Shown: positions 1 to 64,000 of the stretch, piece after piece
Layout: the number at the start of each line of letters is the position of its first letter
Numbering within the stretch: position 1 is the stretch's first letter
Origin: Bdellovibrio svalbardensis
Lineage (GTDB): Bacteria > Bdellovibrionota > Bdellovibrionia > Bdellovibrionales > Bdellovibrionaceae
Direction of reading: 5' to 3'
NCBI RefSeq assembly: GCF_029531655.1
Contig: NZ_JANRMI010000003.1
Location: forward strand, 496,001-560,000
DNA length: 64,000 nucleotides
Notes under the pieces: generated by a model
What the model was told of the DNA's origin: nothing
Seen by the model: the letters and a program-made list of their open reading frames with translations, nothing else
Databases searched by the model: none
Program-made: the position numbers and the translations under genes

Positions 1-1212
1 GTTGACCTTGATGTCTTCGGCAATTGTTTTGATTCTGGATTCAATCAAAGGCAGTTCTTTATTATTCGCGTTTTCATAGGCTTCAATTGCTTTAGCCATA
101 AGCTCTGGTCGCGCAAGGATCTGCTTGAGGGAACTTAAAACTAAATCCTCGAACTTCATAGCTCGGACTCTTTGGACTTGGCATTTGTGCTTTGCGACTC
201 CGGCCATGTTCAAAGTGCGGGCATGATCGTAATAAAAGTGCTTCTGGATTTTGCCATGAGCACTCTTACCATTGAGATGCTTGCCGCATTCACCACAAAT
301 CACTTTCCCTGTGAGCGGATAAGGATAGGTCTTCCATTCATCGGGTTTGAATCTTCTTCTGTTTGATTCAAGGATATTTTGAACCGCTGCAAAATCCTTC
401 ACCTCGATGATTGATTGCCATGAAGCCTTCACTTGACGAACATCGCCGCGTTTCTTATTGATCTCGCGCATTCCGATAAAAGTTGCATTAGTTAATAAAT
501 GATAAAGACTGGCCACTGTGAATTTGTTGCCGCCTTTGGATTCACCTTTGCCATTGATGTAAGACTTGGTGCGAATACCAAGGTCATTTAATTTCAAACA
601 AGTCTGACGCAGGTTTTTTATCTCTAAGAAAATCTTAAAAATTATTTTAACGGAATCAGCGTCCGTCTCATCAATTAAAAGACTTCCCGGATTTTCAGGA
701 TTGCGCTTGTACCCAAGCGGAATCACGCCGCCATTCCATAGGCCACGTTCTGCGCGACTGGTAAAGTTGGCGGTAATCCTTTCACCAGTTTGTTTTCTTT
801 CGAACTGATTGAAGTTCACAAGATTAAACATCATTAGCTCGCCAGCCGCCGTGGTCGTGTCGAACTGTTCACGAAGGGTGACTAGCTTGACCTTATGTTC
901 TTTGAAAAAATCTAACAGACCACAAAAGTCTTTGATGGATCTTGATAGTCGCGAAAGTTCCGACGCCAGAACCAAATTGATTCGGCCAACGCGAATGTCT
1001 GAAAGAAGTCTTTGGAATTCAGGACGGTTCATGTCCTTGCCTGACTTAGCTTCGTCGCAATAGACATCGACGATAGTGCCCCAGTTGGGCTCGCGTCGAT
1101 TTTGTCCATCGATGTATTCTTCAGCTCGTCGTCGTTGTGAAACTAACGATCCTTCAAGAATCTTGGCCTGCTCTTCTGTAGAAACGCGAAGATAAATTCC
1201 AATCCTATTCAT
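1..1212 (-). CDS. Large serine site-specific recombinase (3' end beyond window)
   Basis: Reads without a stop from ATG at 1212 to the left edge (404 codons), so the C-terminus is missing. The N-terminal resolvase domain shows R9 and the catalytic Ser11 in LRVSTEEQ, with ASELSRLSRS further on. A recombinase domain follows (GLWNGGVIPLGYKRN and a region ending NATFIGMREI), then a zinc-ribbon with VICGECGKHL, and a coiled C-terminal part. This is the large serine recombinase/integrase architecture that moves phages, transposons and IMEs by Ser-DNA covalent strand exchange. Its start codon overlaps the stop of the small upstream ORF (ATGA), so translation is coupled. Recombinase identity is clear; element type is not visible. 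Confidence 0.93.
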   Translation of the reverse strand, partial: MNRIGIYLRVSTEEQAKILEGSLVSQRRRAEEYIDGQNRREPNWGTIVDVYCDEAKSGKDMNRPEFQRLLSDIRVGRINLVLASELSRLSRSIKDFCGLLDFFKEHKVKLVTLREQFDTTTAAGELMMFNLVNFNQFERKQTGERITANFTSRAERGLWNGGVIPLGYKRNPENPGSLLIDETDADSVKIIFKIFLEIKNLRQTCLKLNDLGIRTKSYINGKGESKGGNKFTVASLYHLLTNATFIGMREINKKRGDVRQVKASWQSIIEVKDFAAVQNILESNRRRFKPDEWKTYPYPLTGKVICGECGKHLNGKSAHGKIQKHFYYDHARTLNMAGVAKHKCQVQRVRAMKFEDLVLSSLKQILARPELMAKAIEAYENANNKELPLIESRIKTIAEDIKVN

Positions 1213-1400
1213 GCGGCCTCCTTCCAAACGACCTCTTCTTTTCGGTCATTCCGTGTGATTTCTAAAAGCTTTGCATTTTGATTTCTTAAGAGTGTTTCAA
1301 TCTCAAGCAGTGCCGCCACTAGCTGAACTCTTTTACGGTTTAATTCGTTCTCACTAATGCAAACTTCGCGCTGTTCGATCTTTAAGTCCTCTATAATCAA
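1209..1400 (-). CDS. Small coiled-coil protein coupled to the recombinase
   Basis: 63 aa, rich in E, K and L, predicted to be almost entirely helical (IEQREVCISENELNRKRVQL and following). I do not recognise a family. The stop overlaps the recombinase ATG by four bases, arguing for one transcript and coupled translation. The start is a TTG at 1400, overlapped by the stop (TTGA) of a 7-codon leader at 1397-1420 that has a strong AAGGAGG ribosome site. It may be an accessory factor of the recombinase, as small helical partners often sit before large serine recombinases; that role is inference. Confidence 0.6.
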   Translation of the reverse strand: MIIEDLKIEQREVCISENELNRKRVQLVAALLEIETLLRNQNAKLLEITRNDRKEEVVWKEAA

Positions 1401-1420
1401 TTTAAAAATTCCTTCGCCAC
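1397..1420 (-). other. Putative 7-codon leader peptide with strong RBS
   Basis: GTG at 1420 lies six bases after AAGGAGG and opens a reading frame of seven codons (MAKEFLN) whose TGA overlaps the TTG start of the next ORF. The arrangement would couple leader termination to initiation at the weak TTG. No evidence of expression beyond the RBS. Confidence 0.35.
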
Positions 1421-1488
1421 AAAATACCTCCTTTTAAAATTTGTTACCTTTGCCTTTTTACTTCCTTTTTTTCTACTTCTCTCCTTTC

Positions 1489-2505
1489 TTATCCACATTT
1501 CTTTAACTCACTACTTACACTAAACGCCCTCATTCCATCCCCCTCTCGGTTCTCTACTCCTGACCCCTTACCACCACTCGTTGGGGGTGAGGGGTCAGGA
1601 GTAGAGAACCCGCCACGCAGTGGCGCTGGAAAGAGGGAGTTGGGTTGTAAATCCGAGGGCTTAGGTGTTGCTTCCAACTGCTCCCCCGGATCGTTTTGCC
1701 TGCTCACCCCTTGAGCGGGGGTGTGAGCGGGGGAACTGATCGTTAGATGATCAAATAAGATCCGCGTTAACGGCATCCATTCAGGTTCTTGAATAGGATA
1801 GATATCGGGTATTGGTTCTTTCAAAAAATTTGAAGTAATTGAAAAGAACAGATTGCCTTCATCAAAACCGAAGGTTCTTTCTGCGGCCTGATATATTTTG
1901 AAAAGATCCTTGGTGTCGTTTACGAAGTACCAAATGATGTCGTAACGAAGATCTTTGTATTCCCTGAATATGCGCTTGTAACGTGCTTCACTTTTCCTGG
2001 TTAACTCAACTTCAATGGCAATCCTTTGCGGTTTTCCCGACATAAGTTCAATCATCAATCCGTCAGGGATTACTCGTTCCTTGGCGTGCTTGTAGCGATA
2101 GTTTCTGAAGGTCTCAGCTTTAATTTGATATTCAGGTGTCCACTCTGAGGCCAGCCCAAATGACTCGAGTTTCATTCTGACGTCGTTGACAATGATGTCA
2201 TGCCGAATAGTATTGCGATTTGAAAACTGCAAACGATCCTCAATTGCTTGTTGATGCTTTCCTTTGAACGCTAGTGTCCAAGTATTCGTGGCATCTTCCA
2301 ATGGAACTGCTCGGCGAATAAAGTGACCTGCCTCCAATGCACGAAGACGTCTTAATGCGGTTTCTTTTGCGATCCCGACAAAGTGGAGGCGTTGTATTTG
2401 CGGTGTGGAGAGTACTCCGAATTTTTTTAGATTCTCCAAGAGCAAAATATCTCTTAATTGAAGAATCACGTTAAAAGCCAGCCTCTTTGTGGCTGAAGCA
2501 TTCAA
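1489..2505 (-). CDS. Replication-relaxation (Replic_Relax/MobC-like) family protein
   Basis: 338 aa. Residues about 20-90 form a winged-helix region (GVLSTPQIQRLHF ... ALRRLRALEAGHFIRR). Residues 100-230 resemble the nuclease-fold core of PF13814 proteins: HDIIVNDVRMKLES, then VIPDGLMIE, then IAIEVELTRKS with RYKRIFREYKDLRYD. Such proteins are found on conjugative and mobilizable elements and act near relaxase or replication functions. The last 90 residues are Pro/Gly/Ser-rich and encoded across a long DNA hairpin at 1548-1610. The start is uncertain: TTG at 2505 lacks a ribosome site, while an ATG at 2538 with AAGGGGG is out of frame. It lies just upstream of the recombinase genes, supporting one mobile module. 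Confidence 0.75.
   Translation of the reverse strand: MNASATKRLAFNVILQLRDILLLENLKKFGVLSTPQIQRLHFVGIAKETALRRLRALEAGHFIRRAVPLEDATNTWTLAFKGKHQQAIEDRLQFSNRNTIRHDIIVNDVRMKLESFGLASEWTPEYQIKAETFRNYRYKHAKERVIPDGLMIELMSGKPQRIAIEVELTRKSEARYKRIFREYKDLRYDIIWYFVNDTKDLFKIYQAAERTFGFDEGNLFFSITSNFLKEPIPDIYPIQEPEWMPLTRILFDHLTISSPAHTPAQGVSRQNDPGEQLEATPKPSDLQPNSLFPAPLRGGFSTPDPSPPTSGGKGSGVENREGDGMRAFSVSSELKKCG
1548..1610. repeat. Long inverted repeat inside a coding 3' end
   Basis: Arms 1548-1572 and 1586-1610 match in 24 of 25 positions around a 13-nt centre. The element lies in the low-complexity C-terminal coding part of the replication-relaxation protein. It could be an inserted palindromic element or a strong RNA hairpin; a second weaker G/C-rich palindrome follows near 1703-1732. 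Confidence 0.85.
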
Positions 2506-2684
2506 AAAATTTGAATAAGTCCATAGCTACCCCCTTGGTTGTTGATATTTTCCTTTTTAGACTTTTCTTAGTTAATTCGGGAAGTTGCTAATTTGTTCCC
2601 TGAAAAATAAGGTCTTTGAAGAAAAATACTTCAACCCATAGACAGCACTATGTGTGCCAATGTTGCTGGGGTGTTGAAATAAGA

Positions 2685-2715
2685 AAGGCGCTGAGTTTTT
2701 AGAAGTCAGCGCCTT
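2685..2715 (-). terminator. Intrinsic terminator of the GNAT gene
   Basis: Ten-base perfect arms AAGGCGCTGA and TCAGCGCCTT with an 11-nt loop lie 30 bases past the stop of the minus-strand acetyltransferase gene. On the minus strand they are followed by a T-rich stretch (TTCTTATTTC). Confidence 0.75.
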
Positions 2716-2745
2716 ATGGTAAAATTTTTGGCTAAGTTAGTAGGG

Positions 2746-3264
2746 TCATCTGACCGAGACAAAGACCATTGCATCGGTCCACCCTTCGCTCATCGGAATA
2801 AACCTGCGCCGAATTCCTTCCTTTTTCATTTTTAAAGCACGAGCAACTTTGATCGAGGCCTTGTTCGAGGCAGGCATCACTGCCTCAATTCGGTGAAGAT
2901 CTAAGAAGTTGTGCCCAATTTCTAGAACAGCCGCAGCGCCCTCTTTGGCAAAACCTTTGTTTCGATAGTGACTATGGATTTCATATCCTAGGTTAGCCCA
3001 TCGAAAATTTCGTCGTACGATGATGTTAATTTCAATTTCACCAAGATGTTCGTTTGTTTTTTTATGAAAGATGCCAAACACATAAGATCGGTCTTCCTTC
3101 CTAAGCTGCCTATTTTTCAGAACTTTTTTTCTAAATGAATCCTTGCCCCCATCTACCTCACAAGCTCGAATAACAGCTGTCGACCAGGACTTATAATCAG
3201 ATAGCTTATAGGGACGAACACATAGTCGGGGAGAAACTCCATTGAGCTGGTTATTACTTTTCAT
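2746..3264 (-). CDS. GNAT family N-acetyltransferase (RimJ/RimL type)
   Basis: 172 aa, the usual length for this group. It starts with the characteristic LCVRPYKLSDYKSW strand-helix, has GEIEINIIVRRNF strands, and the acetyl-CoA-binding region YRNKGFAKEGAAAVLEIG (motif A, R/Q-x-x-G-x-A type), then the IEAVMPASNKASIKVARALK segment typical of Acetyltransf_3 enzymes. It probably acetylates an N-terminal amine or small molecule; substrate cannot be read from sequence. It is transcribed alone, with an ATG start at 3264 and a terminator after it. Confidence 0.88.
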   Translation of the reverse strand: MKSNNQLNGVSPRLCVRPYKLSDYKSWSTAVIRACEVDGGKDSFRKKVLKNRQLRKEDRSYVFGIFHKKTNEHLGEIEINIIVRRNFRWANLGYEIHSHYRNKGFAKEGAAAVLEIGHNFLDLHRIEAVMPASNKASIKVARALKMKKEGIRRRFIPMSEGWTDAMVFVSVR

Positions 3265-3564
3265 GACCCAATTCTAAAGTCGACATATTCCCTGAGCAAC
3301 CATCTTGTTCATTAATTATTTAAGCCACTGTCTGACCAGAAGGGCTCACCCCAAACCAAATGGTTTCAATAGTTACCATAGTCAACAGTGCGTGGACTTG
3401 TAGGCATCGCTTGGGTACTCAGATGGACGAAATAAGAAAATCAAATTTTGTTGCGCCATAGACACAGAATCTACGTCGGTCGTACCCCCCCCGCCACCGT
3501 GGCGGTGGGCTGTATAAACCATTAGCTATCAATCCAAAAAATATCGCCAATAAAATTGGCCATA
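3265..3564. other. 300-base intergenic region with a C-tract and palindrome
   Basis: No ORF with coding character. It holds an eight-C run at 3485-3492 and the 15-nt palindrome CCGCCACCGTGGCGG at 3491-3505, which recurs at 7076 and 9323. The rest is AT-rich and should hold the promoter of the GNAT gene at its left end. Confidence 0.6.
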
Positions 3565-4488
3565 TCAGCGATCACTCTGCGCGAGAAAGTTTAAAATATC
3601 CTGATGGGCCATGGAACTAATTGGCTCAGCTTCGTTATCAATCTCATGAAGGGCACCGTGATACTGTTTCAGCGAAAAGTGCGGTGCTGTCCTTCTAAGA
3701 ATACGCCGTGTTTCCTTGGCATCGACGTAGGTGTCTTTGTTACCAGAAAGAAGCACAAATCCCTTCATTCTTCGACTCATGGGCGTGGACCGCATCATTT
3801 TGGCGGTCAGGGCCAAGTCGATTGAAAAGCAGGGGATTTTAACCGGAGAGTCTGGCTTAATCGGATCGATGTGAGGGTCTAAAATTCCCTCGCCATAAAT
3901 TTGTGTCGTTAAAGTCGGAATGGTGATCAAATCTATTTCGCCACGAAGGGGATGCTGTTCTCCTACGAAGTATTTGGGCGATATTCCGGGAGCAATCAGT
4001 ACGACAGTGTCGACGTCGCCTTCAAGGGCTGCTTGGGTATAAGCGGCCAGGCCCCCCGTAGACCAGCCAAGGATTGTTTTCTTTGGAAAGTTCGTTAAAT
4101 CTCGAGCGTGCAAATTCCAAATCTTATTTCCCAGTTTGCCAATCTCCAAAATACGCGTGTCGTCCATGGAGCCACTGGAGCCGCCTTGTCCCATGTAATC
4201 AAAAGCGATCACTCGATACCCAGCATCTGTCAGTTTTTGAAATAAAGGTTGATGGTTTACCATCGAATCGCCAAGCCCCTCGTAGAAGATGATGTTTCCG
4301 TTAAAGGGAACATTTTGATTTTCTTCAAGGTAGCCGTTGCGAATAAATACGACTCCGTCAGTCTTTAAAATGAAAGGGGTAACTTCACAGTTCCACGGAG
4401 CCGGGCAGGGGGTTAAAGAAGGCTGCTCGCTGGCTAGGGCTGATAAAGAGAGAAACAAAATAGTTAACGCCAATAGGGGTCTAGTCAT
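3565..4488 (-). CDS. Exported alpha/beta hydrolase (S33/lysophospholipase type)
   Basis: 307 aa with a signal peptide (MTRPLLALTILFLSLSALAS). The alpha/beta-hydrolase fold is evident: IIFYEGLGDSMVNH oxyanion region, VIAFDYMGQGGSSG, nucleophile elbow GWSTGG, acid near GNKDTYVDAKET and the histidine in GALHEIDNE. It likely hydrolyses an ester or lipid in the periplasm or outside; substrate unknown. The ATG at 4488 has AAAGGAAAG upstream. It is divergent to a Crp/Fnr-type regulator gene 77 bases away, which may control it. Confidence 0.85.
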   Translation of the reverse strand: MTRPLLALTILFLSLSALASEQPSLTPCPAPWNCEVTPFILKTDGVVFIRNGYLEENQNVPFNGNIIFYEGLGDSMVNHQPLFQKLTDAGYRVIAFDYMGQGGSSGSMDDTRILEIGKLGNKIWNLHARDLTNFPKKTILGWSTGGLAAYTQAALEGDVDTVVLIAPGISPKYFVGEQHPLRGEIDLITIPTLTTQIYGEGILDPHIDPIKPDSPVKIPCFSIDLALTAKMMRSTPMSRRMKGFVLLSGNKDTYVDAKETRRILRRTAPHFSLKQYHGALHEIDNEAEPISSMAHQDILNFLAQSDR

Positions 4489-4565
4489 TTTACTTTCCTT
4501 TAAGGTGAAGTGCTAGATGGGTTATAGTTGCCCTTGGGACCTTTTTCATTTACCTAGGTTAATAA

Positions 4566-5138
4566 ATGGATGCTTATACTGCTTTAAAAGACTCTCTCGC
4601 GGCTTATCTGCCTATTCCCCCTGATCAATGGCTTCAGTTTGTTCGCTATTTGAATGTCAGGAACCTGAAGGCCGACGAGGTCTATTATTCACAAGGACAG
4701 AAATACGAAGAAATTGGTTTCGTCGTGAAGGGCCTCGTTTATAATTTTTATTCGAATGATAAGGGCGAAGAGTTTGTAAAAAACTTTGTTGCTGAAGGCA
4801 GTACTGTTGCAAGTTACATGAGTGTGGTTCGAGAGCTTCCCGCCGTTTATAGCTGTGTGGCTGTTGAGGATACCCATTTAGTGACTGTTAAATATAGCGA
4901 TCTAAAAAAGCTCTACGAGTCCCATTCTTGCTGGGAGCGACTGGGAAGACTGAACGCGGAAGAATGTCTTTTTGAAACCGAACAGCGCGAGCAACAGCTT
5001 TTAATGATGAATGCAACGGAACGCTACGAGCTTTTCATGAAGCAAAACGCAGCGCTTGCCAACCGTTTGCCACAATATTTAATCGCATCCTACATTGGTG
5101 TGTCGCCAGTGACTCTTAGCCGAATTCGCGGCAAGTAG
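4566..5138 (+). CDS. Crp/Fnr-type cyclic-nucleotide-binding-fold regulator
   Basis: 190 aa. The cNMP-binding beta-roll covers residues 10-120 (LKADEVYYSQGQKYEEIGFVVKG, then FVKNFVAEGSTVASYMSV). The C-terminus has a short HTH ending in YLIASYIGVSPVTLSRIRGK, with the recognition helix at the very end, as in small Crp-like proteins of the Bacteroidetes/delta-proteobacterial kind. Arginine and glutamate that bind cAMP in true CRP are not obvious, so the ligand is unknown. It is divergent to the exported hydrolase gene and may regulate it. Confidence 0.85.
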   Translation: MDAYTALKDSLAAYLPIPPDQWLQFVRYLNVRNLKADEVYYSQGQKYEEIGFVVKGLVYNFYSNDKGEEFVKNFVAEGSTVASYMSVVRELPAVYSCVAVEDTHLVTVKYSDLKKLYESHSCWERLGRLNAEECLFETEQREQQLLMMNATERYELFMKQNAALANRLPQYLIASYIGVSPVTLSRIRGK

Positions 5139-5214
5139 CCTGCGCATACGTTATCGACTAAAGGCACTGACTTAAAAATCAGGCCTTTTCTTACCTTCAG
5201 CAAAAACTTGGTCT

Positions 5215-6159
5215 CTACAAAGCAACTTCTGTAATTTGAAGAGTTCCTTTGAAAATCAGAGCCTTAACTGCCCATGGGCCTCGCGAGCTATCTCGTACTA
5301 TTTTCGCAGACCACCCTCTCAATTGTTGGCTTACAATTGGGTAAACAGAATTTTCAGTCACACTTAGCGGGATGGTTAAAGTAGTTTCACTCATAAGAGG
5401 TCTTCCAGCGAGCGCTGTAAACTGCAACTTCAAGCTTCCGGAGCCATCAGTATTTTGAAGAAGAGCTTTATAGAAAATTGTTGGTGAAATGCAGCTGCCA
5501 TCGCCTCTGAAGTTTTCGCAGGCAACTGACACCTGTGATGACGATGAAATACCGCGTTTCACAGGAACCACATTGTTAGCAAAGCTGGCCGCATTTGTGA
5601 TGCGAGCATCGTGTGATGTGACGTCAGCTTTCTCTGGAAGAGTTCTTAAAAATTTATAGACAACTTCATGGTTAATAAGAGCGGCTTTGCTTAAAGAGTC
5701 CAGCGAAAACCAGATTTCCTGGCTTATTTCTACTTGATCAGTTCCGTCATAATAGATTGCTAGTTGTTCAATACTGCAGTTTTCGGGCACAGAGATCACA
5801 CTTCCAATGTCGCCGACGTTCGGTAGCTTTTCGTCTTTAGGCAGCCATTTTACTCTATTTTCGAAGCGCGTTAAATTATCTCGAATTTCTTGTTCGGAAG
5901 CGGGTGTTACAACTCCTTGCAGTCGGTACCCATTTTTAACTGCACGAGTGTAATCTCGGAAGACATCGCCGGTTGAAGGCATTATATCAAAACCTAATTC
6001 TTGACGTGCTTCGTATAAATCCAAGACCTCAGCAGCTTGAATCTTTCCTTCTTGATTGCGGCAGACGACGGCATTTCCGCCGCCACTAGTTGACGGCCCT
6101 ACAAGGCCCCATGACGAAGAGCAAAGTAATAAACTTGCTAACAATACTTGAGATTTCAT
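5215..6159 (-). CDS. Exported 'GGGN' protein with NHE motif, paired with regulator
   Basis: 314 aa with signal peptide (MKSQVLLASLLLCSSSWG). The mature start PSTSGGGNAVVCR carries the SGGGN signature, followed by an EVLDLYEARQELGFD helix. Near residues 160-175 is SKAALINHEVVYKFLR, whose HE aligns with HE in the exported partners at 7171 and 33194. The last 110 residues look like a beta-rich domain with C-G-DGSCIS. I know no function; the HE could be part of a metal site, but no HExxH is present. Strong RBS AAGGGGG precedes ATG 6159. Divergent from a TIGR02147 regulator 99 bases away. Confidence 0.85.
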   Translation of the reverse strand: MKSQVLLASLLLCSSSWGLVGPSTSGGGNAVVCRNQEGKIQAAEVLDLYEARQELGFDIMPSTGDVFRDYTRAVKNGYRLQGVVTPASEQEIRDNLTRFENRVKWLPKDEKLPNVGDIGSVISVPENCSIEQLAIYYDGTDQVEISQEIWFSLDSLSKAALINHEVVYKFLRTLPEKADVTSHDARITNAASFANNVVPVKRGISSSSQVSVACENFRGDGSCISPTIFYKALLQNTDGSGSLKLQFTALAGRPLMSETTLTIPLSVTENSVYPIVSQQLRGWSAKIVRDSSRGPWAVKALIFKGTLQITEVAL

Positions 6160-6211
6160 TTCTATCCCCCTTTTCGTATAGCAAAGATAGGGAAACTTTT
6201 CGATGGGCTCA

Positions 6212-6234
6212 ATTATTTAGTTATAACAAATAAT
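6212..6234. promoter_or_regulatory. AT-rich inverted repeat between divergent pair
   Basis: ATTATTT and AAATAAT, perfect 7-base arms with a 9-base spacer, lie in the 99-base divergent region between the exported protein and the regulator gene. Similar AT palindromes occur in the two other divergent pairs of this family, so this is a candidate operator. Confidence 0.4.
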
Positions 6235-6258
6235 CTAAATTCGTGATAACTTATAACG

Positions 6259-7065
6259 ATGAAAAGAGTCTTTGGCTATCATTCCTATAAAAAGTACCTA
6301 AAAGATATTTCCGAAATGCAAGGACGGGGAGCGATTTCAAAACTTGCAGAGGCTGCAGGCTGTGATCGAACGTATTTATCTCAGTGTCTTTCATCAAAGG
6401 TGCAACTTACACCAGATCATATATTAGGTCTTGCTGAATATTTAAATCTTTCTGAAGCGGAAGAAGAATACTTCCTCCTTCTTTTGTTATTTGAGCGATC
6501 TGCTTCCAGAACGGCGCAACTTAAAATCAAGAAAAAGATGGAAAAACTTAATCAGGCAGATTTGATATTGAGTAAGAAGATCGCCCAAAAGGACGACAGC
6601 AATGAACTCACGGAGATTCAAAAGGCAAAATACTATTCCAGCTGGAAATACGCGGCCCTTCATACGTTATCAAGCATCAACGAATTTCAATCTACTCAGA
6701 CGATGACCCGAAAGGCTCGTTTGTCTGAAATAGAAGGCTTAGGTATTCTCAAGGATTTGGAGAAAGCCGGGCTTCTGTCTTTCCAGAATGGGAAATGGAT
6801 TCATTCGGGCAAGAATATCCATATTCCAACAGGCTCGTCCCACAATGCTCAAAACCACATGAACTGGAGATTGAAGGCCGTCGATAGTGTGAACAATAAA
6901 AACGCGATTCACTACACAACCTTATTTTCAGTTTCCAAAAAAGATTGGGAACTCTTGCGCACGCAGCTTCTCGCTTTTATCGACCGACAAAGAGATACCA
7001 TTCATGCTTCCGGCTCAGAGGAAATGTATTGCTTTTGTTGTGATCTTTTCCAGCCGTTTGATTGA
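6259..7065 (+). CDS. TIGR02147-family transcriptional regulator
   Basis: 268 aa. The start FGYHSYKKYLKDISEMQGRG is the family hallmark and is followed by a Cro/lambda-like HTH (ISKLAEAAGCDRTYLSQCLS ... LAEYLNLSEAEEEYF, residues 25-75). The C-terminal half has the conserved KYYSSWKYAALHTL, the N-HMNWRLKAV motif and a final ... SEEMYCFCCDLFQPF segment, all shared with the proteins at 8489 and 33904. TIGR02147 proteins are abundant in Fibrobacteres and Bdellovibrionota; ligand and targets are unknown. It likely controls the divergent exported protein. Confidence 0.9.
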   Translation: MKRVFGYHSYKKYLKDISEMQGRGAISKLAEAAGCDRTYLSQCLSSKVQLTPDHILGLAEYLNLSEAEEEYFLLLLLFERSASRTAQLKIKKKMEKLNQADLILSKKIAQKDDSNELTEIQKAKYYSSWKYAALHTLSSINEFQSTQTMTRKARLSEIEGLGILKDLEKAGLLSFQNGKWIHSGKNIHIPTGSSHNAQNHMNWRLKAVDSVNNKNAIHYTTLFSVSKKDWELLRTQLLAFIDRQRDTIHASGSEEMYCFCCDLFQPFD

Positions 7066-7073
7066 TGATGAAC

Positions 7074-7134
7074 CACCGCCACCGTGGCGGCAGATTCCGG
7101 GCATAAAAAAGAAAGAAGCCAGCGCACTTCGTGG
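7074..7134. repeat. 61-nt repeat, copy 1
   Basis: Matches 9321-9381 in 58 of 61 positions. It starts with the palindrome CCGCCACCGTGGCGG and contains an A6 run and the left part of a terminator hairpin. Both copies sit just after a TIGR02147 gene. Confidence 0.9.
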
Positions 7135-7143
7135 CAGGCTTCT
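7114..7143 (-). terminator. Terminator of the exported GGGD-protein gene
   Basis: AGAAGCC (7114-7120) pairs with GGCTTCT (7137-7143), with an inner CAC/GTG pairing; read on the minus strand it is followed by TTCTTTTTTATG. It ends the gene at 7171-8343. Confidence 0.65.
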
Positions 7144-7170
7144 AGTTTCACCCTGATCTATTTTCGCTGT

Positions 7171-8343
7171 TTAGTTTTTCTTATAAATTAAGAACTGTAC
7201 TCCTTTAATAAGAAACATATATTTCGAAGGATTAGCTATCGTTCCGGCGCGAGTGAAACCATTTTTTGCTAAGCGGTCGGTCAATAACTCAAGCGAGTTG
7301 CTTTCCATGTCGCCATCTTCACAAATCAAGGTATGCGGATATCTGCTATCCGCTGGAAACACTTGAACGATGCAATAAGTTGCAGTGTTGTCATCGGCAT
7401 TTGTCGAAAATAGATCTAATTTATTCGCAAAAGTTGATAGAAAAGTGATGCTATGCTTTTCTTCCACCAGCTTGCGAGTGTCCTCTTGAAACTTCGGAAT
7501 ATTAGTTTCTTTTAAAATATATTTTTGTGCTACTAGATCCAGATCATTTGTTTCGCAAGATAGATAATATTGATAATTCCAATATCCCGGAGAAGTAACT
7601 CTTCCCACACAAAATTCACCTTTATGTTTTAGTTCAGCAGGTTTCACTACGAGTTTTTTGATTGTCACATCTTCCAAGAAGCCCGAAATTTGATTGGAAG
7701 TGTCGTACTTTGAGTCGGCCTGATCCGGTAATTCGATCTGAGCAAGTCCCGCGTACTCGTGATGAATTAGGACGTACTGATCCGATTCGTTTGTTGCATT
7801 GAATTTTGATAAATCACAGGTGATCGAACCTCTATCGGCTTGATCAAATCGGCAAACTTTCGGGGTCTTTCCAATCATGATTGGAAAGCCGCGATCATTT
7901 GGGCCCACACAGCTGATTTTAGCAGAGTCGATCTGTGCCATCATTTGATCGGAATATTGTGCGACAGTTAAGCCGCCGGGCAACTTAAGCCCGTTGGGAC
8001 CACCATCTAGTATCCATTTTCGTAGATCCTCGCGAATAACCTGAATTCTGTCTTCACAAAGATCGCCACCGCCACTGTTCATTCCGCCCATGGACTTCGT
8101 TAGTGCTTGAGCACTTTTGGAGTTCAATGCCGCCTTTTGTTCCAGTTTATCAACGCTCTGAAGATAGCTATTCAGGCCCTTGCCTTCGCTTTCGTTAGCG
8201 GGTGAAGTTTTGATGGCTCGACCGTCTACAATCTTTACGCTGGACAATTTTTGTTGAGGGCCTGGACTTTGTGCTGGTGCTGTCAGCGGTAACAACAAAA
8301 ATAGCGCTACTAGGTTCTTAAAAAGCACTTGTGAACTGTTCAT
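7171..8343 (-). CDS. Exported 'GGGD' protein with HHE motif, paired with regulator
   Basis: 390 aa from ATG 8343, preceded by AAGGAGACCTT; the longer ORF from 8370 is disfavoured. Signal peptide MNSSQVLFKNLVALFLLLPL with cleavage near APAQ. It carries the MNSGGGDLCEDRIQVIREDL signature, a Gly-rich LKLPGGLTVAQYSDQM segment, and ESDQYVLIHHEYAGLAQIEL near residue 200, followed by SKYDTSNQISGFLEDV. The HE position matches the other exported partners in this window. The family is unnamed to me; a surface or periplasmic role during host contact is speculation. Divergent from the next TIGR02147 regulator. Confidence 0.85.
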   Translation of the reverse strand: MNSSQVLFKNLVALFLLLPLTAPAQSPGPQQKLSSVKIVDGRAIKTSPANESEGKGLNSYLQSVDKLEQKAALNSKSAQALTKSMGGMNSGGGDLCEDRIQVIREDLRKWILDGGPNGLKLPGGLTVAQYSDQMMAQIDSAKISCVGPNDRGFPIMIGKTPKVCRFDQADRGSITCDLSKFNATNESDQYVLIHHEYAGLAQIELPDQADSKYDTSNQISGFLEDVTIKKLVVKPAELKHKGEFCVGRVTSPGYWNYQYYLSCETNDLDLVAQKYILKETNIPKFQEDTRKLVEEKHSITFLSTFANKLDLFSTNADDNTATYCIVQVFPADSRYPHTLICEDGDMESNSLELLTDRLAKNGFTRAGTIANPSKYMFLIKGVQFLIYKKN

Positions 8344-8439
8344 AAGGTCTCCTTCGGTTAAATGATTCAAAAGTGGGACCGTTATAATGCGACGGGCTAT
8401 TTATCTCCATATCAATTTATTAAACGATTGACGATAACT

Positions 8440-8455
8440 TTTATTATTTAATAAA
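8440..8455. promoter_or_regulatory. AT-rich inverted repeat between divergent pair
   Basis: TTTATT and AATAAA around a 4-base centre, 34 bases before the regulator ATG. It is a candidate operator parallel to those at 6212 and 33850. Confidence 0.35.
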
Positions 8456-8488
8456 GAATGTTAAGTAAATATCCGATATAACAAAGGT

Positions 8489-9298
8489 ATGTCTATTTTT
8501 GAATTTAACGATTACAAAGCATTTTTAAGATCCGAAATCAAAAAACGCCCTGGAGCAGGAAGGGGCGAGCTATCTCGGTTGTCAGAGTTTTTGGGCATCA
8601 ATGCGACGATGGTTTCGCAAGTTATGTCAGGCCCAAAAGACTTCACTTTAGAGCAGGCAAAAAAAATTGCTGAGTATTTTGTTCTTCCAAAAGTTGAAAC
8701 GGATTTTTTCATTACTCTTATTCAAATCGAGAGAGCTGGCACTCAGGATCTTAAAAATTATTTCCGAGAAAAGCGCGACGAAATAAAAAAAGAATCCCTG
8801 AAAATTTCTAATAGAATTGTCAGCGAAAAAAGACTGACTGATTTAGAGCGGTCTATTTTTTATTCCAGTCATTTATATTCTGCAATTCATCTTTTTTGTT
8901 CGGTGGGCAATGGGCAAAGCCTTGAATCTATCCTGAAGAAATTTGAAATCAGTCGACAGCGCGCCCAAGAGATTTTGCAATTTCTTCTTTCAAATGGTCT
9001 GTGCATTCAGAAAAATGGACTTTATATGATGGGAACCCAATCGACTCATGTGGAAAAAGGTTCTCCTTTTTTGATTAAGCATCATTCCAACTGGCGTATT
9101 GCTGCTATTCAGAAAAGTGAAAACATCGCCGACAACGAAATGATGTTCACCGCTAATATTTCTTTGAGCCAAAAAGACTTTGCAAAGATACGCGAAACCC
9201 TGATGCAAACGATTCAAGAAATTTCTGAAACTGTCAAAGCCTCTCCGGCAGAAGAGATCGCGAATTTAAACATCGATCTTTTTTGGATTGATAGCTAA
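8489..9298 (+). CDS. TIGR02147-family transcriptional regulator
   Basis: 269 aa. FEFNDYKAFLRSEIKKRPGA start, HTH with LSRLSEFLGINATMVSQVMS, then IFYSSHLYSAIHLFCSV, HHSNWRIAAI and a closing ANLNIDLFWID segment. This has the same layout as the protein at 6259, indicating duplication of the whole regulator/exported-protein unit. The ATG has a short AAAGG site. It probably acts on the divergent GGGD-protein promoter and on its own. Confidence 0.9.
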   Translation: MSIFEFNDYKAFLRSEIKKRPGAGRGELSRLSEFLGINATMVSQVMSGPKDFTLEQAKKIAEYFVLPKVETDFFITLIQIERAGTQDLKNYFREKRDEIKKESLKISNRIVSEKRLTDLERSIFYSSHLYSAIHLFCSVGNGQSLESILKKFEISRQRAQEILQFLLSNGLCIQKNGLYMMGTQSTHVEKGSPFLIKHHSNWRIAAIQKSENIADNEMMFTANISLSQKDFAKIRETLMQTIQEISETVKASPAEEIANLNIDLFWIDS

Positions 9299-9320
9299 TG
9301 GTTTAGATAGCTACCTTCCC

Positions 9321-9381
9321 CACCGCCACCGTGGCGGCAGATTCCGGGCATAAAAAAGCAAGAAGCCTGCGCACTTCTTGG
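9321..9381. repeat. 61-nt repeat, copy 2
   Basis: 58/61 identical to 7074-7134, in the same position relative to a TIGR02147 stop codon. It contains the terminator for the small exported protein gene that follows on the minus strand. Confidence 0.9.
9359..9380 (-). terminator. Terminator of the small exported protein gene
   Basis: CAAGAAG and CTTCTTG, 7-base perfect arms with an 8-base loop; on the minus strand it is followed by CTTTTTTATG, a T6 run. Confidence 0.75.
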
Positions 9382-9403
9382 TCTTCTTATCGATAACAAG
9401 TGG

Positions 9404-9703
9404 TTATTGGCACTCAGGATAGGTGCGCATTAAAGACAAACACTTGTTGTAAGTTTGAATGTCTTCGTTGGTATGTTCAATTCTAAAAACAGGATCATCG
9501 TTATACTGCTTCAAAGCAGAAATCACTGCTTTGTTTCCTGAAGAATAATCAAGCTTCATGAATGAAATTTGGTAGTACCCTCCATGAGTGATGTCCTCAC
9601 AGGCGCAATAGTACTTGCCAGTTGGATTGCAATTACTTGCATCTGCATAAACATTTAATGAACCAAAAAAAATGACTGCGGCAATTGAAAAAAACTTTAT
9701 CAT
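9404..9703 (-). CDS. Small exported Cys-containing protein, unknown
   Basis: 99 aa from ATG 9703, which has GAAGGG seven bases upstream; the TTG-started longer form is less likely. Signal peptide MIKFFSIAAVIFFGSLNVYA, mature about 80 aa with five cysteines (NCNP, YYCACED, NKCLSL, PECQ at the end). No family recognised. Disulfides in the periplasm are plausible. It is a single gene with its own terminator. Confidence 0.72.
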   Translation of the reverse strand: MIKFFSIAAVIFFGSLNVYADASNCNPTGKYYCACEDITHGGYYQISFMKLDYSSGNKAVISALKQYNDDPVFRIEHTNEDIQTYNKCLSLMRTYPECQ

Positions 9704-10079
9704 TTGATTTCCCTTCAAGATCGGGACTACACGATGTAATCAATCACTACCTTCTGCAAATGAAAGGCCAGGTTACTAATTGCAATGCGCACCATGCGGG
9801 GTGTTAGTTGAGGCAAATCTCTAAGAGCCTAAAATCGAATATATTCGCGCTGGCTTATTGATTCCCCGCTGTCGTGGCCTAGCGCCATCATATCGGTATC
9901 GGTCGCCAAAGGGGCGCCGCCAAAGACCAACCCCTAATAACCAACATTACAAGCGATCTTAGCCGGAGACAAAATTGTCTGGTTATGAAGCCAACGCCAA
10001 GATTTGCCGCCGAGACCCCAAAAAGATTGGATTTTAATCACAACTTGAACCTATATCATTTCTAGATACACTTATACGT
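9704..10079. other. 376-base region without a clear gene
   Basis: No intact ORF. It should contain the promoter of the small exported protein and of the methyltransferase. On the minus strand 9829-10050 reads as a coherent frame with one internal TAG (see findings), so it may hold a decayed gene. Confidence 0.45.
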
Positions 10080-10679
10080 ATGAGTGAGAACGATGTTTGG
10101 CAAAAATATAGCGCGGTAACTTCAGAGTCAGCTGCGCGCCCAAGGCTTTTGGAAACTCTTAATACTTTTTTTCCTTCTTTTGCAGGGATGGCGCTAGATC
10201 TCGGTTGCGGAGGCGGAAGAGATACAAGAGAGCTTCTCAAAAGAGGCTGGTCCGTTGATGCTCTTGATGCTAATGAATCAGCGCTTACACTGGTATCAAG
10301 CCTTCAGACCAATGATAATCGTTTAAATTTGATCCCTCAGCATTTTGAAGACGCTCGCTTTGAAAAAGAGTATTATGACTTAATCAATGCAAGTGCATCA
10401 CTTCCTTTTTGTTCTTTAAAAGAGCTGAAAGTTTTGTGGCAAAAGCTACTATCGTCATTAAAACCTGGTGGGATTATTTCTTGCGATTTCTTTGGAATCA
10501 ATGATGAGTGGAACGATGGAACACATGGTTCAATGTCGTTTTTGTCTAAAGCTGATGTTGAAGAACTACTTGAGAATTTAAAAACCGAATCTTTGGCAGA
10601 AAAAGAGATGATCGGCCCCACCGCATTAGGTGCTTCCAAGCACTGGCATATTTTCACATGCATAGCTCGCCGAATTTGA
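10080..10679 (+). CDS. Class I SAM-dependent methyltransferase (TehB-like)
   Basis: 199 aa. SAM-binding motif I is MALDLGCGGGRDTRELLKRG (residues about 38-57), motif II acid in VDALDANESAL, motif post-I ISASLPFC-like stretch in YYDLINASASLPF, and a late KPGGIISCDFFGIND strand. This matches small Methyltransf_25/TehB-type enzymes that methylate small molecules or oxyanions. The substrate is not defined by sequence. It appears to be a single-gene unit followed by a hairpin. Confidence 0.87.
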   Translation: MSENDVWQKYSAVTSESAARPRLLETLNTFFPSFAGMALDLGCGGGRDTRELLKRGWSVDALDANESALTLVSSLQTNDNRLNLIPQHFEDARFEKEYYDLINASASLPFCSLKELKVLWQKLLSSLKPGGIISCDFFGINDEWNDGTHGSMSFLSKADVEELLENLKTESLAEKEMIGPTALGASKHWHIFTCIARRI

Positions 10680-10698
10680 CTATTTAGCGCTAGATTCT

Positions 10699-10729
10699 GT
10701 CCCGTGTTTTGCCAAACAATTCACGGGAC
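10699..10729. terminator. Hairpin after the methyltransferase gene
   Basis: GTCCCGTG and CACGGGAC, 8-base perfect arms with a 15-base loop, 20 bases past the stop. There is no T-run after it on either strand, so termination is only likely. Confidence 0.45.
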
Positions 10730-10786
10730 CACAAAATCAAGCCAAATCCCTCAAAATCAACAAGGCTTGTCTTCTTAATAACCTTC

Positions 10787-11035
10787 TTACTTCTTCCGCT
10801 TCTTACCATCACTAAGCCGCTGCCAAACATGCGCCTGGCTAGCCCCAATATGCTTAGCTACCTTCACCGTCGATCCAAATACCCGCATTAGCGCCTCCAG
10901 ATCCACCGCAGACGCCGCCTTAGGCTCCGGATAAGCCTCCAACTCAAAGATAACCACCGCACAGTGTTCGTCTACTTTGCGGCTCTCTCCGCCAAATTTT
11001 GCGCCAGCAAAATTTAATCTATTCTCCAGATCCAT
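10787..11035 (-). CDS. Small HTH protein (Cro/YdaS-like)
   Basis: 82 aa. The C-terminal part DLEALMRVFGSTVKVAKHIG followed by ASQAHVWQRLSDGKKRKK has the spacing of a HTH: two helices, turn, recognition helix and a basic tail. The N-terminal 40 residues are not recognisable. ATG at 11035 without a strong RBS. It is divergent from the four-helix-bundle gene. It could regulate that gene; this is inferred from position only. Confidence 0.55.
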   Translation of the reverse strand: MDLENRLNFAGAKFGGESRKVDEHCAVVIFELEAYPEPKAASAVDLEALMRVFGSTVKVAKHIGASQAHVWQRLSDGKKRKK

Positions 11036-11199
11036 TTTCTCTGCGATGCCGTTAGGCGAGCTAGTCTTCCCGTGCGCAAAATTTAGATAATAGATTTGGA
11101 AAATGGAAAATTGATTGATGCGGGGATCGGATAATACTTTTATCTAAGTATGCTCTCTCTTCTGTCAGCCCGAGTCTGAGGATTGCACTTGGGCCTTGC

Positions 11200-11565
11200 A
11201 TGGCATTTCCATTTGAAAATCTTGACGTTTATAAGCGCTCCATCGAATTCAACACCGCTATCGCAAGCATCTTAGAACGCAAAGGCATCACACGCACTCT
11301 CACCGATCAACTTTCTCGTGCGGCCCTTTCCATTCCCCTCAACATCGCGGAAGGTAACGGGCGGTGGCATAAAGGTGACAAGCGCCAATTCTTTTGGATC
11401 GCGCGTGGTTCTGTTTTCGAATGTGTTCCTTTGATCGAGATTCTAACGATCAAAAAAATACTAACTACTGAAGAGAACGAAACCTTCCGAGAACAACTCG
11501 AGGTCTTGGGAAAAATGCTTACAAAGCTTGCCCAGATAAATGAAGTAGATAATTCTACCGTCTGA
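11200..11565 (+). CDS. Four-helix-bundle protein (23S rRNA intervening-sequence type)
   Basis: 121 aa. The start FPFENLDVYKRSIEFNTAIA, the middle QLSRAALSIPLNIAEGNGRW and the SVFECVPLIEIL helix match the TIGR02436/S23-like family. Members are encoded inside 23S rRNA intervening sequences or as free genes and form pentameric four-helix barrels; the function is unclear. Here the gene stands alone, with no rRNA in the window. A related family (Avd) assists diversity-generating retroelements, but no reverse transcriptase is nearby. Confidence 0.88.
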   Translation: MAFPFENLDVYKRSIEFNTAIASILERKGITRTLTDQLSRAALSIPLNIAEGNGRWHKGDKRQFFWIARGSVFECVPLIEILTIKKILTTEENETFREQLEVLGKMLTKLAQINEVDNSTV

Positions 11566-11590
11566 TTTTGGCCAAATGAATCCGATGCGT

Positions 11591-12628
11591 CTACTCTATC
11601 GAACCATCTAAAAACTGAAATGTAACTGAGTGATCTTTCTCTGCAACTAAGCGTATCGGCGAAAGTTGCGGAACAGAGATCATTGGGACTGTGTGACTAC
11701 AGTCAAAGTTGTAAATAATCGGATACCGACGTGGGCCAATGATTTCCTGAAAAAGATCTTCGTAGTTAAATGGCGCGCCTTCTTGATTATAGACTTCAGG
11801 CTTACCAATAACGAGTCCGCTAATTTGATCAAAAACCCCAATAAGTTTTAACTGTTGCAAACTTCTTTCCGTTCGACTCAGCGGCGCTTCCATATCTTCA
11901 AGAAGAAGAACTTTCCGGCTGAAATCGGGCCAAAAAGAAGTTCCAGCACTACTCATGAGCGTGTTTAAGTTTAGCGCAAGAATAGGCGCTTCCACGGACC
12001 CTGGGGTGAGTACTCGCCATCCATCGTTCTTCTGCCAAGCTCGTGGAAGAGTTTTCCATTCGTCGTTATCCCAACGACGCTTGTGATTGCTCCAGCGCGA
12101 GGGGGCATCTACGCTCCGTACACCAGACTTGTGATTTACGGCTGCATCAAGAAACCAGGCTGAACTCTCCTCAACTCCATTTGGCCAATCGCCAAACCAA
12201 CACATCACGCTTGGACCATAGAGAGTTCGAAGGCCCGCGAATTTTAAAATTGATACATGAAGAGAGGTTACATCACTGAATCCACAGATCAATTTTCGTT
12301 CTTTACGAATAAGATCAAAATCTAGAAATGGAATGAGGCTAGAAGAATTCATGCCACCAATAGTGGACATTAAAGCATTCACTTCTGGATCACGAATTAA
12401 TGACATGAATTCGTCGGCTCTGTCTTTTGGGGTACCAGATCGATATCCTTGATGCCCACGACGTGCAGTAAGATTTCCTAACTTGACCTTGAAACCGAGT
12501 CGCTTCAATGTTTCAAGTCCATTCAAAAACAGACCTTCATTCCATTGATAAGCCGGCGATGAGGGTGTGAAAATTCCTATTGTATCGCCAATTTTTAAAG
12601 CTCTGGGTTTTATAACTTGCTGAAACAT
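11591..12628 (-). CDS. S66 family peptidase (LD-carboxypeptidase / MccF-like)
   Basis: 345 aa from ATG 12628 (FQQVIKPRALKIGDTIGIFT is the family N-terminus; the TTG at 12661 would only add a poor extension). The catalytic Ser lies in ICGFSDVTSLH, the acidic member of the triad in VLLLEDMEAP, and the His in FDCSHTVPM. The length and the YGPSVMCWFGDWP region fit the MccF branch, which cleaves microcin-like acyl-sulfamoyl adenylates; LdcA cleaves L,D bonds of peptidoglycan tetrapeptide. No signal peptide, so cytoplasmic. Murein recycling during prey digestion is possible but unproven. Confidence 0.9.
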   Translation of the reverse strand: MFQQVIKPRALKIGDTIGIFTPSSPAYQWNEGLFLNGLETLKRLGFKVKLGNLTARRGHQGYRSGTPKDRADEFMSLIRDPEVNALMSTIGGMNSSSLIPFLDFDLIRKERKLICGFSDVTSLHVSILKFAGLRTLYGPSVMCWFGDWPNGVEESSAWFLDAAVNHKSGVRSVDAPSRWSNHKRRWDNDEWKTLPRAWQKNDGWRVLTPGSVEAPILALNLNTLMSSAGTSFWPDFSRKVLLLEDMEAPLSRTERSLQQLKLIGVFDQISGLVIGKPEVYNQEGAPFNYEDLFQEIIGPRRYPIIYNFDCSHTVPMISVPQLSPIRLVAEKDHSVTFQFLDGSIE

Positions 12629-12746
12629 GCCTAAGACTATCAAGTAAACGAATTTGAGCAAACTGTTTCGAAGGAAACTCGCCCTGCCGCAACGAGGAAC
12701 GGCTTATTTTAAAATAGGCAGTAAGTCCTCGCACCCGGTTCAAAAC

Positions 12747-12920
12747 TCATCTATTCGTGTCCGCCATTTTTTGCTCCAAAAAAATTCCTCTATTGCTCCA
12801 ATTTCCAATTTCAAAGCGACGCCGCCAGGCCAGCCAATCATCCCGTGCGCAGATCCTTTCACGAAGTAAGAATTTACATCCATCCTTATTGATGGCAACA
12901 TCCTCAACATATGCTTTCAT
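12747..12920 (-). CDS. Possible small basic/Trp-rich protein
   Basis: 57 codons from ATG 12920 (MKAYVEDVAINKDGCKFLLR ... RDDWLAWRRRFEIGNWSN). It overlaps the first bases of the divergent ArsC fusion gene. The composition looks protein-like but there is no clear RBS and no family, so it could be chance. Confidence 0.22.
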   Translation of the reverse strand: MKAYVEDVAINKDGCKFLLRERICARDDWLAWRRRFEIGNWSNRGIFLEQKMADTNR

Positions 12921-13816
12921 GGAAATTCTATCACAACCCCCAATGTAGCAAGAGTCGCGAAGCTTTAAGCTTGTTAGAAGCTGAAGGACAAGATTTTCAA
13001 ATTATCGACTATATTAAAGAACCACTTTCCGTTGAAGATCTCTTGAAAATGATTGCTCAGCTGAGGGGACCACTTTCATCCTTAGTGCGAGCAAAGGAAG
13101 CAGATTTCTTCCATGCTCCGTTTGATTTGACCTCGGCTGAAGAGGTCGCTTTGCGCCTTTCTGAAAAACCGCATCTAATGGAACGTCCTATTCTGCAAGG
13201 AAAGGGTTCCGCGGTTATTGGACGTCCTTTAGAAAACTTAAAAGCCTTACTTAAAGGCCAATACACGACTCAACCTGCATTTAAGTTTTTATCGTTTCCC
13301 GGAAAAATTCATCTCATCAACACTGATCAAGAGCTCCAAGCGATTGCGCTTGCACTTGAATCCCATAAAGAGCTTGGTTTTGACACTGAGACTCGTCCCG
13401 CTTTTAAAAAGGGCGAGTCCTATCCCGTGGCCTTGTTGCAATTGGCGACGGATACAGATGCCTATATTATTCGTCTTAAGCACATCAAAAATATTGAAGT
13501 TATTAAAAATATTTTTGAGAATCCTGCAGTGGCTAAAGTAGGTGCTGCGATTAGAGATGACCTCAAACAATTGCAGAAGCGATTTCATTTCCAACCGCAC
13601 GGCTTTATTGAACTGCAGACCGTAGCTAAAAATAAGAATCTTAAGAATATTGGTCTGAAAGGTATGACTGAAGAAGTTTTGCAGGCCACGATTACCAAAG
13701 GGCCCAAAACCACAAACTGGGAAGCGCAAGAATTAACTGAGAAGCAAATTCTGTATGCGGCAACGGATGCCTGGATCGGCCTGAAGCTTTATCAAAAGCT
13801 GACTTCCGATCCTTAG
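12911..13816 (+). CDS. ArsC-family / DEDDy 3'-5' exonuclease fusion protein
   Basis: 301 aa in one uninterrupted frame. Residues 1-117 are an ArsC/Spx-type thioredoxin-fold domain: FYHNPQCSKSREAL with Cys12, and the ERPILQ element at 91-96 with AVIGRPLENL. Residues 130-301 are an RNase D-like exonuclease: Exo I FDTETRP (D158, E160), Exo II GAAIRDDLKQL (D217), Exo III Y282 and D286 in YAATDAW, so all DEDDy positions are present. I know no characterised protein with this pairing. The reductase half could be redox-sensing for an RNA- or DNA-trimming enzyme. No strong RBS precedes ATG 12911. Confidence 0.88.
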   Translation: MLSWKFYHNPQCSKSREALSLLEAEGQDFQIIDYIKEPLSVEDLLKMIAQLRGPLSSLVRAKEADFFHAPFDLTSAEEVALRLSEKPHLMERPILQGKGSAVIGRPLENLKALLKGQYTTQPAFKFLSFPGKIHLINTDQELQAIALALESHKELGFDTETRPAFKKGESYPVALLQLATDTDAYIIRLKHIKNIEVIKNIFENPAVAKVGAAIRDDLKQLQKRFHFQPHGFIELQTVAKNKNLKNIGLKGMTEEVLQATITKGPKTTNWEAQELTEKQILYAATDAWIGLKLYQKLTSDP

Positions 13817-13827
13817 CGATCCTTCAA

Positions 13828-14502
13828 TTAATTACATCCCTCTTGACTATCTCGGCTGCAGTCAGCTTCTTCTTTGCCGACATAGAGAGGATACTTTGTC
13901 ATGTATGCAGAGAATCGCGGCACATACTGAGGTCTTCCGTCCCCACGATCTATAGTCACCTCAACTTCGAAATCAAAGTTAAGCCTCATGCGTGTATAGC
14001 CACCATGATATCCATCCGCGAAAGTAACAACTGCTCTCAACATCTGAGTTTTTTCATTAGACCCAGGAAGGCGTACAATCTTTAAGTTTCTTGCATCAAA
14101 ATTCTGACAGTAAAGTGCATTGCGATTGAAGTATGACTTCCCCTGAGAAGCATTGCGACCATTGTTGCCAAGCTCTGCAAGAATATCGGCGACCTGATCG
14201 CGCATGGCAGAGTCATTATTGAATTCATCACGAATGCCAGACTCATAAACACTCAATTTATTAAGATTTTTTAGCGGCTCTTGATTTACCATCAATGATC
14301 TGCGTTCTCGTTTCGCAGCTGCGATGGCAAGAGCTTTGTTCTTTTCGATAGTTTCTGGATCTCTGTAACAAGACGGGACAGCTAAGGTCACGCTGCCGAC
14401 GTCACCAACACCAGCAGGGTTACGCGGATCCGATTTAGTTGTGCTGTGACTACAAGCCGTAAGCAAGGCGAAAGTTGAAAGGCATAAGACGTACTTCTTC
14501 AT
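13828..14502 (-). CDS. Lipoprotein downstream of a TIGR02147 regulator
   Basis: 224 aa with a lipoprotein signal: MKKYVLCLSTFALLTAC, Cys17 being the lipidated residue (lipobox LLTAC). The VGDVGSVTLAVPSCYRD stretch just after it resembles VGDIGSVISVPENCS in the exported protein at 5215. The rest (helix-rich 50-120, beta 130-215, ending EADCSRDSQEGCN) is unknown. ATG 14502 has GAGGGAG upstream. It lies 102 bases after the regulator gene on the same strand, and is likely part of its regulon. Confidence 0.83.
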   Translation of the reverse strand: MKKYVLCLSTFALLTACSHSTTKSDPRNPAGVGDVGSVTLAVPSCYRDPETIEKNKALAIAAAKRERRSLMVNQEPLKNLNKLSVYESGIRDEFNNDSAMRDQVADILAELGNNGRNASQGKSYFNRNALYCQNFDARNLKIVRLPGSNEKTQMLRAVVTFADGYHGGYTRMRLNFDFEVEVTIDRGDGRPQYVPRFSAYMTKYPLYVGKEEADCSRDSQEGCN

Positions 14503-14604
14503 ATAAACTCCCTCTAATATCGTTATAAGAGATCCATCTGCATAGTTACAAATGTAATCATTTTGATGTCAGAGGAGTTTTTTATAATCTGGACCTATTT
14601 CCGA

Positions 14605-15441
14605 CTAGGACATAATTTCCGTACTCGGAAAGAATGAAAAATTGAGCTGGTACAGTCTTCGATTGAATAAGTGATCGACGTTTCTTTTGGCCGACTGCTC
14701 CTGGACAAATGTTTCGAAATCTCTCAGGAAATCCTCGAACTCGCTCGCGCTCATCGCAACAAAAAGATTTCTAAAACGACGTTCGTGCGCTTCATATTTT
14801 TCGATAGCTTCTTCCGCACGCCTCCAAGCGTCCTTATAAAATTCTTTGTAACCAAGACCTCTGAAGTTATTTGGAAGACGCCATGATTTTTTCACCACGA
14901 CCCATTTGCTTTCGCCGCCGACCTCTTGCTTTTCAAGCAGTCCCATTTTTTCAAGCTTGCTGCACGAATCAAAGAACTTCTGTACTGAGATCCCCAGAAT
15001 CTGCGCTGCTTTCGCAGTGTCTTTTGCAACATCTTCAAAACTTAGAAGAGTCTGAATTCGGGGCAATAGTTCATCGGCTAGAAACTCATAGTGATTTTCA
15101 ACCTCCAAGAAGTCTTCTGCGTTCATCTGAAAGCGCAAAAGTTTTTTAGCAAAAGTACGTTTTTGTTCACCGGTTTTACATTGATTGTAGTTAACAAGGG
15201 TCATGAAGTAATCAGATTCTACATCGTTGAACTGCAATGCCGCGACAAATGCCTCTGCGATACTTTCACTGATTGGGCGTTCACCCATAACAACCATACG
15301 TAAGTAAGCTCGATTCTTTAAGCCGAGCTCTTGTGCCCACTTTGTATAAGAGAAAACATCCAGACCTTTTCGATACTCATAATAGTGTTGAAGAAAAAGG
15401 ACGACATTTTGATAAGAAAGAATGGCAGGCTTTTGAATCAT
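14605..15441 (-). CDS. TIGR02147-family transcriptional regulator
   Basis: 278 aa. LSYQNVVLFLQHYYEYRKGL start, HTH with YTKWAQELGLKNRAYLRMVV and an IAEAFVAALQFNDVESDYFM helix pair, then the wHTH-like AAQILGISVQKFFDSCSKLEK and a final RLYQLNFSFFPSTE segment. It is more diverged than the three + strand members: the H-x-x-WR motif is missing. It lies upstream of and co-directional with a lipoprotein gene rather than divergent from one. Confidence 0.82.
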   Translation of the reverse strand: MIQKPAILSYQNVVLFLQHYYEYRKGLDVFSYTKWAQELGLKNRAYLRMVVMGERPISESIAEAFVAALQFNDVESDYFMTLVNYNQCKTGEQKRTFAKKLLRFQMNAEDFLEVENHYEFLADELLPRIQTLLSFEDVAKDTAKAAQILGISVQKFFDSCSKLEKMGLLEKQEVGGESKWVVVKKSWRLPNNFRGLGYKEFYKDAWRRAEEAIEKYEAHERRFRNLFVAMSASEFEDFLRDFETFVQEQSAKRNVDHLFNRRLYQLNFSFFPSTEIMS

Positions 15442-15555
15442 TCCAAAAGCATTATCAATTCAACTGCCTTTTGCAATGCTGAAATAAATGGCTGATTGAT
15501 CTGCTTCCTCCACTCCGCGTCAGGACCTTTAAGTCTTAAAAAATATCTCTTTACC

Positions 15556-15586
15556 TTGCCCTAGGGGCGGGCTCGAGCCTTATAGT
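15556..15586 (+). promoter_or_regulatory. MerR-type promoter with elongated spacer
   Basis: TTGCCC at 15556 and TATAGT at 15581 are 19 bases apart, the long spacer typical of MerR-controlled promoters, and the spacer holds a CCTAGG-centred G/C-rich dyad. It lies 10-13 bases before the candidate starts of a MerR-type gene, so autoregulation is likely. Confidence 0.55.
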
Positions 15587-15595
15587 CAGAGGTCG

Positions 15596-17092
15596 ATGAT
15601 GAAGAACTGGCTATCTATTGGAGAATTTGGCAAGGCAACGGGTCTTTCGATTAAGGCTCTGCGTATCTACGAGGAAAAGGGAATTCTGATCCCCTATACT
15701 CGCAGTGAAAGCCGCTATCGCGTTTACACCGCCGAGCAAACAGCCATTGCTCAGCAAGTGGTGCAATTTAAGCGATTAGGATTTTCTTTAGAGCAAATCA
15801 AGCTGTTACTGCAAGAAACCGACGGACGATCCCTGCAAGAAATCCTGGAGAGACGTCTTCAAGAAAGTCGCGTGGCGGTCCATATTCTCGCAAATCAGAT
15901 TGAAAGTTTGGAAACCATTTTGACCTCTTTAAAACTCGGACAGGAATTGTCCGAACACGAAAGGGGTCAAATTATGAATAACGTTTTAGAAGTCAGTGTT
16001 AATAATTTAAAACGCAAAGGAATCGTTGATCAGAATTCCATTGCTCAGGTGAGTGAAGAGGTGTCCCTTTATTCGCCTGAGAAAATACACTTCATCAACG
16101 AGTTTCGAAAGATTCTGGATTTTGCCAAGAAAGAAAATATCCTGTTGGGGCCAGGCAGAGGAAATTCTGGAGGCAGCCTAGTATTATTCGCAGAAGGCTA
16201 CTCCCCGATGAACCCCCTTCAGTATGGCTTACTTCCGGAACTATTCAGCGAAAGCAAATATATTTGGTTAGATGTCGAGTACTCCCAACATCAAAAAATC
16301 GGTCAGATGTGTGACGAACTTGCTACCAAAACCTGCTTCGAAGTCATAGCTTACCGCAGTCCCATCCTGGATATTTTAAAGAAATTGGAAAATCAAATCG
16401 GCAAGATTGAGTTCGACTCCTTTTCTGATCTTGATCCAATGATTTTGCAAGCCCCTCAGCACGGGACCCGCGGATTATTTTGGCTCGAATGGAATCCCAA
16501 TTTTCATGCCTTCCAGGATATGTCATTGCAAATGCAGGAAGAATTCAACTGGGACAACGGTGTCTTAGAACGGTTTTATGCTGAGCATGGATTCAGCAGT
16601 CCCATGGACTATATCATTTTGGATTGCCTAAGAAGCCTCATGGAGAGGGATCTCTTTTTTTCTTATCCCCGAAGAGCTGTAGATGCCTGCCCCGACTCCC
16701 TTCCCGAATTGCAATACACCAAAGGTCTTCTGATCTTCCGCGAAGATTGGATCAAGCTTTTAGCAAAACATGCAAGCGTGAGCATCAGTGAAGCAAATAG
16801 AATTCACAGGGCCCTATTGAAAGACCCTCAGGGAGTTGAGCGCGAAATCCTAGAACAAATCGCCATCCCTGAAGTAAAAAATCTTTTGCTTGAACGTGTA
16901 AAAAAAGTTTACTCCAAAGCTCACGCTATAACGGGATGGTGGCACTACAAACGCACAGCCATCTTAAAAAGCCTGTGGCCGAAAGAATATCTTGCTGCTT
17001 TGGAAGAGTGGGAAGCAGAACACAAAATGGTCTGGTTCGAATTTGGCTACAAAACCAAAAATAATGATTTTTATCTAAAGGCAAATTCCTAA
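15596..17092 (+). CDS. MerR-type HTH fused to DNA polymerase III alpha-like palm/fingers region
   Basis: 498 aa. Residues 5-75 are a MerR HTH (SIGEFGKATGLSIKALRIYE, RYRVYTAEQ, RLGFSLEQIKLLL), 78-115 a coiled coil. From about 165 the sequence follows bacterial DnaE: FAKKENILLGPGRGNSGGSL (cf. VPVGPGRGSGAGSL), NPLQYGLLPELF (cf. DPLEFDLLFERF), WLDVEYS at 224-230 (cf. PDFDVDF), KGLLIFREDWIKLLAKHAS with ISEANRIHRALLK (377-408), and SKAHAITGWWHY with LKSLWPKEYLAAL (440-469). D226 matches E. coli D403; the position of D401 is W224. PHP, clamp-binding and OB domains are absent. Polymerase activity is doubtful; a DNA-binding sensor is my inference. The second ATG (15599) has better RBS spacing. Confidence 0.88.
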   Translation: MMKNWLSIGEFGKATGLSIKALRIYEEKGILIPYTRSESRYRVYTAEQTAIAQQVVQFKRLGFSLEQIKLLLQETDGRSLQEILERRLQESRVAVHILANQIESLETILTSLKLGQELSEHERGQIMNNVLEVSVNNLKRKGIVDQNSIAQVSEEVSLYSPEKIHFINEFRKILDFAKKENILLGPGRGNSGGSLVLFAEGYSPMNPLQYGLLPELFSESKYIWLDVEYSQHQKIGQMCDELATKTCFEVIAYRSPILDILKKLENQIGKIEFDSFSDLDPMILQAPQHGTRGLFWLEWNPNFHAFQDMSLQMQEEFNWDNGVLERFYAEHGFSSPMDYIILDCLRSLMERDLFFSYPRRAVDACPDSLPELQYTKGLLIFREDWIKLLAKHASVSISEANRIHRALLKDPQGVEREILEQIAIPEVKNLLLERVKKVYSKAHAITGWWHYKRTAILKSLWPKEYLAALEEWEAEHKMVWFEFGYKTKNNDFYLKANS

Positions 17093-17125
17093 TTAAGGTA
17101 CTTCATCAAAAATATTTAAACTAGA

Positions 17126-17150
17126 AGCGCCAGGGAGCAGGTCTGGCGCT
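17126..17150. terminator. Hairpin between convergent genes
   Basis: AGCGCCAG and CTGGCGCT, 8-base perfect arms with a 9-base loop, between the convergent MerR-fusion and acetyltransferase genes. T-rich sequence follows on the minus strand. Confidence 0.55.
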
Positions 17151-17171
17151 ATCTTCGGTGCTGTTCGAAAC

Positions 17172-17768
17172 TCAGCTCCTCTCCCAGTCCGAGCGCAGCA
17201 GCCCAAAGATAACCATGTCTGAAACTTGCCCGTAACGAATCATGTCCTGACGTAAATAGCCTTCTTGCTGCATGCCTGCCTTGAGCATCACCTTGCCTGA
17301 GGCGGGATTGTGAGCGAGGTGTCGCGATGTAATTTTATTCAAAGAAAAATGCTGAAAGCAAAAATCAATTCCAGAGATTGCAGCTTCGGTACAGTAGCCT
17401 TTTCCCCAGTACTCCTCGCCGATCCAATATCCCATCTCAGCTCGTTTGTGGGTCTTGCTCACACCATAACTGATGCAACCAATTAAGTTTCCGGAAGACA
17501 GTTCCTCCAAAGCCCAAGTCACTGCATCGCCATCAGTGAACTGCCCCAGGTGAGTCGAAATCCAGCTTTCCGCCGCGCCGTCTGGATAGGGATGTGGAAT
17601 GGTGGCCGTCATCTGCGCCACTTTAATACTTCCCGCCATTCGTTGAACTTCAGGGGCATCAGCCAAAGAAAATGGGCGAAGCTTCAAGCGCGTCGTTTTA
17701 ATCGTTGGAATTGCGGCGAGAGTAGTGCTGGTCACTTTAGAACTCCTTGGAAATCTAGCAGATCCCAT
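17172..17768 (-). CDS. GNAT family acetyltransferase (RimJ/RimL type)
   Basis: 198 aa. IKTTRLKLRPFSLADAPEVQ start of domain at about residue 24, GNLIGCISYGVSK strands, acetyl-CoA-binding GYWIGEEYWGKGYCTEAAIS, and NKITSRHLAHNPASGKVMLK with AGMQQEGYLRQ, a nearly canonical Acetyltransf_3 enzyme. Probable target is a ribosomal-protein N-terminus or a small amine. The first 20 residues may not be translated; an internal start cannot be chosen from an RBS. Confidence 0.88.
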   Translation of the reverse strand: MGSARFPRSSKVTSTTLAAIPTIKTTRLKLRPFSLADAPEVQRMAGSIKVAQMTATIPHPYPDGAAESWISTHLGQFTDGDAVTWALEELSSGNLIGCISYGVSKTHKRAEMGYWIGEEYWGKGYCTEAAISGIDFCFQHFSLNKITSRHLAHNPASGKVMLKAGMQQEGYLRQDMIRYGQVSDMVIFGLLRSDWERS

Positions 17769-17806
17769 TGCCTCAAAATTTTCACCTCAGCGCAAGAATA
17801 TTTCCA

Positions 17807-18664
17807 CTAGGTCATCGCCACCAAGAAGCCCTCGGCATTTCCAGCTCTCAACCCATCCGTGCGGGTAGCGAAATACTTTTGATAAATATCTTCACCTGAA
17901 ACATATTGCGTATTTTTAAATCCAGCGTCCTTCGCCATCGCCAATATCTCAAGCGGAGAGAAGAGACTCAGGAAAGGTGTTCCCGCCTCGCCTGCTTTCT
18001 TCATCACGAACTCGAGGATTGATCTTTCTTTGGCTTCAAGAAGATCCAGCGCAAGCATGAAAGTCATCGCGAAGGTCGATCCATGAGCCAGCTTTGCTAG
18101 CTGCTGAAAGGTCGCCAAATTTGTTTCTTTTGTGAGATACATAGAAACCCCTGTGGAAACCACAACGGCAGGCTTGCTGGTATCAAAGCCAGCAGCAATC
18201 AACTGCTCCCACCACGATTGTCCCGCCTCAAAGTCGACGGGGACGAAATGCAGCCATTCTGGAGTGGCCAAGCCAATCTCAGCAAGACGTTTTTGTTTCC
18301 ACGCCTGAGGCCCTGGCTGATCCACCTCAAAAACATGCAGGTGCGAAGCGATTTCTGGACGGCGTTGTGCGAAGGTGTCCAAACCCGCACCTAAGATCAC
18401 ATACTGGCTCACGCCCTGCTTGGCTTGATCTTCAACGATGTCTTCAATAAAGCGAGCACGTCCAACAATGGAAGCGCGCATTCCCTTTGAAAAATCAGGG
18501 TTCATATCTGGACGAAGGCGCCAATCCTGTTCGCCAACCAGTTTTAAACCGATTTCGTCGTTAAGTACGTGTGGTTCAGGATCAATTTGCACATGCAAGG
18601 CTCGCCATAAGGCAACTCGGACGGCTGTATGCTCTGGTGCTATAATCTGCTTGTCTGATGTCAT
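17807..18664 (-). CDS. LCM-type SAM methyltransferase (PPM1/TIGR00027 group)
   Basis: 285 aa from ATG 18664, which gives the family N-terminus EHTAVRVALWRALHV; the longer ORF would overlap the neighbouring lipoprotein gene. SAM motif QYVILGAGLDTFAQR, acid in VFEVDQPG, VVVSTGVSMYL with the downstream LTKE. In bacteria this family methylates carboxylates or hydroxyls of small metabolites, often in secondary metabolism. There are no partner biosynthetic genes here. Confidence 0.87.
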   Translation of the reverse strand: MTSDKQIIAPEHTAVRVALWRALHVQIDPEPHVLNDEIGLKLVGEQDWRLRPDMNPDFSKGMRASIVGRARFIEDIVEDQAKQGVSQYVILGAGLDTFAQRRPEIASHLHVFEVDQPGPQAWKQKRLAEIGLATPEWLHFVPVDFEAGQSWWEQLIAAGFDTSKPAVVVSTGVSMYLTKETNLATFQQLAKLAHGSTFAMTFMLALDLLEAKERSILEFVMKKAGEAGTPFLSLFSPLEILAMAKDAGFKNTQYVSGEDIYQKYFATRTDGLRAGNAEGFLVAMT

Positions 18665-18713
18665 GTATTTAATCTTACTGGATGAAATTTGTGAGTGTAA
18701 GTAGAAATCTAAA

Positions 18714-19286
18714 TTATTTACTCTGGCTTTTCGCAGATATTTTTTGAATGACACGCTCACGTGACTTCTTAGCCACATCAGCATCTCGAATGCGTATACA
18801 TGTCGGCCCATTTTCAAACTCATTCACAAGATAGTCGAGCTGATCAAGAGACTTTTGCAAAGATACTTTATCAGCTCTTTTCTCAAAACACTCAGATATC
18901 TCTAGAAATTTTTGAACATAGTAACTCGTATCGGGACATCTTATGTCTTTCGTAGATTCATAGGTATAAACAGAAGTTGGAAATAGCATTTCAAAATAGG
19001 TCATGTTTTTGGTTTCGTTCGGACAACCATAGCGGCATCTTCCCATCAATATAAAATCCAAACCAACAGTTACTGGAAGTGTACTAACGTACGCGACGTA
19101 ACCAATAGTACCCTGATAGATTCTAAGAAACTGGGTGTCGTCTTTTTCTAGGGGAACATTATTTTGGGCATACTCACACTCCCCCTCGACAATGCTTTGG
19201 CGATACGAAGTGGTATAAAGCTTATTAGGCTTTGAGCTACACGACACCATGATCCCAAATAAAAGAAGGACTGCAATCTTCATCAT
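18714..19286 (-). CDS. Lipoprotein of unknown function
   Basis: 190 aa from ATG 19286. Lipobox in LLLFGIMVSCSS makes it a lipoprotein; a GYVAYVSTLPVTVGLDFILM segment could be a second membrane-associated helix. It has several cysteines (CEYAQ, GRCRYGC, IRCPD, SECFEK, TCIRI). No family recognised. The ATG three bases later (19283) is an equal alternative. It is followed at once by the methyltransferase gene on the same strand, but nothing suggests a shared task. Confidence 0.72.
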   Translation of the reverse strand: MMKIAVLLLFGIMVSCSSKPNKLYTTSYRQSIVEGECEYAQNNVPLEKDDTQFLRIYQGTIGYVAYVSTLPVTVGLDFILMGRCRYGCPNETKNMTYFEMLFPTSVYTYESTKDIRCPDTSYYVQKFLEISECFEKRADKVSLQKSLDQLDYLVNEFENGPTCIRIRDADVAKKSRERVIQKISAKSQSK

Positions 19287-19542
19287 AAACTCGAAATAGA
19301 TTATCAAAATTTCAAGATGATTGAAGCTCCAAAAAAGATGCTAGACCAGAAACTAGTCACATCCTCAGAGTGCGGCCGTCTAACTTTTGATCAAAGAACT
19401 CAGAACAGAGAGCACCTTACATCAAAGTTTTTTGTGTGGAGGAAAAAATAGAAAAGTACTTTCCGCGCCGGTGTTGCATTCCAGCATTGGACGATCCGAC
19501 AACGAACTTCCGCAATATTCACGGCTCTTGTTTTCAAGAAGA

Positions 19543-19566
19543 AAAGCCCGCGCTGCCGCGGGCTTT
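19543..19566 (-). terminator. Intrinsic terminator
   Basis: AAAGCCCGCG and CGCGGGCTTT, 10-base perfect arms with a 4-base loop, then TTCTTCTTG on the minus strand. It lies 22 bases past the stop of the exported protein gene. Confidence 0.8.
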
Positions 19567-19587
19567 GGAATAGAGTAAATTCTGACT

Positions 19588-20100
19588 CTAATGCTTCGGT
19601 TTAGGTGCTTCCATTTCGAAACCTGTGACTGCGAACCATTTCTCTTCTGACCCAGCCATCACAAAAACAATCGGAGCTAAACATGGTGAGGGAAGCTTCA
19701 CCTTTCCGTTGATCTCTGAGTTTCCTGATTTCGTTGCGGGAAATCCGGCTGTTAGAACATTTTTCGTAGAAACTCCCCCACTGGCAGTTTCAGACATGCA
19801 ACTGACCATCCCGCGAAATTCTTTTTCGTCGTTGATTCCGCGAAGTTCAGGTGGGACCACATCATCATCACTAAAGACCAAACCTTTGACACTGATCTTT
19901 AGATCTCCTGCTGTGGAAAGAGACCCCGTTGCACTTTTAATTGTCCACGGCAGCTCATCACCAAGGACTCCACGAATTTGGGTTCCACCCACAAAGGGAC
20001 CATCGACACCATACATGGTTTCAAATTTAACGATGGAGGCGGCACTCGCAAAGACAGGTGTTAAAATGGCTAACGCTAAAAGTAATGATGTTTTCTTCAT
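19588..20100 (-). CDS. Exported protein with a DELPW-type domain, unknown
   Basis: 170 aa with signal peptide MKKTSLLLALAILTPVFASA. The mature part is beta-rich: KFETMYGVDGPFVGG, IRGVLGDELPWTIKSATGSL, GDLKISVKGLVFSDD, a Cys pair (SCMSET and SPCLAP) that could be disulfide-linked. The first half resembles a domain found in exported proteins of several soil bacteria, without known function. ATG 20100 has GGAG upstream. It is a single-gene unit with its own terminator. Confidence 0.78.
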   Translation of the reverse strand: MKKTSLLLALAILTPVFASAASIVKFETMYGVDGPFVGGTQIRGVLGDELPWTIKSATGSLSTAGDLKISVKGLVFSDDDVVPPELRGINDEKEFRGMVSCMSETASGGVSTKNVLTAGFPATKSGNSEINGKVKLPSPCLAPIVFVMAGSEEKWFAVTGFEMEAPKPKH

Positions 20101-20224
20101 ACAAACTCCGATTTGAAATAGTTTTATTGGTTATGCTTCGAAGTAGGATCATCAAAACACTCAATGGAATAGGCAATTTTCTATTTCGGAATGTGCAAAA
20201 GATCATCGCACGAAATGTCGATAC

Positions 20225-20590
20225 TCATTTCGGATAGGTGTAGCCTGTTGTTTCTTCTTTCGTTTTAACAGGACGTACTTCAATACGTGCCGTTGTGCCA
20301 TATTCAAATTCAGGATTGTTCTTCGCAATCTCGACGGCCTCATCCAGGTCCCTAGCAAGAATGTGATAGTAGCCAACTTGAATTTCTTTCTTCTCATTGA
20401 TTGGCATCACAGTCCAATTTCCCTTAGAGCCAGTAATAGACCTTCCCTCCCTCACAAGAGGTTGTGCAATTTTAAGCTTTCCATCTAGCTTCAATTGGTT
20501 GATGTAGCCTTCACAACTTTTGAGAAACTGATGATGATGCTCTGGCGACCAGGATTTCTGATGATCGATTTGATTGTAGATAAGGAGCAT
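20225..20590 (-). CDS. YCII/DGPF-domain protein
   Basis: 121 aa from ATG 20590, matching the usual YMLLIYN start of the family; the ORF extends to 20644 and the best GAGGAA site is 15 bases upstream, so the start is not certain. Features: WSPEHHHQFLKSCEGYINQL, LDGKLKIAQPL, EIQVGYYHILARDLDEAVEI and a C-terminal ARIEVRPVK. These small ferredoxin-like proteins bind a ligand through a His/Asp pair; the biological role is unclear, although relatives are often neighbours of ECF sigma factors (none here). Confidence 0.85.
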   Translation of the reverse strand: MLLIYNQIDHQKSWSPEHHHQFLKSCEGYINQLKLDGKLKIAQPLVREGRSITGSKGNWTVMPINEKKEIQVGYYHILARDLDEAVEIAKNNPEFEYGTTARIEVRPVKTKEETTGYTYPK

Positions 20591-20882
20591 ATATTCTTTG
20601 ATAAGTTCCTCCCTGCGAATTGCCCTTATTGAACAAGAAGACATTGGAATACGTCAAACGGAGTGGGAACCATCTTGTCATCTCACTCTGTTTGATCGAG
20701 GACAGGACTCACCTTATCCGAAGTGTGGAAGTCCAATCCTTGAAAATGCTCATATTTTAAGCATTAAATCGGCGATTTTTACGTTTTTTTTACGCCCACG
20801 TGGTTTGAAATTAACATATGTTCAGGACACAAAAGCTTCGGCTATAAGCTTTCTGTTTTAATACTGTCTTTATGGAGTATGA

Positions 20883-22709
20883 GTGGGCGTCGTTCGTCGC
20901 ATCAAGAGAACCCTGGTTGGCAATCCTTTAACCTTAGAACATCAATCCCACGAGTTGATCCCAAAATGGAAAGCCTTGGCAGTTCTGTCGTCAGACGCCC
21001 TGTCATCCGTGGCCTACGCAACAGAAGAGATTCTAATTCCCTTGTCTTTGTTTGCGGCTGGAGCCGTGGCGTGGTCTCTTCCTATTGCGTTTGCTGTCGC
21101 GGCTCTATTAGTTATTATTACGCTTTCTTATCGCCAGACTATTGATGCCTACCCGAATGGTGGCGGTGCTTATACTGTTGCCAAGGAAAACCTGGGAAAG
21201 AAAGCTGGCCTGGTTGCGGGCGCCTCCTTGTTAATTGACTATACTCTCACAGTCGCCGTTTCGGTCGCTGCCGGAGTAGAGAATTTCACCTCCGCCTTCC
21301 CCGGCCTGGCTGAGCACAAGGTTTTGATTGGCGCTGCAGTTATCTTGTTTGTGATGTTGATGAATTTGCGTGGCGTAAAAGAATCCGCCAGCATCTTTGC
21401 TCTACCGACTTACTTCTTTGTTCTTTCGATCATTGCTTTGGTCGTTGTCGGTGGCTTCAAACTGATGATGGGTTATGAGATTGCGAAGGCTCCCCTCGTT
21501 CATGAGATCTATCCCGAGATTCCGATCTTCCTTTTGCTGAGAGCTTTCTCGTCGGGATGTTCGGCCTTAACCGGTATTGAAGCCATTTCAAATGGGATTC
21601 CCATCTTTAAGCAGCCCGCACAGAAGAACGCCAAAATCACCATGGTGTGGATGTCTGGGCTTTTGGGATTCATGTTCTTAGGAATCACTTTCCTGGCGCA
21701 TGTCATGGGAATTGTCCCTCATGAAGGTCAAACAGCTGTGTCACTCTTGGCATCGCAAGTTTTCGGCATGAATTTTATGTATTACTTCGTGCAGATCTCG
21801 ACGGCCTTAATTTTGTTTTTGGCGGCGAATACCAGCTATGCGGACTTCCCCCGCTTGGCAAGTTTGCTGGCAAGAGACGGATACTTGCCTCGACAACTTG
21901 GAAGTATTGGTGACCGCCTGGTCTTTTCAAATGGCATCATGGGACTTAGCTTTGCCGCGATCTTTTTGTTGATCCTTTTCGGAGGAGTCACCCATCACCT
22001 GATTCCTTTGTATGCCGTGGGTGTCTTCTTATCTTTCACTTTGTCTCAATCGGGAATGATTCGTCATCACCTGCGATTGCGCGAGAAGGGTTGGATTCGA
22101 GCTCTCATCTTTAACTCCATCGGTGCCTTGACCACCTTTGTGATCTTGCTAGTGATCGCCATTACGAAGTTCACAAGCGGCGCATGGATCATTGTCCTCC
22201 TCATTCCAGGACTCGTTTGGTTTTTCCTGCAAATCAAAAATCACTATCTGTATGTTGCTCGTCGCTTGGGAAGACTGTCTGGAGATCACTCTTTAGAGGT
22301 CTTGCCGTCATTCCACACCGCACTGGTTCCAGTCTCAAATCTGCATCCCGGCGTGCTGCAGGCTTTGCATTACGCTCGGTCGATCTCTCAAGATGTTCGT
22401 GCTTGTTACGTAGAACTCGGGGCAGAGCAAACTGAAAGACTGAAAGAACAATGGCAAAAAGTCGTACCTGAGATTCCGTTAGTCATCTTACCTTCACCAT
22501 TTCGTTCTGTCATAGAGCCAGTCTTGGACTATATCGATCAAGTCAAGGATGAAGGAAGTCAGAAAAAACTTGTGACCGTCATTATCCCCGAATTCGTGAC
22601 CAGAAAATGGTATCACCAGTTCCTGCACAATCAGACGGCCTTTGTATTACGCGCTTACCTATGGTTGAAACCCAATACCGTTGTGGCAAGCGTTCGCTAT
22701 CATATATAA
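20883..22709 (+). CDS. kimA: KimA-like potassium transporter (APC superfamily)
   Basis: 608 aa, same length as Bacillus KimA (YdaO). Conserved along the whole length: ALAVLSSDALSSVAYATEEI, SYRQTIDAYPNGGGAYTVAK with ENLG, LLLRAFSSGCSALTGIEAIS, ARDGYLPRQL, HLIPLYAVGVFLSFTLSQ. About 12 membrane segments fill residues 30-455, then a cytosolic domain ending HNQTAFVLRAYLWLK. KimA imports K+ with H+ and is inhibited by c-di-AMP in Firmicutes; whether this homologue is so controlled is unknown. Start is GTG 20883 with GGAG; the ATG at 20879 is out of frame. Confidence 0.9.
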   Translation: MGVVRRIKRTLVGNPLTLEHQSHELIPKWKALAVLSSDALSSVAYATEEILIPLSLFAAGAVAWSLPIAFAVAALLVIITLSYRQTIDAYPNGGGAYTVAKENLGKKAGLVAGASLLIDYTLTVAVSVAAGVENFTSAFPGLAEHKVLIGAAVILFVMLMNLRGVKESASIFALPTYFFVLSIIALVVVGGFKLMMGYEIAKAPLVHEIYPEIPIFLLLRAFSSGCSALTGIEAISNGIPIFKQPAQKNAKITMVWMSGLLGFMFLGITFLAHVMGIVPHEGQTAVSLLASQVFGMNFMYYFVQISTALILFLAANTSYADFPRLASLLARDGYLPRQLGSIGDRLVFSNGIMGLSFAAIFLLILFGGVTHHLIPLYAVGVFLSFTLSQSGMIRHHLRLREKGWIRALIFNSIGALTTFVILLVIAITKFTSGAWIIVLLIPGLVWFFLQIKNHYLYVARRLGRLSGDHSLEVLPSFHTALVPVSNLHPGVLQALHYARSISQDVRACYVELGAEQTERLKEQWQKVVPEIPLVILPSPFRSVIEPVLDYIDQVKDEGSQKKLVTVIIPEFVTRKWYHQFLHNQTAFVLRAYLWLKPNTVVASVRYHI

Positions 22710-22742
22710 AGCGCTTGTTTCCCTACATTGCTGAACAAATAA

Positions 22743-22776
22743 AAAAAGGGAATCTCAACCAAGAGATTCCCTTTTT
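22743..22776. terminator. Bidirectional terminator
   Basis: Arms of 14 bases (A5GGGAATCTC and its complement) around AACCAA, with T-tracts on both strands, between the convergent kimA-like and aminotransferase genes. Confidence 0.9.
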
Positions 22777-22799
22777 ATTTCTTAACTAAAATTCAATTC

Positions 22800-23918
22800 T
22801 TAGAAGTGCTTTTTCACAGTATCGCAAACATACTGAAGTTCTTCAGTTGTGATGTAAGCGAAGCAAGGAAGATTCAAAACCGCTTGAGAAATGTAGTGAG
22901 CATTTCCATTATCGATCTTACCAGCCAAGTGGTCTTTTGCTCCAGATTGAAGGCTCATCGCACCTGGATAAATTGTTCCGTGACCGATGTTAGCTTTTTT
23001 CAAAGTTTCAATAAGAGCCGGTCTTAGAGCAGGATCAATCATACCAACCTGGCAGTATCCATTCTCAGTCACTTTCGCACCAGCTCTTACTGGCTTGAAT
23101 GGAAGACCTTGCAAAGCTTCTGTGTAGAACTTCACAGCCTTCATACGGCTTTCGATACGTGCACTGATATGTTTCAAAGACATATTCAAGAACAAAGACT
23201 CATAAGCACCGATACGTGAATTCCAACCGATCATACCGTGAGAGTAGTGATCTGTTCTTCCGTGATTGATCAAAGTACGGCAGTTTTTTGCGTACTCATC
23301 ATTCGCAGTGAAGATTGCTCCGGCATCACCTGATGCACCCAATACTTTTGCAGGGTAGAAGCTGGTTGTCGAGATCAATGCAGAGCCAAGAATAGATTGG
23401 CCTTCAATTTCAGTTCCAAAACATTGTGCACCGTCTTCGATCAAAAGAACGCCTGCGTCCTTCGCAAACTTTCTGATTTCCATAGTGTCTGGTGAAGCCC
23501 AACCGTAAAGGTGAACCATCACAGCAGCTTTTGGCTTAAATTGCTCAACTGCTTTTTTGAAAGTTGCCAAATCCCAGTGGCAAGTGTCGCGATGAACGTC
23601 CACAGTCACAGGATTTGCGCCCACGTTTACAACCGCTTCAAAGGTTGCCCAGAAAGTCATATCTGGAACAAGGACCTTGTCATTCTTTTCAACGCCCACC
23701 GCGCGAAGAGCAATCTGGATCGCATCCGTTCCATTTGCACAACCGATCGCGTGTTTTGATTTTGTGAACGCTGCCAAGTTCGCTTCCATTTCAGCGACAA
23801 TTGGACCACCTACGAATTGAGTTTTATCAAAAAGAGAAGCGACGCCGTTTAAGAATTCATCGCGGAAGCCAGGTTCAAAACGATTGAGTGTGATAAATGG
23901 GACTTGTTGAATGCTCAT
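22800..23918 (-). CDS. DegT/DnrJ/EryC1/StrS aminotransferase
   Basis: 372 aa, full length. PLP-dependent fold-type I enzyme of nucleotide-sugar aminotransferases: GCANGTDAIQIALRAVGV phosphate loop, VPDMTFWATFEAVVNVGANP, LLIEDGAQCFGTE with the Asp for the pyridine nitrogen, and the Schiff-base Lys in SFYPAKVLGASGDAG. It transfers an amino group from glutamate to a keto-sugar for LPS or glycan. No other sugar-nucleotide genes lie nearby. Confidence 0.92.
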   Translation of the reverse strand: MSIQQVPFITLNRFEPGFRDEFLNGVASLFDKTQFVGGPIVAEMEANLAAFTKSKHAIGCANGTDAIQIALRAVGVEKNDKVLVPDMTFWATFEAVVNVGANPVTVDVHRDTCHWDLATFKKAVEQFKPKAAVMVHLYGWASPDTMEIRKFAKDAGVLLIEDGAQCFGTEIEGQSILGSALISTTSFYPAKVLGASGDAGAIFTANDEYAKNCRTLINHGRTDHYSHGMIGWNSRIGAYESLFLNMSLKHISARIESRMKAVKFYTEALQGLPFKPVRAGAKVTENGYCQVGMIDPALRPALIETLKKANIGHGTIYPGAMSLQSGAKDHLAGKIDNGNAHYISQAVLNLPCFAYITTEELQYVCDTVKKHF

Positions 23919-24189
23919 GTAAATCTCTCAAGGAAAGGTGTTAAAACAATAACAAGATTTTCCAATAGACCGAGATAAATTGCAACTGTGCCCGACTATC
24001 AATTATTCCTAGGTCGCTGGTGTATCTTTTTTCACCACAAAATTTGGTGCTTTCTTACATCACCACACAGCGAGTCGTCTGGAAAAATGAACATTTATTA
24101 GAAAAACAGACAACCTCGAGACCGCCGAGCGCCATTTATGATGGCGCCAAACGGTCCTGGCCCAATTTAAGACCGAAGGATTACAAGAA

Positions 24190-24582
24190 CTACTTACGCT
24201 TAAAGAGCTGCTTTACAGCGCCAGAATAAGGCTGTGCAAAGAATGAAAGATAGATCATCAACAAGCCCAGCACGATCGCCAAAGGCAAACCACTTGGCGC
24301 CATGAACGCGTGGACCAGGAAAATATTCAAAACAACTGGAGCGAGTACGACAAGAGCTAGCGGGACAAAAAATCCAGTCAAAAGCATCAATCCACAGATT
24401 GTTTCTACTGATTTAAGGAAGGGCAAGAAATAGACGGACGCCGCAAGACCATTGTTAAATGTCACCAAACGTTCCGGCAAATCCGGAGGCACGGGAACCA
24501 GATTGAGCAGTCCCGCCAAGCCAGAGGCGAAGAAGACAAAACCAAGAAGAATACGAGCGATCAAGGGAAGTTTAGATTTCAT
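24190..24582 (-). CDS. DoxX-like integral membrane protein
   Basis: 130 aa, four predicted membrane helices: RILLGFVFFASGLAGLLNLV, a second at VYFLPFLKSVETICGLMLLT, VPLALVVLAPVVLNIFLVHA and LPLAIVLGLLMIYLSFFAQP. Charge pattern and G-x-x-x-LxN motif fit the DoxX/YphA group. Function of most members is unknown, some linked to thiosulfate oxidation or oxidative stress. It lies alone between intergenic regions. Confidence 0.82.
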   Translation of the reverse strand: MKSKLPLIARILLGFVFFASGLAGLLNLVPVPPDLPERLVTFNNGLAASVYFLPFLKSVETICGLMLLTGFFVPLALVVLAPVVLNIFLVHAFMAPSGLPLAIVLGLLMIYLSFFAQPYSGAVKQLFKRK

Positions 24583-24664
24583 TGTTGAGGATCTCCTTTT
24601 CCTTATCCCATCCTATTTCCAAGACGAGGGCTAGAAAATTCAATCCATCATACCAAAATTTGTT

Positions 24665-25900
24665 TTATTTTTTCTTACGCTTTGATTTCTTGAAGGTGTC
24701 TTCGCTATCCAACAAGTCCTGCAGGCTTGCATCGATCGCTGACTCTGGCTGAGAAGCGATGATCTGGTAGTCCTTCTTACTGACTTTGATGACTTCGATT
24801 TTTTTAGTCAGCAACGTTTCAATCTCAGCCAACAAGGGCTTCTCTTCCTGACTGCAGAAAGAAACAGCGATTCCTTTATTAAAGCCACGGCCTGTGCGCC
24901 CGATTCGGTGCACATAGTTTTCAGGTTTTTCCGGAAGGTCATAGTTGATCACATGAGTGACATCAGGGATGTCGATGCCGCGAGCACTAAGATCTGTGGC
25001 AATCAAGATCTTGCAGTCTCCGCTGCGGAAAGCTTTCATCACCTCGGCACGGTCTGTTTGGTCTTTCTCTCCGTGAATGGTCAAGGTCTTGATATCAACT
25101 CTTTCCATGGCCTTTGCCACGCGCTCTGCACGGACGCGAGTACGAACGAAGATGATAAATTTGCCTTCAGGATTTTGTTTCAAATATTCAGCCAAGAAGA
25201 AACGCTTGTCATCCATCTCAACGTTCATCACGAAATGCGAAACATTCTTAGACACTGGATCTTCCGGAGAAATCTGGATACGAATCGCACTGCTGCGGAC
25301 TTGAGAGAACGCAAGCTTCTTAATTTCAGGACTGATAGTCGCAGAGAAGAACAAGGTTTGATGACGACGAGTCATTTTGCGCTTAATAGATTCGATGTCG
25401 TCGATAAAACCCAGATCTAACATGTGATCGGCCTCATCCAGAACTAGAGTTTCAATGTGGCTGATATCGATAAACCCCTGACTGATCAGATCGAACATAC
25501 GCCCCGGAGTCGCAATCAAAATATCAATTCCATCCTGAAGTTTTTTAATTTGCGCATCCTGTTCAACGCCGCCAAACAAAGCAAAAGGTTTCACCTTCGT
25601 GTGCTTTGACAGACGATTGAAAACCTCGCCGATCTGCTGAGCCAACTCTCGGGTTGGCACCATGACCAAGCATTTGATCCCCAAAACACGCTTGCTGCTT
25701 TTATTGCTGTGAATTCCATTGATGATCGGAATCGCAAAAGCGGCCGTCTTACCGGTTCCGGTCTGCGCGATTGCCAAAACGTCTTCGCCCTTCATGATCG
25801 AAGGAATAGCCTTGAACTGAATATCCGTCGTACGGAAAAAACCGTTATCATTGAGATTGCGCAAAAGATCTTCAGACAGGTGGAATTTTTCGAATTTCAA
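24665..25900 (-). CDS. DEAD-box RNA helicase (RhlE/CsdA-like)
   Basis: 411 aa from TTG 25900, which has TGAGG six bases upstream and gives the usual LKFEKFHLSEDLL start; an ATG at 25942 lacks this. Q-motif and Walker A AQTGTGKT, Ia PTRELAQQ, GG, TPGR, II DEAD in LVLDEADHMLD, III SAT in LFFSATIS, then IV IIFVRT, V ATDLSARGIDIP and VI HRIGRTGR. The Lys-rich tail (KKSKRKKK) fits RNA binding. It acts in RNA unwinding for ribosome biogenesis or decay. Confidence 0.94.
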   Translation of the reverse strand: MKFEKFHLSEDLLRNLNDNGFFRTTDIQFKAIPSIMKGEDVLAIAQTGTGKTAAFAIPIINGIHSNKSSKRVLGIKCLVMVPTRELAQQIGEVFNRLSKHTKVKPFALFGGVEQDAQIKKLQDGIDILIATPGRMFDLISQGFIDISHIETLVLDEADHMLDLGFIDDIESIKRKMTRRHQTLFFSATISPEIKKLAFSQVRSSAIRIQISPEDPVSKNVSHFVMNVEMDDKRFFLAEYLKQNPEGKFIIFVRTRVRAERVAKAMERVDIKTLTIHGEKDQTDRAEVMKAFRSGDCKILIATDLSARGIDIPDVTHVINYDLPEKPENYVHRIGRTGRGFNKGIAVSFCSQEEKPLLAEIETLLTKKIEVIKVSKKDYQIIASQPESAIDASLQDLLDSEDTFKKSKRKKK

Positions 25901-26011
25901 CGCAAACCTCACAATGGAAAGACAGGGAGTTAAAGGAAGCATTTACCATGCAAGACTCACTGGATGGAACCAGAAAGTAAAAAAGACCAAAAAGCCTGTA
26001 AAGATAACCCC

Positions 26012-26929
26012 TTATTTCGTCTTAGGATGGTCTAAAAAGAACTTCCAAATGATCATCGAAGCATCCACCTCTTTACTGACTTTGCCAACCAGACGGCCGG
26101 CATTGGGGTCTCCACCGGGCCAAGTGTGACCTCCCCCCTCAATCACATATCTTTGAATCTCTGCGGAGCTCTTACAGCCTGGGTATTTTTCAATCATCAC
26201 ACGAGTGCCGTCTTTGGGATCGTTATCCATAGGCCCAGTGACCACTGGAGTTTTACTGCAACCATCCGTTTCCAACCAAAGCTGAAGGGACTGATCGGAG
26301 GAAAGGACTTTACCCAGTTTTTTAAAACCGAACGGGCCTTTGACCTCACCGCCTTGAAACGGAATGATTTTATCTTCTGTGCCCACAAAGTTAATGATCG
26401 AAACCGGAACCTTGGGCTTACAATTTTTGGAGATCAGTTGGCCCATATGACCAGCCACAGGCGCAATGGCTGCGAAAACCTCCGAACGCTCACAAGCCAG
26501 GCGATAACTAAAAAGAGCCCCGTTGGATATTCCCGTAGCATAGATTCTTTGGGTGTCGATTTTGTGATCTGTCTTCACGGCTACCAAAAGTTTATCAATA
26601 AAGCCCAAGTCATCAATTCCTGGGGCAACCTCAGGGCGTCCGTCATTCCAATTGCGATCAAGCCCGTTGGGGTAGATCAGGACAAAGTCATTTTTCTCAG
26701 CAACCGTCCGCATGTGAATATTTTCTTCAAGTCGATCCCCTCGCCCCATCCCTCCGTGAAAGGCCAGCACCAGTGGGCAGATCTCTGCCATGCATTTCTT
26801 CGGAACATACTCCCACCAAATTCGCTTTTGCCCCTCGTGGGTCAGAGATTTCTCGATGAGTGCCGCATGACTCACCGAGGTTCCCAAATGAACACATAAC
26901 ATGAGAGCGATTGCTTTGAAGAGTTTCAT
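26012..26929 (-). CDS. Exported PHB depolymerase/feruloyl-esterase-like hydrolase
   Basis: 305 aa from ATG 26929, preceded by AAAGGA; signal peptide MKLFKAIALMLCVHLGTSVS. Esterase_phd/LpqC fold: PLVLAFHGGMGRGDRLE, IYPNGLDRNWNDGR, nucleophile Ser in ATGISNGALFSY, Asp in FVGTEDKIIPF and His in GGGHTWPGG. Family members cleave poly(3-hydroxybutyrate) or feruloyl esters. In a predator an exported enzyme of this kind could digest prey storage polymer; that is inference. A single gene. Confidence 0.9.
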   Translation of the reverse strand: MKLFKAIALMLCVHLGTSVSHAALIEKSLTHEGQKRIWWEYVPKKCMAEICPLVLAFHGGMGRGDRLEENIHMRTVAEKNDFVLIYPNGLDRNWNDGRPEVAPGIDDLGFIDKLLVAVKTDHKIDTQRIYATGISNGALFSYRLACERSEVFAAIAPVAGHMGQLISKNCKPKVPVSIINFVGTEDKIIPFQGGEVKGPFGFKKLGKVLSSDQSLQLWLETDGCSKTPVVTGPMDNDPKDGTRVMIEKYPGCKSSAEIQRYVIEGGGHTWPGGDPNAGRLVGKVSKEVDASMIIWKFFLDHPKTK

Positions 26930-26999
26930 CAGAATCCTTTCGACGACATCACAAGTATAACCACCTGTCATGATGCCGAAAAGGAAAAACTCTAAACCA

Positions 27000-27470
27000 C
27001 TAGAGGCATCGACCTTGGCCACTCATTCTAAAAGTAGTGACATATCCGCCGTCATCTCTTTGCGAGCATTCCGACCAAACCATCGCGCGCAATTCTTTAT
27101 TGAGCAATTGGCACTGCTTGCGAAGTTCTGATCGCACCAATCTCTCGACATCATAGCAGGATTCCATGGATTCATTGGTGGTTGCGACGTCCCAGTCAGA
27201 CGCCATACTGACGCTCGGCCGCGCAAGAACCAGAAACAGCCCCAACAAAACAGGTGCGATTGCAAATCTTGGAACTTTTGAGCCCGCGACCTCAACGGTC
27301 TCCATGAACATTTTGAGTGGACGAGCCCAAATCTGACCTTCAGGGTTGGAGTAAAGAGCCTCATAGATTACCAGTTCCTCTAAAGTTTCGCTGGACTTGG
27401 CAATCTGCAAAACCCTGTATGAGTTCCCTTTGAAATGCTTATACACCTGACCTACTTCAATATTGTTCAT
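27000..27470 (-). CDS. DUF1653 domain fused to a signal-anchor and exported domain
   Basis: 156 aa from ATG 27470 (GGAG seven bases upstream). Residues 3-64 are a complete DUF1653: VGQVYKHFKGNSYRVLQIAK, SSETLEELVIYEALYSN, WARPLKMFMETVEV. DUF1653 is normally a whole protein of 65-75 aa. Here KVPRFAIAPVLLGLFLVLAR follows, a hydrophobic stretch ending SVSMAS like a signal-peptide cleavage site, then a Cys-containing tail (SCYDVERLVRSELRKQCQLL and ending GQGRCL). This suggests merger with an exported-protein gene. The function of both parts is unknown. Divergent to a LysR regulator. Confidence 0.83.
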   Translation of the reverse strand: MNNIEVGQVYKHFKGNSYRVLQIAKSSETLEELVIYEALYSNPEGQIWARPLKMFMETVEVAGSKVPRFAIAPVLLGLFLVLARPSVSMASDWDVATTNESMESCYDVERLVRSELRKQCQLLNKELRAMVWSECSQRDDGGYVTTFRMSGQGRCL

Positions 27471-27544
27471 ATGCGATCTCCTATTTGCCAAACGGTGTAC
27501 CACCTTTATTAAGTAATAAAAAATGACATTTATTTATATTATTG

Positions 27545-27559
27545 GTAACTATTAGTTAC
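27545..27559 (+). promoter_or_regulatory. Inverted repeat abutting the LysR start codon
   Basis: GTAACT-ATT-AGTTAC, 6-base perfect arms, ends one base before the ATG at 27561. It takes the place of a ribosome site; a candidate autoregulatory LysR site. Confidence 0.4.
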
Positions 27560-27560
27560 T

Positions 27561-28388
27561 ATGAAACCTGAGAACTTGAACCTCAATGCTTTAAAGTACT
27601 TTGTCGACACAGTGGAATTGGGTAGCTTCTCCCAAGCCGCAGAGAAGAACCATGTGTCCCGGCCGGCCATCAGTCAGTCGATCCTTCGACTCGAAGATTC
27701 GATCGGTTTTGCGCTTTTAAATCATAAACGCAAAGCCTTTGCGCTGACAGAAGAGGGTCACAGCTTCTATCACAAAGCAAAAAAATCCCTGGCGCTCGTA
27801 AGTGAAATCTTTAGTTCTCCATCCTCTGACAAAGCGGGCCTCAAAATTGGCTGTTCTGCAACCTTGGCGGAGTTTCTCATTATTCCAAATTTGGAAAAGT
27901 TCACCAAAAGCACTCAGACTGAACTGCAAATTCAATTTGGTACAACCGCAAAGGTACGGCAACTTATTGCCGATGATGAAATCAATCTTGGCTTTCTTAT
28001 CGACGACGGCAGCACTTTCGAATTTCAGACGGTCCCTCTTTTTGAAGGACATTTCGTATTGCTTTCAAAATCAGGTGAGCTGGCAAATCCTGTCGTCACA
28101 ACCTTTGCACGACCGGAAACTCTGCAGCTCCAACAGCATTTGCATAAACGCAAGCAAACCGTGAAGAGGGTTCAAATTGATAGTTGGAAAATGTGTCATC
28201 ATTTTGCGGCTTCGAATTCAGGAACCTGTCTGGTTCCTGACCTTCTTCCCGGAAAAACGTTAAAGCCGGTATCACTCCCCGGCTTTAAACCTACTTATAA
28301 AGTTTTAGCAGTGATGAAGAATCGAAACTTGCTTTCTGAAAGCGAACAACGACTTCTTAAAGAACTTGAAATGAAGTATTCCAAGTAG
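27561..28388 (+). CDS. LysR-family transcriptional regulator
   Basis: 275 aa. N-terminal winged HTH NLNALKYFVDTVELGSFSQA, ISQSILRLEDSIGFALLNHK; C-terminal periplasmic-binding-like effector domain from LKIGCSATLAEFLIIPNLEK to the end. No Shine-Dalgarno is visible before the ATG, which suggests a leaderless mRNA or tight autoregulation. It probably controls the divergent DUF1653 fusion gene; inducer unknown. Confidence 0.92.
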   Translation: MKPENLNLNALKYFVDTVELGSFSQAAEKNHVSRPAISQSILRLEDSIGFALLNHKRKAFALTEEGHSFYHKAKKSLALVSEIFSSPSSDKAGLKIGCSATLAEFLIIPNLEKFTKSTQTELQIQFGTTAKVRQLIADDEINLGFLIDDGSTFEFQTVPLFEGHFVLLSKSGELANPVVTTFARPETLQLQQHLHKRKQTVKRVQIDSWKMCHHFAASNSGTCLVPDLLPGKTLKPVSLPGFKPTYKVLAVMKNRNLLSESEQRLLKELEMKYSK

Positions 28389-28391
28389 GTG

Positions 28392-29846
28392 TTACACACC
28401 CAGGACGGCGCCCAACTTCAGCAACATCTCTCGCAAGATCTTCGATTGCTCTGCGAGTTCCTGAGATGAAGCGGCACATTCCTCTGCAGAGGCCGCATTG
28501 CTCTGAGTGGTTCGATCAAAGTCATTGATGGATTTATTAATGGCATCAATTCCTCGCGCCTGCTCTTCGCTGGCCACTGAGATTTCCGTATTGATATGGG
28601 TGACTTTTTCGACTGCCGCGACGATTTGATTGAGTGCTTCCCCACTGGACTCAGCAACGCCCGAACCATATTCGATTTTATCGACACTGGATCTGATCAG
28701 ATCAGAAATTTCTTTGGCCGAAGTGGCACTTCTTTGTGCCAAAGTTCGAACCGCATCGGCGACGACAGCAAAGCCCTTACCCTGCTCACCGGCGCGAGCC
28801 GCTTCGACAGCCGCATTCAGTGCCAAAAGATTTGTTTGAAAGGCGATGTCGTCAATGACCGTGATGATCTCTTCAATTTTCTTCGAGCCCTGAGCGATCT
28901 CACCCATCGACGTGATCAATCGCACGACTTCCTGCTGCCCCTCTTTGGCTTTTTCCTGAGCAATCCCCGAGATGTCTCGAGCCTGTACCGCCCCTTTGGC
29001 GTTTTCTTTAATAATGCTTGAAATTTCTTCCGTCGATGCCGTGGTTGTTTCGATCGTCGCCGCCGACTCAACAGCCGCAGAGCTTAGTTTGTTTGCGGCA
29101 TTCGCAATTTCACCGCCGGAGGTCGCCACCTGGAAACTTGAGCTTTGTAAATCCTGAAGAAGGCGACTTGCTTCCGTCAGCTTCGTTTTGAGCATTGCAA
29201 AAGCCACAACCATGACTAACAAAGAAACGCCTGCCAAAATAGCCAAGACCAAATTCAGATTGGCCTCTGCTTGAGATAAATCCTTACCCGAAGTCATTTC
29301 TTCGGCAATTAGCTTTTCAACCAGGGCGTCAATTTCGTTGGCGATTACCAATGAAGAGGCATCCAATCCTGTTTGAGGGCGCTTCATGATCAGATTCCCC
29401 TCATTCTTACCTTTTTCGGTATAGGCAGCAAACATCTCCATTCCTACGGCATGCAAGGCTTTGGCTTCTTCAGCAAGTCGATTGAAGGTGGATGCATGAT
29501 GAGGTGCGAGAACTTTCATCGCTTCGATATTTTTATGAACGTCGTCGAGGTGTTTCTTAGCTTCATCCAAACCATCACGATCCCCCGTCAAAGAGGCATC
29601 CGTAACAAACTGTTGGATCTGCACGATATGATATTTAACTTTAGAGGCATCCAAGGCTGCCTCAGTTGTTTGAGATAGCTTCAATGTCGCCTGTTCAATT
29701 CGATAAACTTCATATCGAACCGCCAAAAATATAAGGGCAATCAGCAATCCAATGGTCAGAAATGCAAAGGAGAAAAGTTTTTTAATGTTGATATTGGCTT
29801 TCACAGGAACATCCTTGCTTTCGCGTTGAGCGGAAACTTCGCTCAA
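28392..29846 (-). CDS. Methyl-accepting chemotaxis protein without a recognisable HAMP
   Basis: 484 aa. Transmembrane helix at 24-44 ([20 protein letters not shown]), a four-helix periplasmic sensor region of about 150 aa ([20 protein letters not shown]), a second membrane helix near 200-220 ([20 protein letters not shown]), then the cytoplasmic coiled coil with the highly conserved hairpin [20 protein letters not shown] and [18 protein letters not shown]. The segment after the second helix is short, with no clear HAMP. There is no CheR-binding pentapeptide at the C-terminus. It feeds CheA/CheW in chemotaxis. Confidence 0.93.
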
Positions 29847-29924
29847 ATTTATCGGTAAGCAAGAATGAAACTTGACAGAATCTTAACACCCATGGGACCC
29901 CAAAGGCCCCGACCAGATTTAGGT

Positions 29925-30860
29925 CTACAATCCGTAATAGTCGAAAACCCTGTGAGCAAAGAAAAACTCAGCCTCTAAGTCCAATGGATCCTCCGGCATA
30001 TAAAGAGGATCCTCTTTTGCTCCAGCGTGCATTTTTGAAAGCTTCGCTTGCGCCACTTTCCAATAACGCTCCTGCCATTGAGGATTGGTGATTCGCGTAA
30101 AGAGCTCATTCAATTCCAGTCCCCGACGAACAGCATCTTTGTTCATCTTCTTTTGCCCCGGCAAAACGTAATCAACGGCCTTTAAAATATCCTCGGGATT
30201 AATAAGCTCCAAGGCATAATAAGTGGCACTTAGAAGGGCGAGCAAATAATTGCGATATTCCCCTTTTGATTTATCAAACCATTGGTCTTCACCGCCAGAA
30301 CGATAGATGACCTTCAAGTTCTCAAAAATTGGCGATGTCTTTTTTCCCAGCTCATCACCCAGGGCAAGATCCAAGGTCACAACCAGGCTTTCGGCAAAAT
30401 TTAAATAACGACAAAAATCACGCTCTTCAGACGGAGGCGGAGGAAGCAAGCGCCACAACACGCGGTGGTTCTGTTCATGATAAAGAGAAATCTCATTAAA
30501 GCGCATAAGAGCATCAATTCCAAATTCAGGATCGACCACTTCCTGCGAATGATCTTTAAACCACATCAACTCGGAAGCCGACGGTGAAAACTCAATTTCA
30601 TCTTTAAATAGATCCTGAGCGCTCAAAGAACGCATGGTGGAACACATCTTTGGCGAGAAGACACCGCCCAATGATAAGTAAAGCTTACGGCTTTCCCGAT
30701 ACAGGCGACTTGCATTAAGCAATTGGCCATCAAAAGGATACTCCTCAAGAAGTAACTTCGCATATTTTTTAGAAGTAGGAAGTCCCGCGAGTTGCTGGAC
30801 ATCTTTGATGAAGTACTGAACTTCAGAATCTTGTGCTGGAGCTTTTGATTTTTTCGCCAT
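29925..30860 (-). CDS. Conserved cytoplasmic protein, unknown
   Basis: 311 aa, no signal peptide or membrane helix. Starts MAKKSKAPAQDSEVQYFIKD. A central RFNEISLYHEQNHRVLWRLL has His/Glu residues placed like a metal or cofactor site (H-E-x-x-H is present as YHEQNHR); then LPPPPSEERDFCRYLNFAES. The helical C-terminal half has many acidic residues. I do not recognise a family; H-E-Q-N-H matches HExxH, so a metallohydrolase-like function is possible. Single gene between MCP and MipA-like porin genes, with its own promoter region. Confidence 0.75.
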   Translation of the reverse strand: MAKKSKAPAQDSEVQYFIKDVQQLAGLPTSKKYAKLLLEEYPFDGQLLNASRLYRESRKLYLSLGGVFSPKMCSTMRSLSAQDLFKDEIEFSPSASELMWFKDHSQEVVDPEFGIDALMRFNEISLYHEQNHRVLWRLLPPPPSEERDFCRYLNFAESLVVTLDLALGDELGKKTSPIFENLKVIYRSGGEDQWFDKSKGEYRNYLLALLSATYYALELINPEDILKAVDYVLPGQKKMNKDAVRRGLELNELFTRITNPQWQERYWKVAQAKLSKMHAGAKEDPLYMPEDPLDLEAEFFFAHRVFDYYGL

Positions 30861-30961
30861 GAGGCTATCTTAGATGAAGACACCCCTTGAGGCCAGTTAC
30901 TTTCTATTCCGTTCGAGAAAGAACTTGGAGAGTTTGCCCCCAGTCGCTACGATAGTCAGCA

Positions 30962-31885
30962 ATGTTAGGTCGTTTCTGGTTTTTCATTCTGACAATTTTC
31001 TTAACGGCAGTTCCCCTGCAGGCCGCGGAAGAAAGCAAGCCTCTGCGTGAAGAGGGCAAGCCTCTTTGGGAGTATGGGTTTGGTATCGGCTATGCCCGTT
31101 ACGCTCAATATCCGGGATCAGATGAATACTCAGAACTAGTTCTGCCCTTCCCGACCTTTCAATACCGCGGAACCATTCTTCGCGCTGACGATCAAGAAGG
31201 TGGTCGCGCTTATCTTTTAAAAGAAAACAAATGGTCCCTCGAGTTTTCCGGTGGTGGACGTCTGCCGCTAGACTCCTCGAAGAGTCAGGCGCGCGAGGGA
31301 ATGGAAAACTTACCCCTGGTTGTGGAGATTGGTCCGCAATTGATTTACTCCGTCGATCACAGTTGGGAATTCAAACTCGCGCTTTTTCCCTCGATGGCAA
31401 TTTATGGAAGCTCCATCCGTCAAAACGGGGGGCTCGCCTCCATCGAAGTCCAATATCGGTGGCACGATGAATGGGGCGGAGTTTTTGAGTCACCACTGAT
31501 GCTAAGTGGAATTTTCTCTCTAGAGGCAAAAACGGCCTCTCAGGAATTCAATGCCACCTACTTCGAGGTTCCACTGCAAAATGCCACCGCTACGCGCCCC
31601 GCATACAGTGCAAGCGCTGGATTTTTAGAGAATCAAATTTCATATTTTCAAAGACTGTCTTCAGGGAAGCTGACTGTGTATGTGGGAGGGTCCTATTCGG
31701 ACTTTTCTAATTCCGCAAACAAGCAAAGTCCTTTACTAAGAGCGAACTCGAACTTCGAGTATGCGCTGGGCCTTACCTACGTTCTGGGAGAATCAGCAAG
31801 ACGCTCAGTGCCTATCGAAGACACTGAGGGTTTGATCAACAGAGCCATGCAAAAGCGCAATGACCATTTGAAAAGGTTCGAATAA
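30962..31885 (+). CDS. MipA/OmpV family outer-membrane protein
   Basis: 307 aa with signal peptide (FWFFILTIFLTAVPLQAA). WEYGFGIGYARYAQYPGSDE and LVLPFPTFQYRG are the conserved start of the MipA/OmpV beta-barrel; further strands alternate through SASAGFLENQISYFQRLSSG and YALGLTYVLGESARRSV. MipA scaffolds murein synthase/hydrolase complexes in E. coli and OmpV-like members are porins. The last 25 residues are a charged periplasmic or extracellular tail (RAMQKRNDHLKRFE). Confidence 0.87.
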   Translation: MLGRFWFFILTIFLTAVPLQAAEESKPLREEGKPLWEYGFGIGYARYAQYPGSDEYSELVLPFPTFQYRGTILRADDQEGGRAYLLKENKWSLEFSGGGRLPLDSSKSQAREGMENLPLVVEIGPQLIYSVDHSWEFKLALFPSMAIYGSSIRQNGGLASIEVQYRWHDEWGGVFESPLMLSGIFSLEAKTASQEFNATYFEVPLQNATATRPAYSASAGFLENQISYFQRLSSGKLTVYVGGSYSDFSNSANKQSPLLRANSNFEYALGLTYVLGESARRSVPIEDTEGLINRAMQKRNDHLKRFE

Positions 31886-31891
31886 TTTTTG

Positions 31892-32731
31892 CTATTTCCA
31901 AAGACCCATAATGGGTGGGGCTGTCAGGTCTGCGCGTCCCAAATTCCCAAGCTGCAACTGATCTTCAATCAATTTCAAAAGACTGATGTGATTGTGCGCT
32001 TGTGGAATCTGAATGCCAGCCTGGATATTTTCACCCAACAGAACAGTGTAGATCTTATTTGTTAAGCGCGATTCACTTTCATCAAAGGTAACAACCAATA
32101 AAGTGTCGCGAAGTCCATCTGGTGAATTCAAAAGATTGGCAAACTTCTTCGAGAACCACTTTCCAGCATACTCCACACCGGTGTTGTGACCATCATCGCG
32201 AAGGTTTGGGATGTACATTGAAAACTCAGAAAGTTGCTGATGTTCAAAGTCTGAATCAAATTGATCAGCAGGAACAATTTTTTTGCAACGTTCAGAATCC
32301 TTGCTGACATTGGTGAAGCTAATAAATGGATTGTGTTTGCGGGCATAGTTGCCGCGAGTCGCACCGGTAAAGCAATTTCCCGGATAGTCTTCAGCATAAA
32401 CTCGCCAGTCCTTACCGGCAGCCTCTAACAAATCGCCCAGGTGTTTTCCTGAGATATCCGCATTGCCATCACCACGAACCCCCATGGTGTCGCCAGCGAT
32501 CATCGCAATATAATTGGCCTGAGAAGGATGACTTTCGCCATTGAAATTTTGAAAAGACGCACCCATTTGAGCAAGTCGCGCAAAGTCGGCCTGAGCCATC
32601 GCCGACGCATAGTCGGTATTTTCCAGAACAACCCAAATAACCTTCTGGAAATAGGGCCCCTTAGCTTGGGCCCCAGAAGATACAAAACAAATCAGAAGAG
32701 CGGCCAGCGCCACTTTGAACTTCCCTGTCAT
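31892..32731 (-). CDS. Exported phosphoesterase (AcpA/phospholipase C superfamily)
   Basis: 279 aa from ATG 32731 (GGAGG six bases upstream). Signal peptide GKFKVALAALLICFVSSGAQ. Alkaline-phosphatase-fold markers of PF04185: VIWVVLENTDYASAM with the metal-binding Glu-Asn, GESHPSQANYIAMIAGD with the nucleophile Ser/Thr region, VYAEDYPGNCFTG, and TLLVVTFDESESR with the second metal site. Likely a periplasmic acid phosphatase or phospholipase. It is convergent with the MipA-like gene, with a 6-base gap. Confidence 0.88.
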   Translation of the reverse strand: MTGKFKVALAALLICFVSSGAQAKGPYFQKVIWVVLENTDYASAMAQADFARLAQMGASFQNFNGESHPSQANYIAMIAGDTMGVRGDGNADISGKHLGDLLEAAGKDWRVYAEDYPGNCFTGATRGNYARKHNPFISFTNVSKDSERCKKIVPADQFDSDFEHQQLSEFSMYIPNLRDDGHNTGVEYAGKWFSKKFANLLNSPDGLRDTLLVVTFDESESRLTNKIYTVLLGENIQAGIQIPQAHNHISLLKLIEDQLQLGNLGRADLTAPPIMGLWK

Positions 32732-32762
32732 AAAATGCCTCCGATGCAAAATTGGAAATGAC

Positions 32763-33176
32763 CTATGGATTGTACTTGTCGTGACCTTCGTGCTTGATGT
32801 CGTTCATTTGCTGCAAAATAGTTGCTGCTGCATTGGTGTCATTGGATGCAAAAGCGGCTTGAAGTTGGGTCGCCAAATCGATCTCTTGTTGGATCAAGTT
32901 TTGGAAATCCTCGATTGCAGCTTGTTGTTGATCTGCGGGAATATCCTGAACACCGTCAGCGGCTTGATTGTAAACCAACTGGAAAAGAGCAACCAATTGT
33001 GCGGACTTATTCGCGTTGTCTTGATCTTTGCTAGAGTCTTTGACGGTCGCTACAATTTGCTTCGTCAAAGAGCCAATTTGTTTCATATTTTGTTTCAACG
33101 AACTGCTTGCATCTTGTGCGAAGCTTGCAGCTGGTAATAACAAAGCCATCATAGTTACGATAAATAAACGGCGCAT
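32763..33176 (-). CDS. Cytochrome b562-like periplasmic helical protein
   Basis: 137 aa with signal peptide MRRLFIVTMMALLLPAASFA. Mature four-helix pattern: LKQNMKQIGSLTKQIVATVK (Met near helix 1), ALFQLVYNQAADGVQDIPAD, EIDLATQLQAAFASNDTNAA, and the end MNDIKHEGHDKYNP with a His in the spot where b562 has its heme His. Met/His axial heme binding as in b562 is possible but CxxCH is absent (b562 also lacks it in the classic form). It lies 17 bases from the GGGN-type gene on the same strand. Confidence 0.7.
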   Translation of the reverse strand: MRRLFIVTMMALLLPAASFAQDASSSLKQNMKQIGSLTKQIVATVKDSSKDQDNANKSAQLVALFQLVYNQAADGVQDIPADQQQAAIEDFQNLIQQEIDLATQLQAAFASNDTNAAATILQQMNDIKHEGHDKYNP

Positions 33177-33193
33177 ATTGTTTCCTTTTCGTT

Positions 33194-33799
33194 TTAGTTA
33201 GAATCCCCGCAATCGTGAACACTCAATGGGGGGAGGTTCACGATTTGCAGGTCTTGCAAAGCTTGTTTTTGAATCATCACGGCTTCATCTTCATCAAGTC
33301 CCATGATCTCTGTGTACTCATGAGCCATCAATGCCGCCGCCTGAACAGGAATCTGGTCGGCTTGCACTTTGCGAGAAAGAGCAAAGGCGCTGACACAGAA
33401 TCTGTTCGGAAGAGAACCTGCCACGCTGGCATCCACAGGCTGCATGTTGTAGTCATAGCAAGGTCCACTTTCGCGAACATGCGGACGAACATTTTGCAGA
33501 ACAGTGTCGAGATCTCTGGGACCGGAAAATAATTTTTTATAAACAGGTAAAATTTCTGATGAAGCTTCACCGTTTGCGAACTGAGCTTTTGCATGGGCGA
33601 AGAAAATCTGAGTGTAAACTGCGGAAGCCTTCACAATATGCTCAGCCTCTTCCGGATCCACCGTAGATGTTGGCATTTGTGGATTGATAACATTGCCGCC
33701 GCCTCCACTGACACCACCCTCGCGGATCATTCCTGACCAAGCCCAGGTGTTCGCTGAAAGACTTAGAAGTATGAAAGCAAAGAACTTTACGACAGACAT
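33194..33799 (-). CDS. Exported 'GGGN' protein with AHE motif, paired with regulator
   Basis: 201 aa. Signal peptide MSVVKFFAFILLSLSANTWA, then EGGVSGGGGNVINPQMPTS, the same glycine-rich N-terminal signature as at 5215. Near residue 165 is QAAALMAHEYTEIMGLDEDE, with HE aligned to NHE and HHE of the other partners. It is the shortest of the three. GAGG before ATG 33799. It is likely cotranscribed with the b562-like gene and diverges from the next TIGR02147 regulator. Function unknown. Confidence 0.82.
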   Translation of the reverse strand: MSVVKFFAFILLSLSANTWAWSGMIREGGVSGGGGNVINPQMPTSTVDPEEAEHIVKASAVYTQIFFAHAKAQFANGEASSEILPVYKKLFSGPRDLDTVLQNVRPHVRESGPCYDYNMQPVDASVAGSLPNRFCVSAFALSRKVQADQIPVQAAALMAHEYTEIMGLDEDEAVMIQKQALQDLQIVNLPPLSVHDCGDSN

Positions 33800-33849
33800 G
33801 CTGACCTCGTGGGCACAGTCTTATTTCCGCAGTACTTGACTTGCAAGAC

Positions 33850-33895
33850 TATTTAATTAAATAAACAAGGTGAAAATTTAATATTACTAAATTTT
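33850..33895. promoter_or_regulatory. Two AT palindromes in the divergent region
   Basis: TATTTAATTAAATA (33850-33863) is a 14-base perfect palindrome. AAAATTTA and TAAATTTT (33873-33880, 33888-33895) have 7 bases between them and abut the GGGGG ribosome site of the regulator. They are candidate operators for autoregulation and for control of the divergent gene. Confidence 0.5.
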
Positions 33896-33903
33896 GGGGG
33901 CCT

Positions 33904-34716
33904 ATGAACACCATCTCTGTCTACGAGTACAAGGATTACAAGAAGTTCATAACGGATTGGATCGCCAATGGTCCTCACAAAGGAAGAGGTCTTCGCAAGC
34001 AATTGGCAGAGGCCGTAGGCTGCCAAACAGCCTTTATCACTCATGTTCTGGGCGGCGACTATCATTTCAGTCTTGAGCAGGCAGAGTCATGTGCGCGCTG
34101 GATGGGCTTGAACGAGTTGGATTCAGAGTTTCTGCTCCTGTTGGTCATGCACAAGCGCGCAGGCTCCAAAGGTCTTCAGAAAATTTTTCAAAAACAGATC
34201 TCTCAGAAGCGCGAAGAGCATTCCGTTCTTAAAAAACGTGTGAATATTTCAGAGAGCTTATCTCTGGAAGATCAGTCCACCTACTACTCCAGCTGGCACT
34301 ATGCCGCGATTCACATGGCTTTGCTCAATCCTGCCTTGCAGTCCTTGGACAATCTGCAGAAATACTTTCAGCTGCCCACAGCTTCTCTTCATTCGACTTT
34401 GGAATTTTTAACCACGCGCGGGTTTGTGAAACACGAACAGGGTCTTTACAAAGTTTTGAAGCCAGTACTGCATCTTGAAATGTCGTCACCGCTGATCTTG
34501 CAGCATCATACGCAGTGGCGGTTGAAATCCATCGAGGCGATCGGCACTCGAAGACCGGAAAATCTTCACTACTCTGGAGTGATCTCTTTATCTGAAGATG
34601 ATTACGAATGGGTCCGAGAAAAACTTTCGCAGCTTTTAAAAGAAGCCGTCGAGCGTCTTCAGTCTTCGCCCGACGAAAAGTTGGCCTGCCTGAATTTTGA
34701 TTGGTTTCAGGTATAG
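33904..34716 (+). CDS. TIGR02147-family transcriptional regulator
   Basis: 270 aa. VYEYKDYKKFITDWIANGPH start, HTH (LRKQLAEAVGCQTAFITHVL), YYSSWHYAAIHMALLNP, the conserved HHTQWRLKSI and the end KLACLNFDWFQV. Close in layout to 6259 and 8489. ATG 33904 follows a G5 tract at only 3 bases. It should regulate the divergent GGGN-type gene. Confidence 0.9.
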   Translation: MNTISVYEYKDYKKFITDWIANGPHKGRGLRKQLAEAVGCQTAFITHVLGGDYHFSLEQAESCARWMGLNELDSEFLLLLVMHKRAGSKGLQKIFQKQISQKREEHSVLKKRVNISESLSLEDQSTYYSSWHYAAIHMALLNPALQSLDNLQKYFQLPTASLHSTLEFLTTRGFVKHEQGLYKVLKPVLHLEMSSPLILQHHTQWRLKSIEAIGTRRPENLHYSGVISLSEDDYEWVREKLSQLLKEAVERLQSSPDEKLACLNFDWFQV

Positions 34717-34726
34717 AAAATCCGAC

Positions 34727-35374
34727 TTACTTCAACGGAATGACTTTCTTGAGAACATAAGAGTCAAACTGGCCCGGGTCTCCGCCTGAATAGAGCTGAA
34801 TTTCCGTGCTGGTGATTCTGATTCGATCGACCCCCAACTTTGTTAGGTCACCCCAAATGTTGGTCAAGACTTCCTGCACCTTTTCAACAATCGCGAACGG
34901 CGCTCCAATCAACACCAAGGGCGTTCGACGAAGGCGATTCTTGAAAATGTTTTTAATCCCCATCAACGGCAAAGGCTTTGGCGTGATCGGCTTGATACGA
35001 TTATTTCTTAAGAAATACATAACGATTTCTGTTTTTGCAGCATCCTTCGAGTCAAAGTGCGCGCAAAGGTAGACTGAATCGCGGTCTTTTTTCATTTCTA
35101 CCATGAATAGAGGAAGCGGCAGAACCTGGAAGGCCCCGTCTTCATCAGGACGAACATAAACTTCATAATCGCCCTCGCCAAAGCTCTCTTCTTCAGAATC
35201 AGAAATAGTTCCTGACACGTTGCCTTGAATAAGCGCGGTGTTTTGCTCTTCTCCGTCGATACCTTGCCATAAAATCTTTTGCGAGATGGCTTCAATATCA
35301 CCAGCAGGGACCAGGCACTTTCCATGACTTAAAATCGGAGCAAAGAACAACAAAATCAAAAGAAGGGATTTCAT
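34727..35374 (-). CDS. Exported protein, third gene of a three-gene operon
   Basis: 215 aa with signal peptide MKSLLLILLFFAPILSHGKC; the Cys20 could also be a mature Cys. It has an acidic central part (SDSEEESFGEGDYEVYVRPD) and a VQEVLTNIWGDLTKLGVDRI helix with later beta strands. I recognise no family. Its ATG overlaps the preceding stop (ATGA), so it is translationally coupled to the gene at 35371. All three genes encode exported proteins, suggesting an envelope complex; that is inference. Confidence 0.78.
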   Translation of the reverse strand: MKSLLLILLFFAPILSHGKCLVPAGDIEAISQKILWQGIDGEEQNTALIQGNVSGTISDSEEESFGEGDYEVYVRPDEDGAFQVLPLPLFMVEMKKDRDSVYLCAHFDSKDAAKTEIVMYFLRNNRIKPITPKPLPLMGIKNIFKNRLRRTPLVLIGAPFAIVEKVQEVLTNIWGDLTKLGVDRIRITSTEIQLYSGGDPGQFDSYVLKKVIPLK

Positions 35375-36204
35375 GGCAAAGTCTCCTCTGTTGATGGCAC
35401 ATCCGCACCCGTGCCGGAAGTTCTCATCTTCGCATCAAGAAAGAATGGCCTTTTCAGAAGCATCACATTTACATTCGTACGTAGATGAACAGTCGTCGCC
35501 TGCGAAGTACCTTCGTCACTTGATTTGGGAGTCAAAATCAGATCACCGGTAAAAATAACTTTTCCTTTTTCATTTCCAGTTGTTTTCAACTGCAAACTGA
35601 CGGACTTCACTTTACTAAGATAGTTCTTAGCCCAACTGCCGCCTTTTTCCGCCAACGCAGACAAAGCCTCCGGATCTTCAGGAAGAATGATCTTCAGGTC
35701 ACCCAGAATGAAATCGCTATAGCGAACCTTCTCTTCTTCAAGGCCCCAGATATGATCGCGAATCCAGTACAGTTGTTTTTCCATTTTCATTTCAAGAACT
35801 TGATCAATGATTTGAGACCAGCCACCCACCGGTGGACGCCATTGAATTTCAACAGGATGAAAGCGGCCCTGGCGGTCTTTAATCCACGTATACACTGCGC
35901 CCGCGCTTTGATCGGTCTTCATTGACTTCAAAAAGGCCTTCACCAAACAGGGACCCACGCCAAGATAAGAGAAGTCCTTGGCAGGTTGATTTTGCCTGAA
36001 GGTGCACATCACGGATTCGATGCCTTGCTCTTTTAAAACAGCATCAATATCCAGAACCATCTTTTTTATGATCCAATATCGAACGGCTTCAAAGCCACCG
36101 ACATTGACTTGCGCAGGACGAGCCGCTGAGGCATCCGTTTCTGCGAAGCTCTTGGTCGCGCCAAGAGCGATAGTCATGATCAAAAAAAGCATTCTTATTT
36201 TCAT
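35371..36204 (-). CDS. Exported protein, second gene of the operon
   Basis: 277 aa with signal peptide MKIRMLFLIMTIALGATKSF. Cysteines near MCTFRQNQPAKDFSYLG and GPCLVKAFLKSM could pair. WRPPVGGWSQIIDQVLEMKM is a helix region; the C-terminal third has long beta strands (LQLKTTGNEKGKVIFTGDLI), like a lipid-binding or lipoprotein-carrier protein, though I claim no homology. It starts 2 bases after the upstream gene and overlaps the downstream one by 4. Confidence 0.78.
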   Translation of the reverse strand: MKIRMLFLIMTIALGATKSFAETDASAARPAQVNVGGFEAVRYWIIKKMVLDIDAVLKEQGIESVMCTFRQNQPAKDFSYLGVGPCLVKAFLKSMKTDQSAGAVYTWIKDRQGRFHPVEIQWRPPVGGWSQIIDQVLEMKMEKQLYWIRDHIWGLEEEKVRYSDFILGDLKIILPEDPEALSALAEKGGSWAKNYLSKVKSVSLQLKTTGNEKGKVIFTGDLILTPKSSDEGTSQATTVHLRTNVNVMLLKRPFFLDAKMRTSGTGADVPSTEETLP

Positions 36205-36206
36205 AA

Positions 36207-36881
36207 TTATTGATTCGCGTATTTGAAGTGAATTTTATAACCTTTTTCAGTCATAGTTCCGCTAAAACGGCAGTCCACAGGAACTTGCTTGTTTTGCCCC
36301 GTAGTCAGATCCAATAAGATTTTATCCGACTCACATGTTCCAGAGATATCCTGAATATTTGGATTCTTGTCGTTCGCTTTTTTAACTGCTTTGAGAGAGT
36401 GCATACGAATCGTCATCAAAGCCATATTCATTTGATTCGCCACCTTCAAAGTCAAAGGACGAGCGATCCATTTTTTGGCCTTGCTGTCATAACGAGAAAA
36501 GAATCTTGCATCAATAGTCACTGAGTTCGCGAGCATCTTCAAATCAACCGCAAGTTTTAAGTCCTTCGCATCAGCCAAGAGCTTAGGATTGATTTTCTTT
36601 AATGAGTCGTTGGCTTTTTCGTCGGAAGAAGGAGGAACCAATTCGACCTGCCAATCACTGCCGAAGCTGATCATCCCCGAAAGACGAACGCTGTCTGTAG
36701 TCACCTGTTTCGCCTCAGAATCAATGGAAATACCATCAATATTCAAGTCCACCGCCGATTGTTCGACCGAGTTTAGAACCTGCTCCAACATTTGCGTCAT
36801 CACCGCATTTTCGGAATTTGATTTGGTATCTGCCACCGCAACCGTTGAGGTCAACAATAGGCCCAGGATGATTTTTCTCAT
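36207..36881 (-). CDS. Exported protein, first gene of the operon
   Basis: 224 aa. Signal peptide MRKIILGLLLTSTVAVA. Beta-rich with alternating long strands: VDLNIDGISIDSEAKQVTTD, SVRLSGMISFGSDWQVELVP, LKLAVDLKMLANSVTIDARF, and the end CRFSGTMTEKGYKIHFKYAN. Repeated strand patterns resemble lipid-transport-type beta proteins (AsmA/YdbH-like) but no family is claimed. The following gene starts 2 bases after the stop. Confidence 0.78.
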   Translation of the reverse strand: MRKIILGLLLTSTVAVADTKSNSENAVMTQMLEQVLNSVEQSAVDLNIDGISIDSEAKQVTTDSVRLSGMISFGSDWQVELVPPSSDEKANDSLKKINPKLLADAKDLKLAVDLKMLANSVTIDARFFSRYDSKAKKWIARPLTLKVANQMNMALMTIRMHSLKAVKKANDKNPNIQDISGTCESDKILLDLTTGQNKQVPVDCRFSGTMTEKGYKIHFKYANQ

Positions 36882-36983
36882 AAAGTCCTCCGAGAGAACT
36901 TCTCAGCAAAGAGCAAACCTGGGCGCGAACCGTGTAAAATTGAGATGGTCTGTAAACAGAATAGACAGTGACGTTCTTGAGAG

Positions 36984-37013
36984 TTGAGAGGAGGTCAGAA
37001 CCCATCCTCTCAA
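36984..37013. terminator. Hairpin between LamB-like and exported-protein genes
   Basis: TTGAGAGGA and TCCTCTCAA, 9-base perfect arms with a 12-base loop, 26 bases past the porin stop. T-run after it is poor, so termination is only likely. Confidence 0.4.
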
Positions 37014-37038
37014 ACTTTAAATCAGGAGTGGGCGTGGA

Positions 37039-38346
37039 CTAAAACCAAGCCTCGAACTGGTAGCCGAAGCTCATGCCGGAACTTTTGTTGGCAAAGGTCG
37101 GCGCACTCGCTCCAATGTACTTCGGGTCTTCGTTGTTGCTATTCCAAAAGGAGTAAGACGCAAAGGCACGCAGTACTGGGCGTCCCCACATACTCTTGCT
37201 CATAGACAACTGTGGAGCCACTGTCACACGACCCAGTTCACGATCCCCAGCGGGCTGACCATTCGTCAAAGTTTCTGATTCATCTTTATAGTGAGAATAA
37301 CCTGTTTCAAAAACCCATTGGAAGCGGTCAGTTACAAAGTAAATCGGACGAATACCAATTTCTTGCCACTGCACAATGTTTTTAGAATCTTTGCCATTAC
37401 TTCCATAGTTCGCAGCAACGCCAAACATGATCGCCCAGTAGTCTGTCACGTCTCGATTCCAATCGTTGACCAGACGCACATTCCAAGCACGATTCTGCGA
37501 CGTATCTGTCGCGGGAACAGCACTGTTGCCATAGATATTAAAATCTTTCATAGCACCTTGACCAAACAATAGCGCAACATTGTTGTGCCCAGTAAATGCC
37601 GGCCCCTCCAAACGGCTCGCAATTGCATAGCCATTAGTTGGATTGTATTGTGTCGTCCCCTGCGTACTTCCTGGAGCCCATGCATACGCCGTCCAGAAAT
37701 TGATCTTTTGGCTTCCCACCGGCACAGACGTGTAGCGCAAATCCAAAACATTTAAAACCGGTCGTCCCACTGATGTGGAGTTGAGATCCTCATTGGACTG
37801 AATCATGTGAGCGATCGCCAATTGTCCTGGCCCTACGGACAAAGCTTCCACCCCGGCACCGACACCGCTCATGTCAGCGTAGTAGTACCAATCGAAAATA
37901 TGCAAATCGACGTCACGGTAGAAACGCTTCCCGACCCAAAACTCTCCTGGAACTTCAGAAAATCCTCCCGCTTTGACGTAGGCTTCAATTTCATTATTAG
38001 GAAGCTTTACTGTTCCCGGTGAGCCATTGACTGATGAAACAGTGGACTCCCATTGACGCAGACCTTTAGAGCTGTAGGCGAAGCGAACTTGCGTTCTAAA
38101 AAATACAGGGTCGTCAGCAGTGGCTTTTTTATGATTAAAAACCATCGCCAATTCTGTATAGAAATCGCACTCATTCCCTAAGCGTAAGAAATTACCCGGC
38201 AATCCTTGATTGTAGAAGCATTCCCTCTGCCCTCCTTGAAGGTTCAGACCTGATCCCCCACGCAAATAGCCTAAAAAATCAGCATCTAGCGCAAAGCTAG
38301 GCTGTGCAAACAAAGTAACTAATATAGCCCAAATTATACTTTTCAT
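37039..38346 (-). CDS. lamB: LamB-like maltoporin
   Basis: 435 aa from ATG 38346, which has AAGGGA five bases upstream. Signal peptide MKSIIWAILVTLFAQPSFA. LamB hallmarks: DADFLGYLRGGSGLNLQGGQ at the mature start, CFYNQGLPGNFLRLGNECDF with the Cys pair of loop L1, GEFWVGKRFYRDVDLHIFDW with YYYADMSGVGAGVE, and a C-terminal SSGMSFGYQFEAWF ending in Phe. A trimeric 18-strand porin for maltodextrins. Divergent from the starch operon, so co-regulation is likely. Confidence 0.93.
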   Translation of the reverse strand: MKSIIWAILVTLFAQPSFALDADFLGYLRGGSGLNLQGGQRECFYNQGLPGNFLRLGNECDFYTELAMVFNHKKATADDPVFFRTQVRFAYSSKGLRQWESTVSSVNGSPGTVKLPNNEIEAYVKAGGFSEVPGEFWVGKRFYRDVDLHIFDWYYYADMSGVGAGVEALSVGPGQLAIAHMIQSNEDLNSTSVGRPVLNVLDLRYTSVPVGSQKINFWTAYAWAPGSTQGTTQYNPTNGYAIASRLEGPAFTGHNNVALLFGQGAMKDFNIYGNSAVPATDTSQNRAWNVRLVNDWNRDVTDYWAIMFGVAANYGSNGKDSKNIVQWQEIGIRPIYFVTDRFQWVFETGYSHYKDESETLTNGQPAGDRELGRVTVAPQLSMSKSMWGRPVLRAFASYSFWNSNNEDPKYIGASAPTFANKSSGMSFGYQFEAWF

Positions 38347-38355
38347 TATCGTCCC

Positions 38356-38384
38356 TTGAAAAATACGAGCCTTACCCATAAAGT
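38356..38384 (+). promoter_or_regulatory. Possible promoter of the maltodextrin operon
   Basis: TTGAAA, 17 bases, TAAAGT, about 50 bases before the proposed start of the pullulanase gene, inside the divergent region with lamB. It is a weak match to sigma-70; the -10 is poor. Confidence 0.3.
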
Positions 38385-38439
38385 CCCGCCCTGACTACAA
38401 CTTATGCATAGAGCTAGAACTCAAATTGAGGGGGAGTGC

Positions 38440-41145
38440 TTGCTGAAACAGTGCTGGGGACGTGCTTTCAGGACAATGCTGATTTTGTTTTTCCCGTTAT
38501 TTATTAGCGGTATAGCGCATGGTCGTGGGGGACCGGCGCGCGCGCAATGGCTGAACTCTCAGCAACTTCTTCTTAAACTTCCCCAGGGCCTGCGTGCGAC
38601 TGACAGCACGAACTTCGTGTTAGCGACTGGCGATATTTCTCTTCAGAAAAATCCAAATAAGATCACCCTGCCCCTGCTTGAAATTCGAAACAATTACGCA
38701 CTGTTGAGCTCGGCAGGAGTGGACAGAGCGACTATTCAAGAGTTGCTCCATCATCCACTGAAAGTCTTTGTCACTGACAACACCAATCAGGTTTTGGATT
38801 CGACAGCAATTCAATATGCAGGTCTCCTCGATGAAATTTACGCTTACCAGGGTGAGGATTTAGGGCTGACGGTTCAAGGATCGCAAATGCAATTGAAGCT
38901 GTGGGCTCCCACTGCTTTAGCTGTTCGTCTTTTCCTTTATTCTTCCAGTGCCTCCGATGCTCATCAACCCTCTCAGATCCTTCCGATGAATTGGCAAGAC
39001 GGAGTTTGGGCAGCGACTTTATCTCAACAATACCAAAATAGTTTCTATCTCTATGAAGTGACCGTTTATCAGCCACTCACCGATCAAATTGAAACTTCTT
39101 TGGTAACTGATCCTTACAGTTTCAGTCTGTCGATGAACGGCACCATGTCGCAATTGATCGACGTGCAAGCCTCTGACTTGAAACCTTCAGGATGGGACAA
39201 CTTACAGAAGCCCCATCTGAATTCATTCAAAGACATCGTGATTTACGAATTGCATATTCGTGATTTCAGCGCCAGCGATGAGACCATTCCTTTCCCTTAT
39301 CGCGGCACTTACGATGCGTTCTCTTTCCCACAAAGCAATAGCAATCGCCATTTGCGATCATTGGGGCAAGCAGGCCTAACCCATGTTCATCTTCTGCCTT
39401 TCAATGACTTCGGCTCGGTCAACGAAAACAAATCCACCTGGCAGACAGTCAATTCTGGCAATGGAAATTTGCAAGATCCACAGGATGCGCTTTCAAGAGT
39501 GCGTGCGACAGATGGATTCAACTGGGGATATGATCCTGTTCATTTTCTTGTTCCAGAGGGCAGCTACTCGATAAAACCAGATGGTGTTTCCCGCGTGCGC
39601 GAAGTGCGCGACATGGTTCAAAGCCTGAACACGATGGGTCTTCGGGTGATTCAGGATGTGGTCTTTAACCACACTTTTGCCAGCGGACTGGATCGCTTGT
39701 CTGTATTCGATAAAATCGTTCCTCTTTACTACTATCGTCTGAACGATGAAGGAACCACCTACAACACTTCCTGCTGCAGTGACACCGCAAGTGAACATCG
39801 CATGATGGAAAAGCTCATGATCGATACAGTAAGGCACTGGGCCCGCACTTATAAAATCGACGGCTTCCGCTTTGATCTCATGTCATTCCATTCTCGCGAT
39901 ACTATTTTGAAGATCAAAGACGCAGTTCGCTCTCTGACAGTGTCTGATGATGGCGTGGACGGTTCAAAAATTTATCTGTATGGCGAAGGTTGGCCTTTTG
40001 GCTCTTTCTATGATCGCAATCCGAAAGCAGCCATGACCCAGGTAAATTCCTACGGTGCAGGAGTCGGCCTGTTCAATGATCGCTTGCGTGATGCAGTTCG
40101 TGGCGGCACGACAAACTCTTCTGAAAAATCAGATCAGGGTTATGCCACGGGACTGTATTTTGACTTTAATAAAGAGCCGGCAAACCGCAATACTCCGACG
40201 AATCTCAATGATCAGCGCGACAAGCTTCTTCACTTGGGTGACGTCATTAAAGTGGGTCTTGCAGGGAACTTGCGTGACTTCACCTTCCGCGAACACTTGG
40301 GTTCGGTCATCCGCGGAGGTGATTTACTTTATCGTTCCAGCCAGGTTGCAACTTCAGCTCAACCGATTGAGACTATTAACTATGTCTCTGCTCACGATGG
40401 CTACACTCTTTGGGACTCTGTTCAAGCCAAAGCGCCATTCTACACAGAGGGTCGCTCCCCTGCATTGGCCTCTGTTGAAAATCGTCAGCGCATGCACCAA
40501 TTGGCCATGGCCATTCCTTTACTCAGTCAGGGAATTCCATTTATCGAGGCTGGCACTGAAATCTTACGCTCGAAAAATGGCGATCAAGACAGTTATGATT
40601 CCGGCGACTTTTTCAATCGTCTTGATTGGTCAGGCGCGACAAATCATTGGGGTGAAGGCCTTCCTCCAGCTTGGAAAAACTATGATGATTGGTCTTTCTG
40701 GCAGCCACGTTTGCAGACACCTGCTTTGCAAGCTTCAGCTAGTTTAATTGCACAAACAAACAACTACTTTAAGGCCTTGCTTCGAGTCCGCCAAAGTACG
40801 TCATTGTTTAAGATGAATTCCCTCGATGAAATCATGAGTCGTCTGACCTTCATCGATAATGAAAACCGCAGCGAACCAGGTCTTATTGCTATGATCTTGC
40901 ACAACGACCAAGAAGCCTTGTTGATCTTCTTCAACAGCTCTCGTGATTCGCGCATTTTTTCAGACAAAGTCATGAGCTACGCCTGGGAGATTCATCCTTT
41001 GTTTGACTCTAAAGTTGATTCTGCTTTGTCACAGGTTGTACTTCTGCCCAAGCAATCACAAGTTCAAATACCGGGTCTTTCGACTGTTGTCTTAAGAATG
41101 TCTCTTGGAAATAAGGCCCGACTCCACTTCCGAGGTGTTCGATAA
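38440..41145 (+). CDS. Exported pullulanase-type GH13 enzyme
   Basis: 901 aa from TTG 38440, which has GAGGGG six bases upstream and gives a good signal peptide (CWGRAFRTMLILFFPLFISG); the ATG at 38404 lacks a ribosome site. A beta-sandwich N-terminal part precedes an N-terminal CBM48-like domain (GLTVQGSQMQLKLWAPTALA), then the (beta/alpha)8 barrel: GFNWGYDPVHF (the YNWGYDP motif of pullulanases), VIQDVVFNHTF, nucleophile Asp in DGFRFDLMSFH, acid/base Glu in YGEGWPFG, Asp in SAHDGYTLWD. It hydrolyses alpha-1,6 branches outside the cell. First gene of the operon; the stop overlaps the next ATG. Confidence 0.93.
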   Translation: MLKQCWGRAFRTMLILFFPLFISGIAHGRGGPARAQWLNSQQLLLKLPQGLRATDSTNFVLATGDISLQKNPNKITLPLLEIRNNYALLSSAGVDRATIQELLHHPLKVFVTDNTNQVLDSTAIQYAGLLDEIYAYQGEDLGLTVQGSQMQLKLWAPTALAVRLFLYSSSASDAHQPSQILPMNWQDGVWAATLSQQYQNSFYLYEVTVYQPLTDQIETSLVTDPYSFSLSMNGTMSQLIDVQASDLKPSGWDNLQKPHLNSFKDIVIYELHIRDFSASDETIPFPYRGTYDAFSFPQSNSNRHLRSLGQAGLTHVHLLPFNDFGSVNENKSTWQTVNSGNGNLQDPQDALSRVRATDGFNWGYDPVHFLVPEGSYSIKPDGVSRVREVRDMVQSLNTMGLRVIQDVVFNHTFASGLDRLSVFDKIVPLYYYRLNDEGTTYNTSCCSDTASEHRMMEKLMIDTVRHWARTYKIDGFRFDLMSFHSRDTILKIKDAVRSLTVSDDGVDGSKIYLYGEGWPFGSFYDRNPKAAMTQVNSYGAGVGLFNDRLRDAVRGGTTNSSEKSDQGYATGLYFDFNKEPANRNTPTNLNDQRDKLLHLGDVIKVGLAGNLRDFTFREHLGSVIRGGDLLYRSSQVATSAQPIETINYVSAHDGYTLWDSVQAKAPFYTEGRSPALASVENRQRMHQLAMAIPLLSQGIPFIEAGTEILRSKNGDQDSYDSGDFFNRLDWSGATNHWGEGLPPAWKNYDDWSFWQPRLQTPALQASASLIAQTNNYFKALLRVRQSTSLFKMNSLDEIMSRLTFIDNENRSEPGLIAMILHNDQEALLIFFNSSRDSRIFSDKVMSYAWEIHPLFDSKVDSALSQVVLLPKQSQVQIPGLSTVVLRMSLGNKARLHFRGVR

Positions 41146-43343
41146 TGCGCGCATCTGCATTGCTGCTGATTTTGTTTTCCTCTTTGCTTGCTCACGCCAA
41201 GCCAGTTCATATCAATGTTTGGCATCAGATGATCTATGGCCATCGTCAGGTTCTGGCAGAGGCCTTGAAGAAGTTTGAAAAAGAAAATCCCGATATCACA
41301 GTGCAAGCGACTTATCGAGAGACCGAAGAGCTGCGCAGCAGTTATCAATCTGCGGCTATGGGTGGCGCCGGTCCTGAATTAGTTTACGGGCCCAGCGATC
41401 AAATTGGTCCATTTGCGACGATGGGAATTATTCGACCCTTAGACACCGTGTTGGAAAAGGCTGACTTCTCTGCCTTGGATCCTCTGGCGACTCCGGAATT
41501 TATGAATCAGCACTACATGGTCGGCGATGGCGTCGGCAATCACTTGATGCTGATCTACAATAAGAAGCTGATCCAAACACCCCCTAAAAACACCGATGAA
41601 CTGATTGAGATGGGGCGTCGCCTGACTATTGATCAAAATGGCGATGGCAAAGTGGACCAATGGGGATTGGTTTTCAATTATACAGAGCCTTTCTTTTTTG
41701 CTCCTTTCATTTCAGCCTTTGGCGATGATTTCATTAAGAACGACTCGGTTCCAAACCTCAATACTCCGGCCTTGCGTAGCACTTTCCAATTCATTTTGGA
41801 TATGCGCGATAAATATAAAATCATCCCTAAAGAGTGTGACTATGAGACTGCCAATGCTCTTTTCAAAGGGAACAAGGCAGCGATGTTGATCAATGGTGAC
41901 TGGTCATGGGGTGACTACAAGGAAGCCAAGGTCGACTTTGGCATTGCCCGTATTCCTATGATTTCATCCACAGGACGCTGGCCAAGTCCTTTGGTTGGAA
42001 CTAAAGGTTATTCTTTGAATGTGAACATGAAGTCTCCGGAGCATTTGGCGGCAGCGATCAAGCTCTTGAAGTTCCTCACTTCAGAATCAACTCAGTTGTT
42101 ATTCGCCGAAAAAGTGGGAATTCTTCCTTCCAACCTGAATGCCCGCAACTCTGAGATCGTAAAAAACAATCCTCTTCTTAAAATTTCCTCAAGTGTCATG
42201 GAAGTCGGTCATCCGATGCCCATCGCACCTGAGATTCGCGCTATTTGGGACAGCCTTCGCACTCAATACCAAAAAGTCCTCGCGGGAAGTGCGACTCCAG
42301 AGTTAGCTGCTAAAAGTGCTCAAGAAGTCGCAGAAAAACAGATTCATGAAATGAACGAAGTTCTGGAGCCTACGGGTGGCGCTTTGGTTCTGAAGATTCT
42401 TTTTGCCATCATCCTGATTTGTGTCGCTTGGCTTTCAAGAAAATCTTTTGCGGCATTCGTAAATGGATTCCAGGGGCCGCAAAAGTTTGCATACTATATG
42501 ATGCTTCCGGCTTTCCTGGGGATCTTCGCCGTCATCGTGTATCCCTTCTTCTATAATATCGCGATTTCATTTTCGAACTTCAGTTTGCGCACCTTCCAGG
42601 ATTGGTCGATTGTCGGCTTCCAACATTATGCGGAAGCCCTCACGGATCCCCGCTTTTATTCTCTTTTCCTCAAGACTGTTATCTGGACTGTTGTGAATGT
42701 GGTTTTCCACGTTTCCATCGGGGTTTTCTTAGCGATCATCATCAATCAAGTGATGCCCGCAAAAGGATTCTGGAGAGCTTTGCTCATCATTCCTTGGGCA
42801 GTTCCTCAATATATCACCGCACTGACTTGGCGAGCTTTGTTCAATCAGGAATATGGACCGATCAATATCTTCCTTCAGCAGTTCATGCACCTGTCTCCGG
42901 TACAGTGGCTCAGTCAGCCCTTCACGGCTTTTGCAGCCTGTGTGATCACCAATGTGTGGCTGGGCTTTCCGTTTATGATGATTGTTGCTTTGGGTGGCTT
43001 GCAATCCATCCCTCACTCTCTGTACGAAGCGGCCGTTTTAGATGGCGCTAATGCTTGGCAAAGATTCCGCCATATCACCTGGCCTTTGCTTTTGCCTGTG
43101 ATGGTGCCGGCTGCGCTTTTGGGATCTATTTGGACTTTCAATAACTTGAATGTGATCTGGTTGGTCTCTAACTCTGGGGAACCAGGAGATCAAACTCACA
43201 TCTTGGTGAGCTATGTTTATAAAGCGGCCTTCAACTTGTATCGCTATGGCTATGCCGCTGCGGTCTCAGTCCTGATTTTCCTGATCTTGGTGGTTTGGGG
43301 ATTGAGTTCTTTGAAGGCTCAATACAGAAAGGAGACTCAGTAA
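41145..43343 (+). CDS. MalE-MalF fusion: solute-binding protein joined to ABC permease
   Basis: 732 aa in one frame. Signal peptide MRASALLLILFSSLLAHA; residues 22-410 are a maltodextrin-type binding protein (VHINVWHQMIYGHRQVLAEA, NKKLIQTPPKNTDELIEMGR, KAAMLINGDWSWGDYKEA). After a linker (EMNEVLEPTGGALVLKILFA) comes a MalF-type permease with about seven membrane segments and the EAA loop YEAAVLDGANAWQRFRHITW. MalE and MalF are separate genes in E. coli; here the binding domain is tethered to the outer face. The ATG overlaps the pullulanase TAA by one base; the TAA at its end overlaps the malG ATG. Confidence 0.93.
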   Translation: MRASALLLILFSSLLAHAKPVHINVWHQMIYGHRQVLAEALKKFEKENPDITVQATYRETEELRSSYQSAAMGGAGPELVYGPSDQIGPFATMGIIRPLDTVLEKADFSALDPLATPEFMNQHYMVGDGVGNHLMLIYNKKLIQTPPKNTDELIEMGRRLTIDQNGDGKVDQWGLVFNYTEPFFFAPFISAFGDDFIKNDSVPNLNTPALRSTFQFILDMRDKYKIIPKECDYETANALFKGNKAAMLINGDWSWGDYKEAKVDFGIARIPMISSTGRWPSPLVGTKGYSLNVNMKSPEHLAAAIKLLKFLTSESTQLLFAEKVGILPSNLNARNSEIVKNNPLLKISSSVMEVGHPMPIAPEIRAIWDSLRTQYQKVLAGSATPELAAKSAQEVAEKQIHEMNEVLEPTGGALVLKILFAIILICVAWLSRKSFAAFVNGFQGPQKFAYYMMLPAFLGIFAVIVYPFFYNIAISFSNFSLRTFQDWSIVGFQHYAEALTDPRFYSLFLKTVIWTVVNVVFHVSIGVFLAIIINQVMPAKGFWRALLIIPWAVPQYITALTWRALFNQEYGPINIFLQQFMHLSPVQWLSQPFTAFAACVITNVWLGFPFMMIVALGGLQSIPHSLYEAAVLDGANAWQRFRHITWPLLLPVMVPAALLGSIWTFNNLNVIWLVSNSGEPGDQTHILVSYVYKAAFNLYRYGYAAAVSVLIFLILVVWGLSSLKAQYRKETQ

Positions 43344-44161
43344 TGCTTAAGAAAATTTTTGCTTGGGCGAGCATTCTGCTTTTTTCCGCGTTTTCACTGT
43401 ATCCCATTCTTTATGTGATTTCAGTGTCCTTACGTTCTGACAATGCTTTCCAAACCCAGTCTTTGGAAATCATCAGTGCGAGTTCAAACTTTAAGAATTT
43501 CTCTTCATTATTTTTTGAAACGGATTTCTTGCTGTGGTTGCGCAATTCCCTGTTGATTAGTGCCGTGACAACCTTTGCAGGTGTGGTCTTGGCTTCGACA
43601 AGCGCTTACGCCTTGTCGCGCTATCGTTTCCGCGGCCGCAACACCATGCTGTTTTCGCTGCTTGTTTCGCAAATGTTCCCGGCAACCATGTTGATGCTGC
43701 CTTTCTATATCATTCTTTCGAAGTTGCATCTGATTGACAGTTTCCTGGGGCTTTTTGTGATCTATTCCTCCACAGCTTTGCCATTCTGTATCTGGCAAAT
43801 GAAAGCCTACTACGACACCATCCCTCGCGAGCTGGAAGAAGCGGCCTTGCTGGATGGTTGCTCAAAATGGATGATTTTCACGAAGATCATCTTGCCGGTA
43901 TCGTCACCGGCTTTGGTCATTACGGCACTCTTTAGTTTTATGAATAGCTGGAGTGAGTACGTGATTGCTGCGGTGGTTTTGCAAGATCCTGCGCTTTACA
44001 CCTTGCCCTTGGGACTTCGGTCTTTCCAGGCAAGCTTGGCGACTCAATGGGGTCTTTATGCCGCTGGCGCATTGATTGTCAGCGTTCCTGCTTTAATTTT
44101 ATTTATTAGTATCTCTCGCTACCTTGTCTCAGGTTTAACAATGGGAAGCGTGAAGGGGTAA
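43343..44161 (+). CDS. malG: MalG-type ABC transporter permease
   Basis: 272 aa from ATG 43343, with AGGAG eight bases upstream and TAATG overlap. Six membrane helices, first at LFSAFSLYPILYVISVSLRS, and the EAA motif EAALLDGCSKWMIFTKIILP that docks to MalK. The end YLVSGLTMGSVKG is the MalG C-terminal signature that lies in the MalK interface. It works with the MalE-MalF fusion and the ATPase next to it. Confidence 0.94.
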   Translation: MLKKIFAWASILLFSAFSLYPILYVISVSLRSDNAFQTQSLEIISASSNFKNFSSLFFETDFLLWLRNSLLISAVTTFAGVVLASTSAYALSRYRFRGRNTMLFSLLVSQMFPATMLMLPFYIILSKLHLIDSFLGLFVIYSSTALPFCIWQMKAYYDTIPRELEEAALLDGCSKWMIFTKIILPVSSPALVITALFSFMNSWSEYVIAAVVLQDPALYTLPLGLRSFQASLATQWGLYAAGALIVSVPALILFISISRYLVSGLTMGSVKG

Positions 44162-44163
44162 AT

Positions 44164-45207
44164 ATGGCTAGTATTGATTTTGTAAAATGCGAAAAAAGCT
44201 TCGGCAGCGCAAAAGTTCTTAAGGGCATTGATTTGCAGATTGCTTCAGGCGAATTCCTGGTTTTGGTGGGCCCTTCCGGTTGCGGCAAATCGACTTTACT
44301 AAGAAGTCTTGCGGGATTGGAAAAACTTGATGCCGGCAGCATCAGCGTCGGCGGCAAAATCATGAACGACATCGAGCCTCAGAACCGTGACATTGCCATG
44401 GTTTTCCAAAGCTACGCCCTCTATCCACATATGAGTGTTGCCGAGAACATGGGCTTCAGTTTAAAGCTGCAAGGTCTTTCGGCAGAAGAGATCTCTCGCC
44501 GCGTGAAGGAAATTTCAGACCTTCTGCAAATTTCTCATCTACTAGAGCGCAAACCTAAAGAACTTTCGGGCGGTCAACGTCAGCGCGTCGCCTTGGGCCG
44601 CGCATTGAGCCGCCAAACACCGGTGATTCTGTTCGACGAACCTCTTTCAAATTTGGATGCCCACCTCAGATCACAAATGCGTGTGGAGATTAAACGCCTT
44701 CATCAAGCTTTGAAAAGCACTATGATCTATGTGACCCATGATCAAATGGAAGCGACAACGATGGGTGACCGTATTGCCGTTCTTCGCGATGGTGTGGTCG
44801 AACAAATCGGCACGCCGACAGAAATCTACCACCGCCCTAAAAACATGTTTATCGCGAGCTTTATTGGTTCGCCGGAAATGAACTTCATGGAAGGATCAAT
44901 TTTAAGCAAACTCCCTTGGCCTGAAGCTAAAAAGCCTGGGCAAGTTTTGGGTGTTCGTCCTGAATCCATGAAGCCTGCCACGGGCTCTTTGGAACCACAT
45001 GAAATTGCTTTGGGTGATTATCACGTTGAGCTTTCAGAAAATCTTGGCGGCCAACAAATGCTTCATGGCAAACTCGATGGTCAGTCCGTAAGAATGCTGG
45101 TCGATTCAATGGACAATTTTTCGATTGGCCAACGAGTCCCATTGAAGATCGACCTGACAAAAGCCCACCTGTTTGATAAAGCTACGGGTCTAAATCAACG
45201 CTTGTAG
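44164..45207 (+). CDS. malK: MalK-type sugar ABC transporter ATPase
   Basis: 347 aa. Walker A GPSGCGKST, Q-loop VFQSYALYPHM, signature LSGGQRQRVALGRAL, Walker B VILFDEPLSNLDAHL, D-loop and His in TMIYVTHDQMEATTMGD. A C-terminal TOBE region from GSPEMNFMEGSI to ...RPESMKPATG. CUT1-type subunit that drives import of maltodextrins. It starts 2 bases after malG. E. coli MalK has regulatory sites; not judged here. Confidence 0.95.
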   Translation: MASIDFVKCEKSFGSAKVLKGIDLQIASGEFLVLVGPSGCGKSTLLRSLAGLEKLDAGSISVGGKIMNDIEPQNRDIAMVFQSYALYPHMSVAENMGFSLKLQGLSAEEISRRVKEISDLLQISHLLERKPKELSGGQRQRVALGRALSRQTPVILFDEPLSNLDAHLRSQMRVEIKRLHQALKSTMIYVTHDQMEATTMGDRIAVLRDGVVEQIGTPTEIYHRPKNMFIASFIGSPEMNFMEGSILSKLPWPEAKKPGQVLGVRPESMKPATGSLEPHEIALGDYHVELSENLGGQQMLHGKLDGQSVRMLVDSMDNFSIGQRVPLKIDLTKAHLFDKATGLNQRL

Positions 45208-45217
45208 GAGCTGGATT

Positions 45218-46666
45218 TTGAATAAAATCAACGTTCGCTTTTTGATTTTATGCCTTTCTTTCGTGGGGCTTTCCGCGCAAGCCGCTCCGCGAACTGTTTT
45301 TGCACAGCTCTTTGAGTGGCCGTGGAAAGATATCGCTCGTGAGTGCGAAACCTATCTGGGTCCGGCGGGCTTTTCTGCCGTTCAAGTTTCTCCTCCTCAT
45401 GAACATATTCACTGGAAGAACAATCCTTGGTGGGAGCGCTATCAAGTTGTCAGCTATAAAATCGAATCCCGCAGTGGCAATGAAGCTGAGTTTGCAGATA
45501 TGGTTCGGCGCTGCCACCGAGCAGGTGTCGATGTCTATGCGGATGCCGTTCTTAATCATATGACCGGTTTTTTGGATGGCATCGGTTCCGCGGGAACTCC
45601 ATTCACGCACTACAACTATCCCGGTCTTTATAGCTTCAATGATTTCCATCACTGCGGTCGCAATGGCAACGATGATATCGTCAATTACCACGATCTTTAT
45701 GAGGTCCAAAATTGTGAATTGGTGGATTTGGCGGATCTTGATACGGCCTCCCCTTATGTTCAGGGGCGCATGGCCGAATACCTCAACCATCTTTTGGATT
45801 TGGGAGTTGCTGGCTTCCGCTTAGACGCCGCAAAACATATTCCAGCAAAGGATCTGAAAGAGATTCTGGGCCGTTTGAAAAGATCTGCCTATGTCTATCA
45901 AGAAGTCATTGCGGATCCTGAAGGCATGATCAAGTACAGTGACTACACCGGAAATGGTGACGTTACCGCCTATGATTACCCTTTCCGTTTAGGCGGAGGA
46001 CTCAAGTCAGGCAATTTGAACACCCTTTTCCACATTGATCAGAAGCTTCCCGCAAGTAGTGACTCCATCGTATTTATTACGAATCACGATCTGGAGCGGA
46101 CCAATGACTATAGCATTCTTAAATTTTCAAGCGACGACCAAAAACTGTATCGATTGGCGCAGATCTTTATGCTGGCATGGCCTTATGGCTATCCCCAGGT
46201 TTACTCTGGCTTTAACTTTGCGTCCTATGATGAGGGGCCGCCGGTCGATGAGAACCTTCGCACGCTGGGGATCTTGAATTCCCAAAACCAGTGTCAAGCT
46301 CCGTGGACTTGCGAACACCGTCTCCCCGAGGTGGCGGCGATGGTTGATTTCCGCAATCAGACTGACAAGGCCTTCTTCGTAAATAACTTATGGAGCAACA
46401 GTCAGAATCAAATGTCTTTCAATCGCGGTCGCATTGGCTTTGTCGCAATCAACTTTTCCAACGGGCCTTTGAGTAAAATCTTCCAAACCAATCTTCCGGC
46501 GGGCCAGTACTGCAATATTGTCGGCGCTTCCTACAATTGGATGACTCACACTTGCACCCAAACTCTCACTGTTGACAGCAACGGTGTTTTGAATGGGACC
46601 TTACCTCCTCAATCAGCTTTAGTTCTTTTAAATCGCAATCTTTCTTCTAAGAAGAGCTCACTATGA
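45218..46666 (+). CDS. Exported alpha-amylase (GH13)
   Basis: 482 aa from TTG 45218, AGGAG eight bases upstream. Signal peptide VRFLILCLSFVGLSAQA, mature start VFAQLFEWPWKDIARECE like animal-type amylases. Conserved regions DAVLNHM, nucleophile Asp in GFRLDAAKHI, Glu in VYQEVI, Asp in FITNHDLERTND. A calcium-site-like NCELVDLADLD loop and a C-domain (GRIGFVAINFSNG). It cleaves internal alpha-1,4 bonds of starch or glycogen outside the inner membrane. The stop overlaps the next ATG by 4 bases. Confidence 0.94.
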   Translation: MNKINVRFLILCLSFVGLSAQAAPRTVFAQLFEWPWKDIARECETYLGPAGFSAVQVSPPHEHIHWKNNPWWERYQVVSYKIESRSGNEAEFADMVRRCHRAGVDVYADAVLNHMTGFLDGIGSAGTPFTHYNYPGLYSFNDFHHCGRNGNDDIVNYHDLYEVQNCELVDLADLDTASPYVQGRMAEYLNHLLDLGVAGFRLDAAKHIPAKDLKEILGRLKRSAYVYQEVIADPEGMIKYSDYTGNGDVTAYDYPFRLGGGLKSGNLNTLFHIDQKLPASSDSIVFITNHDLERTNDYSILKFSSDDQKLYRLAQIFMLAWPYGYPQVYSGFNFASYDEGPPVDENLRTLGILNSQNQCQAPWTCEHRLPEVAAMVDFRNQTDKAFFVNNLWSNSQNQMSFNRGRIGFVAINFSNGPLSKIFQTNLPAGQYCNIVGASYNWMTHTCTQTLTVDSNGVLNGTLPPQSALVLLNRNLSSKKSSL

Positions 46667-47634
46667 AAAAGAAAACTTATACAATTGGATTTGATCTTGG
46701 TGGCACAAAGTTAGCCGCCGCCCTTCTTGCAAACGATGGGACAATGTTGGACTTCGTTAAAGTCCCTGTGGATATGAAACGTGAAAATTCAGCGACGAAA
46801 ACTCAACAACGAGTTATTCAACTGATTGCAGATATCGCCATGGATTTCAAACAACGATTCCCGAAAGAAACGGCAGCTGCGGTTTTTAAGGGTGTGGGAT
46901 TGGCCAGCGCGGGTCCCCTGAATGCAGCTGAAGGAAAGCTCATTCATCCAGTGAACTACCCTGGCTGGAAGATCGTGCCCATTCGCGATCTTGTTCAGAA
47001 AGAGATCATCAAACGCGGCTTTCGCACGAAAGTATTCTTCCAGCACGATGCCACAGCCGCAGCTTTGGCGGAAGGCTGGGTCGGCGGTGGGAAGAATATG
47101 TCTTCTTACGGTCTTGTCAGCGTGGGCACAGGTGTCGGTTCTGGCATCATCTTCAATTCATTCCCTTGCCAAACTCAGGGCATGGGATCCGAGTACGGCC
47201 ATACGATTGTTGATTTTCAAAAATTCAAAGCGGATCCATCGAAACTTCACCATTGCACGGTCGAGGGGCTAGCTTCGGGCACGGGCCTTCTTCGTCGCGC
47301 TAAGGAAATGGGCTTCCAGGGAAATTCTGTCGAAGAGCTTGTCGCCAGCAAAGATGCAAAATATCAAGTTTTGTATCAGGACATGGCTTTGGCCCTAGCC
47401 TGCCTCTGCTACAATCTTTCAATTGGATACAATCTTGAGCAGATCTTCATCAGCGGCGGCTTGATCAAAATCAAACATCTCTATTTCAAGGAAATGAAAG
47501 CTCACTATCAAAAGATGATTCGCCAAATGAATCCTGCCTTTGAATGTAAGATCGAAATCGCCAAAACTAAAAATCATGCCGGTGTACTAGGTGCTGGATA
47601 TCTTCCATATCTTTATCAAAAAGGAATGCCATGA
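46663..47634 (+). CDS. ROK-family sugar kinase (glucokinase)
   Basis: 323 aa. IGFDLGGTKLAAALLANDGT phosphate loop, GLASAGPLNAAEG, HPVNYPGWKIV, catalytic Asp in VFFQHDATAAALAEGWVG, VGTGVGSGIIF. The usual ROK zinc motif CxCGxxGCxE is replaced by HHCTVEGLASGTG, so it is atypical. No HTH, so a kinase, not a repressor. Phosphorylates glucose released by the alpha-glucosidase. ATGA overlaps on both sides show tight coupling with amylase and glucosidase. Confidence 0.92.
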   Translation: MKKKTYTIGFDLGGTKLAAALLANDGTMLDFVKVPVDMKRENSATKTQQRVIQLIADIAMDFKQRFPKETAAAVFKGVGLASAGPLNAAEGKLIHPVNYPGWKIVPIRDLVQKEIIKRGFRTKVFFQHDATAAALAEGWVGGGKNMSSYGLVSVGTGVGSGIIFNSFPCQTQGMGSEYGHTIVDFQKFKADPSKLHHCTVEGLASGTGLLRRAKEMGFQGNSVEELVASKDAKYQVLYQDMALALACLCYNLSIGYNLEQIFISGGLIKIKHLYFKEMKAHYQKMIRQMNPAFECKIEIAKTKNHAGVLGAGYLPYLYQKGMP

Positions 47635-49301
47635 GTGCAAGTAAAGTCTGGTGGAAAGAAACCGTTGTCTATCAAGTCTATCCTCGCAGTTTCATGGACT
47701 CTAATGGTGATGGAGTTGGTGATCTAAAGGGTCTCACCTCCAAATTGGACTATTTGAAACATCTCGGCATTGATGTCATCTGGATCTGCCCCATGTACAA
47801 GTCACCTCAAGACGACAATGGCTATGACATCAGCGACTACCAGGACATTCATCACGAATTCGGTACTATGCAGGACTTCGACACTCTTCTTTCTGAAGTC
47901 CACAAGCGCGGCATGAAACTTCTGATTGACCTGGTCGTCAATCACACCAGCGACGAACACCCATGGTTTATTGAATCTAAAAAGTCCAAGGACAGTGCAA
48001 AGCGCGATTGGTATATCTGGCGTGATGGCAAGAATGGCAAAGAGCCCAATAACTGGGAAAGCATCTTTGGCGGTTCTGCCTGGAAGTACGACGAGCAAAC
48101 CCAGCAGTACTTCATGCATGTCTTTTCGACTCGCCAACCGGATCTTAACTGGGAAAATCTGGAAATGCGCCAACACATCTATCAGATGGTGCGTTGGTGG
48201 CTAGATAAAGGCATTGATGGTTTCCGAATCGATGCTATCAGCCACATGATGAAGGAACCGGGCTTGGCAGACATGCCGAACCCCAAGGGTCTTGAATACG
48301 TTCCCTCGTACGACAAGCATATGAATGTGCCTGGCATTCAGAACTATATCAGTGATCTTTGCAAGAACACCTTCGTTCACTACGACATCATGACTGTCGG
48401 CGAAGCCAATGGTGTTTCTGCTGACAACGCTGAAGAATGGGTTGGAGAAAAACAGAAGAAATTTAACATGCTGATCCAGTTTGAGCATGTTGGTCTTTGG
48501 GATTCAAACCCTGAGAAGCGCATTGATCTATTGAAGGTCAAAGAAGTTTTTGGTCGTTGGCAGAAAGGTCTGGAAAACCGCGGTTGGAATGCCTTGTTCG
48601 TTGAGAATCATGACATCCCTCGCATCATTTCCAAATGGGGTGATGCTCAGAACTTTTGGCAGGAAAGCGCCACAGCCATTGCTGCCATGTACTTTATGAT
48701 GCAGGGGACTCCTTTCATCTATCAAGGGCAAGAGATCGGGATGACCAATACAGTCTTCACGGGACCTGATGATTTCAATGACGTATCTGCGAAAAATCAT
48801 TTTGCGATTCGCAGAAAGCAAGGCGCTACGGATGCAGAGATCACAGCAGAACTTGCGAATTCTTCGCGAGACAATGCGCGCACACCGATGCAATGGAGTT
48901 CGGCAGCTCACGCGGGCTTCACAACCGGCAAACCTTGGTTAAAAGTGAATCCGAACTTCAAAGAGATCAACGTTGAACAACAGCTTGATCAACCACGCTC
49001 TATTTTTAATTTTTACCGTTCATTGATTCAACTGCGTCGTTCGAATCCTGTATTTGTCTATGGGAGCTATGATCTTTTGATGGCTGAAGACACTCAAGTC
49101 TATGCTTACACCAGAACTTTGGATAACACCAAAATGGTTGTGATCAGCAACTTGACTGGGAAATCTGCGAAGTATGATGTTCCCAATATGCCTCTTCAAC
49201 ACAAGAATTTACTTCTGGCGAACTACGATGTGGCACCTCACACAGAGTCTGCGCAGTTTGAACTTCGCCCCTATGAGGCCCGCATTTATAAGTGGACTTA
49301 A
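47631..49301 (+). CDS. Cytoplasmic alpha-glucosidase (GH13, maltase-like)
   Basis: 556 aa without signal peptide. WWKETVVYQVYPRSFMDSNG, LLIDLVVNHTSDEHPWF, nucleophile Asp in GFRIDAISHM, acid/base Glu in TVGEANG, Asp in VENHDIPRI, and DNARTPMQWS. Shares the layout of GH13_31-type enzymes (oligo-1,6-glucosidase or maltase). The residue after the nucleophile Asp is Ala (DAIS); alpha-1,6 enzymes usually have Val there, alpha-1,4 enzymes Ala or Thr, so alpha-1,4 is favoured. Last gene of the operon. Confidence 0.93.
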   Translation: MSASKVWWKETVVYQVYPRSFMDSNGDGVGDLKGLTSKLDYLKHLGIDVIWICPMYKSPQDDNGYDISDYQDIHHEFGTMQDFDTLLSEVHKRGMKLLIDLVVNHTSDEHPWFIESKKSKDSAKRDWYIWRDGKNGKEPNNWESIFGGSAWKYDEQTQQYFMHVFSTRQPDLNWENLEMRQHIYQMVRWWLDKGIDGFRIDAISHMMKEPGLADMPNPKGLEYVPSYDKHMNVPGIQNYISDLCKNTFVHYDIMTVGEANGVSADNAEEWVGEKQKKFNMLIQFEHVGLWDSNPEKRIDLLKVKEVFGRWQKGLENRGWNALFVENHDIPRIISKWGDAQNFWQESATAIAAMYFMMQGTPFIYQGQEIGMTNTVFTGPDDFNDVSAKNHFAIRRKQGATDAEITAELANSSRDNARTPMQWSSAAHAGFTTGKPWLKVNPNFKEINVEQQLDQPRSIFNFYRSLIQLRRSNPVFVYGSYDLLMAEDTQVYAYTRTLDNTKMVVISNLTGKSAKYDVPNMPLQHKNLLLANYDVAPHTESAQFELRPYEARIYKWT

Positions 49302-49307
49302 GAAATA

Positions 49308-49360
49308 CGCTGGTTTTTCCTAGGGTCAGCACCCAGTGCTGATCTTCCAAAAGACCAGCG
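49308..49360 (+). other. Structured 3' region of the maltodextrin operon
   Basis: CGCTGGT (49308-49314) pairs with ACCAGCG (49354-49360), enclosing TCAGCAC/GTGCTGA with a 3-base loop. Another arm pair ATTCGAG/CTCGAAT is at 49403-49426. No T-run follows, so it may be an RNA-stabilising 3' end or a Rho-aided terminator. Confidence 0.5.
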
Positions 49361-49429
49361 ATTCCGTCTAGAAATAGGCTAAATATACAGTCCAATAGAG
49401 GGATTCGAGCGTTCCTAGACTCGAATTAT

Positions 49430-49454
49430 CATTCAATGTCTCTACCATTGAATG
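49430..49454 (+). promoter_or_regulatory. Inverted repeat abutting the rlpA-like start
   Basis: CATTCAATG and CATTGAATG with a 7-base spacer end one base before the ATG at 49456 and cover the ribosome-binding region; could act as operator or translational lock. Confidence 0.4.
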
Positions 49455-49455
49455 C

Positions 49456-49827
49456 ATGCGTTCTTTGAATCTAATATTTTTCTTTGCCTGCACATTCATT
49501 CTTAGCTCTTGTGCTAATTTTCCTTTACGGCGAGATGCCTTCTATGAAAAAGGGCCCGCATCCTGGTATGGAAAGGAATTCAATGGCCGGATGACCGCCA
49601 ATGGGGAAAGATTCAATATGTTTGAGTTGACGGCAGCTCATCGCACACTCCCCTTCGGGAAGCAAGTCAAGGTAACCAGCCTGTCCACAGGTCGAACAGT
49701 CATCGTTAGAATCAATGATCGGGGTCCCTACCATGGGAATCGCATCATAGACTTATCCTATGCTGCCGCCAAAAGATTGAAAATCGTAAACAAAGGTGAA
49801 GAGCAGGTGACCTTACAAGTGCTCTAA
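49456..49827 (+). CDS. rlpA: RlpA-like septal lipoprotein
   Basis: 123 aa. Lipobox FILSSC with Cys19. Double-psi beta-barrel: GPASWYGKEFNGRMTANGER, ELTAAHRTLPFGKQVKV, VRINDRGPYHGNRIIDLSYA, and the closing EEQVTLQVL. Family members bind or cleave glycan strands lacking stem peptides at the division septum. It lacks a SPOR domain, so it is a minimal RlpA. No conventional ribosome site; an inverted repeat precedes the start. Confidence 0.9.
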   Translation: MRSLNLIFFFACTFILSSCANFPLRRDAFYEKGPASWYGKEFNGRMTANGERFNMFELTAAHRTLPFGKQVKVTSLSTGRTVIVRINDRGPYHGNRIIDLSYAAAKRLKIVNKGEEQVTLQVL

Positions 49828-49836
49828 TTAGAATCT

Positions 49837-51585
49837 TCAGTCATTGAAGATCTTTTCACGAATGGCCCAAAAATATTTTTGCTTGCGGGCGACTACAAAC
49901 ATCGGCTTTCTAAATAAAGACACATTTTTAAGAACATCCTCAACATTGCGAACAAAGATCTTTTTCTCAGGAAGGCGATTGTGCATACGGATGAAGTTGA
50001 AATAGAAAGCATGGCAGTCTTCCGTGGTGTTTAAATAGAAGTACTCTGTTAAAGCTTGAGCATCGACATCATAATATTTCACTTCCAAACGAGCGTTGCC
50101 CTTTTTATCGTAGCTACTTTCAAAGCTCATAGATTCCACCCGCATGACGTGGGCGTCTTTCAGTGACATCGCCTCTTTTAGCTTCTTATCGTTGTCGACC
50201 AGTAAATTCTGGCAGGCACCACAGCTTCTGGCTGCGATATCATTTTCCTCGCCGCATTTATCACATTTTTTAAAGCGAAAACGAAAACCACACTCTTCCA
50301 CTTCCCGAGTTACGGGGTCTTCGAAAGCCCCTTTGCATTTTCTGCCAAAATGCTCGACCAGAGCGCCATCATGATCGACCAGGCCCCAAAAGTTATTAAC
50401 CACACCACAGGAAGGGCAGCTGACTTCGACCATCACTGATTCACTGCTAGGTTTGTTTTGGCCAATCTCTGGTGAAAACAAGTCGTGCCCCTGTCCTGTG
50501 TAGTCCAAAATCAAACAATCACTTTTGCCTGGGCTCAGGCGCAGACCTCGCCCGATAATTTGCTGATACAAGCTCACTGATTCTGTGGGCCTTAAGATCG
50601 CAATGACATCGACATGAGGAGCATCAAAACCCGTGGTTAAAACAGAGACATTCACCAGGTACTTTAGTTTTTGCTGTTTAAAAGCTTCAATGATTTCATC
50701 TCGCTCTTCATCAGCAGTCTCGCCCACCACTAAAGCGGACACATAGGGCGGCAGGCATTTCATAATTTCAATGGCATGGTTGACGGAACTGGTGAAGATC
50801 ATCACACCCTTACGCTCTTCCGACATTTCTATGATGTTCTTTATAATCAACGGCGTAATACGTTTTTGATCTTTAAGAAGCGCTTCCACTTGGGCCGTGA
50901 CAAAGCTGGTGCCGTTCAGCTTAAGACTGGAAAAGTCATAACAGGCCACCGGTGAATCAATTTTTATCGGTGGCGTGAGGAACTTATTTTTAATCATATA
51001 GCGAATCGACAACTCAAAGATGCACTTCTTAAAAAACCGCTCTGCCGATGTCTGCAACATCTTCTTATGGCTGTTGAATTGATAGATCCAGCCAAGTCCC
51101 AAGCGATAAGGAGTCGCCGTCAAACCGAGAATGCACAATTCGGGATTGGCCTTCTGCAATTTTGATATCACTTGAAAATACTGGGTATCACCCTCGACGG
51201 AAACGCGATGGCATTCATCAATCACCAGCAACGAGAAGCTTTCAAAAAAATCCTCTGAAGCACGCGCAATTGATTGAATGCTGCCGAAAATAACTTTTTG
51301 ATTTGCATCCTTCCGATTCAGGCCCGCCGAATAGATCCCCGCTTCAAGACCAAAGGACATATATTTAGCATGATTTTGCTCGACGAGTTCGCGAACATGG
51401 GCCAAAACCAGAACACGCCCTTTGGCAAGTCGAGCCAGTTCCGCAATGACCAAGCTCTTTCCCGCACCTGTCGGCAAGACAATCACCGCCGGGGTTTTCT
51501 CTTCCCGAAAGTGCTTGAGCGTCGCATTGACGGCTTCCTGTTGATAAGGGCGAAGTTGATAAGTCGTGGTCACGGTCATAAGCAT
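49837..51585 (-). CDS. radD: RadD-like DNA repair helicase
   Basis: 582 aa, collinear with E. coli RadD (YejH). SF2 motifs: LRPYQQEAVNATLKHFREEK, Walker A PTGAGKS, DECH in LLVIDECHRVS, GLTATPYRLGLGWIYQF, VLTTGFDAPHVDVIAILRPT and GRGLRLSPGKSDCLILDY. Two C-terminal zinc-binding clusters CPSCG, CKG, CDKCGEENDIAARSCGAC. RadD interacts with SSB and RecA in DNA repair. The ATG at 51585 has GGTAAG upstream. Confidence 0.93.
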   Translation of the reverse strand: MLMTVTTTYQLRPYQQEAVNATLKHFREEKTPAVIVLPTGAGKSLVIAELARLAKGRVLVLAHVRELVEQNHAKYMSFGLEAGIYSAGLNRKDANQKVIFGSIQSIARASEDFFESFSLLVIDECHRVSVEGDTQYFQVISKLQKANPELCILGLTATPYRLGLGWIYQFNSHKKMLQTSAERFFKKCIFELSIRYMIKNKFLTPPIKIDSPVACYDFSSLKLNGTSFVTAQVEALLKDQKRITPLIIKNIIEMSEERKGVMIFTSSVNHAIEIMKCLPPYVSALVVGETADEERDEIIEAFKQQKLKYLVNVSVLTTGFDAPHVDVIAILRPTESVSLYQQIIGRGLRLSPGKSDCLILDYTGQGHDLFSPEIGQNKPSSESVMVEVSCPSCGVVNNFWGLVDHDGALVEHFGRKCKGAFEDPVTREVEECGFRFRFKKCDKCGEENDIAARSCGACQNLLVDNDKKLKEAMSLKDAHVMRVESMSFESSYDKKGNARLEVKYYDVDAQALTEYFYLNTTEDCHAFYFNFIRMHNRLPEKKIFVRNVEDVLKNVSLFRKPMFVVARKQKYFWAIREKIFND

Positions 51586-51660
51586 AAATACTTACCAAAA
51601 TCGCGCACTGATTTGTACTGATTCGTAGCACCTTTATAAATCTTAAGTTAGCCTATTGCG

Positions 51661-52626
51661 GTGAGTTTAGATTCCTTAAAAAGTTCATTATTCATATTCT
51701 CTGTTTTCGGAGCGTTACTCTGCTTGGCGCCTCATCGTGCGCATGCCGGATTCGGCGAAGTGAAATGCTATATCGTGGCCAACTGCGGAAGCAGTTTCGG
51801 TGGGGGCTATTCCGGCAACCCGTCCACGGGCAGCCAGATCAAAATCAATCCCTCTTCCGTGCCAACAGAAAAAGGATTTGGAATCGAAGCACTTTTTTTC
51901 AAGGACAGTCCCGACTTTGCCTTTGTGCAGGGATTGGGGCGCGTCGGCGCTGCGATCTCCCCTTCCAATAGTGAGGAGACCTTCTTTGGCCCGCCGGGAT
52001 TTGAATCAATGTCCGATCTTTTCTATAGAAAAGAAGAGAAGGAAAAGTATCCCAACCAGAAAATCACTTTAGCGACAGCCTTCAATCTTTTTGAAAAGAC
52101 CGGCTCGGTCTTGGGTCGATACTCCCTAAAGCTGGGTTTAATGGGTAAATACAATAAGCTGACCAACAATGTCAGCCCTGGCGGAGGATTGAGTGGCGTT
52201 CTCGGTCCGCTCTATTTCGGATATTCGATCTATGATGACGAAGTAAAGTTAGAACAAAGTTATGACGGCAACGATCCCACAAAACCCATCAAGTACCAGG
52301 TGCGAACCTATAACCTCGGTCTTTTTCTCAACTCACTGATTCTGGATTACTCTAATCTTCGTATGCAAGAACCACATGAATCTTCGGTCAGTCTGTTTAC
52401 TGCCAGCTTGATGGTGAGTCGCTTTATTATCACGGCCTCGAAGCGGATCGAAGATTCACCTCGTCCCTTCTACAACTACGACACTCAACAATTGGAATTC
52501 AAACAGCTCAAAGAGGACTACTTTGGTGGCGTGCAATACTCCGCCTCAAATCATTTCATGTTCGGCGTGCTGTACAATTACTATTTGCTTCGCGAAGTCT
52601 CGGGCTCACTCACCGTTTTCTTTTAG
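51661..52626 (+). CDS. Outer-membrane-like exported protein
   Basis: 321 aa from GTG 51661 with signal peptide LFIFSVFGALLCLAPHRAHA. Mature start GFGEVKCYIVANCGSSFGGG; then alternating hydrophobic strands (YSLKLGLMGKYNKLTNNVSP, GPLYFGYSIYDDEVKLEQSY, SVSLFTASLMVSRFIITASK), ending SGSLTVFF with terminal Phe, the BAM recognition signature. Strand number suggests a small barrel. Family unknown. The last 17 bases overlap the convergent helicase gene. Confidence 0.76.
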   Translation: MSLDSLKSSLFIFSVFGALLCLAPHRAHAGFGEVKCYIVANCGSSFGGGYSGNPSTGSQIKINPSSVPTEKGFGIEALFFKDSPDFAFVQGLGRVGAAISPSNSEETFFGPPGFESMSDLFYRKEEKEKYPNQKITLATAFNLFEKTGSVLGRYSLKLGLMGKYNKLTNNVSPGGGLSGVLGPLYFGYSIYDDEVKLEQSYDGNDPTKPIKYQVRTYNLGLFLNSLILDYSNLRMQEPHESSVSLFTASLMVSRFIITASKRIEDSPRPFYNYDTQQLEFKQLKEDYFGGVQYSASNHFMFGVLYNYYLLREVSGSLTVFF

Positions 52627-53812
52627 AAGATGGTCTCTTCTTTGACTCGAATTTCTTTGAACGATCAATAAAACTAAATTGCGGATCTACTTTTTCCTCT
52701 TTGGCACCTTGCAAATAGGGTTTGATCTTATGGTACATGCGCGTATCCGAAGGAGTGACAAAGGTGATCGCCGTTCCCCGACGGCCGGCGCGAGCTGTTC
52801 TGCCAATACGATGAAGGAAGTCTTCTGCTTGGAATGGCAAATCAAAATTCACTACGTGCTCGACATGGGGAATATCCAGGCCGCGCGCTAGCAAATCAGT
52901 GGCGACCAAAATGCGAATCTCCCCCTCTCGGAATTCACGCACCACGCGATTTCTTTGTCCTTGAGTAAGACCTCCATGAATCAAGTCAGTTGAAAAACCA
53001 TATTCTTTTAAATAGTTTCCGACTTCTTCACAGCTGTCCTGGCTGCCAGTAAAAACAATCACTCCATTTTTAGTGGCATTGAGTTCATCCAGCAAACGAT
53101 CAAGCTTCATTTTTCTGTCGAGGAATAGAACCTTTTGAGACAGGCTCGAAACAGGAGCCTCGGCCTTTTCTGAGCGAATCATGAAGGCTTTGGGATGCAG
53201 GAACAGTTGCGCGATCGCCTCAACGTTATGGCCGAAGCTTGCCGAGAACATCAAAGTCTGACGTGGGCCGCGCAAAGTGTTCTGGATGCTCTTCAGCTGT
53301 GGTGCAAAGCCCATATCCAGCATGCGGTCGGCTTCGTCGATCACGACGATCTCCACACCTTGCAACAACAGTTTGTTGGTTGCCAGATGATCGTTCATTC
53401 GTCCCGGGGTCGCGATGATAAGACGTGGATTCTTCTTCAACTGATTGCTTTGCTTTGAACCTGTCGTCCCACCAATGGCCAAACACACTGAAACGGGCAT
53501 TTCCGCACAAAGTTCCAAGAAGACCTTATAGATCTGTTGGGCCATCTCGCGGCTAGGTGCCAAAACCAAAGCCCGTGACTGGGGTTTTTTATTCAAAGTC
53601 GTCAAAAGAGAAAGAGCATAAGCCAGAGTTTTGCCGCTGCCTGTTTGCGCAATGGCGATGACATCCGAGCCTTGAAGGCTGACGGGAAGGGCTTGGCTTT
53701 GAATTGCCGTGGGTTTGGTGATCTTCATTTTTTCAAGAGCAGCCATCAAAACGGGAGCGATGGCCAGGTCTTGAAATTTACCGATATGCAAAGTTGAGGT
53801 TTGGAACTTCAT
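52610..53812 (-). CDS. DEAD-box RNA helicase (RhlE-like)
   Basis: 400 aa. F-x-DL(A) start, Q-motif ITKPTAIQSQALPVSLQG, Walker A AQTGSGKT, PSREMAQQ, TPGR, II VVIDEADRMLDMGF, III MFSASFG (SAS variant of SAT), V ATDLLARGLDIP, VI HRIGRTARAGRRG, short basic tail KKRPSSKRKR. A second, separate helicase besides 24665. SAT replaced by SAS is seen in some active family members. Overlaps the convergent gene by 17 bases. Confidence 0.94.
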   Translation of the reverse strand: MKFQTSTLHIGKFQDLAIAPVLMAALEKMKITKPTAIQSQALPVSLQGSDVIAIAQTGSGKTLAYALSLLTTLNKKPQSRALVLAPSREMAQQIYKVFLELCAEMPVSVCLAIGGTTGSKQSNQLKKNPRLIIATPGRMNDHLATNKLLLQGVEIVVIDEADRMLDMGFAPQLKSIQNTLRGPRQTLMFSASFGHNVEAIAQLFLHPKAFMIRSEKAEAPVSSLSQKVLFLDRKMKLDRLLDELNATKNGVIVFTGSQDSCEEVGNYLKEYGFSTDLIHGGLTQGQRNRVVREFREGEIRILVATDLLARGLDIPHVEHVVNFDLPFQAEDFLHRIGRTARAGRRGTAITFVTPSDTRMYHKIKPYLQGAKEEKVDPQFSFIDRSKKFESKKRPSSKRKR

Positions 53813-53835
53813 AGCGAGGGGTTGTAACAGACTCG

Positions 53836-54027
53836 TTATTTAAGAGCCAGACTTTTCCCGCAATCAGTACAAAAGCTAATACGGCTTTTGCGAAGGTGTT
53901 TATGTTTATCTTCATCACAGCGAACCCGTACCGCCGCATTAAGAACCTCCCCACAATTGGGGCAGAACTTAACGGGGGCATTGGTTTTTCCGTGATTCAT
54001 ATTCGGGCAGCGTGTTTGTGTCTTCAT
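53836..54027 (-). CDS. Small zinc-ribbon protein
   Basis: 63 aa with CPNCG (about residues 22-26) and CTDCG (53-57), a pair of knuckles able to bind Zn, plus RCPNMNHGKTNAPVKF and basic RVRCDEDKHKHLRKSR between. The start ATG 54027 lies 3 bases after the slyD-like stop, so the two are cotranscribed. The DEAD-box gene follows 23 bases later. Function unknown. Confidence 0.72.
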   Translation of the reverse strand: MKTQTRCPNMNHGKTNAPVKFCPNCGEVLNAAVRVRCDEDKHKHLRKSRISFCTDCGKSLALK

Positions 54028-54030
54028 ATA

Positions 54031-54507
54031 TTAATTTAAATACTGGGTAGAGAGCACATTGGTCGACTCACTGATTTCTTCAGGTGTCGCTTCACGCGCT
54101 GAGATCGTTTCAATCTCAAAGATTAAGTCCTGCCCAGCCAAGGGGTGATTTCCATCCAAGCTCACAAAATTAGAGTGAATTTCCAAAACTCGATAGCTTC
54201 GCTTAAAGCCTTTTTTGGAAACGATAATGATCGTTTCACCCACTCGCAACAAAGAGCCTTTTGGAAGCTTCGAACGCGGAAATAAAATCACCTTTTGTGG
54301 ATCATAGAATCCATAAGCTTTTTCAGCAGGAAGATGTAAAAGTCTTTTTTCGCCTTGCTTTAGATTTTGCAGGCCTTCGGCTAAACCACTTAACATCGCG
54401 CCACCTCCCTCAATAGAGGTCATGACTTCACGGTTAAAGGTGGTACTGATAATTTTGCCGGTTTTGTCTTTCAGAATACAATTAAAGGAAATAACCTGAG
54501 GATTCAT
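54031..54507 (-). CDS. SlyD-like FKBP peptidyl-prolyl isomerase
   Basis: 158 aa from ATG 54507, AAGGAG six bases upstream; longer frame rejected. VISFNCILKDKTGKIISTTF strand, EGGGAMLSGLAEGLQNLKQG, EKRLLHLPAEKAYGFYDPQK, an insert-in-flap region (LPKGSLLRVGETIIIVSKKG) and FVSLDGNHPLAGQDLIFEIE, the exact SlyD pattern DGNHPLAG. Lacks the His/Cys-rich metal tail. Cytoplasmic prolyl isomerase/chaperone. Confidence 0.9.
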   Translation of the reverse strand: MNPQVISFNCILKDKTGKIISTTFNREVMTSIEGGGAMLSGLAEGLQNLKQGEKRLLHLPAEKAYGFYDPQKVILFPRSKLPKGSLLRVGETIIIVSKKGFKRSYRVLEIHSNFVSLDGNHPLAGQDLIFEIETISAREATPEEISESTNVLSTQYLN

Positions 54508-54545
54508 AGCCAACTCCTTTTCTGAAATAATATTAACGAACAAAA

Positions 54546-54569
54546 AAAGCCGACCGTGAGGCCGGCTTT
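54546..54569 (-). terminator. Intrinsic terminator of the RRM gene
   Basis: AAAGCCG and CGGCTTT with a 10-base loop; on the minus strand followed by TTTTTTTGTTCG. It separates the RRM gene from slyD. Confidence 0.85.
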
Positions 54570-54597
54570 CCCGTAACAACAACAAAGTAAGAAAACT

Positions 54598-54616
54598 ATT
54601 CCGGCTTGGCCGGAAT
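54598..54616 (-). terminator. Second hairpin just past the RRM stop
   Basis: ATTCCGGC and GCCGGAAT with a 3-base loop, 7 bases past the stop; then AGTTTTC on the minus strand. With 54546 it forms a tandem terminator. Confidence 0.6.
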
Positions 54617-54623
54617 CAAAGCT

Positions 54624-54920
54624 CTAGTAAGAGCTGCGAGAACTGAATCTTCCGCGTGAACCTTCACGTGGAGCCTGCGGTTTTGCTTCTGAAACATTCA
54701 TTGCACGACCTTCTAGATCAGATCCGTTTAGCTTTTCAAGTGCAGCTAGCGCTTCACCGTCTTGAGACATCTCAACAAAGGCAAAACCTTTGCTGCGACC
54801 TGTATCGCGGTCTGTAATAACATTTGCAGAATCCACCGTACCGAAATCAGAGAATACTCCCGCCAGTTGATTAGAATCGACATTGAATGAAAGGTTGCCG
54901 ACGTATAATTTTTTTCCCAT
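54624..54920 (-). CDS. RRM RNA-binding protein
   Basis: 98 aa. RNP2 KLYVGNL at 4-10, RNP1 KGFAFVEM at 44-51, GRAMNVSEAKPQ after the fourth strand, and a Gly/Arg/Ser tail (GSRGRFSSRSSY). This is the single-RRM type common in cyanobacteria and delta-proteobacteria, often cold-induced and binding U-rich RNA. It has a long 5' region before it. Confidence 0.93.
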   Translation of the reverse strand: MGKKLYVGNLSFNVDSNQLAGVFSDFGTVDSANVITDRDTGRSKGFAFVEMSQDGEALAALEKLNGSDLEGRAMNVSEAKPQAPREGSRGRFSSRSSY

Positions 54921-55243
54921 ATTTTAGCCTCCAAAGCCTGGGGCCATTCGCAAAAGACAAAAGGAAATCTAATGAACTGTGAGAACGACTTGTTCCTTCA
55001 ATAGACCACCCTTCCCCCCTAATAGATACACCTAAAGCAGAATTAAAAATTACTAGACTGAAAACGCCCCCAGAACGATCACGGCAGGACTGAAGCGGAT
55101 AATTAGACGGTCGCGGCTTGAAAGTGACTCGAAAAATGTTGAATAACTTACTATAAATCCCTACTTGGGACATCGAATGCTGGACAGCAGATAGTGAAAA
55201 TGACAGACTCGCGACTCAAAAAATTGCTATTTCGGAGTACCCC
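54921..55243. other. 323-base divergent intergenic region
   Basis: Lies between the start of the minus-strand RRM gene and the S4-like gene. No ORF with coding character. It is long enough for a 5' leader on the RRM mRNA, as in cold-shock genes; I see no specific riboswitch or clear promoter. Confidence 0.5.
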
Positions 55244-55501
55244 ATGTCTGACAATATTCCAGCGCGCCCCCCTAAATCTTTCCGTATTATTTTGGATTTA
55301 CCAAGATCTGAAAAAAGAATGGATAACGTTCTTTTGAAGGCGCTGAGAGAACAAAATGACAACGCGAAATTGAAAGAGATTTCCCGCGCCGAATTCAAAG
55401 AACTTTTCACCAGCGGAAAAATCCTGATTAAAGGGCAAAGAGCCAAGCCTTCTTCAGCCCTAGCGACAGGAACAACTTACGTTGATATTCTTGGTTACTA
55501 A
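55244..55501 (+). CDS. Small S4-domain-like protein
   Basis: 85 aa. Residues 25-84 read as an S4 fold: MDNVLLKALREQN, EISRAEFKELFTSGKILIKG, then ALATGTTYVDILGY, like the S4 domain at the start of pseudouridine synthases (SR...F..G.V.VNG...). Predicted RNA-binding. It is 14 bases upstream of rsmG on the same strand, a sensible place for a ribosomal RNA factor. ATG 55244. Confidence 0.78.
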   Translation: MSDNIPARPPKSFRIILDLPRSEKRMDNVLLKALREQNDNAKLKEISRAEFKELFTSGKILIKGQRAKPSSALATGTTYVDILGY

Positions 55502-55515
55502 GGTATAAAAGACAT

Positions 55516-56127
55516 ATGCAGTTTGAGAACAGAATCCCACTTATTTTAGAACTGGGCTTCCGTGAGGAAGCTTTGCCGCAATTAAAGGCCTATATCGACC
55601 TTCTTTGGGCTGCCAACGAAGAGTTGAATTTATTCAGTCGTCAGATGAAATTTGAAGAACTGATCGACAATCACCTGATCGATTGCCTGTTGCCTCTAAA
55701 AAAATTCCCAGCCGGCGTTAAAGCGGCGGCAGATTTTGGTTCTGGCGGCGGCCTACCCGGCGTTTTGTACGCTATCCAGTTTCCCCACGTGAAGTATCAT
55801 CTTTATGAAAAAAGCAAAAAGAAGCAGGACTTCTTAAATCGCTGCAAGACCATTGCTCCGAATCTTTTCATTCACGGAGAAATCCCACTGAATCTTCAGG
55901 ACATTGACGTTGTCACTGCCCGCGCTTTTAAACCCGTAGACGTAATCTTGGATATCAGTCGCCACTACTACAACAAGGGTGGAAAGTACTTCCTTTTAAA
56001 GGGTCGTCGCGAAAAGATTGATGAAGAGGTTTTGTTAGCACGCAAGAAGTTCAAAGAACTTGAAGTTACGATTGAGCCACTGACTTCACCCATTCTTGAA
56101 GTTGAACGTCATCTTGTTTTAATCTAG
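55516..56127 (+). CDS. rsmG: RsmG 16S rRNA (guanine-527-N7) methyltransferase
   Basis: 203 aa, typical length. EELNLFSRQMKFEELIDNHL with IDCLLPL, SAM motif DFGSGGGLPGVLYAI, EKSKKKQDFL, VVTARAFKPVDVILD and YFLLKGRR. It methylates G527 of 16S rRNA; loss gives streptomycin resistance in bacteria. It is not beside gidA/parA here but in an operon with S4-like and isochorismatase-like genes (6-base gap). Confidence 0.92.
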   Translation: MQFENRIPLILELGFREEALPQLKAYIDLLWAANEELNLFSRQMKFEELIDNHLIDCLLPLKKFPAGVKAAADFGSGGGLPGVLYAIQFPHVKYHLYEKSKKKQDFLNRCKTIAPNLFIHGEIPLNLQDIDVVTARAFKPVDVILDISRHYYNKGGKYFLLKGRREKIDEEVLLARKKFKELEVTIEPLTSPILEVERHLVLI

Positions 56128-56132
56128 ACCCA

Positions 56133-56660
56133 ATGAATACAGCACTCTTAGTAATTGATCTTCAAGTGTGTTATCTCGAGCTCAACTTCTCTCCTGAAGA
56201 ACGGGAGAGAATCGTTCGCGTCACCAACCATAATATCGCCGAAGCTCATCGCCAGGGCTGGACAGTAATCTATATTAAGCATTACTTCGACAGTTTCTTT
56301 GCGAAGATGTTCTTCAAAATATTCTTTAAAGGGGCGGGAGTACGTGGAACCGCAAAGTCCGTCTTCGACCCTCGCATCAACATCATTAATCAAAATCTTT
56401 TCGAGAAAAATACCGAAGACACTTTCAAGTCGACAAATCTTGATGCCTTCCTAAAAGAGCATCAAATTGACGAACTCTATATCACGGGACTTGATGGCAC
56501 CGCTTGCGTCAATGCCACTTCGTGGGGAGCTTTGCAAAGAAACTACAAAGTGAACTTGATTGAGGACTCCATCATCAGTGTTTCACCAAAACGATGGAAA
56601 AGCTTGCTGTCCAAGTTGCAAAAACAAGAAAACTGCAAACTTTTGCCAACCCTACGCTAG
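56133..56660 (+). CDS. Isochorismatase-like cysteine hydrolase
   Basis: 175 aa. Catalytic triad: Asp9 in LLVIDLQVCY, Lys in FEKNTEDTFKSTNL region and Cys in YITGLDGTACVNATSWGA. The family hydrolyses amides such as nicotinamide or isochorismate. Residues for nicotinamidase metal binding (DxHxxxxxH) are absent, so another amide is likely. Overlaps the convergent GST gene by 4 bases. Confidence 0.9.
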   Translation: MNTALLVIDLQVCYLELNFSPEERERIVRVTNHNIAEAHRQGWTVIYIKHYFDSFFAKMFFKIFFKGAGVRGTAKSVFDPRINIINQNLFEKNTEDTFKSTNLDAFLKEHQIDELYITGLDGTACVNATSWGALQRNYKVNLIEDSIISVSPKRWKSLLSKLQKQENCKLLPTLR

Positions 56661-57280
56661 TGCATATCTGGAACTTCAAAGACTTTTGCACGAACTGCGG
56701 CGGGTCTTTGCATCAGTCTTTCCATATATTTCTTAATCACCGGATTCGGCTCAACCAAATAATCCCAAGCCCCTGGAATAATTGCTGCCAGCATAATGTC
56801 GGCTGCGGAAAATCCACTCTGCAAAATATAGTCATGTTTGCTCAGAACCGGAATTAGAGCCAATTTGAGAATCTCACACTGCTCTTTCACGAATTCATGA
56901 GTTGCTTTTTTTTCCTCTTCAGTTCTGACATGTGTAAACATTCGCGCAATCACACATTCCAAACTTCCAACGGACCACACCATCCACTGCAGGTATAAGC
57001 CACGTTCTGGGGAATCAATTTTCGGAGCCAATCCGCGATCTTGAAATTTATCTGCCAAATAAAGACAGATAGCCGCTGATTCATGAATGACAACGCCATG
57101 ATCTCTGATAGTTGGAACACGTCCCATGGGATTGAGATCACGATATTCCGTTGTATTAAGATGACCGTGTTTCTTTTTTAGATAGTGATCCTTATAGGGC
57201 ACGCCCAGCTCTTCAAGAAGCCAACGAACTCGGTCACTGCGATCTTGATTCGCCATACAGTATAAATCGATGTGTTGCAT
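56657..57280 (-). CDS. Glutathione S-transferase
   Basis: 207 aa. N-terminal thioredoxin fold with DRSDRVRWLLEELGVPYKDH, the NPMGRVPTIRDHGVVIHESAAICLYLADKF G-site (cis-Pro VP, ESAA), and helical C-terminal domain QSGFSAADIMLAAIIPGAWD. Probably conjugates or reduces electrophiles in the cytoplasm. It ends an operon with the quinone oxidoreductase gene (8 bases apart). Confidence 0.92.
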   Translation of the reverse strand: MQHIDLYCMANQDRSDRVRWLLEELGVPYKDHYLKKKHGHLNTTEYRDLNPMGRVPTIRDHGVVIHESAAICLYLADKFQDRGLAPKIDSPERGLYLQWMVWSVGSLECVIARMFTHVRTEEEKKATHEFVKEQCEILKLALIPVLSKHDYILQSGFSAADIMLAAIIPGAWDYLVEPNPVIKKYMERLMQRPAAVRAKVFEVPDMH

Positions 57281-57288
57281 GAATACTC

Positions 57289-58272
57289 CTAGTCCTTCAC
57301 CTTAAGAACAATCTTTCCAGTATGTTGGCTCGACTCCATAAGAGCATGAGCTTCCGCCGCTTTCTCAAGTGGCAATGTCTTAAAGATCACTGGTTTCATT
57401 TTACCCTGGTTAAGCAATGGCCAAACATTTTTTTCGAGTGCCTGGGCAATTCTTGTTTTCTCTGAAATAGCACGAGCTCTCAATGTAGATCCAGTTAAGG
57501 TCAGGCGCTTCGCCATCATTTTGCGAAGATCCAACTCTACTTTTGCGCCCTGCAGAGTTGCAATTTGCACCAAGCGACCTTGATTTGCCAATGCTTCAAC
57601 ATTGCGTGTGAAATAATCGCCACCAACCATGTCGAGAATAACATCAACACCACCATTTTGCGTAGCCTCTTTTACCACAGAAACAAAATCCTCTTCCTTA
57701 TACAGTATCACGCGCTCTGCGCCCAATTCTTCGCAAATGGAAACAGATTCTTTTTTCCCGACAGTTGTAAAGACTCGCGCCCCCAACGCACTGGCCATCT
57801 GTATCGCTGTGGTTCCGATACCGCCAGCCCCACCATGAATTAAAATGCTTTCGCCATTTTGCAAACGCCCATCTTCAAAGACATTTGTCCAAACGGTAAA
57901 AAAAGTTTCAGGCAAAGCAGCAGCATGAACAAAATCGAAATCTTTTGGCAGTGGCAGACATTGACCTTCGGGTGCAACCGCATACTGCGCATATCCGCCG
58001 CCAGCAAGTAAAGCACAGACCGAGTCTCCAACTTTCCAACGCTGGACCCCATCGCCACACGCAATAACCTTTCCTGATACTTCTAGACCCAAAATATCGG
58101 AGGCACCTGGAGGTGGTGGATAGCTTCCCATTCTTTGGAAGCAATCAGGACGATTGATTCCCGCCGCATAAACTTCCAGCAAAACCTCACCCGCTGCGGG
58201 TTTCGGAGTTTCTCTTTCCTGAATTTGCAGAACTTCAGGACCGCCCGGTTTTTCCATGTTGATGCACTTCAT
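57289..58272 (-). CDS. Quinone oxidoreductase (zinc-less MDR, PIG3-like)
   Basis: 327 aa from ATG 58272 with GGAGAGGA six bases upstream. VYAAGINRPDCFQRMGSYPP, GLEVSGKVIACGDGVQRWKV, NADPH Rossmann motif ILIHGGAGGIGTTAIQMA, and DVILDMVGGDYFTRN. Zinc-binding residues of alcohol dehydrogenases are missing. Reduces quinones with NADPH. In an operon with GST, suggesting detoxification. Confidence 0.93.
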   Translation of the reverse strand: MKCINMEKPGGPEVLQIQERETPKPAAGEVLLEVYAAGINRPDCFQRMGSYPPPPGASDILGLEVSGKVIACGDGVQRWKVGDSVCALLAGGGYAQYAVAPEGQCLPLPKDFDFVHAAALPETFFTVWTNVFEDGRLQNGESILIHGGAGGIGTTAIQMASALGARVFTTVGKKESVSICEELGAERVILYKEEDFVSVVKEATQNGGVDVILDMVGGDYFTRNVEALANQGRLVQIATLQGAKVELDLRKMMAKRLTLTGSTLRARAISEKTRIAQALEKNVWPLLNQGKMKPVIFKTLPLEKAAEAHALMESSQHTGKIVLKVKD

Positions 58273-58365
58273 TGTAAATCCTCTCCTTGAGACCAAGATC
58301 CAGATTATATCTCTAAACATCCCATGCTTTTGACAGAGTAACAAATGTCAATCGAACCTTAATGC

Positions 58366-59238
58366 ATGCTACATATTATCTTTTCACTTTTAGTATCGAT
58401 GCAAGCCCCAGCGGCTCCGACCAACTATTCTGTTGTGCAAGACGGCCTTAAGAAAATTGCTCAAGAGAATCCAACCACAACAGAATTGTTTGATATCGGA
58501 CTCTCTGACTCTGGCGATCCTATCATGGGTTTGAAAATCGGTAACGGCGAAACACCAGATCTTATCGTCGCAACTCACCATGGTAACGAGTATGGATCCA
58601 CTGGCGTTGCCATGGGTGCCGCTGACGCTTTTGCGAAAAATCCGATTGTTGGCCATACCGTTTATATCATTCCGGTTTTGAATATCTCTGGATACAACAA
58701 CCGCAATCGTTATGAAAGAACACCAAGTGGCAGTGTCGATCAAAATCGTGACTACCCAGGTCCTTGCGCGACGACACAACCCTTCCGTTCAAAAGCCACA
58801 AAAGCCTTGGCTGATTTTATTGATAAAAAGAACATCGTAAGTTCTGCAACCTTGCATACATATTGGCCCGCAGTTCTTTATCCTTGGGGTTTTTCAACGA
58901 AGGACATCACGACTTCGTATGAGTCCACATTTATCAACCTGGTGAAGGCCTCTGCGGTTGAAAGCGGTTACGCGGTAGGGAACTCGAAAGAACTTCTTTA
59001 TGCGGCCGACGGAGCTTTTGAAGACTATGCTTTCTGGAAACACGGTGTTTGGTCTTTGCTATTCGAAATGGGCAAATCTCACAACCCTTCACAAAGTGAC
59101 ATCAAAAGAATGATTGACGTCAATGTCCCGGGCTTCCGCCGCTTCTTCGAGAATGCGCCGAAGGAACGTGCTGCGAATCATGATTTCACCGGAAAATGCG
59201 ATTACACTCGCGCGCTTCAAAGAACTCACCTCGAGTAG
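58366..59238 (+). CDS. Exported M14-family zinc carboxypeptidase
   Basis: 290 aa with a hydrophobic signal MLHIIFSLLVSMQAPAAP. Zn ligands in VATHHGNEYGSTG (HxxE) and the later His in LHTYWP; substrate Arg/Asn residues in NNRNRYERTP with DQNRDYPG, and the catalytic Glu in SLLFEMGKS. It cleaves C-terminal residues from peptides, or peptidoglycan peptides, in the periplasm. In predators such enzymes may serve prey-wall digestion; target unknown. Confidence 0.9.
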   Translation: MLHIIFSLLVSMQAPAAPTNYSVVQDGLKKIAQENPTTTELFDIGLSDSGDPIMGLKIGNGETPDLIVATHHGNEYGSTGVAMGAADAFAKNPIVGHTVYIIPVLNISGYNNRNRYERTPSGSVDQNRDYPGPCATTQPFRSKATKALADFIDKKNIVSSATLHTYWPAVLYPWGFSTKDITTSYESTFINLVKASAVESGYAVGNSKELLYAADGAFEDYAFWKHGVWSLLFEMGKSHNPSQSDIKRMIDVNVPGFRRFFENAPKERAANHDFTGKCDYTRALQRTHLE

Positions 59239-59245
59239 TGTTACG

Positions 59246-60655
59246 TCAGACAGCTTCCACTGGCTCAGTACTTGAATCTTTCAAGTCAGGTGGAAGCTGC
59301 CAAAAGATCCAAGCAGAACTGCATGTGATCACACCCATACAAATAAATGTCGCTTTAAAGGCTTGAAGAGCATAAGCCCCCTCATCCGAGAATCCATAGT
59401 GACCCGCAAAGGTACTTAATAAAGCCCCTGCTGCGGCAACCGCAAAACTCATCGCCAACATTTGAATCATTGAAAACAAGCTGTTTCCGCTACTGGCCAA
59501 CTTCGTCTCCAGATCCTTCAAGGTGAGCGTGTTCATCGCTGTAAATTGAATCGAATTCACGGTTCCAAAAAATAGCAATTGAATCAGTCGCAGCCATCCT
59601 GGCTGCGAGAGGCTGAATAAAGAAAAGCTTGCCATTGCCAAGCCCACGCAAAGGGTGTTGCCGACTAAAACATTGCGATATCCCAATCGCAAAATTAGTG
59701 GCGTCGCCAAACGTTTTGCAAAGATCCCCGCCAAGGCAACTGGAATCATCGTCATACCCGCTTCAAAAGGAGTGAACTTAAGACTCACCTGCAAGAGCAA
59801 GGGTATCAGAAATGGCATGCTGCTGCTGCCAATCCGGGCAAAGAGATTTCCCATCAAACCAATCGTATAGCTTTGAGAGCCAAAGAGCTGCAATGAAAAC
59901 AAAGGCTCTGTGCTTTTCCTCGCGTGCAACCAATAGGCACAAAGACTCGCCAATCCAAAAATGAGAAGCATCATGACTGTGGCTTGCTGGAAACCCAATT
60001 CTGACAAGCCATCCAGAGCGAATGAAATACAGACCATGCTGGAGGAAAGCATCAAGAAGCCTGGAATATCGAAATGCCGGCGCTCGGGTCCACGACTGTC
60101 TGGCATATAAATATATGTGGCAATGCAACCCAGGATACCAACCGGAATGTTGATAAGAAAAATCCAATGCCATGAGGCAAATTGCACAAGCCAACCACCC
60201 AGCGTTGGCCCTATCAAAGGGCCAATCAATGCAGGAATAGTAACAAAACTAATCGCGCGCAGAAATCCCTCATTCGGAAAGGCTCGCAACACTGCAAGTC
60301 TTCCCACCGGCATCATCATAGCTCCTCCCATTCCCTGCAAAACCCTGGAAACCACCAGCTGTGACAAGGTTTGCGAGAAGGCACAAGCTAAAGAGCCAAA
60401 GCTAAAAAGCAGAATGGCACTGAAAAATACTTTTCTTGTTCCAAATCTGTCGGCGATCCATCCCGATGCCGGTATGACAATGGCAATCGTCAAAGAATAA
60501 GCAATCACCACCGATTGCATCAGCAAAGGACTTTCCCCCAAACTTTTGGCCATCGACGGCAAAGCCGTATTCACGATGGTCGCATCCAAGGTCTCCATAA
60601 AAAATCCGATGGCAACCAGCCACAGCAAAATATTCTGTGATCTTTGCTCCGACAT
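59246..60655 (-). CDS. DHA2-type MFS efflux transporter
   Basis: 469 aa from ATG 60655 with GAGGAGG upstream. 14-helix drug:H+ antiporter signature: FFMETLDATIVNTALPSM (motif D1), GWIADRFGTRKVFFSAI (motif A), VVSRVLQGMGGAMMMPVGRL (motif C-like GAMMMP), LINIPVGILG. EmrB/QacA-type export of drugs or fatty acids. No MFP partner gene here. Ends just before the M14 stop (7 bases apart, convergent). Confidence 0.92.
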   Translation of the reverse strand: MSEQRSQNILLWLVAIGFFMETLDATIVNTALPSMAKSLGESPLLMQSVVIAYSLTIAIVIPASGWIADRFGTRKVFFSAILLFSFGSLACAFSQTLSQLVVSRVLQGMGGAMMMPVGRLAVLRAFPNEGFLRAISFVTIPALIGPLIGPTLGGWLVQFASWHWIFLINIPVGILGCIATYIYMPDSRGPERRHFDIPGFLMLSSSMVCISFALDGLSELGFQQATVMMLLIFGLASLCAYWLHARKSTEPLFSLQLFGSQSYTIGLMGNLFARIGSSSMPFLIPLLLQVSLKFTPFEAGMTMIPVALAGIFAKRLATPLILRLGYRNVLVGNTLCVGLAMASFSLFSLSQPGWLRLIQLLFFGTVNSIQFTAMNTLTLKDLETKLASSGNSLFSMIQMLAMSFAVAAAGALLSTFAGHYGFSDEGAYALQAFKATFICMGVITCSSAWIFWQLPPDLKDSSTEPVEAV

Positions 60656-60810
60656 GGTGACCTCCTCCCCCAGCATTGAATCCTCTCTATGAAATAGCAA
60701 ATAAATACCGAAAGTAAGATCCAACATCCAGCCTAGTGTTGGCATGCAAGATACAAATTGGCCTTAACAATTTTTGAAAAGATATCAAGATAAAAAGCAA
60801 AGGAGCTTTT

Positions 60811-61293
60811 ATGAAACATCTTTTTCTCTTTTCAATTTTCGTTATTTTAGCTCTGGCCATTCAGCACGCGAAAGCTGCAGACGACAACAGTGTCGGAGCA
60901 ACAACTATCACCTGTTCAACCAGCGTCATCAACTCTGTCTACATACCAAAACTTCGTGAGGTCGCAGACTGGAGCGATGATGAACTGCGCCCTTATGCCG
61001 TGCAACTTTGCAAATTAGAGAAACAGCGAGAAGCCTTGCAAAAATCGATAAAAGCCAGAGCGGATGAATTGCGCACAACCAATTGGCGCATTTGCAAAGA
61101 GGTGATTCCTGGCAATCCCAATCCCACTCCCGATGAGTGTCGAATCGCCTATGCTCAAACAATTAACTCCCTCATCGATCACTGCATCGCCGTCGTCAAC
61201 ATGGGGCACAACCCCCATAACGTACAATTGTTCATCAATCCGGTTAAAGTTGAAGTCGCTTGTTTAAAAGGGGTTAATACCGCTCTTCAATGA
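60811..61293 (+). CDS. Exported helical protein, unknown
   Basis: 160 aa with signal peptide KHLFLFSIFVILALAIQHAK. Mature part is helical with six cysteines (ITCSTS, QLCKLE, RICKEV, DECRIA, DHCIAV, VACLKG) that could form disulfides. Conserved-looking DWSDDELRPYAVQLCKLEKQ. I recognise no family. ATG 60811 has GGAG upstream. Confidence 0.77.
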   Translation: MKHLFLFSIFVILALAIQHAKAADDNSVGATTITCSTSVINSVYIPKLREVADWSDDELRPYAVQLCKLEKQREALQKSIKARADELRTTNWRICKEVIPGNPNPTPDECRIAYAQTINSLIDHCIAVVNMGHNPHNVQLFINPVKVEVACLKGVNTALQ

Positions 61294-61297
61294 TGGC

Positions 61298-61990
61298 TCA
61301 ATGATACAGAAGAGCCCGAGTCAGTATGATGTGTCCCGCAAAGGCCCCGCCAACACAGACGGGGCCAATAAACGCATAAGGCAGATGGAAAGCAATTTGC
61401 AAAGGTGGCTGAACTCCCCAACCGAACGACACGGGCGAAGACATCATAGCGACCCAAATCACATTCAAGAGCAATAAGAAACCACCGATATTAAATGTCC
61501 ATGCCAATCCACGGTATCGCCCCGTAAGAGGCGCAATGATCAATGCTATCACTCCGGTTGCGACATCAAAATTTCGCCCCGTCCAAGTCATCGTGGCAGG
61601 AATAGTTCCCTGCTCAACCCATAAATCCAAAATCAGCTCGAGGGGTAATCGAAAAACATGAAATCCCACCAAAAATGCAATCGGGATCGCCAAAGACATC
61701 TGGGTCCCCTTTCGGGAAAAAGCAAACCAAGATGATACAAGAACAATCGAACCTATAAACAACGGAATGCCCGGCAAAATATGCTGCTCAAGAATTCCAC
61801 TCCCGACCACAAAATAGACGATGCCCAACCAAACAAGCAAGAGCGCCGCACTTTTCAGAGTCGCCTTCAGAGGATTCTCGAGAAGTCTTCGGCTTGAATA
61901 GTGAATCCCGGTCAAAAACATATAAATAATGGCCAGATTGACTATGCCAAAGGCTATGAGTGACGCGGAACTTGCTGGAGTAAAATTCAT
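61298..61990 (-). CDS. Seven-helix membrane protein, unknown
   Basis: 230 aa, about seven hydrophobic segments from SLIAFGIVNLAIIYMFLTGI to FAGHIILTRALLYH. LPLELILDLWVEQGTIPATM and TGRNFDVATGVIALIIAPLT form a conserved-looking loop (RNFD). The inner-membrane location is clear, function is not. Divergent to the exported Ppx-like gene with a 16-base gap. Confidence 0.75.
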   Translation of the reverse strand: MNFTPASSASLIAFGIVNLAIIYMFLTGIHYSSRRLLENPLKATLKSAALLLVWLGIVYFVVGSGILEQHILPGIPLFIGSIVLVSSWFAFSRKGTQMSLAIPIAFLVGFHVFRLPLELILDLWVEQGTIPATMTWTGRNFDVATGVIALIIAPLTGRYRGLAWTFNIGGFLLLLNVIWVAMMSSPVSFGWGVQPPLQIAFHLPYAFIGPVCVGGAFAGHIILTRALLYH

Positions 61991-62006
61991 AACCTATTCT
62001 AGGACG

Positions 62007-63026
62007 ATGAAAATATTCACGTCACTGTTATTCACATTCTCATTTCACTTTGTGTCCGCTGAAACCTGTCTACAAAATCGCGGCAGTCTGGATATTGGAT
62101 CCGGGACAACAAAAGGATTGGTTGCGGAAGTGAATGTCTGCGAACAAAGAATTGAAAAAATTGTTTTCGAAGATCGTCTGCCTTTGTCATTCAACGAAGC
62201 TCTTGAAAAATCTCCTGATCAAAATATCCCCCAAGCAATGTTGGATGAAGCCATTCCAAAAATGAATGCCATGCTTGTAAAAATGCAAGAGCACAAACCC
62301 ATAAATATTGAGGCGGTGGCAACCTCCGCATTTCGAGTCGCCAAAAACGGGACCGCAGCTGCAAAGCAGATTTCAAATGGAATAAAGATCCCAGTCACTG
62401 TCATTTCTCAAGAACAAGAGGCCGAACTGGGTTTTTTCTCGGCCTTGGCCGGCACAAAAACTTCATTAACCAGACAATCACTCAATAAAATCATCGTCTG
62501 GGACATCGGCGGCGGATCGATGCAAATGTTCGCCTACAACAACGGAAAACCACAAATCTACAAAGGCGATCTGGCTTCAGTGACTTTCAAAAACAAAGTC
62601 CTGCAAGTCCTCCAATTCAAAGACCCAAAAAACAACACATCACCAAATCCGCTTGAAAAAAATCGCGAAGCCGCCCTCCAGTTGGCAAAAAACCACGCCA
62701 ACCAAAACGTCCCATCTTATTTCAAAAAGAAAGCCCCAACAGCAACCTGGCTAGCAGTAGGCGGAGTCCTATCAACCTCCACCCAAGACCAAGTAAATAA
62801 AGAAAAATCAGAATTCACCCAAGAAGAACTCAACAAAACCCTGATCGAAAGATCAAAACTCAACGACACCCAAATCCACACCGACTACAAAACCACCGAC
62901 ATCACCAACCTGGCATTGGTCCTCGGCTACATGCAGGCCCTAAAAATTCAAAAAGTAGAAACCATCAAAGCCTCCCTAGGCCAAGGCTTAATGATCAAAG
63001 ACTTCATAACCAAAAATAAAAAATAG
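62007..63026 (+). CDS. Exported Ppx/GppA-family phosphatase-like protein
   Basis: 339 aa from ATG 62007 with AGGA 2 bases upstream; signal peptide MKIFTSLLFTFSFHFVSA. Ppx/GppA (ASKHA fold): GSLDIGSGTTKGLVAEV phosphate-1 loop, EAVATSAFRVAKNG, ISQEQEAELGFFSALAG, IIVWDIGGGSMQMFAYN phosphate-2 loop, ATWLAVGGVLSTSTQDQ. It lacks the long C-terminal HD domain. Known Ppx/GppA act in the cytosol on polyphosphate or pppGpp; export would be unusual. C-terminal half is strongly biased to Lys/Asn/Thr. Confidence 0.88.
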   Translation: MKIFTSLLFTFSFHFVSAETCLQNRGSLDIGSGTTKGLVAEVNVCEQRIEKIVFEDRLPLSFNEALEKSPDQNIPQAMLDEAIPKMNAMLVKMQEHKPINIEAVATSAFRVAKNGTAAAKQISNGIKIPVTVISQEQEAELGFFSALAGTKTSLTRQSLNKIIVWDIGGGSMQMFAYNNGKPQIYKGDLASVTFKNKVLQVLQFKDPKNNTSPNPLEKNREAALQLAKNHANQNVPSYFKKKAPTATWLAVGGVLSTSTQDQVNKEKSEFTQEELNKTLIERSKLNDTQIHTDYKTTDITNLALVLGYMQALKIQKVETIKASLGQGLMIKDFITKNKK

Positions 63027-63060
63027 TAGAACCTTGGTTAGCCCCTTGAATTGAAAGCAA

Positions 63061-63207
63061 AATTTGGTGAAGAGTTAGAACTTTACTGACCGAAGAGAGG
63101 CCTTCGCCGGCGCCACGATGGCGCGAACCGGGCAAAGCCCGGCGGCGATTGAGCCCGGATGGCGTGCCGAACGAAGAGTCAGAAAAGTTCTAACTCTTCA
63201 CCAAATT
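63061..63207. repeat. 147-bp inverted-repeat element
   Basis: Arms 63061-63090 and 63178-63207 match in 29 of 30 positions (24 perfect at the outer ends). The centre holds GCGCC-ACGAT-GGCGC and CGGG-CAAAG-CCCG type hairpins and is GC-rich. It lies between the Ppx-like gene and hmgA (convergent); no ORF inside. It could be a palindromic repeat or a MITE-like insert and may double as terminator. Confidence 0.88.
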
Positions 63208-63241
63208 CCCCGCATTTAAGCCAAGCCAGTTAACAAAGCAT

Positions 63242-64000
63242 TCAAGATTTAAAGTACTTCTTAAAACCCTGCCAGCAATTCTGATAGTCTTCCTGCAAGA
63301 ATCCCTTCTGCATGGCAAAGTCAGTCACCATGTAAGGAACTCGGGATTCAAACATAAAGGCCATCGTATGATCGATCTTATGAGCCTTGAGTTCAACCTC
63401 ACTGGCTTTTTCGAAAGTATCTGCATCAGGTCCATGCGCTGAATAGAAGTTGTGCAAACTTCCGCCACCAGGAACAAAGCCCCCGCTGGTTTTTGCATCA
63501 TAGACTCCGTAAATCAAACCCATGTATTCACTCATGCAATTGCGATGGAAATAAGGAGGACGGAATGTATTCTCCGCCACCATCCACCGTGGTGGGAAAA
63601 TCACAAAGTCCACATTCGCAGTTCCAACGGTGTCGCTTGGCGAAGTCAAAACCGTAAAGATCGACGGATCCGGATGATCGAAGCTCACCGTATTGATGGT
63701 ATTGAACTTCTTTAAGTCATACTTGTAAGGAGCATAGTTCCCATGCCAAGCCACGACGTCCAAAGGTGAATGCCCCATTTCAGCAGACCACAACTCGCCG
63801 GCAAATTTGCCGATCAGCTCAAACTTACCTTCAAGATCTTCGAAGGCCGCGACAGGAGTCAAAAAATGACGAGAATGGGCCAAACCATTCGCGCCGATAG
63901 GTCCTAAATCAGGCAGATGAAAAGGAGCCCCGAAGTTTTCACCGATATATCCATTGCAAACAGTCCCTTTGAGAGGATTGACTTGAAACTTGATTCCGCG
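63242..64000 (-). CDS. hmgA: Homogentisate 1,2-dioxygenase, C-terminal part
   Basis: The frame is open from the right edge to the stop at 63242 (253 codons), so the N-terminus is outside. Sequence follows Hmg[81 protein letters not shown] with [14 protein letters not shown] (iron ligands His and Glu) and [20 protein letters not shown]. It opens the ring of homogentisate in Tyr/Phe catabolism with Fe(II) and O2. Confidence 0.95.

Follow-up and report, generated by a model that had tools for sequence, protein, structure and literature searches.

TIGR02147 regulators are paired with putatively exported, possibly zincin-like proteins across Bdellovibrionota

Introduction

In the ImmR/ImmA, DdrO/IrrE and Xre/COG2856 pairs, a helix-turn-helix (HTH) regulator is encoded beside a zincin-like gene, often in one regulator-first operon. 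ImmA cleaves ImmR and IrrE cleaves DdrO, and the proteases of the known XRE-metalloprotease pairs target cytoplasmic repressors (PMC10538038, PMC7907104). The gene pairs reported here are arranged in a similar way, with a possibly zincin-like partner. They lie in a window of 64,000 nucleotides from Bdellovibrio svalbardensis, by which we mean the whole stretch of DNA that was analysed, and recur across the phylum. They also resemble the Rgg/PlcR-type (RNPP) regulators, whose adjacent genes encode exported peptides, in that a regulator stands beside a product that appears to be exported.

The regulators studied here belong to TIGR02147 (Fsuc_second) and PF14394 (DUF4423), a family whose entry gives no tested function and whose annotation, where examined, holds no relation to a partner. 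We found no paper naming TIGR02147 in the literature searched and no earlier report of the pairing described here. A preliminary description of this DNA had stated that no experimental account of the system was known, and we likewise found none in that literature; the one mention of DUF4423 concerns Bd3700, which is among the proteins raised during growth in prey (PMC12546842).

Results

Two divergent units in the window

Inspection of the window bore out the preliminary description in that two neighbouring units have the same design, a minus-strand, apparently exported protein with SGGG[ND] and HE motifs encoded divergently from a plus-strand TIGR02147 regulator. Partner 1 of unit 1 (type A; 5215-6159, minus strand) shows in translation a signal-like N-terminus, SGGGN and ALINHEVV. 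Together with the alignments, the translation also places a cysteine pair, HE at residues 164-165, S182 and R186, and the alignments and a core model delimit a putatively zincin-like core at about residues 22-200, followed by a variable tail. Partner 2 of unit 2 (type B; 7171-8370, minus strand) carries SGGGD and VLIHHEYA, and its start is more probably the ATG at 8343 than the codon at 8370. Over the core, partner 2 is 42% identical to the protein paired with another TIGR02147 gene. No Pfam, NCBIfam, PHROGs or PADLOC family matched either window partner above cut-off, and an Rfam scan of positions 3000-10000 gave no match.

Regulator 1 (6259-7065, plus strand) and regulator 2 (8489-9298, plus strand) score 65.5 and 64.4 bits against TIGR02147 and 64.3 and 52.5 bits against PF14394, above the curated cut-offs of 50 and 30 bits, respectively. 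A profile search against PDB sequences assigned about residues 13-99 to a lambda/Cro/HigA-like HTH and about residues 110-178 to a winged-helix-like region, from which the TIGR02147 regulators are predicted to be DNA-binding proteins. The starts of the divergent genes are 99 nt apart in unit 1 and 145 nt apart in unit 2 (118 nt from the upstream TTG).

Control region 1 (6160-6258) holds a candidate operator, the inverted repeat AGTTATAACAAAT / ATTCGTGATAACT at 6219-6231 and 6239-6251, which is 85% complementary. Control region 2 (8344-8488) contains CGATAACTT and ATATAACAAA. Over 12 divergent regions GTTAT/ATAAC occurs 15 times against a shuffled mean of 5.5, for a motif picked after inspection, and we regard this inverted repeat as a candidate operator of the divergent control regions.

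Other genes of the window were also noted. A third TIGR02147 gene (14605-15441, 110 bits) has no GG/HE partner adjoining it. Judged by eye, 12911-13816 reads like a fusion of an ArsC-type N-terminus with a 3'-5' exonuclease domain, and 1489-2505 on the minus strand resembles a replication-relaxation family protein of mobile elements.

The units are not recent duplicates

The preliminary description had called the units tandem duplicates. A recent duplication is rejected because the two regulators are only 29% identical and occupy different parts of one clade of the regulator tree rather than being sisters, and because the exported proteins belong to separate subfamilies, A (partner 1) and B (partner 2). 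On the tree the window regulators are 2.5 substitutions per site apart, and the nearest relative of each is a gene of another genome. The regulator nearest to regulator 1 (44%; locus L186) likewise has a divergent type-A partner.

A repeat does follow each regulator, as had been noticed, with a length of 62 nt rather than 61. Its copies at 7073-7134 and 9320-9381 are 95% identical; the first comprises the palindrome CCGCCACCGTGGCGG and a hairpin, and the second includes a terminator-like hairpin on the minus strand (stem 9380-9359, then CTTTTTT). These are the only full copies in the genome, which has one further 38-nt partial copy, and the palindrome has four exact genome sites, three of them within the window. 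Since only 2 of about 26 TIGR02147 genes, those of the window pair, carry the repeat, we consider it a local feature and no mark of the module, and we rejected it as a component of the system.

A further minus-strand stretch (3491-3566) directly follows the stop of a hydrolase gene. In it, 58 nt match the final codons of regulator 2 (NLNIDLFWIDS and beyond) at 81%, and the palindrome of the 62-nt repeat comes next. It may be a relic of another unit or of a gene conversion event.

Pairing in the genome and across the phylum

The genome has about 26 TIGR02147 genes, of which about 17 have an exported GG/HE or HExxH neighbour and about 9 do not; these 17 include locus L042, which shows the HE region only, and locus L052, at which the HE gene is the third in a divergent run. 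Single-protein searches with either window partner matched only genes beside other TIGR02147 genes. At locus L051 of this genome a convergent pair was seen, below the profile threshold. Two TIGR02147 genes adjoin genes for an exported trypsin-like protein (L055:3190-3906) and an exported subtilase (L043:2444-3850), so other exported proteases may replace the usual partner.

Twelve partners of this genome, all adjacent to TIGR02147 genes, were used to build core profile A2, whose matches elsewhere were free in position. Searched in 19 related genomes of the order at E<=1e-3, it gave 100 matches over 16 other genomes. Ninety-five of these have a TIGR02147 gene no more than 3 kb away (47 among the matches listed, plus 48 of the other 53 by local DNA), and TIGR02147 genes with about 1 kb on either side are estimated to make up roughly 1-3% of such genomes. 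The exported core is present in 158 of 291 Bdellovibrionota genomes and 87 of 163 genera. Twenty loci were retrieved from beyond the window's order, and each has a TIGR02147 gene at a distance of at most 3 kb. Of 7 loci from Bdellovibrionales, Bdellovibrio or Bdellovibrionia assemblies, the only named relatives found, 6 are paired. Altogether 141 of 149 distinct partners have TIGR02147 on the examined stretch and 8 are without it. The pairing is near-obligate across Bdellovibrionota. The association goes far beyond chance, because about 17 of about 26 genes are paired here and the pairing recurs throughout the phylum. The system is amplified, as had been proposed, both in this genome and phylum-wide.

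Two partner orthologues without TIGR02147 (L091:704-3561 and L098:2971-4217) adjoin a STAS-like gene and another exported gene, and the former is also preceded by an ECF-type sigma factor; the assignments to sigma and STAS were made by eye. A scan of viral contigs with partner alignment A1 gave 36 pattern matches, none of them confirmed.

Orientation and co-variation

With direct adjacency defined as a distance under 400 nt, 123 pairs were obtained from the 149 partners: 106 co-directional with the regulator first, their reading frames often overlapping, 16 divergent, 1 reversed and none convergent. The preliminary description would have been contradicted by random orientation, which these counts do not show. 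Divergence is nevertheless not the general design that it had taken it to be, as co-directional operons are the rule. The convergent gene at 7171-8370 was considered as a partner of regulator 1 and set aside, because no convergent pair was found among the 123.

On the regulator tree (122 rows, FastTree), 13 of 15 divergent regulators, including both window regulators, fall in one 18-member clade (support 100) in which partner types A, B and C are all present. Divergence is therefore mostly a property of this regulator clade, kept while partner types changed. Partner type changes 21 times on the tree against a shuffled mean of 53, a difference that common descent explains in part, and those regulators whose partners carry HExxH group in a single clade (98). 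Regulator lineages track partner type.

The exported partners and their core

A home-made heuristic detected a signal-like N-terminus in 135 of 149 partners and 8 of 133 regulators, and the partners look exported by this measure. The "envelope system" of the preliminary description is at most a prediction from such N-termini.

Profile comparison joined the subfamilies as homologous, A with C (hhalign E 3.6e-8) and C with B (1.1e-10). All three share nearly invariant positions: a GG close to the N-terminus of the mature protein, a helical HE, and a Ser that follows at a distance of about 16-21 residues. Type A additionally conserves the cysteine pair, D, E, D, Y and R, and in type B (n=13) GGD, HHE and S are invariant. 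The retention of HE, like that of GG, in nearly all sequences despite low overall identity argues for a function of HE. HExxH is absent from the window partners (HEVVY, HEYAG) and from all A, B and C partners listed.

The core model of partner 1 (179 residues, pLDDT 80, pTM 0.82) has as its leading fold matches (VIA), all weak at Z 2.5-3.4, AsaP1, deuterolysin, selecase, jannalysin, SPRTN and IrrE/PprI, and the leading weak matches of the full-length model are likewise zincins. Foldseek searches with the partner models against PDB and BFVD gave no match at E<=0.001; a SprT-like protein tops the BFVD rows for the core model at E>0.001. PhageMetallopep is touched with weak scores by 8 of 17 type-A proteins. 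By sequence against PDB, alignment A3 had no match and A2 and A9 had chance-level matches only. The models and profiles are thus weakly but consistently suggestive of a zincin-like core (GG...HE...S). The reading of the HE motif as the mark of such a core was absent from the preliminary description.

A second exported family carries the full motif. The partner at locus L046 has HEMGHH, 72 of 291 genomes contain relatives of it, and all 20 loci of this type that were checked keep HExGHH and stand beside TIGR02147 (20 of 20 in each case). This family could not be joined to the HE families by comparing profiles, which leaves a shared ancestry unproven. The HExxH lineage probably consists of active zinc peptidases. 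In the main lineage, which includes the window partners and has no second His, the active site would be rebuilt or the proteins would act by binding.

Discussion

The reading we favour, to which we give a probability of about 0.6, is that of a phylum-wide two-gene module in which a dedicated TIGR02147 regulator locally controls the adjacent exported zincin-like partner. The regulator would be a cytoplasmic one-component protein, composed of the HTH, the winged-helix-like region and DUF4423, that acts on the shared operon or divergent promoter. It would most likely be an autoregulatory repressor that a specific cue releases, and each exported protein would therefore be made separately. The partners may be diversified periplasmic or secreted hydrolases, or binding proteins derived from hydrolases. 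What the data show is the linkage, the signal-like N-termini of the partners, the co-variation and a strict orientation rule, with the partner downstream or divergent and almost never convergent; the regulation and any enzyme activity are inferred.

A stronger form of this idea, which we hold only tentatively, is a phylum-specific signalling and effector module. Each regulator would serve a single exported protein of zincin descent, by which it might also be informed, and that protein would have a rebuilt HE...S active site. If true, these bacteria would possess a large repertoire of exported enzymes or sensors, each under its own switch.

Export-and-return signalling of the RNPP type, in which the regulator senses the exported protein or a peptide of it, would suit an exported partner that is downstream or divergent and the many paralogues with co-varying regulators. 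We judge it improbable, since the partners are large and folded, with conserved cysteines and the HE core, and are not short pheromones. Pfam and NCBIfam searches of the regulator gave no peptide-binding repeat domain.

About equally improbable is a toxin-antitoxin-like or selfish pair, in which the partner harms the cell or its neighbours and the regulator silences it. The tight co-directional, often overlapping pairs, their many paralogues and the resemblance of the regulator HTH profile to HigA antitoxins would agree with such a pair, but the HigA likeness is limited to the HTH fold, the partners appear to be exported, and searches of PADLOC and PHROGs gave no family for them.

A switch of the ImmR/ImmA or DdrO/IrrE type, in which the partner protease would cleave its own HTH repressor in the cytoplasm, is brought to mind by the HTH regulator adjoining a zincin-like gene, with frames that often overlap, and by IrrE/PprI among the weak fold rows of the partner core. 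However, 135 of the 149 partners start with a signal-like N-terminus and should therefore be kept apart from the regulator. The window partners, moreover, are without HExxH, and neither they nor type-A members matched the ImmA/IrrE Pfam family up to E 1, which makes this switch very unlikely. Passive linkage, whereby the genes were inherited and duplicated together without a functional link, deserves just as little credence: both families have many paralogues in the genus and the clustering of partner labels on the tree is partly common descent, yet adjacency and the orientation rule persist phylum-wide despite the 21 changes of partner type, the 18-member clade of the window regulators mixes types A, B and C, and the sequence-unlinked HExxH family is equally paired.

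The near-obligate pairing connects TIGR02147, an uncharacterised family of regulators that can reach dozens of copies in one genome, with a superfamily of exported proteins not described before. Many genes of Bdellovibrio-like bacteria are without known function, and scores of 'hypothetical' genes would become testable pairs. The pairing offers a direct route to what TIGR02147 regulators control, and HE...S is a possible catalytic site related to zinc peptidases.

Among known systems, the ImmR/ImmA, DdrO/IrrE and Xre/COG2856 pairs differ from the present ones in both members: the regulator here is of another family, TIGR02147/DUF4423, and the partner has a signal-like N-terminus and no ImmA/IrrE family match. 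With the minigluzincins (selecase, jannalysin), SprT/SPRTN and the aspzincins (deuterolysin, AsaP1) the partners share a weak likeness of core fold and the HE on a helix, whereas the second zinc-ligand His is missing from the window partners. To our knowledge, the GG motif and the late Ser are no feature of any of these three groups. Compared with the Rgg/PlcR-type regulators, the neighbour of the regulator here is a folded protein of about 200-800 residues.

Follow-up and report, generated by a model that had tools for sequence, protein, structure and literature searches.

Proteins of the ArsC type are built on a domain that is glutaredoxin-dependent, and DEDDy exonucleases hold two metals through their DEDD residues and trim 3' ends with the participation of a tyrosine. 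The triad of the R773-type ArsC is given as Arg60, Arg94 and Arg107 (PMC3169414), while the dinuclease NrnC is described in the account drawn on here as having an L-wedge at D+6 and a phosphate-cap histidine at D-5 (PMC8492067). A published fusion of ArsC with an exonuclease was not found in the open-licence literature of PMC. The window analysed here, a stretch of 64,000 nucleotides from Bdellovibrio svalbardensis, holds such a gene, which brings domains of two known families into a new combination and is known here from one genome. We consider it, with a probability of roughly 75%, to be a real lineage-specific fusion of a coupled arsC-exonuclease pair whose two active sites are most likely independent.

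Domain organization of the fused gene

The gene is a single uninterrupted frame of 301 codons with zero internal stops (Table 1), and it was matched at 100% in its own genome (3.9 Mb, 99.94% complete) at G000:C3:508911-509813. A Pfam search of the 301 residues returned PF03960 and PF01612 alone, both over cut-off, which agrees with the open frame and complete domains reported in the initial annotation. The homology scores rule out chance, as does a divergence that is biased to third codon positions in both halves. A promoter scan gave 2 hits against 2.2 expected, which is no excess over chance. Two AF2 runs each folded well only the domain for which relatives had been supplied, with pLDDT by blocks of about 84-96 for ArsC (residues 1-110) and 83-98 for the exonuclease (residues 121-300).

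Table 1. Features of the fused gene and of the neighbouring element, in window coordinates
Feature	Position	Strand	Description or basis
Fused arsC-exonuclease gene	12911..13816	+	301 aa, ATG start, TAG stop; open frame
ArsC (arsenate reductase, thioredoxin-like) domain, residues 1-115	12911..13255	+	Pfam PF03960, PDB 3rdw and R773 ArsC 1jzw, conserved residues, AF2
Cys12 codon	12944-12946	+	ArsC domain
ArsC-domain arginine codons	R60 13088, R92 13184, R105 13223	+	
Junction or short linker, residues 116-123 (G-Q-Y-T-T-Q-P-A)	13256..13279	+	Codon reading; AF2 low confidence
TAC-ACG site	13262..13267	+	DNA alignment; arsC stop TAA and exonuclease start ATG in relatives
DEDDy 3'-5' exonuclease domain, residues 124-301	13280..13813	+	Pfam PF01612, WRN exonuclease 2e6l, Foldseek 2fbv
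Exonuclease catalytic codons	D158 13382, E160 13388, D217 13559, Y282 13754, D286 13766	+	
Likely integrated element beside tRNA-Ser(GGA)	1-2505 and 11200-11565		Recombinase, Replic_Relax, IVP

The ArsC half matches PF03960 over residues 7-112 with 34.3 bits against a cut-off of 24. Its nearest structures by sequence are 3rdw (E 1.5e-16) and 3f0i, with R773 ArsC (1jzw) also matched, and Foldseek placed it on 3rdw as well (E 5.6e-10, target TM 0.81). The two halves of the protein were aligned separately; three joint alignments, one of them made with MAFFT steered by 20 copies of the window protein, were discarded with ArsC or exonuclease rows misplaced. C12, R60, R92 and R105 were observed to be invariant in 12 of 12 ArsC rows and correspond in alignment to the active site of R773 ArsC. 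The earlier assignment to the ArsC family from Cys12 and the RP-I element therefore holds, as both Cys12 and "RPI" are present. The score of 78.2 against TIGR00014 (ArsC, glutaredoxin) lies under the equivalog cut-off of 106.05 bits, so that we speak of the ArsC family and do not file this half as a proven arsenate reductase.

An Spx-like module had also been suggested, but the arginine triad is complete, the motif at Cys12 is C12-S-K-S15 (CSKS) and not CxxC, and the Spx/MgsR model TIGR01617 gives 42.7 against a cut-off of 75.05. By triad, motif and score this half reads as arsenate-reductase-like, and no evidence for an Spx role was found. A second ArsC-family protein in the same genome (119 aa, G000:C3:478822-479181) has a CSTC motif and belongs to a different subgroup.

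Judged by its sequence, the exonuclease half is a single-domain PF01612 DEDDy exonuclease closest to the WRN-exo fold. DNA_pol_A_exo1 (PF01612) covers residues 134-299 with 108.9 bits against a cut-off of 23.6, and WRN exonuclease was matched both by sequence search (2e6l, E 1.1e-19) and by Foldseek (2fbv, E 4.3e-16, target TM 0.80). The five DEDDy residues recognized in the initial annotation were confirmed as D158, E160, D217, Y282 and D286 by alignment to WRN and are invariant in all 24 aligned exonuclease rows. The description as RNase D-like has to be revised: a full RNase D is ruled out by the failed model TIGR01388 (66.5 against a cut-off of 298.95 bits) and by the absence of an HRDC-type second domain, since no HRDC was found by Pfam after the exonuclease and the protein ends at residue 301, two residues past the exonuclease match. 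An NrnC dinuclease was also rejected, as the L-wedge and cap positions described for NrnC fall on A164 and A212 here by an offset reading and not by structural superposition. The half is the only PF01612 domain found in its own genome. Copies on Prevotella and Bacteroides plasmids show about 35-38% identity to it, and most of these are annotated as 3'-5' exonuclease.

Arrangement in relatives

The searches covered genomes of the family (66), the order (140) and the phylum (368, of which 207 had a match). No match outside the own genome spans both halves in the family and order searches and, among the matches listed for the phylum, only the own genome does so; a very divergent fusion could lie among weaker matches. 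Viral contigs gave no relative, three of 50,697 phage records matched with one half only in each case, and 262 of 72,556 plasmids matched, none of them over 80% of the query. The two genes adjoin as separate genes in different frames in three of the 66 family genomes, namely G016, G018 and G019, which belong to the same genus as the own genome. In these, an arsC of 116-119 aa ends with TAA and is followed by the exonuclease in the same order and on the same strand, and the fused gene shares 67-69% identity with them in ArsC and 79-80% in the exonuclease. The exonuclease is an accessory gene in the genus, where PF01612 was found over cut-off in 8 of 24 genomes; one stand-alone exonuclease, in Pseudobdellovibrio, was found in a named-genome scan.

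The same subgroup includes stand-alone arsC genes that lie tight beside D-Tyr-tRNA deacylase in G005 (TAATG overlap) and adjacent to it in G008. Glutathione peroxidase (GPx) is the neighbour in G009 and G023, and in G010 arsC is found between two helicases with a peroxiredoxin (Tpx) two genes upstream. A DEAD-box gene comes after the exonuclease in G019.

When the fused gene is compared with G019, codon positions 1, 2 and 3 show 26, 18 and 65 differences over 116 arsC codons and 34, 18 and 98 differences over 182 exonuclease codons. The pN values are 0.184 for arsC and 0.133 for the exonuclease, with synonymous sites near saturation so that ratios are indicative only. On this codon comparison both halves are under purifying selection. 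The terminal branch of the exonuclease in the gene tree is short (0.024) and not accelerated, and the gene trees, which are weakly supported, are compatible with an ancestral or a repeated adjacency of arsC and exonuclease.

The junction

The junction was read from a DNA alignment of the window with G016, G018, G019, G013 and G023, in which the window has TACACGACTCAACCT against ATATGACTCAACCG. Stop and start form TAATG in G019 (an overlap of 1 nt) and TAA-AT-ATG in G016 and G018 (a gap of 2 nt), and the fused gene reads TAC-ACG-ACT-CAA-CCT against ATG-ACT-CAA-CCG in G016 and G018. Through a change of frame the window has lost the arsC stop. From a shared Lys/Gln codon to the exonuclease ATG there are 8 nt in G016 and G018 and 14 nt in G019, which puts the exonuclease out of frame with arsC, whereas the 9 nt to ACG in the window put it in frame. 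In addition, the exonuclease start has changed from ATG in the relatives to ACG, and no in-frame ATG, GTG or TTG was found between Met90 and Val173, so that the exonuclease is left without an ordinary start of its own.

No single base error can give both the loss of the stop and the change from ATG to ACG, which argues for a genuine lineage-specific fusion. The in-frame fusion proposed in the initial annotation is thus borne out by the open frame and by this relic of the former start. It had also been held there that separate genes in all relatives would speak against a fusion. The genes are indeed separate in the relatives examined, among the matches listed, but the fossil ACG marks the junction and therefore their separation points to a young fusion and not to an error.

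Genomic context

In five of nine relatives' stretches a tRNA-Ser(GGA) gene was observed upstream, with its relative orientation conserved. It is followed by arsC and exonuclease in G016 and G018, by the exonuclease alone in G017 and G023 (at a distance of 32 nt in G023) and by arsC alone in G011, whereas none was found in the stretches of G013, G015 and G038 nor on the 5.3-kb contig of G019. The own genome has its tRNA-Ser(GGA) at C3:495543-495626, a position that falls just outside the window on its left and precedes the fused gene by 13.3 kb. A recombinase-bearing element lies between the two, and the tRNA link is loose in this genome. A serine recombinase homologue (83% identity), a Replic_Relax protein (58%) and a 23S rRNA IVP (64%) occupy the tRNA interval of both G018 and the window, with order and orientation conserved; the recombinase homologue runs past the left end of the window.

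This set appears to belong to an element that was inserted next to the tRNA. No direct repeats were found around the tRNA. The sharing of element genes alone does not prove that the arsC-exonuclease genes are orthologous. Apart from an IVP gene in G018 and matches at family level, the 5 kb around the relatives' loci showed no DNA synteny with the flanks of the window; DEAD-box matches of the window near the arsC loci of G011, G010 and G019 were rejected as synteny, being largely helicase paralogy. With the tRNA link in five other genomes, an ancestral order of tRNA-Ser, arsC and exonuclease is the simplest account, and the fusion probably arose at this ancestral tRNA-Ser(GGA) locus.

Two further observations concern other genes of the window. 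A frame of 498 aa at 15596-17092 (+) combines a MerR DNA-binding domain (PF13411, 1.7e-12) with a piece of DNA polymerase III alpha (PF07733, PolIII alpha NTPase/palm, residues 171-218, 2.2e-07; PDB PolIII alpha matches around 172-239); the 280 or so residues that come after gave no Pfam match. It looks odder than the arsC-exonuclease fusion. Three DUF4423 proteins, likely paralogous regulators, are found within about 9 kb at 6259-7065, 8489-9298 and 14605-15441.

Alternative readings of the fused gene

A regulated enzyme, with the ArsC domain as a sensor of thiol redox state or arsenate that turns the exonuclease on or off, appears unlikely. The intact Cys12 and arginine triad would fit it, as would the thiol peroxidases (GPx, Tpx) and nucleic-acid enzymes (D-Tyr-tRNA deacylase, helicases) that adjoin arsC genes of the genus. 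However, the exonuclease occurs without a nearby arsC in four of the eight same-genus genomes that have it over cut-off, and arsC also occurs in the genus without the exonuclease; the pair is therefore not obligatory and neither gene needs the other. Furthermore, no conserved inter-domain element was found, and the linker arose anew from DNA that formerly held the stop and the start. The redox- or arsenate-linked control of trimming suggested at the outset found no support. It is very improbable that a thiol/oxyanion-sensing ArsC fused to the nuclease makes 3'-end trimming respond to oxidative or arsenate stress. If it did, the neighbourhoods of this arsC subgroup, with thiol peroxidases, tRNA deacylase, helicases and exonuclease, would reflect a general redox care of nucleic-acid enzymes.

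That the junction reflects an error of sequencing or assembly, with the two genes in fact separate as in the relatives, is also very improbable. It would agree with an assembly in 10 contigs and with every other match listed for family, order and phylum covering one half only. Without base 13264, however, the arsC TAA would come back but the exonuclease would still be headed by ACG, with no ATG, GTG or TTG until residue 173 inside the domain, so that two separate errors within a few bases would be needed, and there is no homopolymer there. Least probable is that the exonuclease is also made alone through ACG initiation or internal re-initiation and the fused frame matters little: the ACG sits exactly at the former ATG, but ACG is a very poor start codon in bacteria and termination-reinitiation is impossible once the stop is gone.

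Proposed origin and meaning

The fusion of a coupled gene pair, which is the reading we favour, would start from an ancestor with a tight arsC-then-exonuclease pair near tRNA-Ser(GGA), in which the exonuclease start overlapped the arsC stop or lay 2 nt past it. A frame-changing indel would have removed the arsC stop and the exonuclease ATG would have become ACG, probably in this order, with ribosomes then reading through. The predicted product is an ArsC-type thiol/oxyanion reductase-like domain, a link of about 8-10 residues and a metal-dependent WRN-type DEDDy exonuclease. From their residues, the front domain would offer a Cys12 thiolate and an oxyanion site formed by the arginine triad, and the DEDD residues of the back domain, with Tyr282, would coordinate two metals for the trimming of 3' ends. 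Most likely the fusion does no more than fix expression at 1:1, and the product is a bifunctional tandem whose domains keep their separate ancestral activities.

The event is probably an evolutionary accident, real but modest, and not a new control system. It would be a young fusion caught early, as relatives with 67-80% identity still have two genes and the former start remains legible as ACG. Among subunits of complexes, short gene overlaps are described as over-represented (PMC10666635). Should it be confirmed in the strain, the domain pair would give a "Rosetta stone" hint of a housekeeping ArsC and a WRN-like exonuclease working in the same place.

Comparison with known systems

A close arrangement is the arsC-exonuclease pair of G016, G018 and G019, whose halves are orthologous to those of the fused gene in the same order and on the same strand, but in which the two genes remain apart, in different frames, and are coupled through an overlap or a spacing of 2 nt. 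R773 ArsC, 3rdw and 3f0i have the fold, Cys12 and the Arg60, Arg94 and Arg107 equivalents (R60, R92 and R105) in common with the fused protein. Unlike glutaredoxin-type ArsC, the fused protein is joined to a nuclease, scores below the TIGR00014 cut-off and has no established ars context. RNase D, NrnC and diDNase (the last in PMC11706625) share membership of the DEDDy superfamily with the exonuclease half. WRN-type exonucleases (2fbv and 2e6l; the bacterial 3'-5' exonuclease of Bacteroidota) share the fold (target TM 0.80-0.85), the DEDDy residues and the size, whereas the fused protein is without a helicase and carries an N-terminal ArsC domain.
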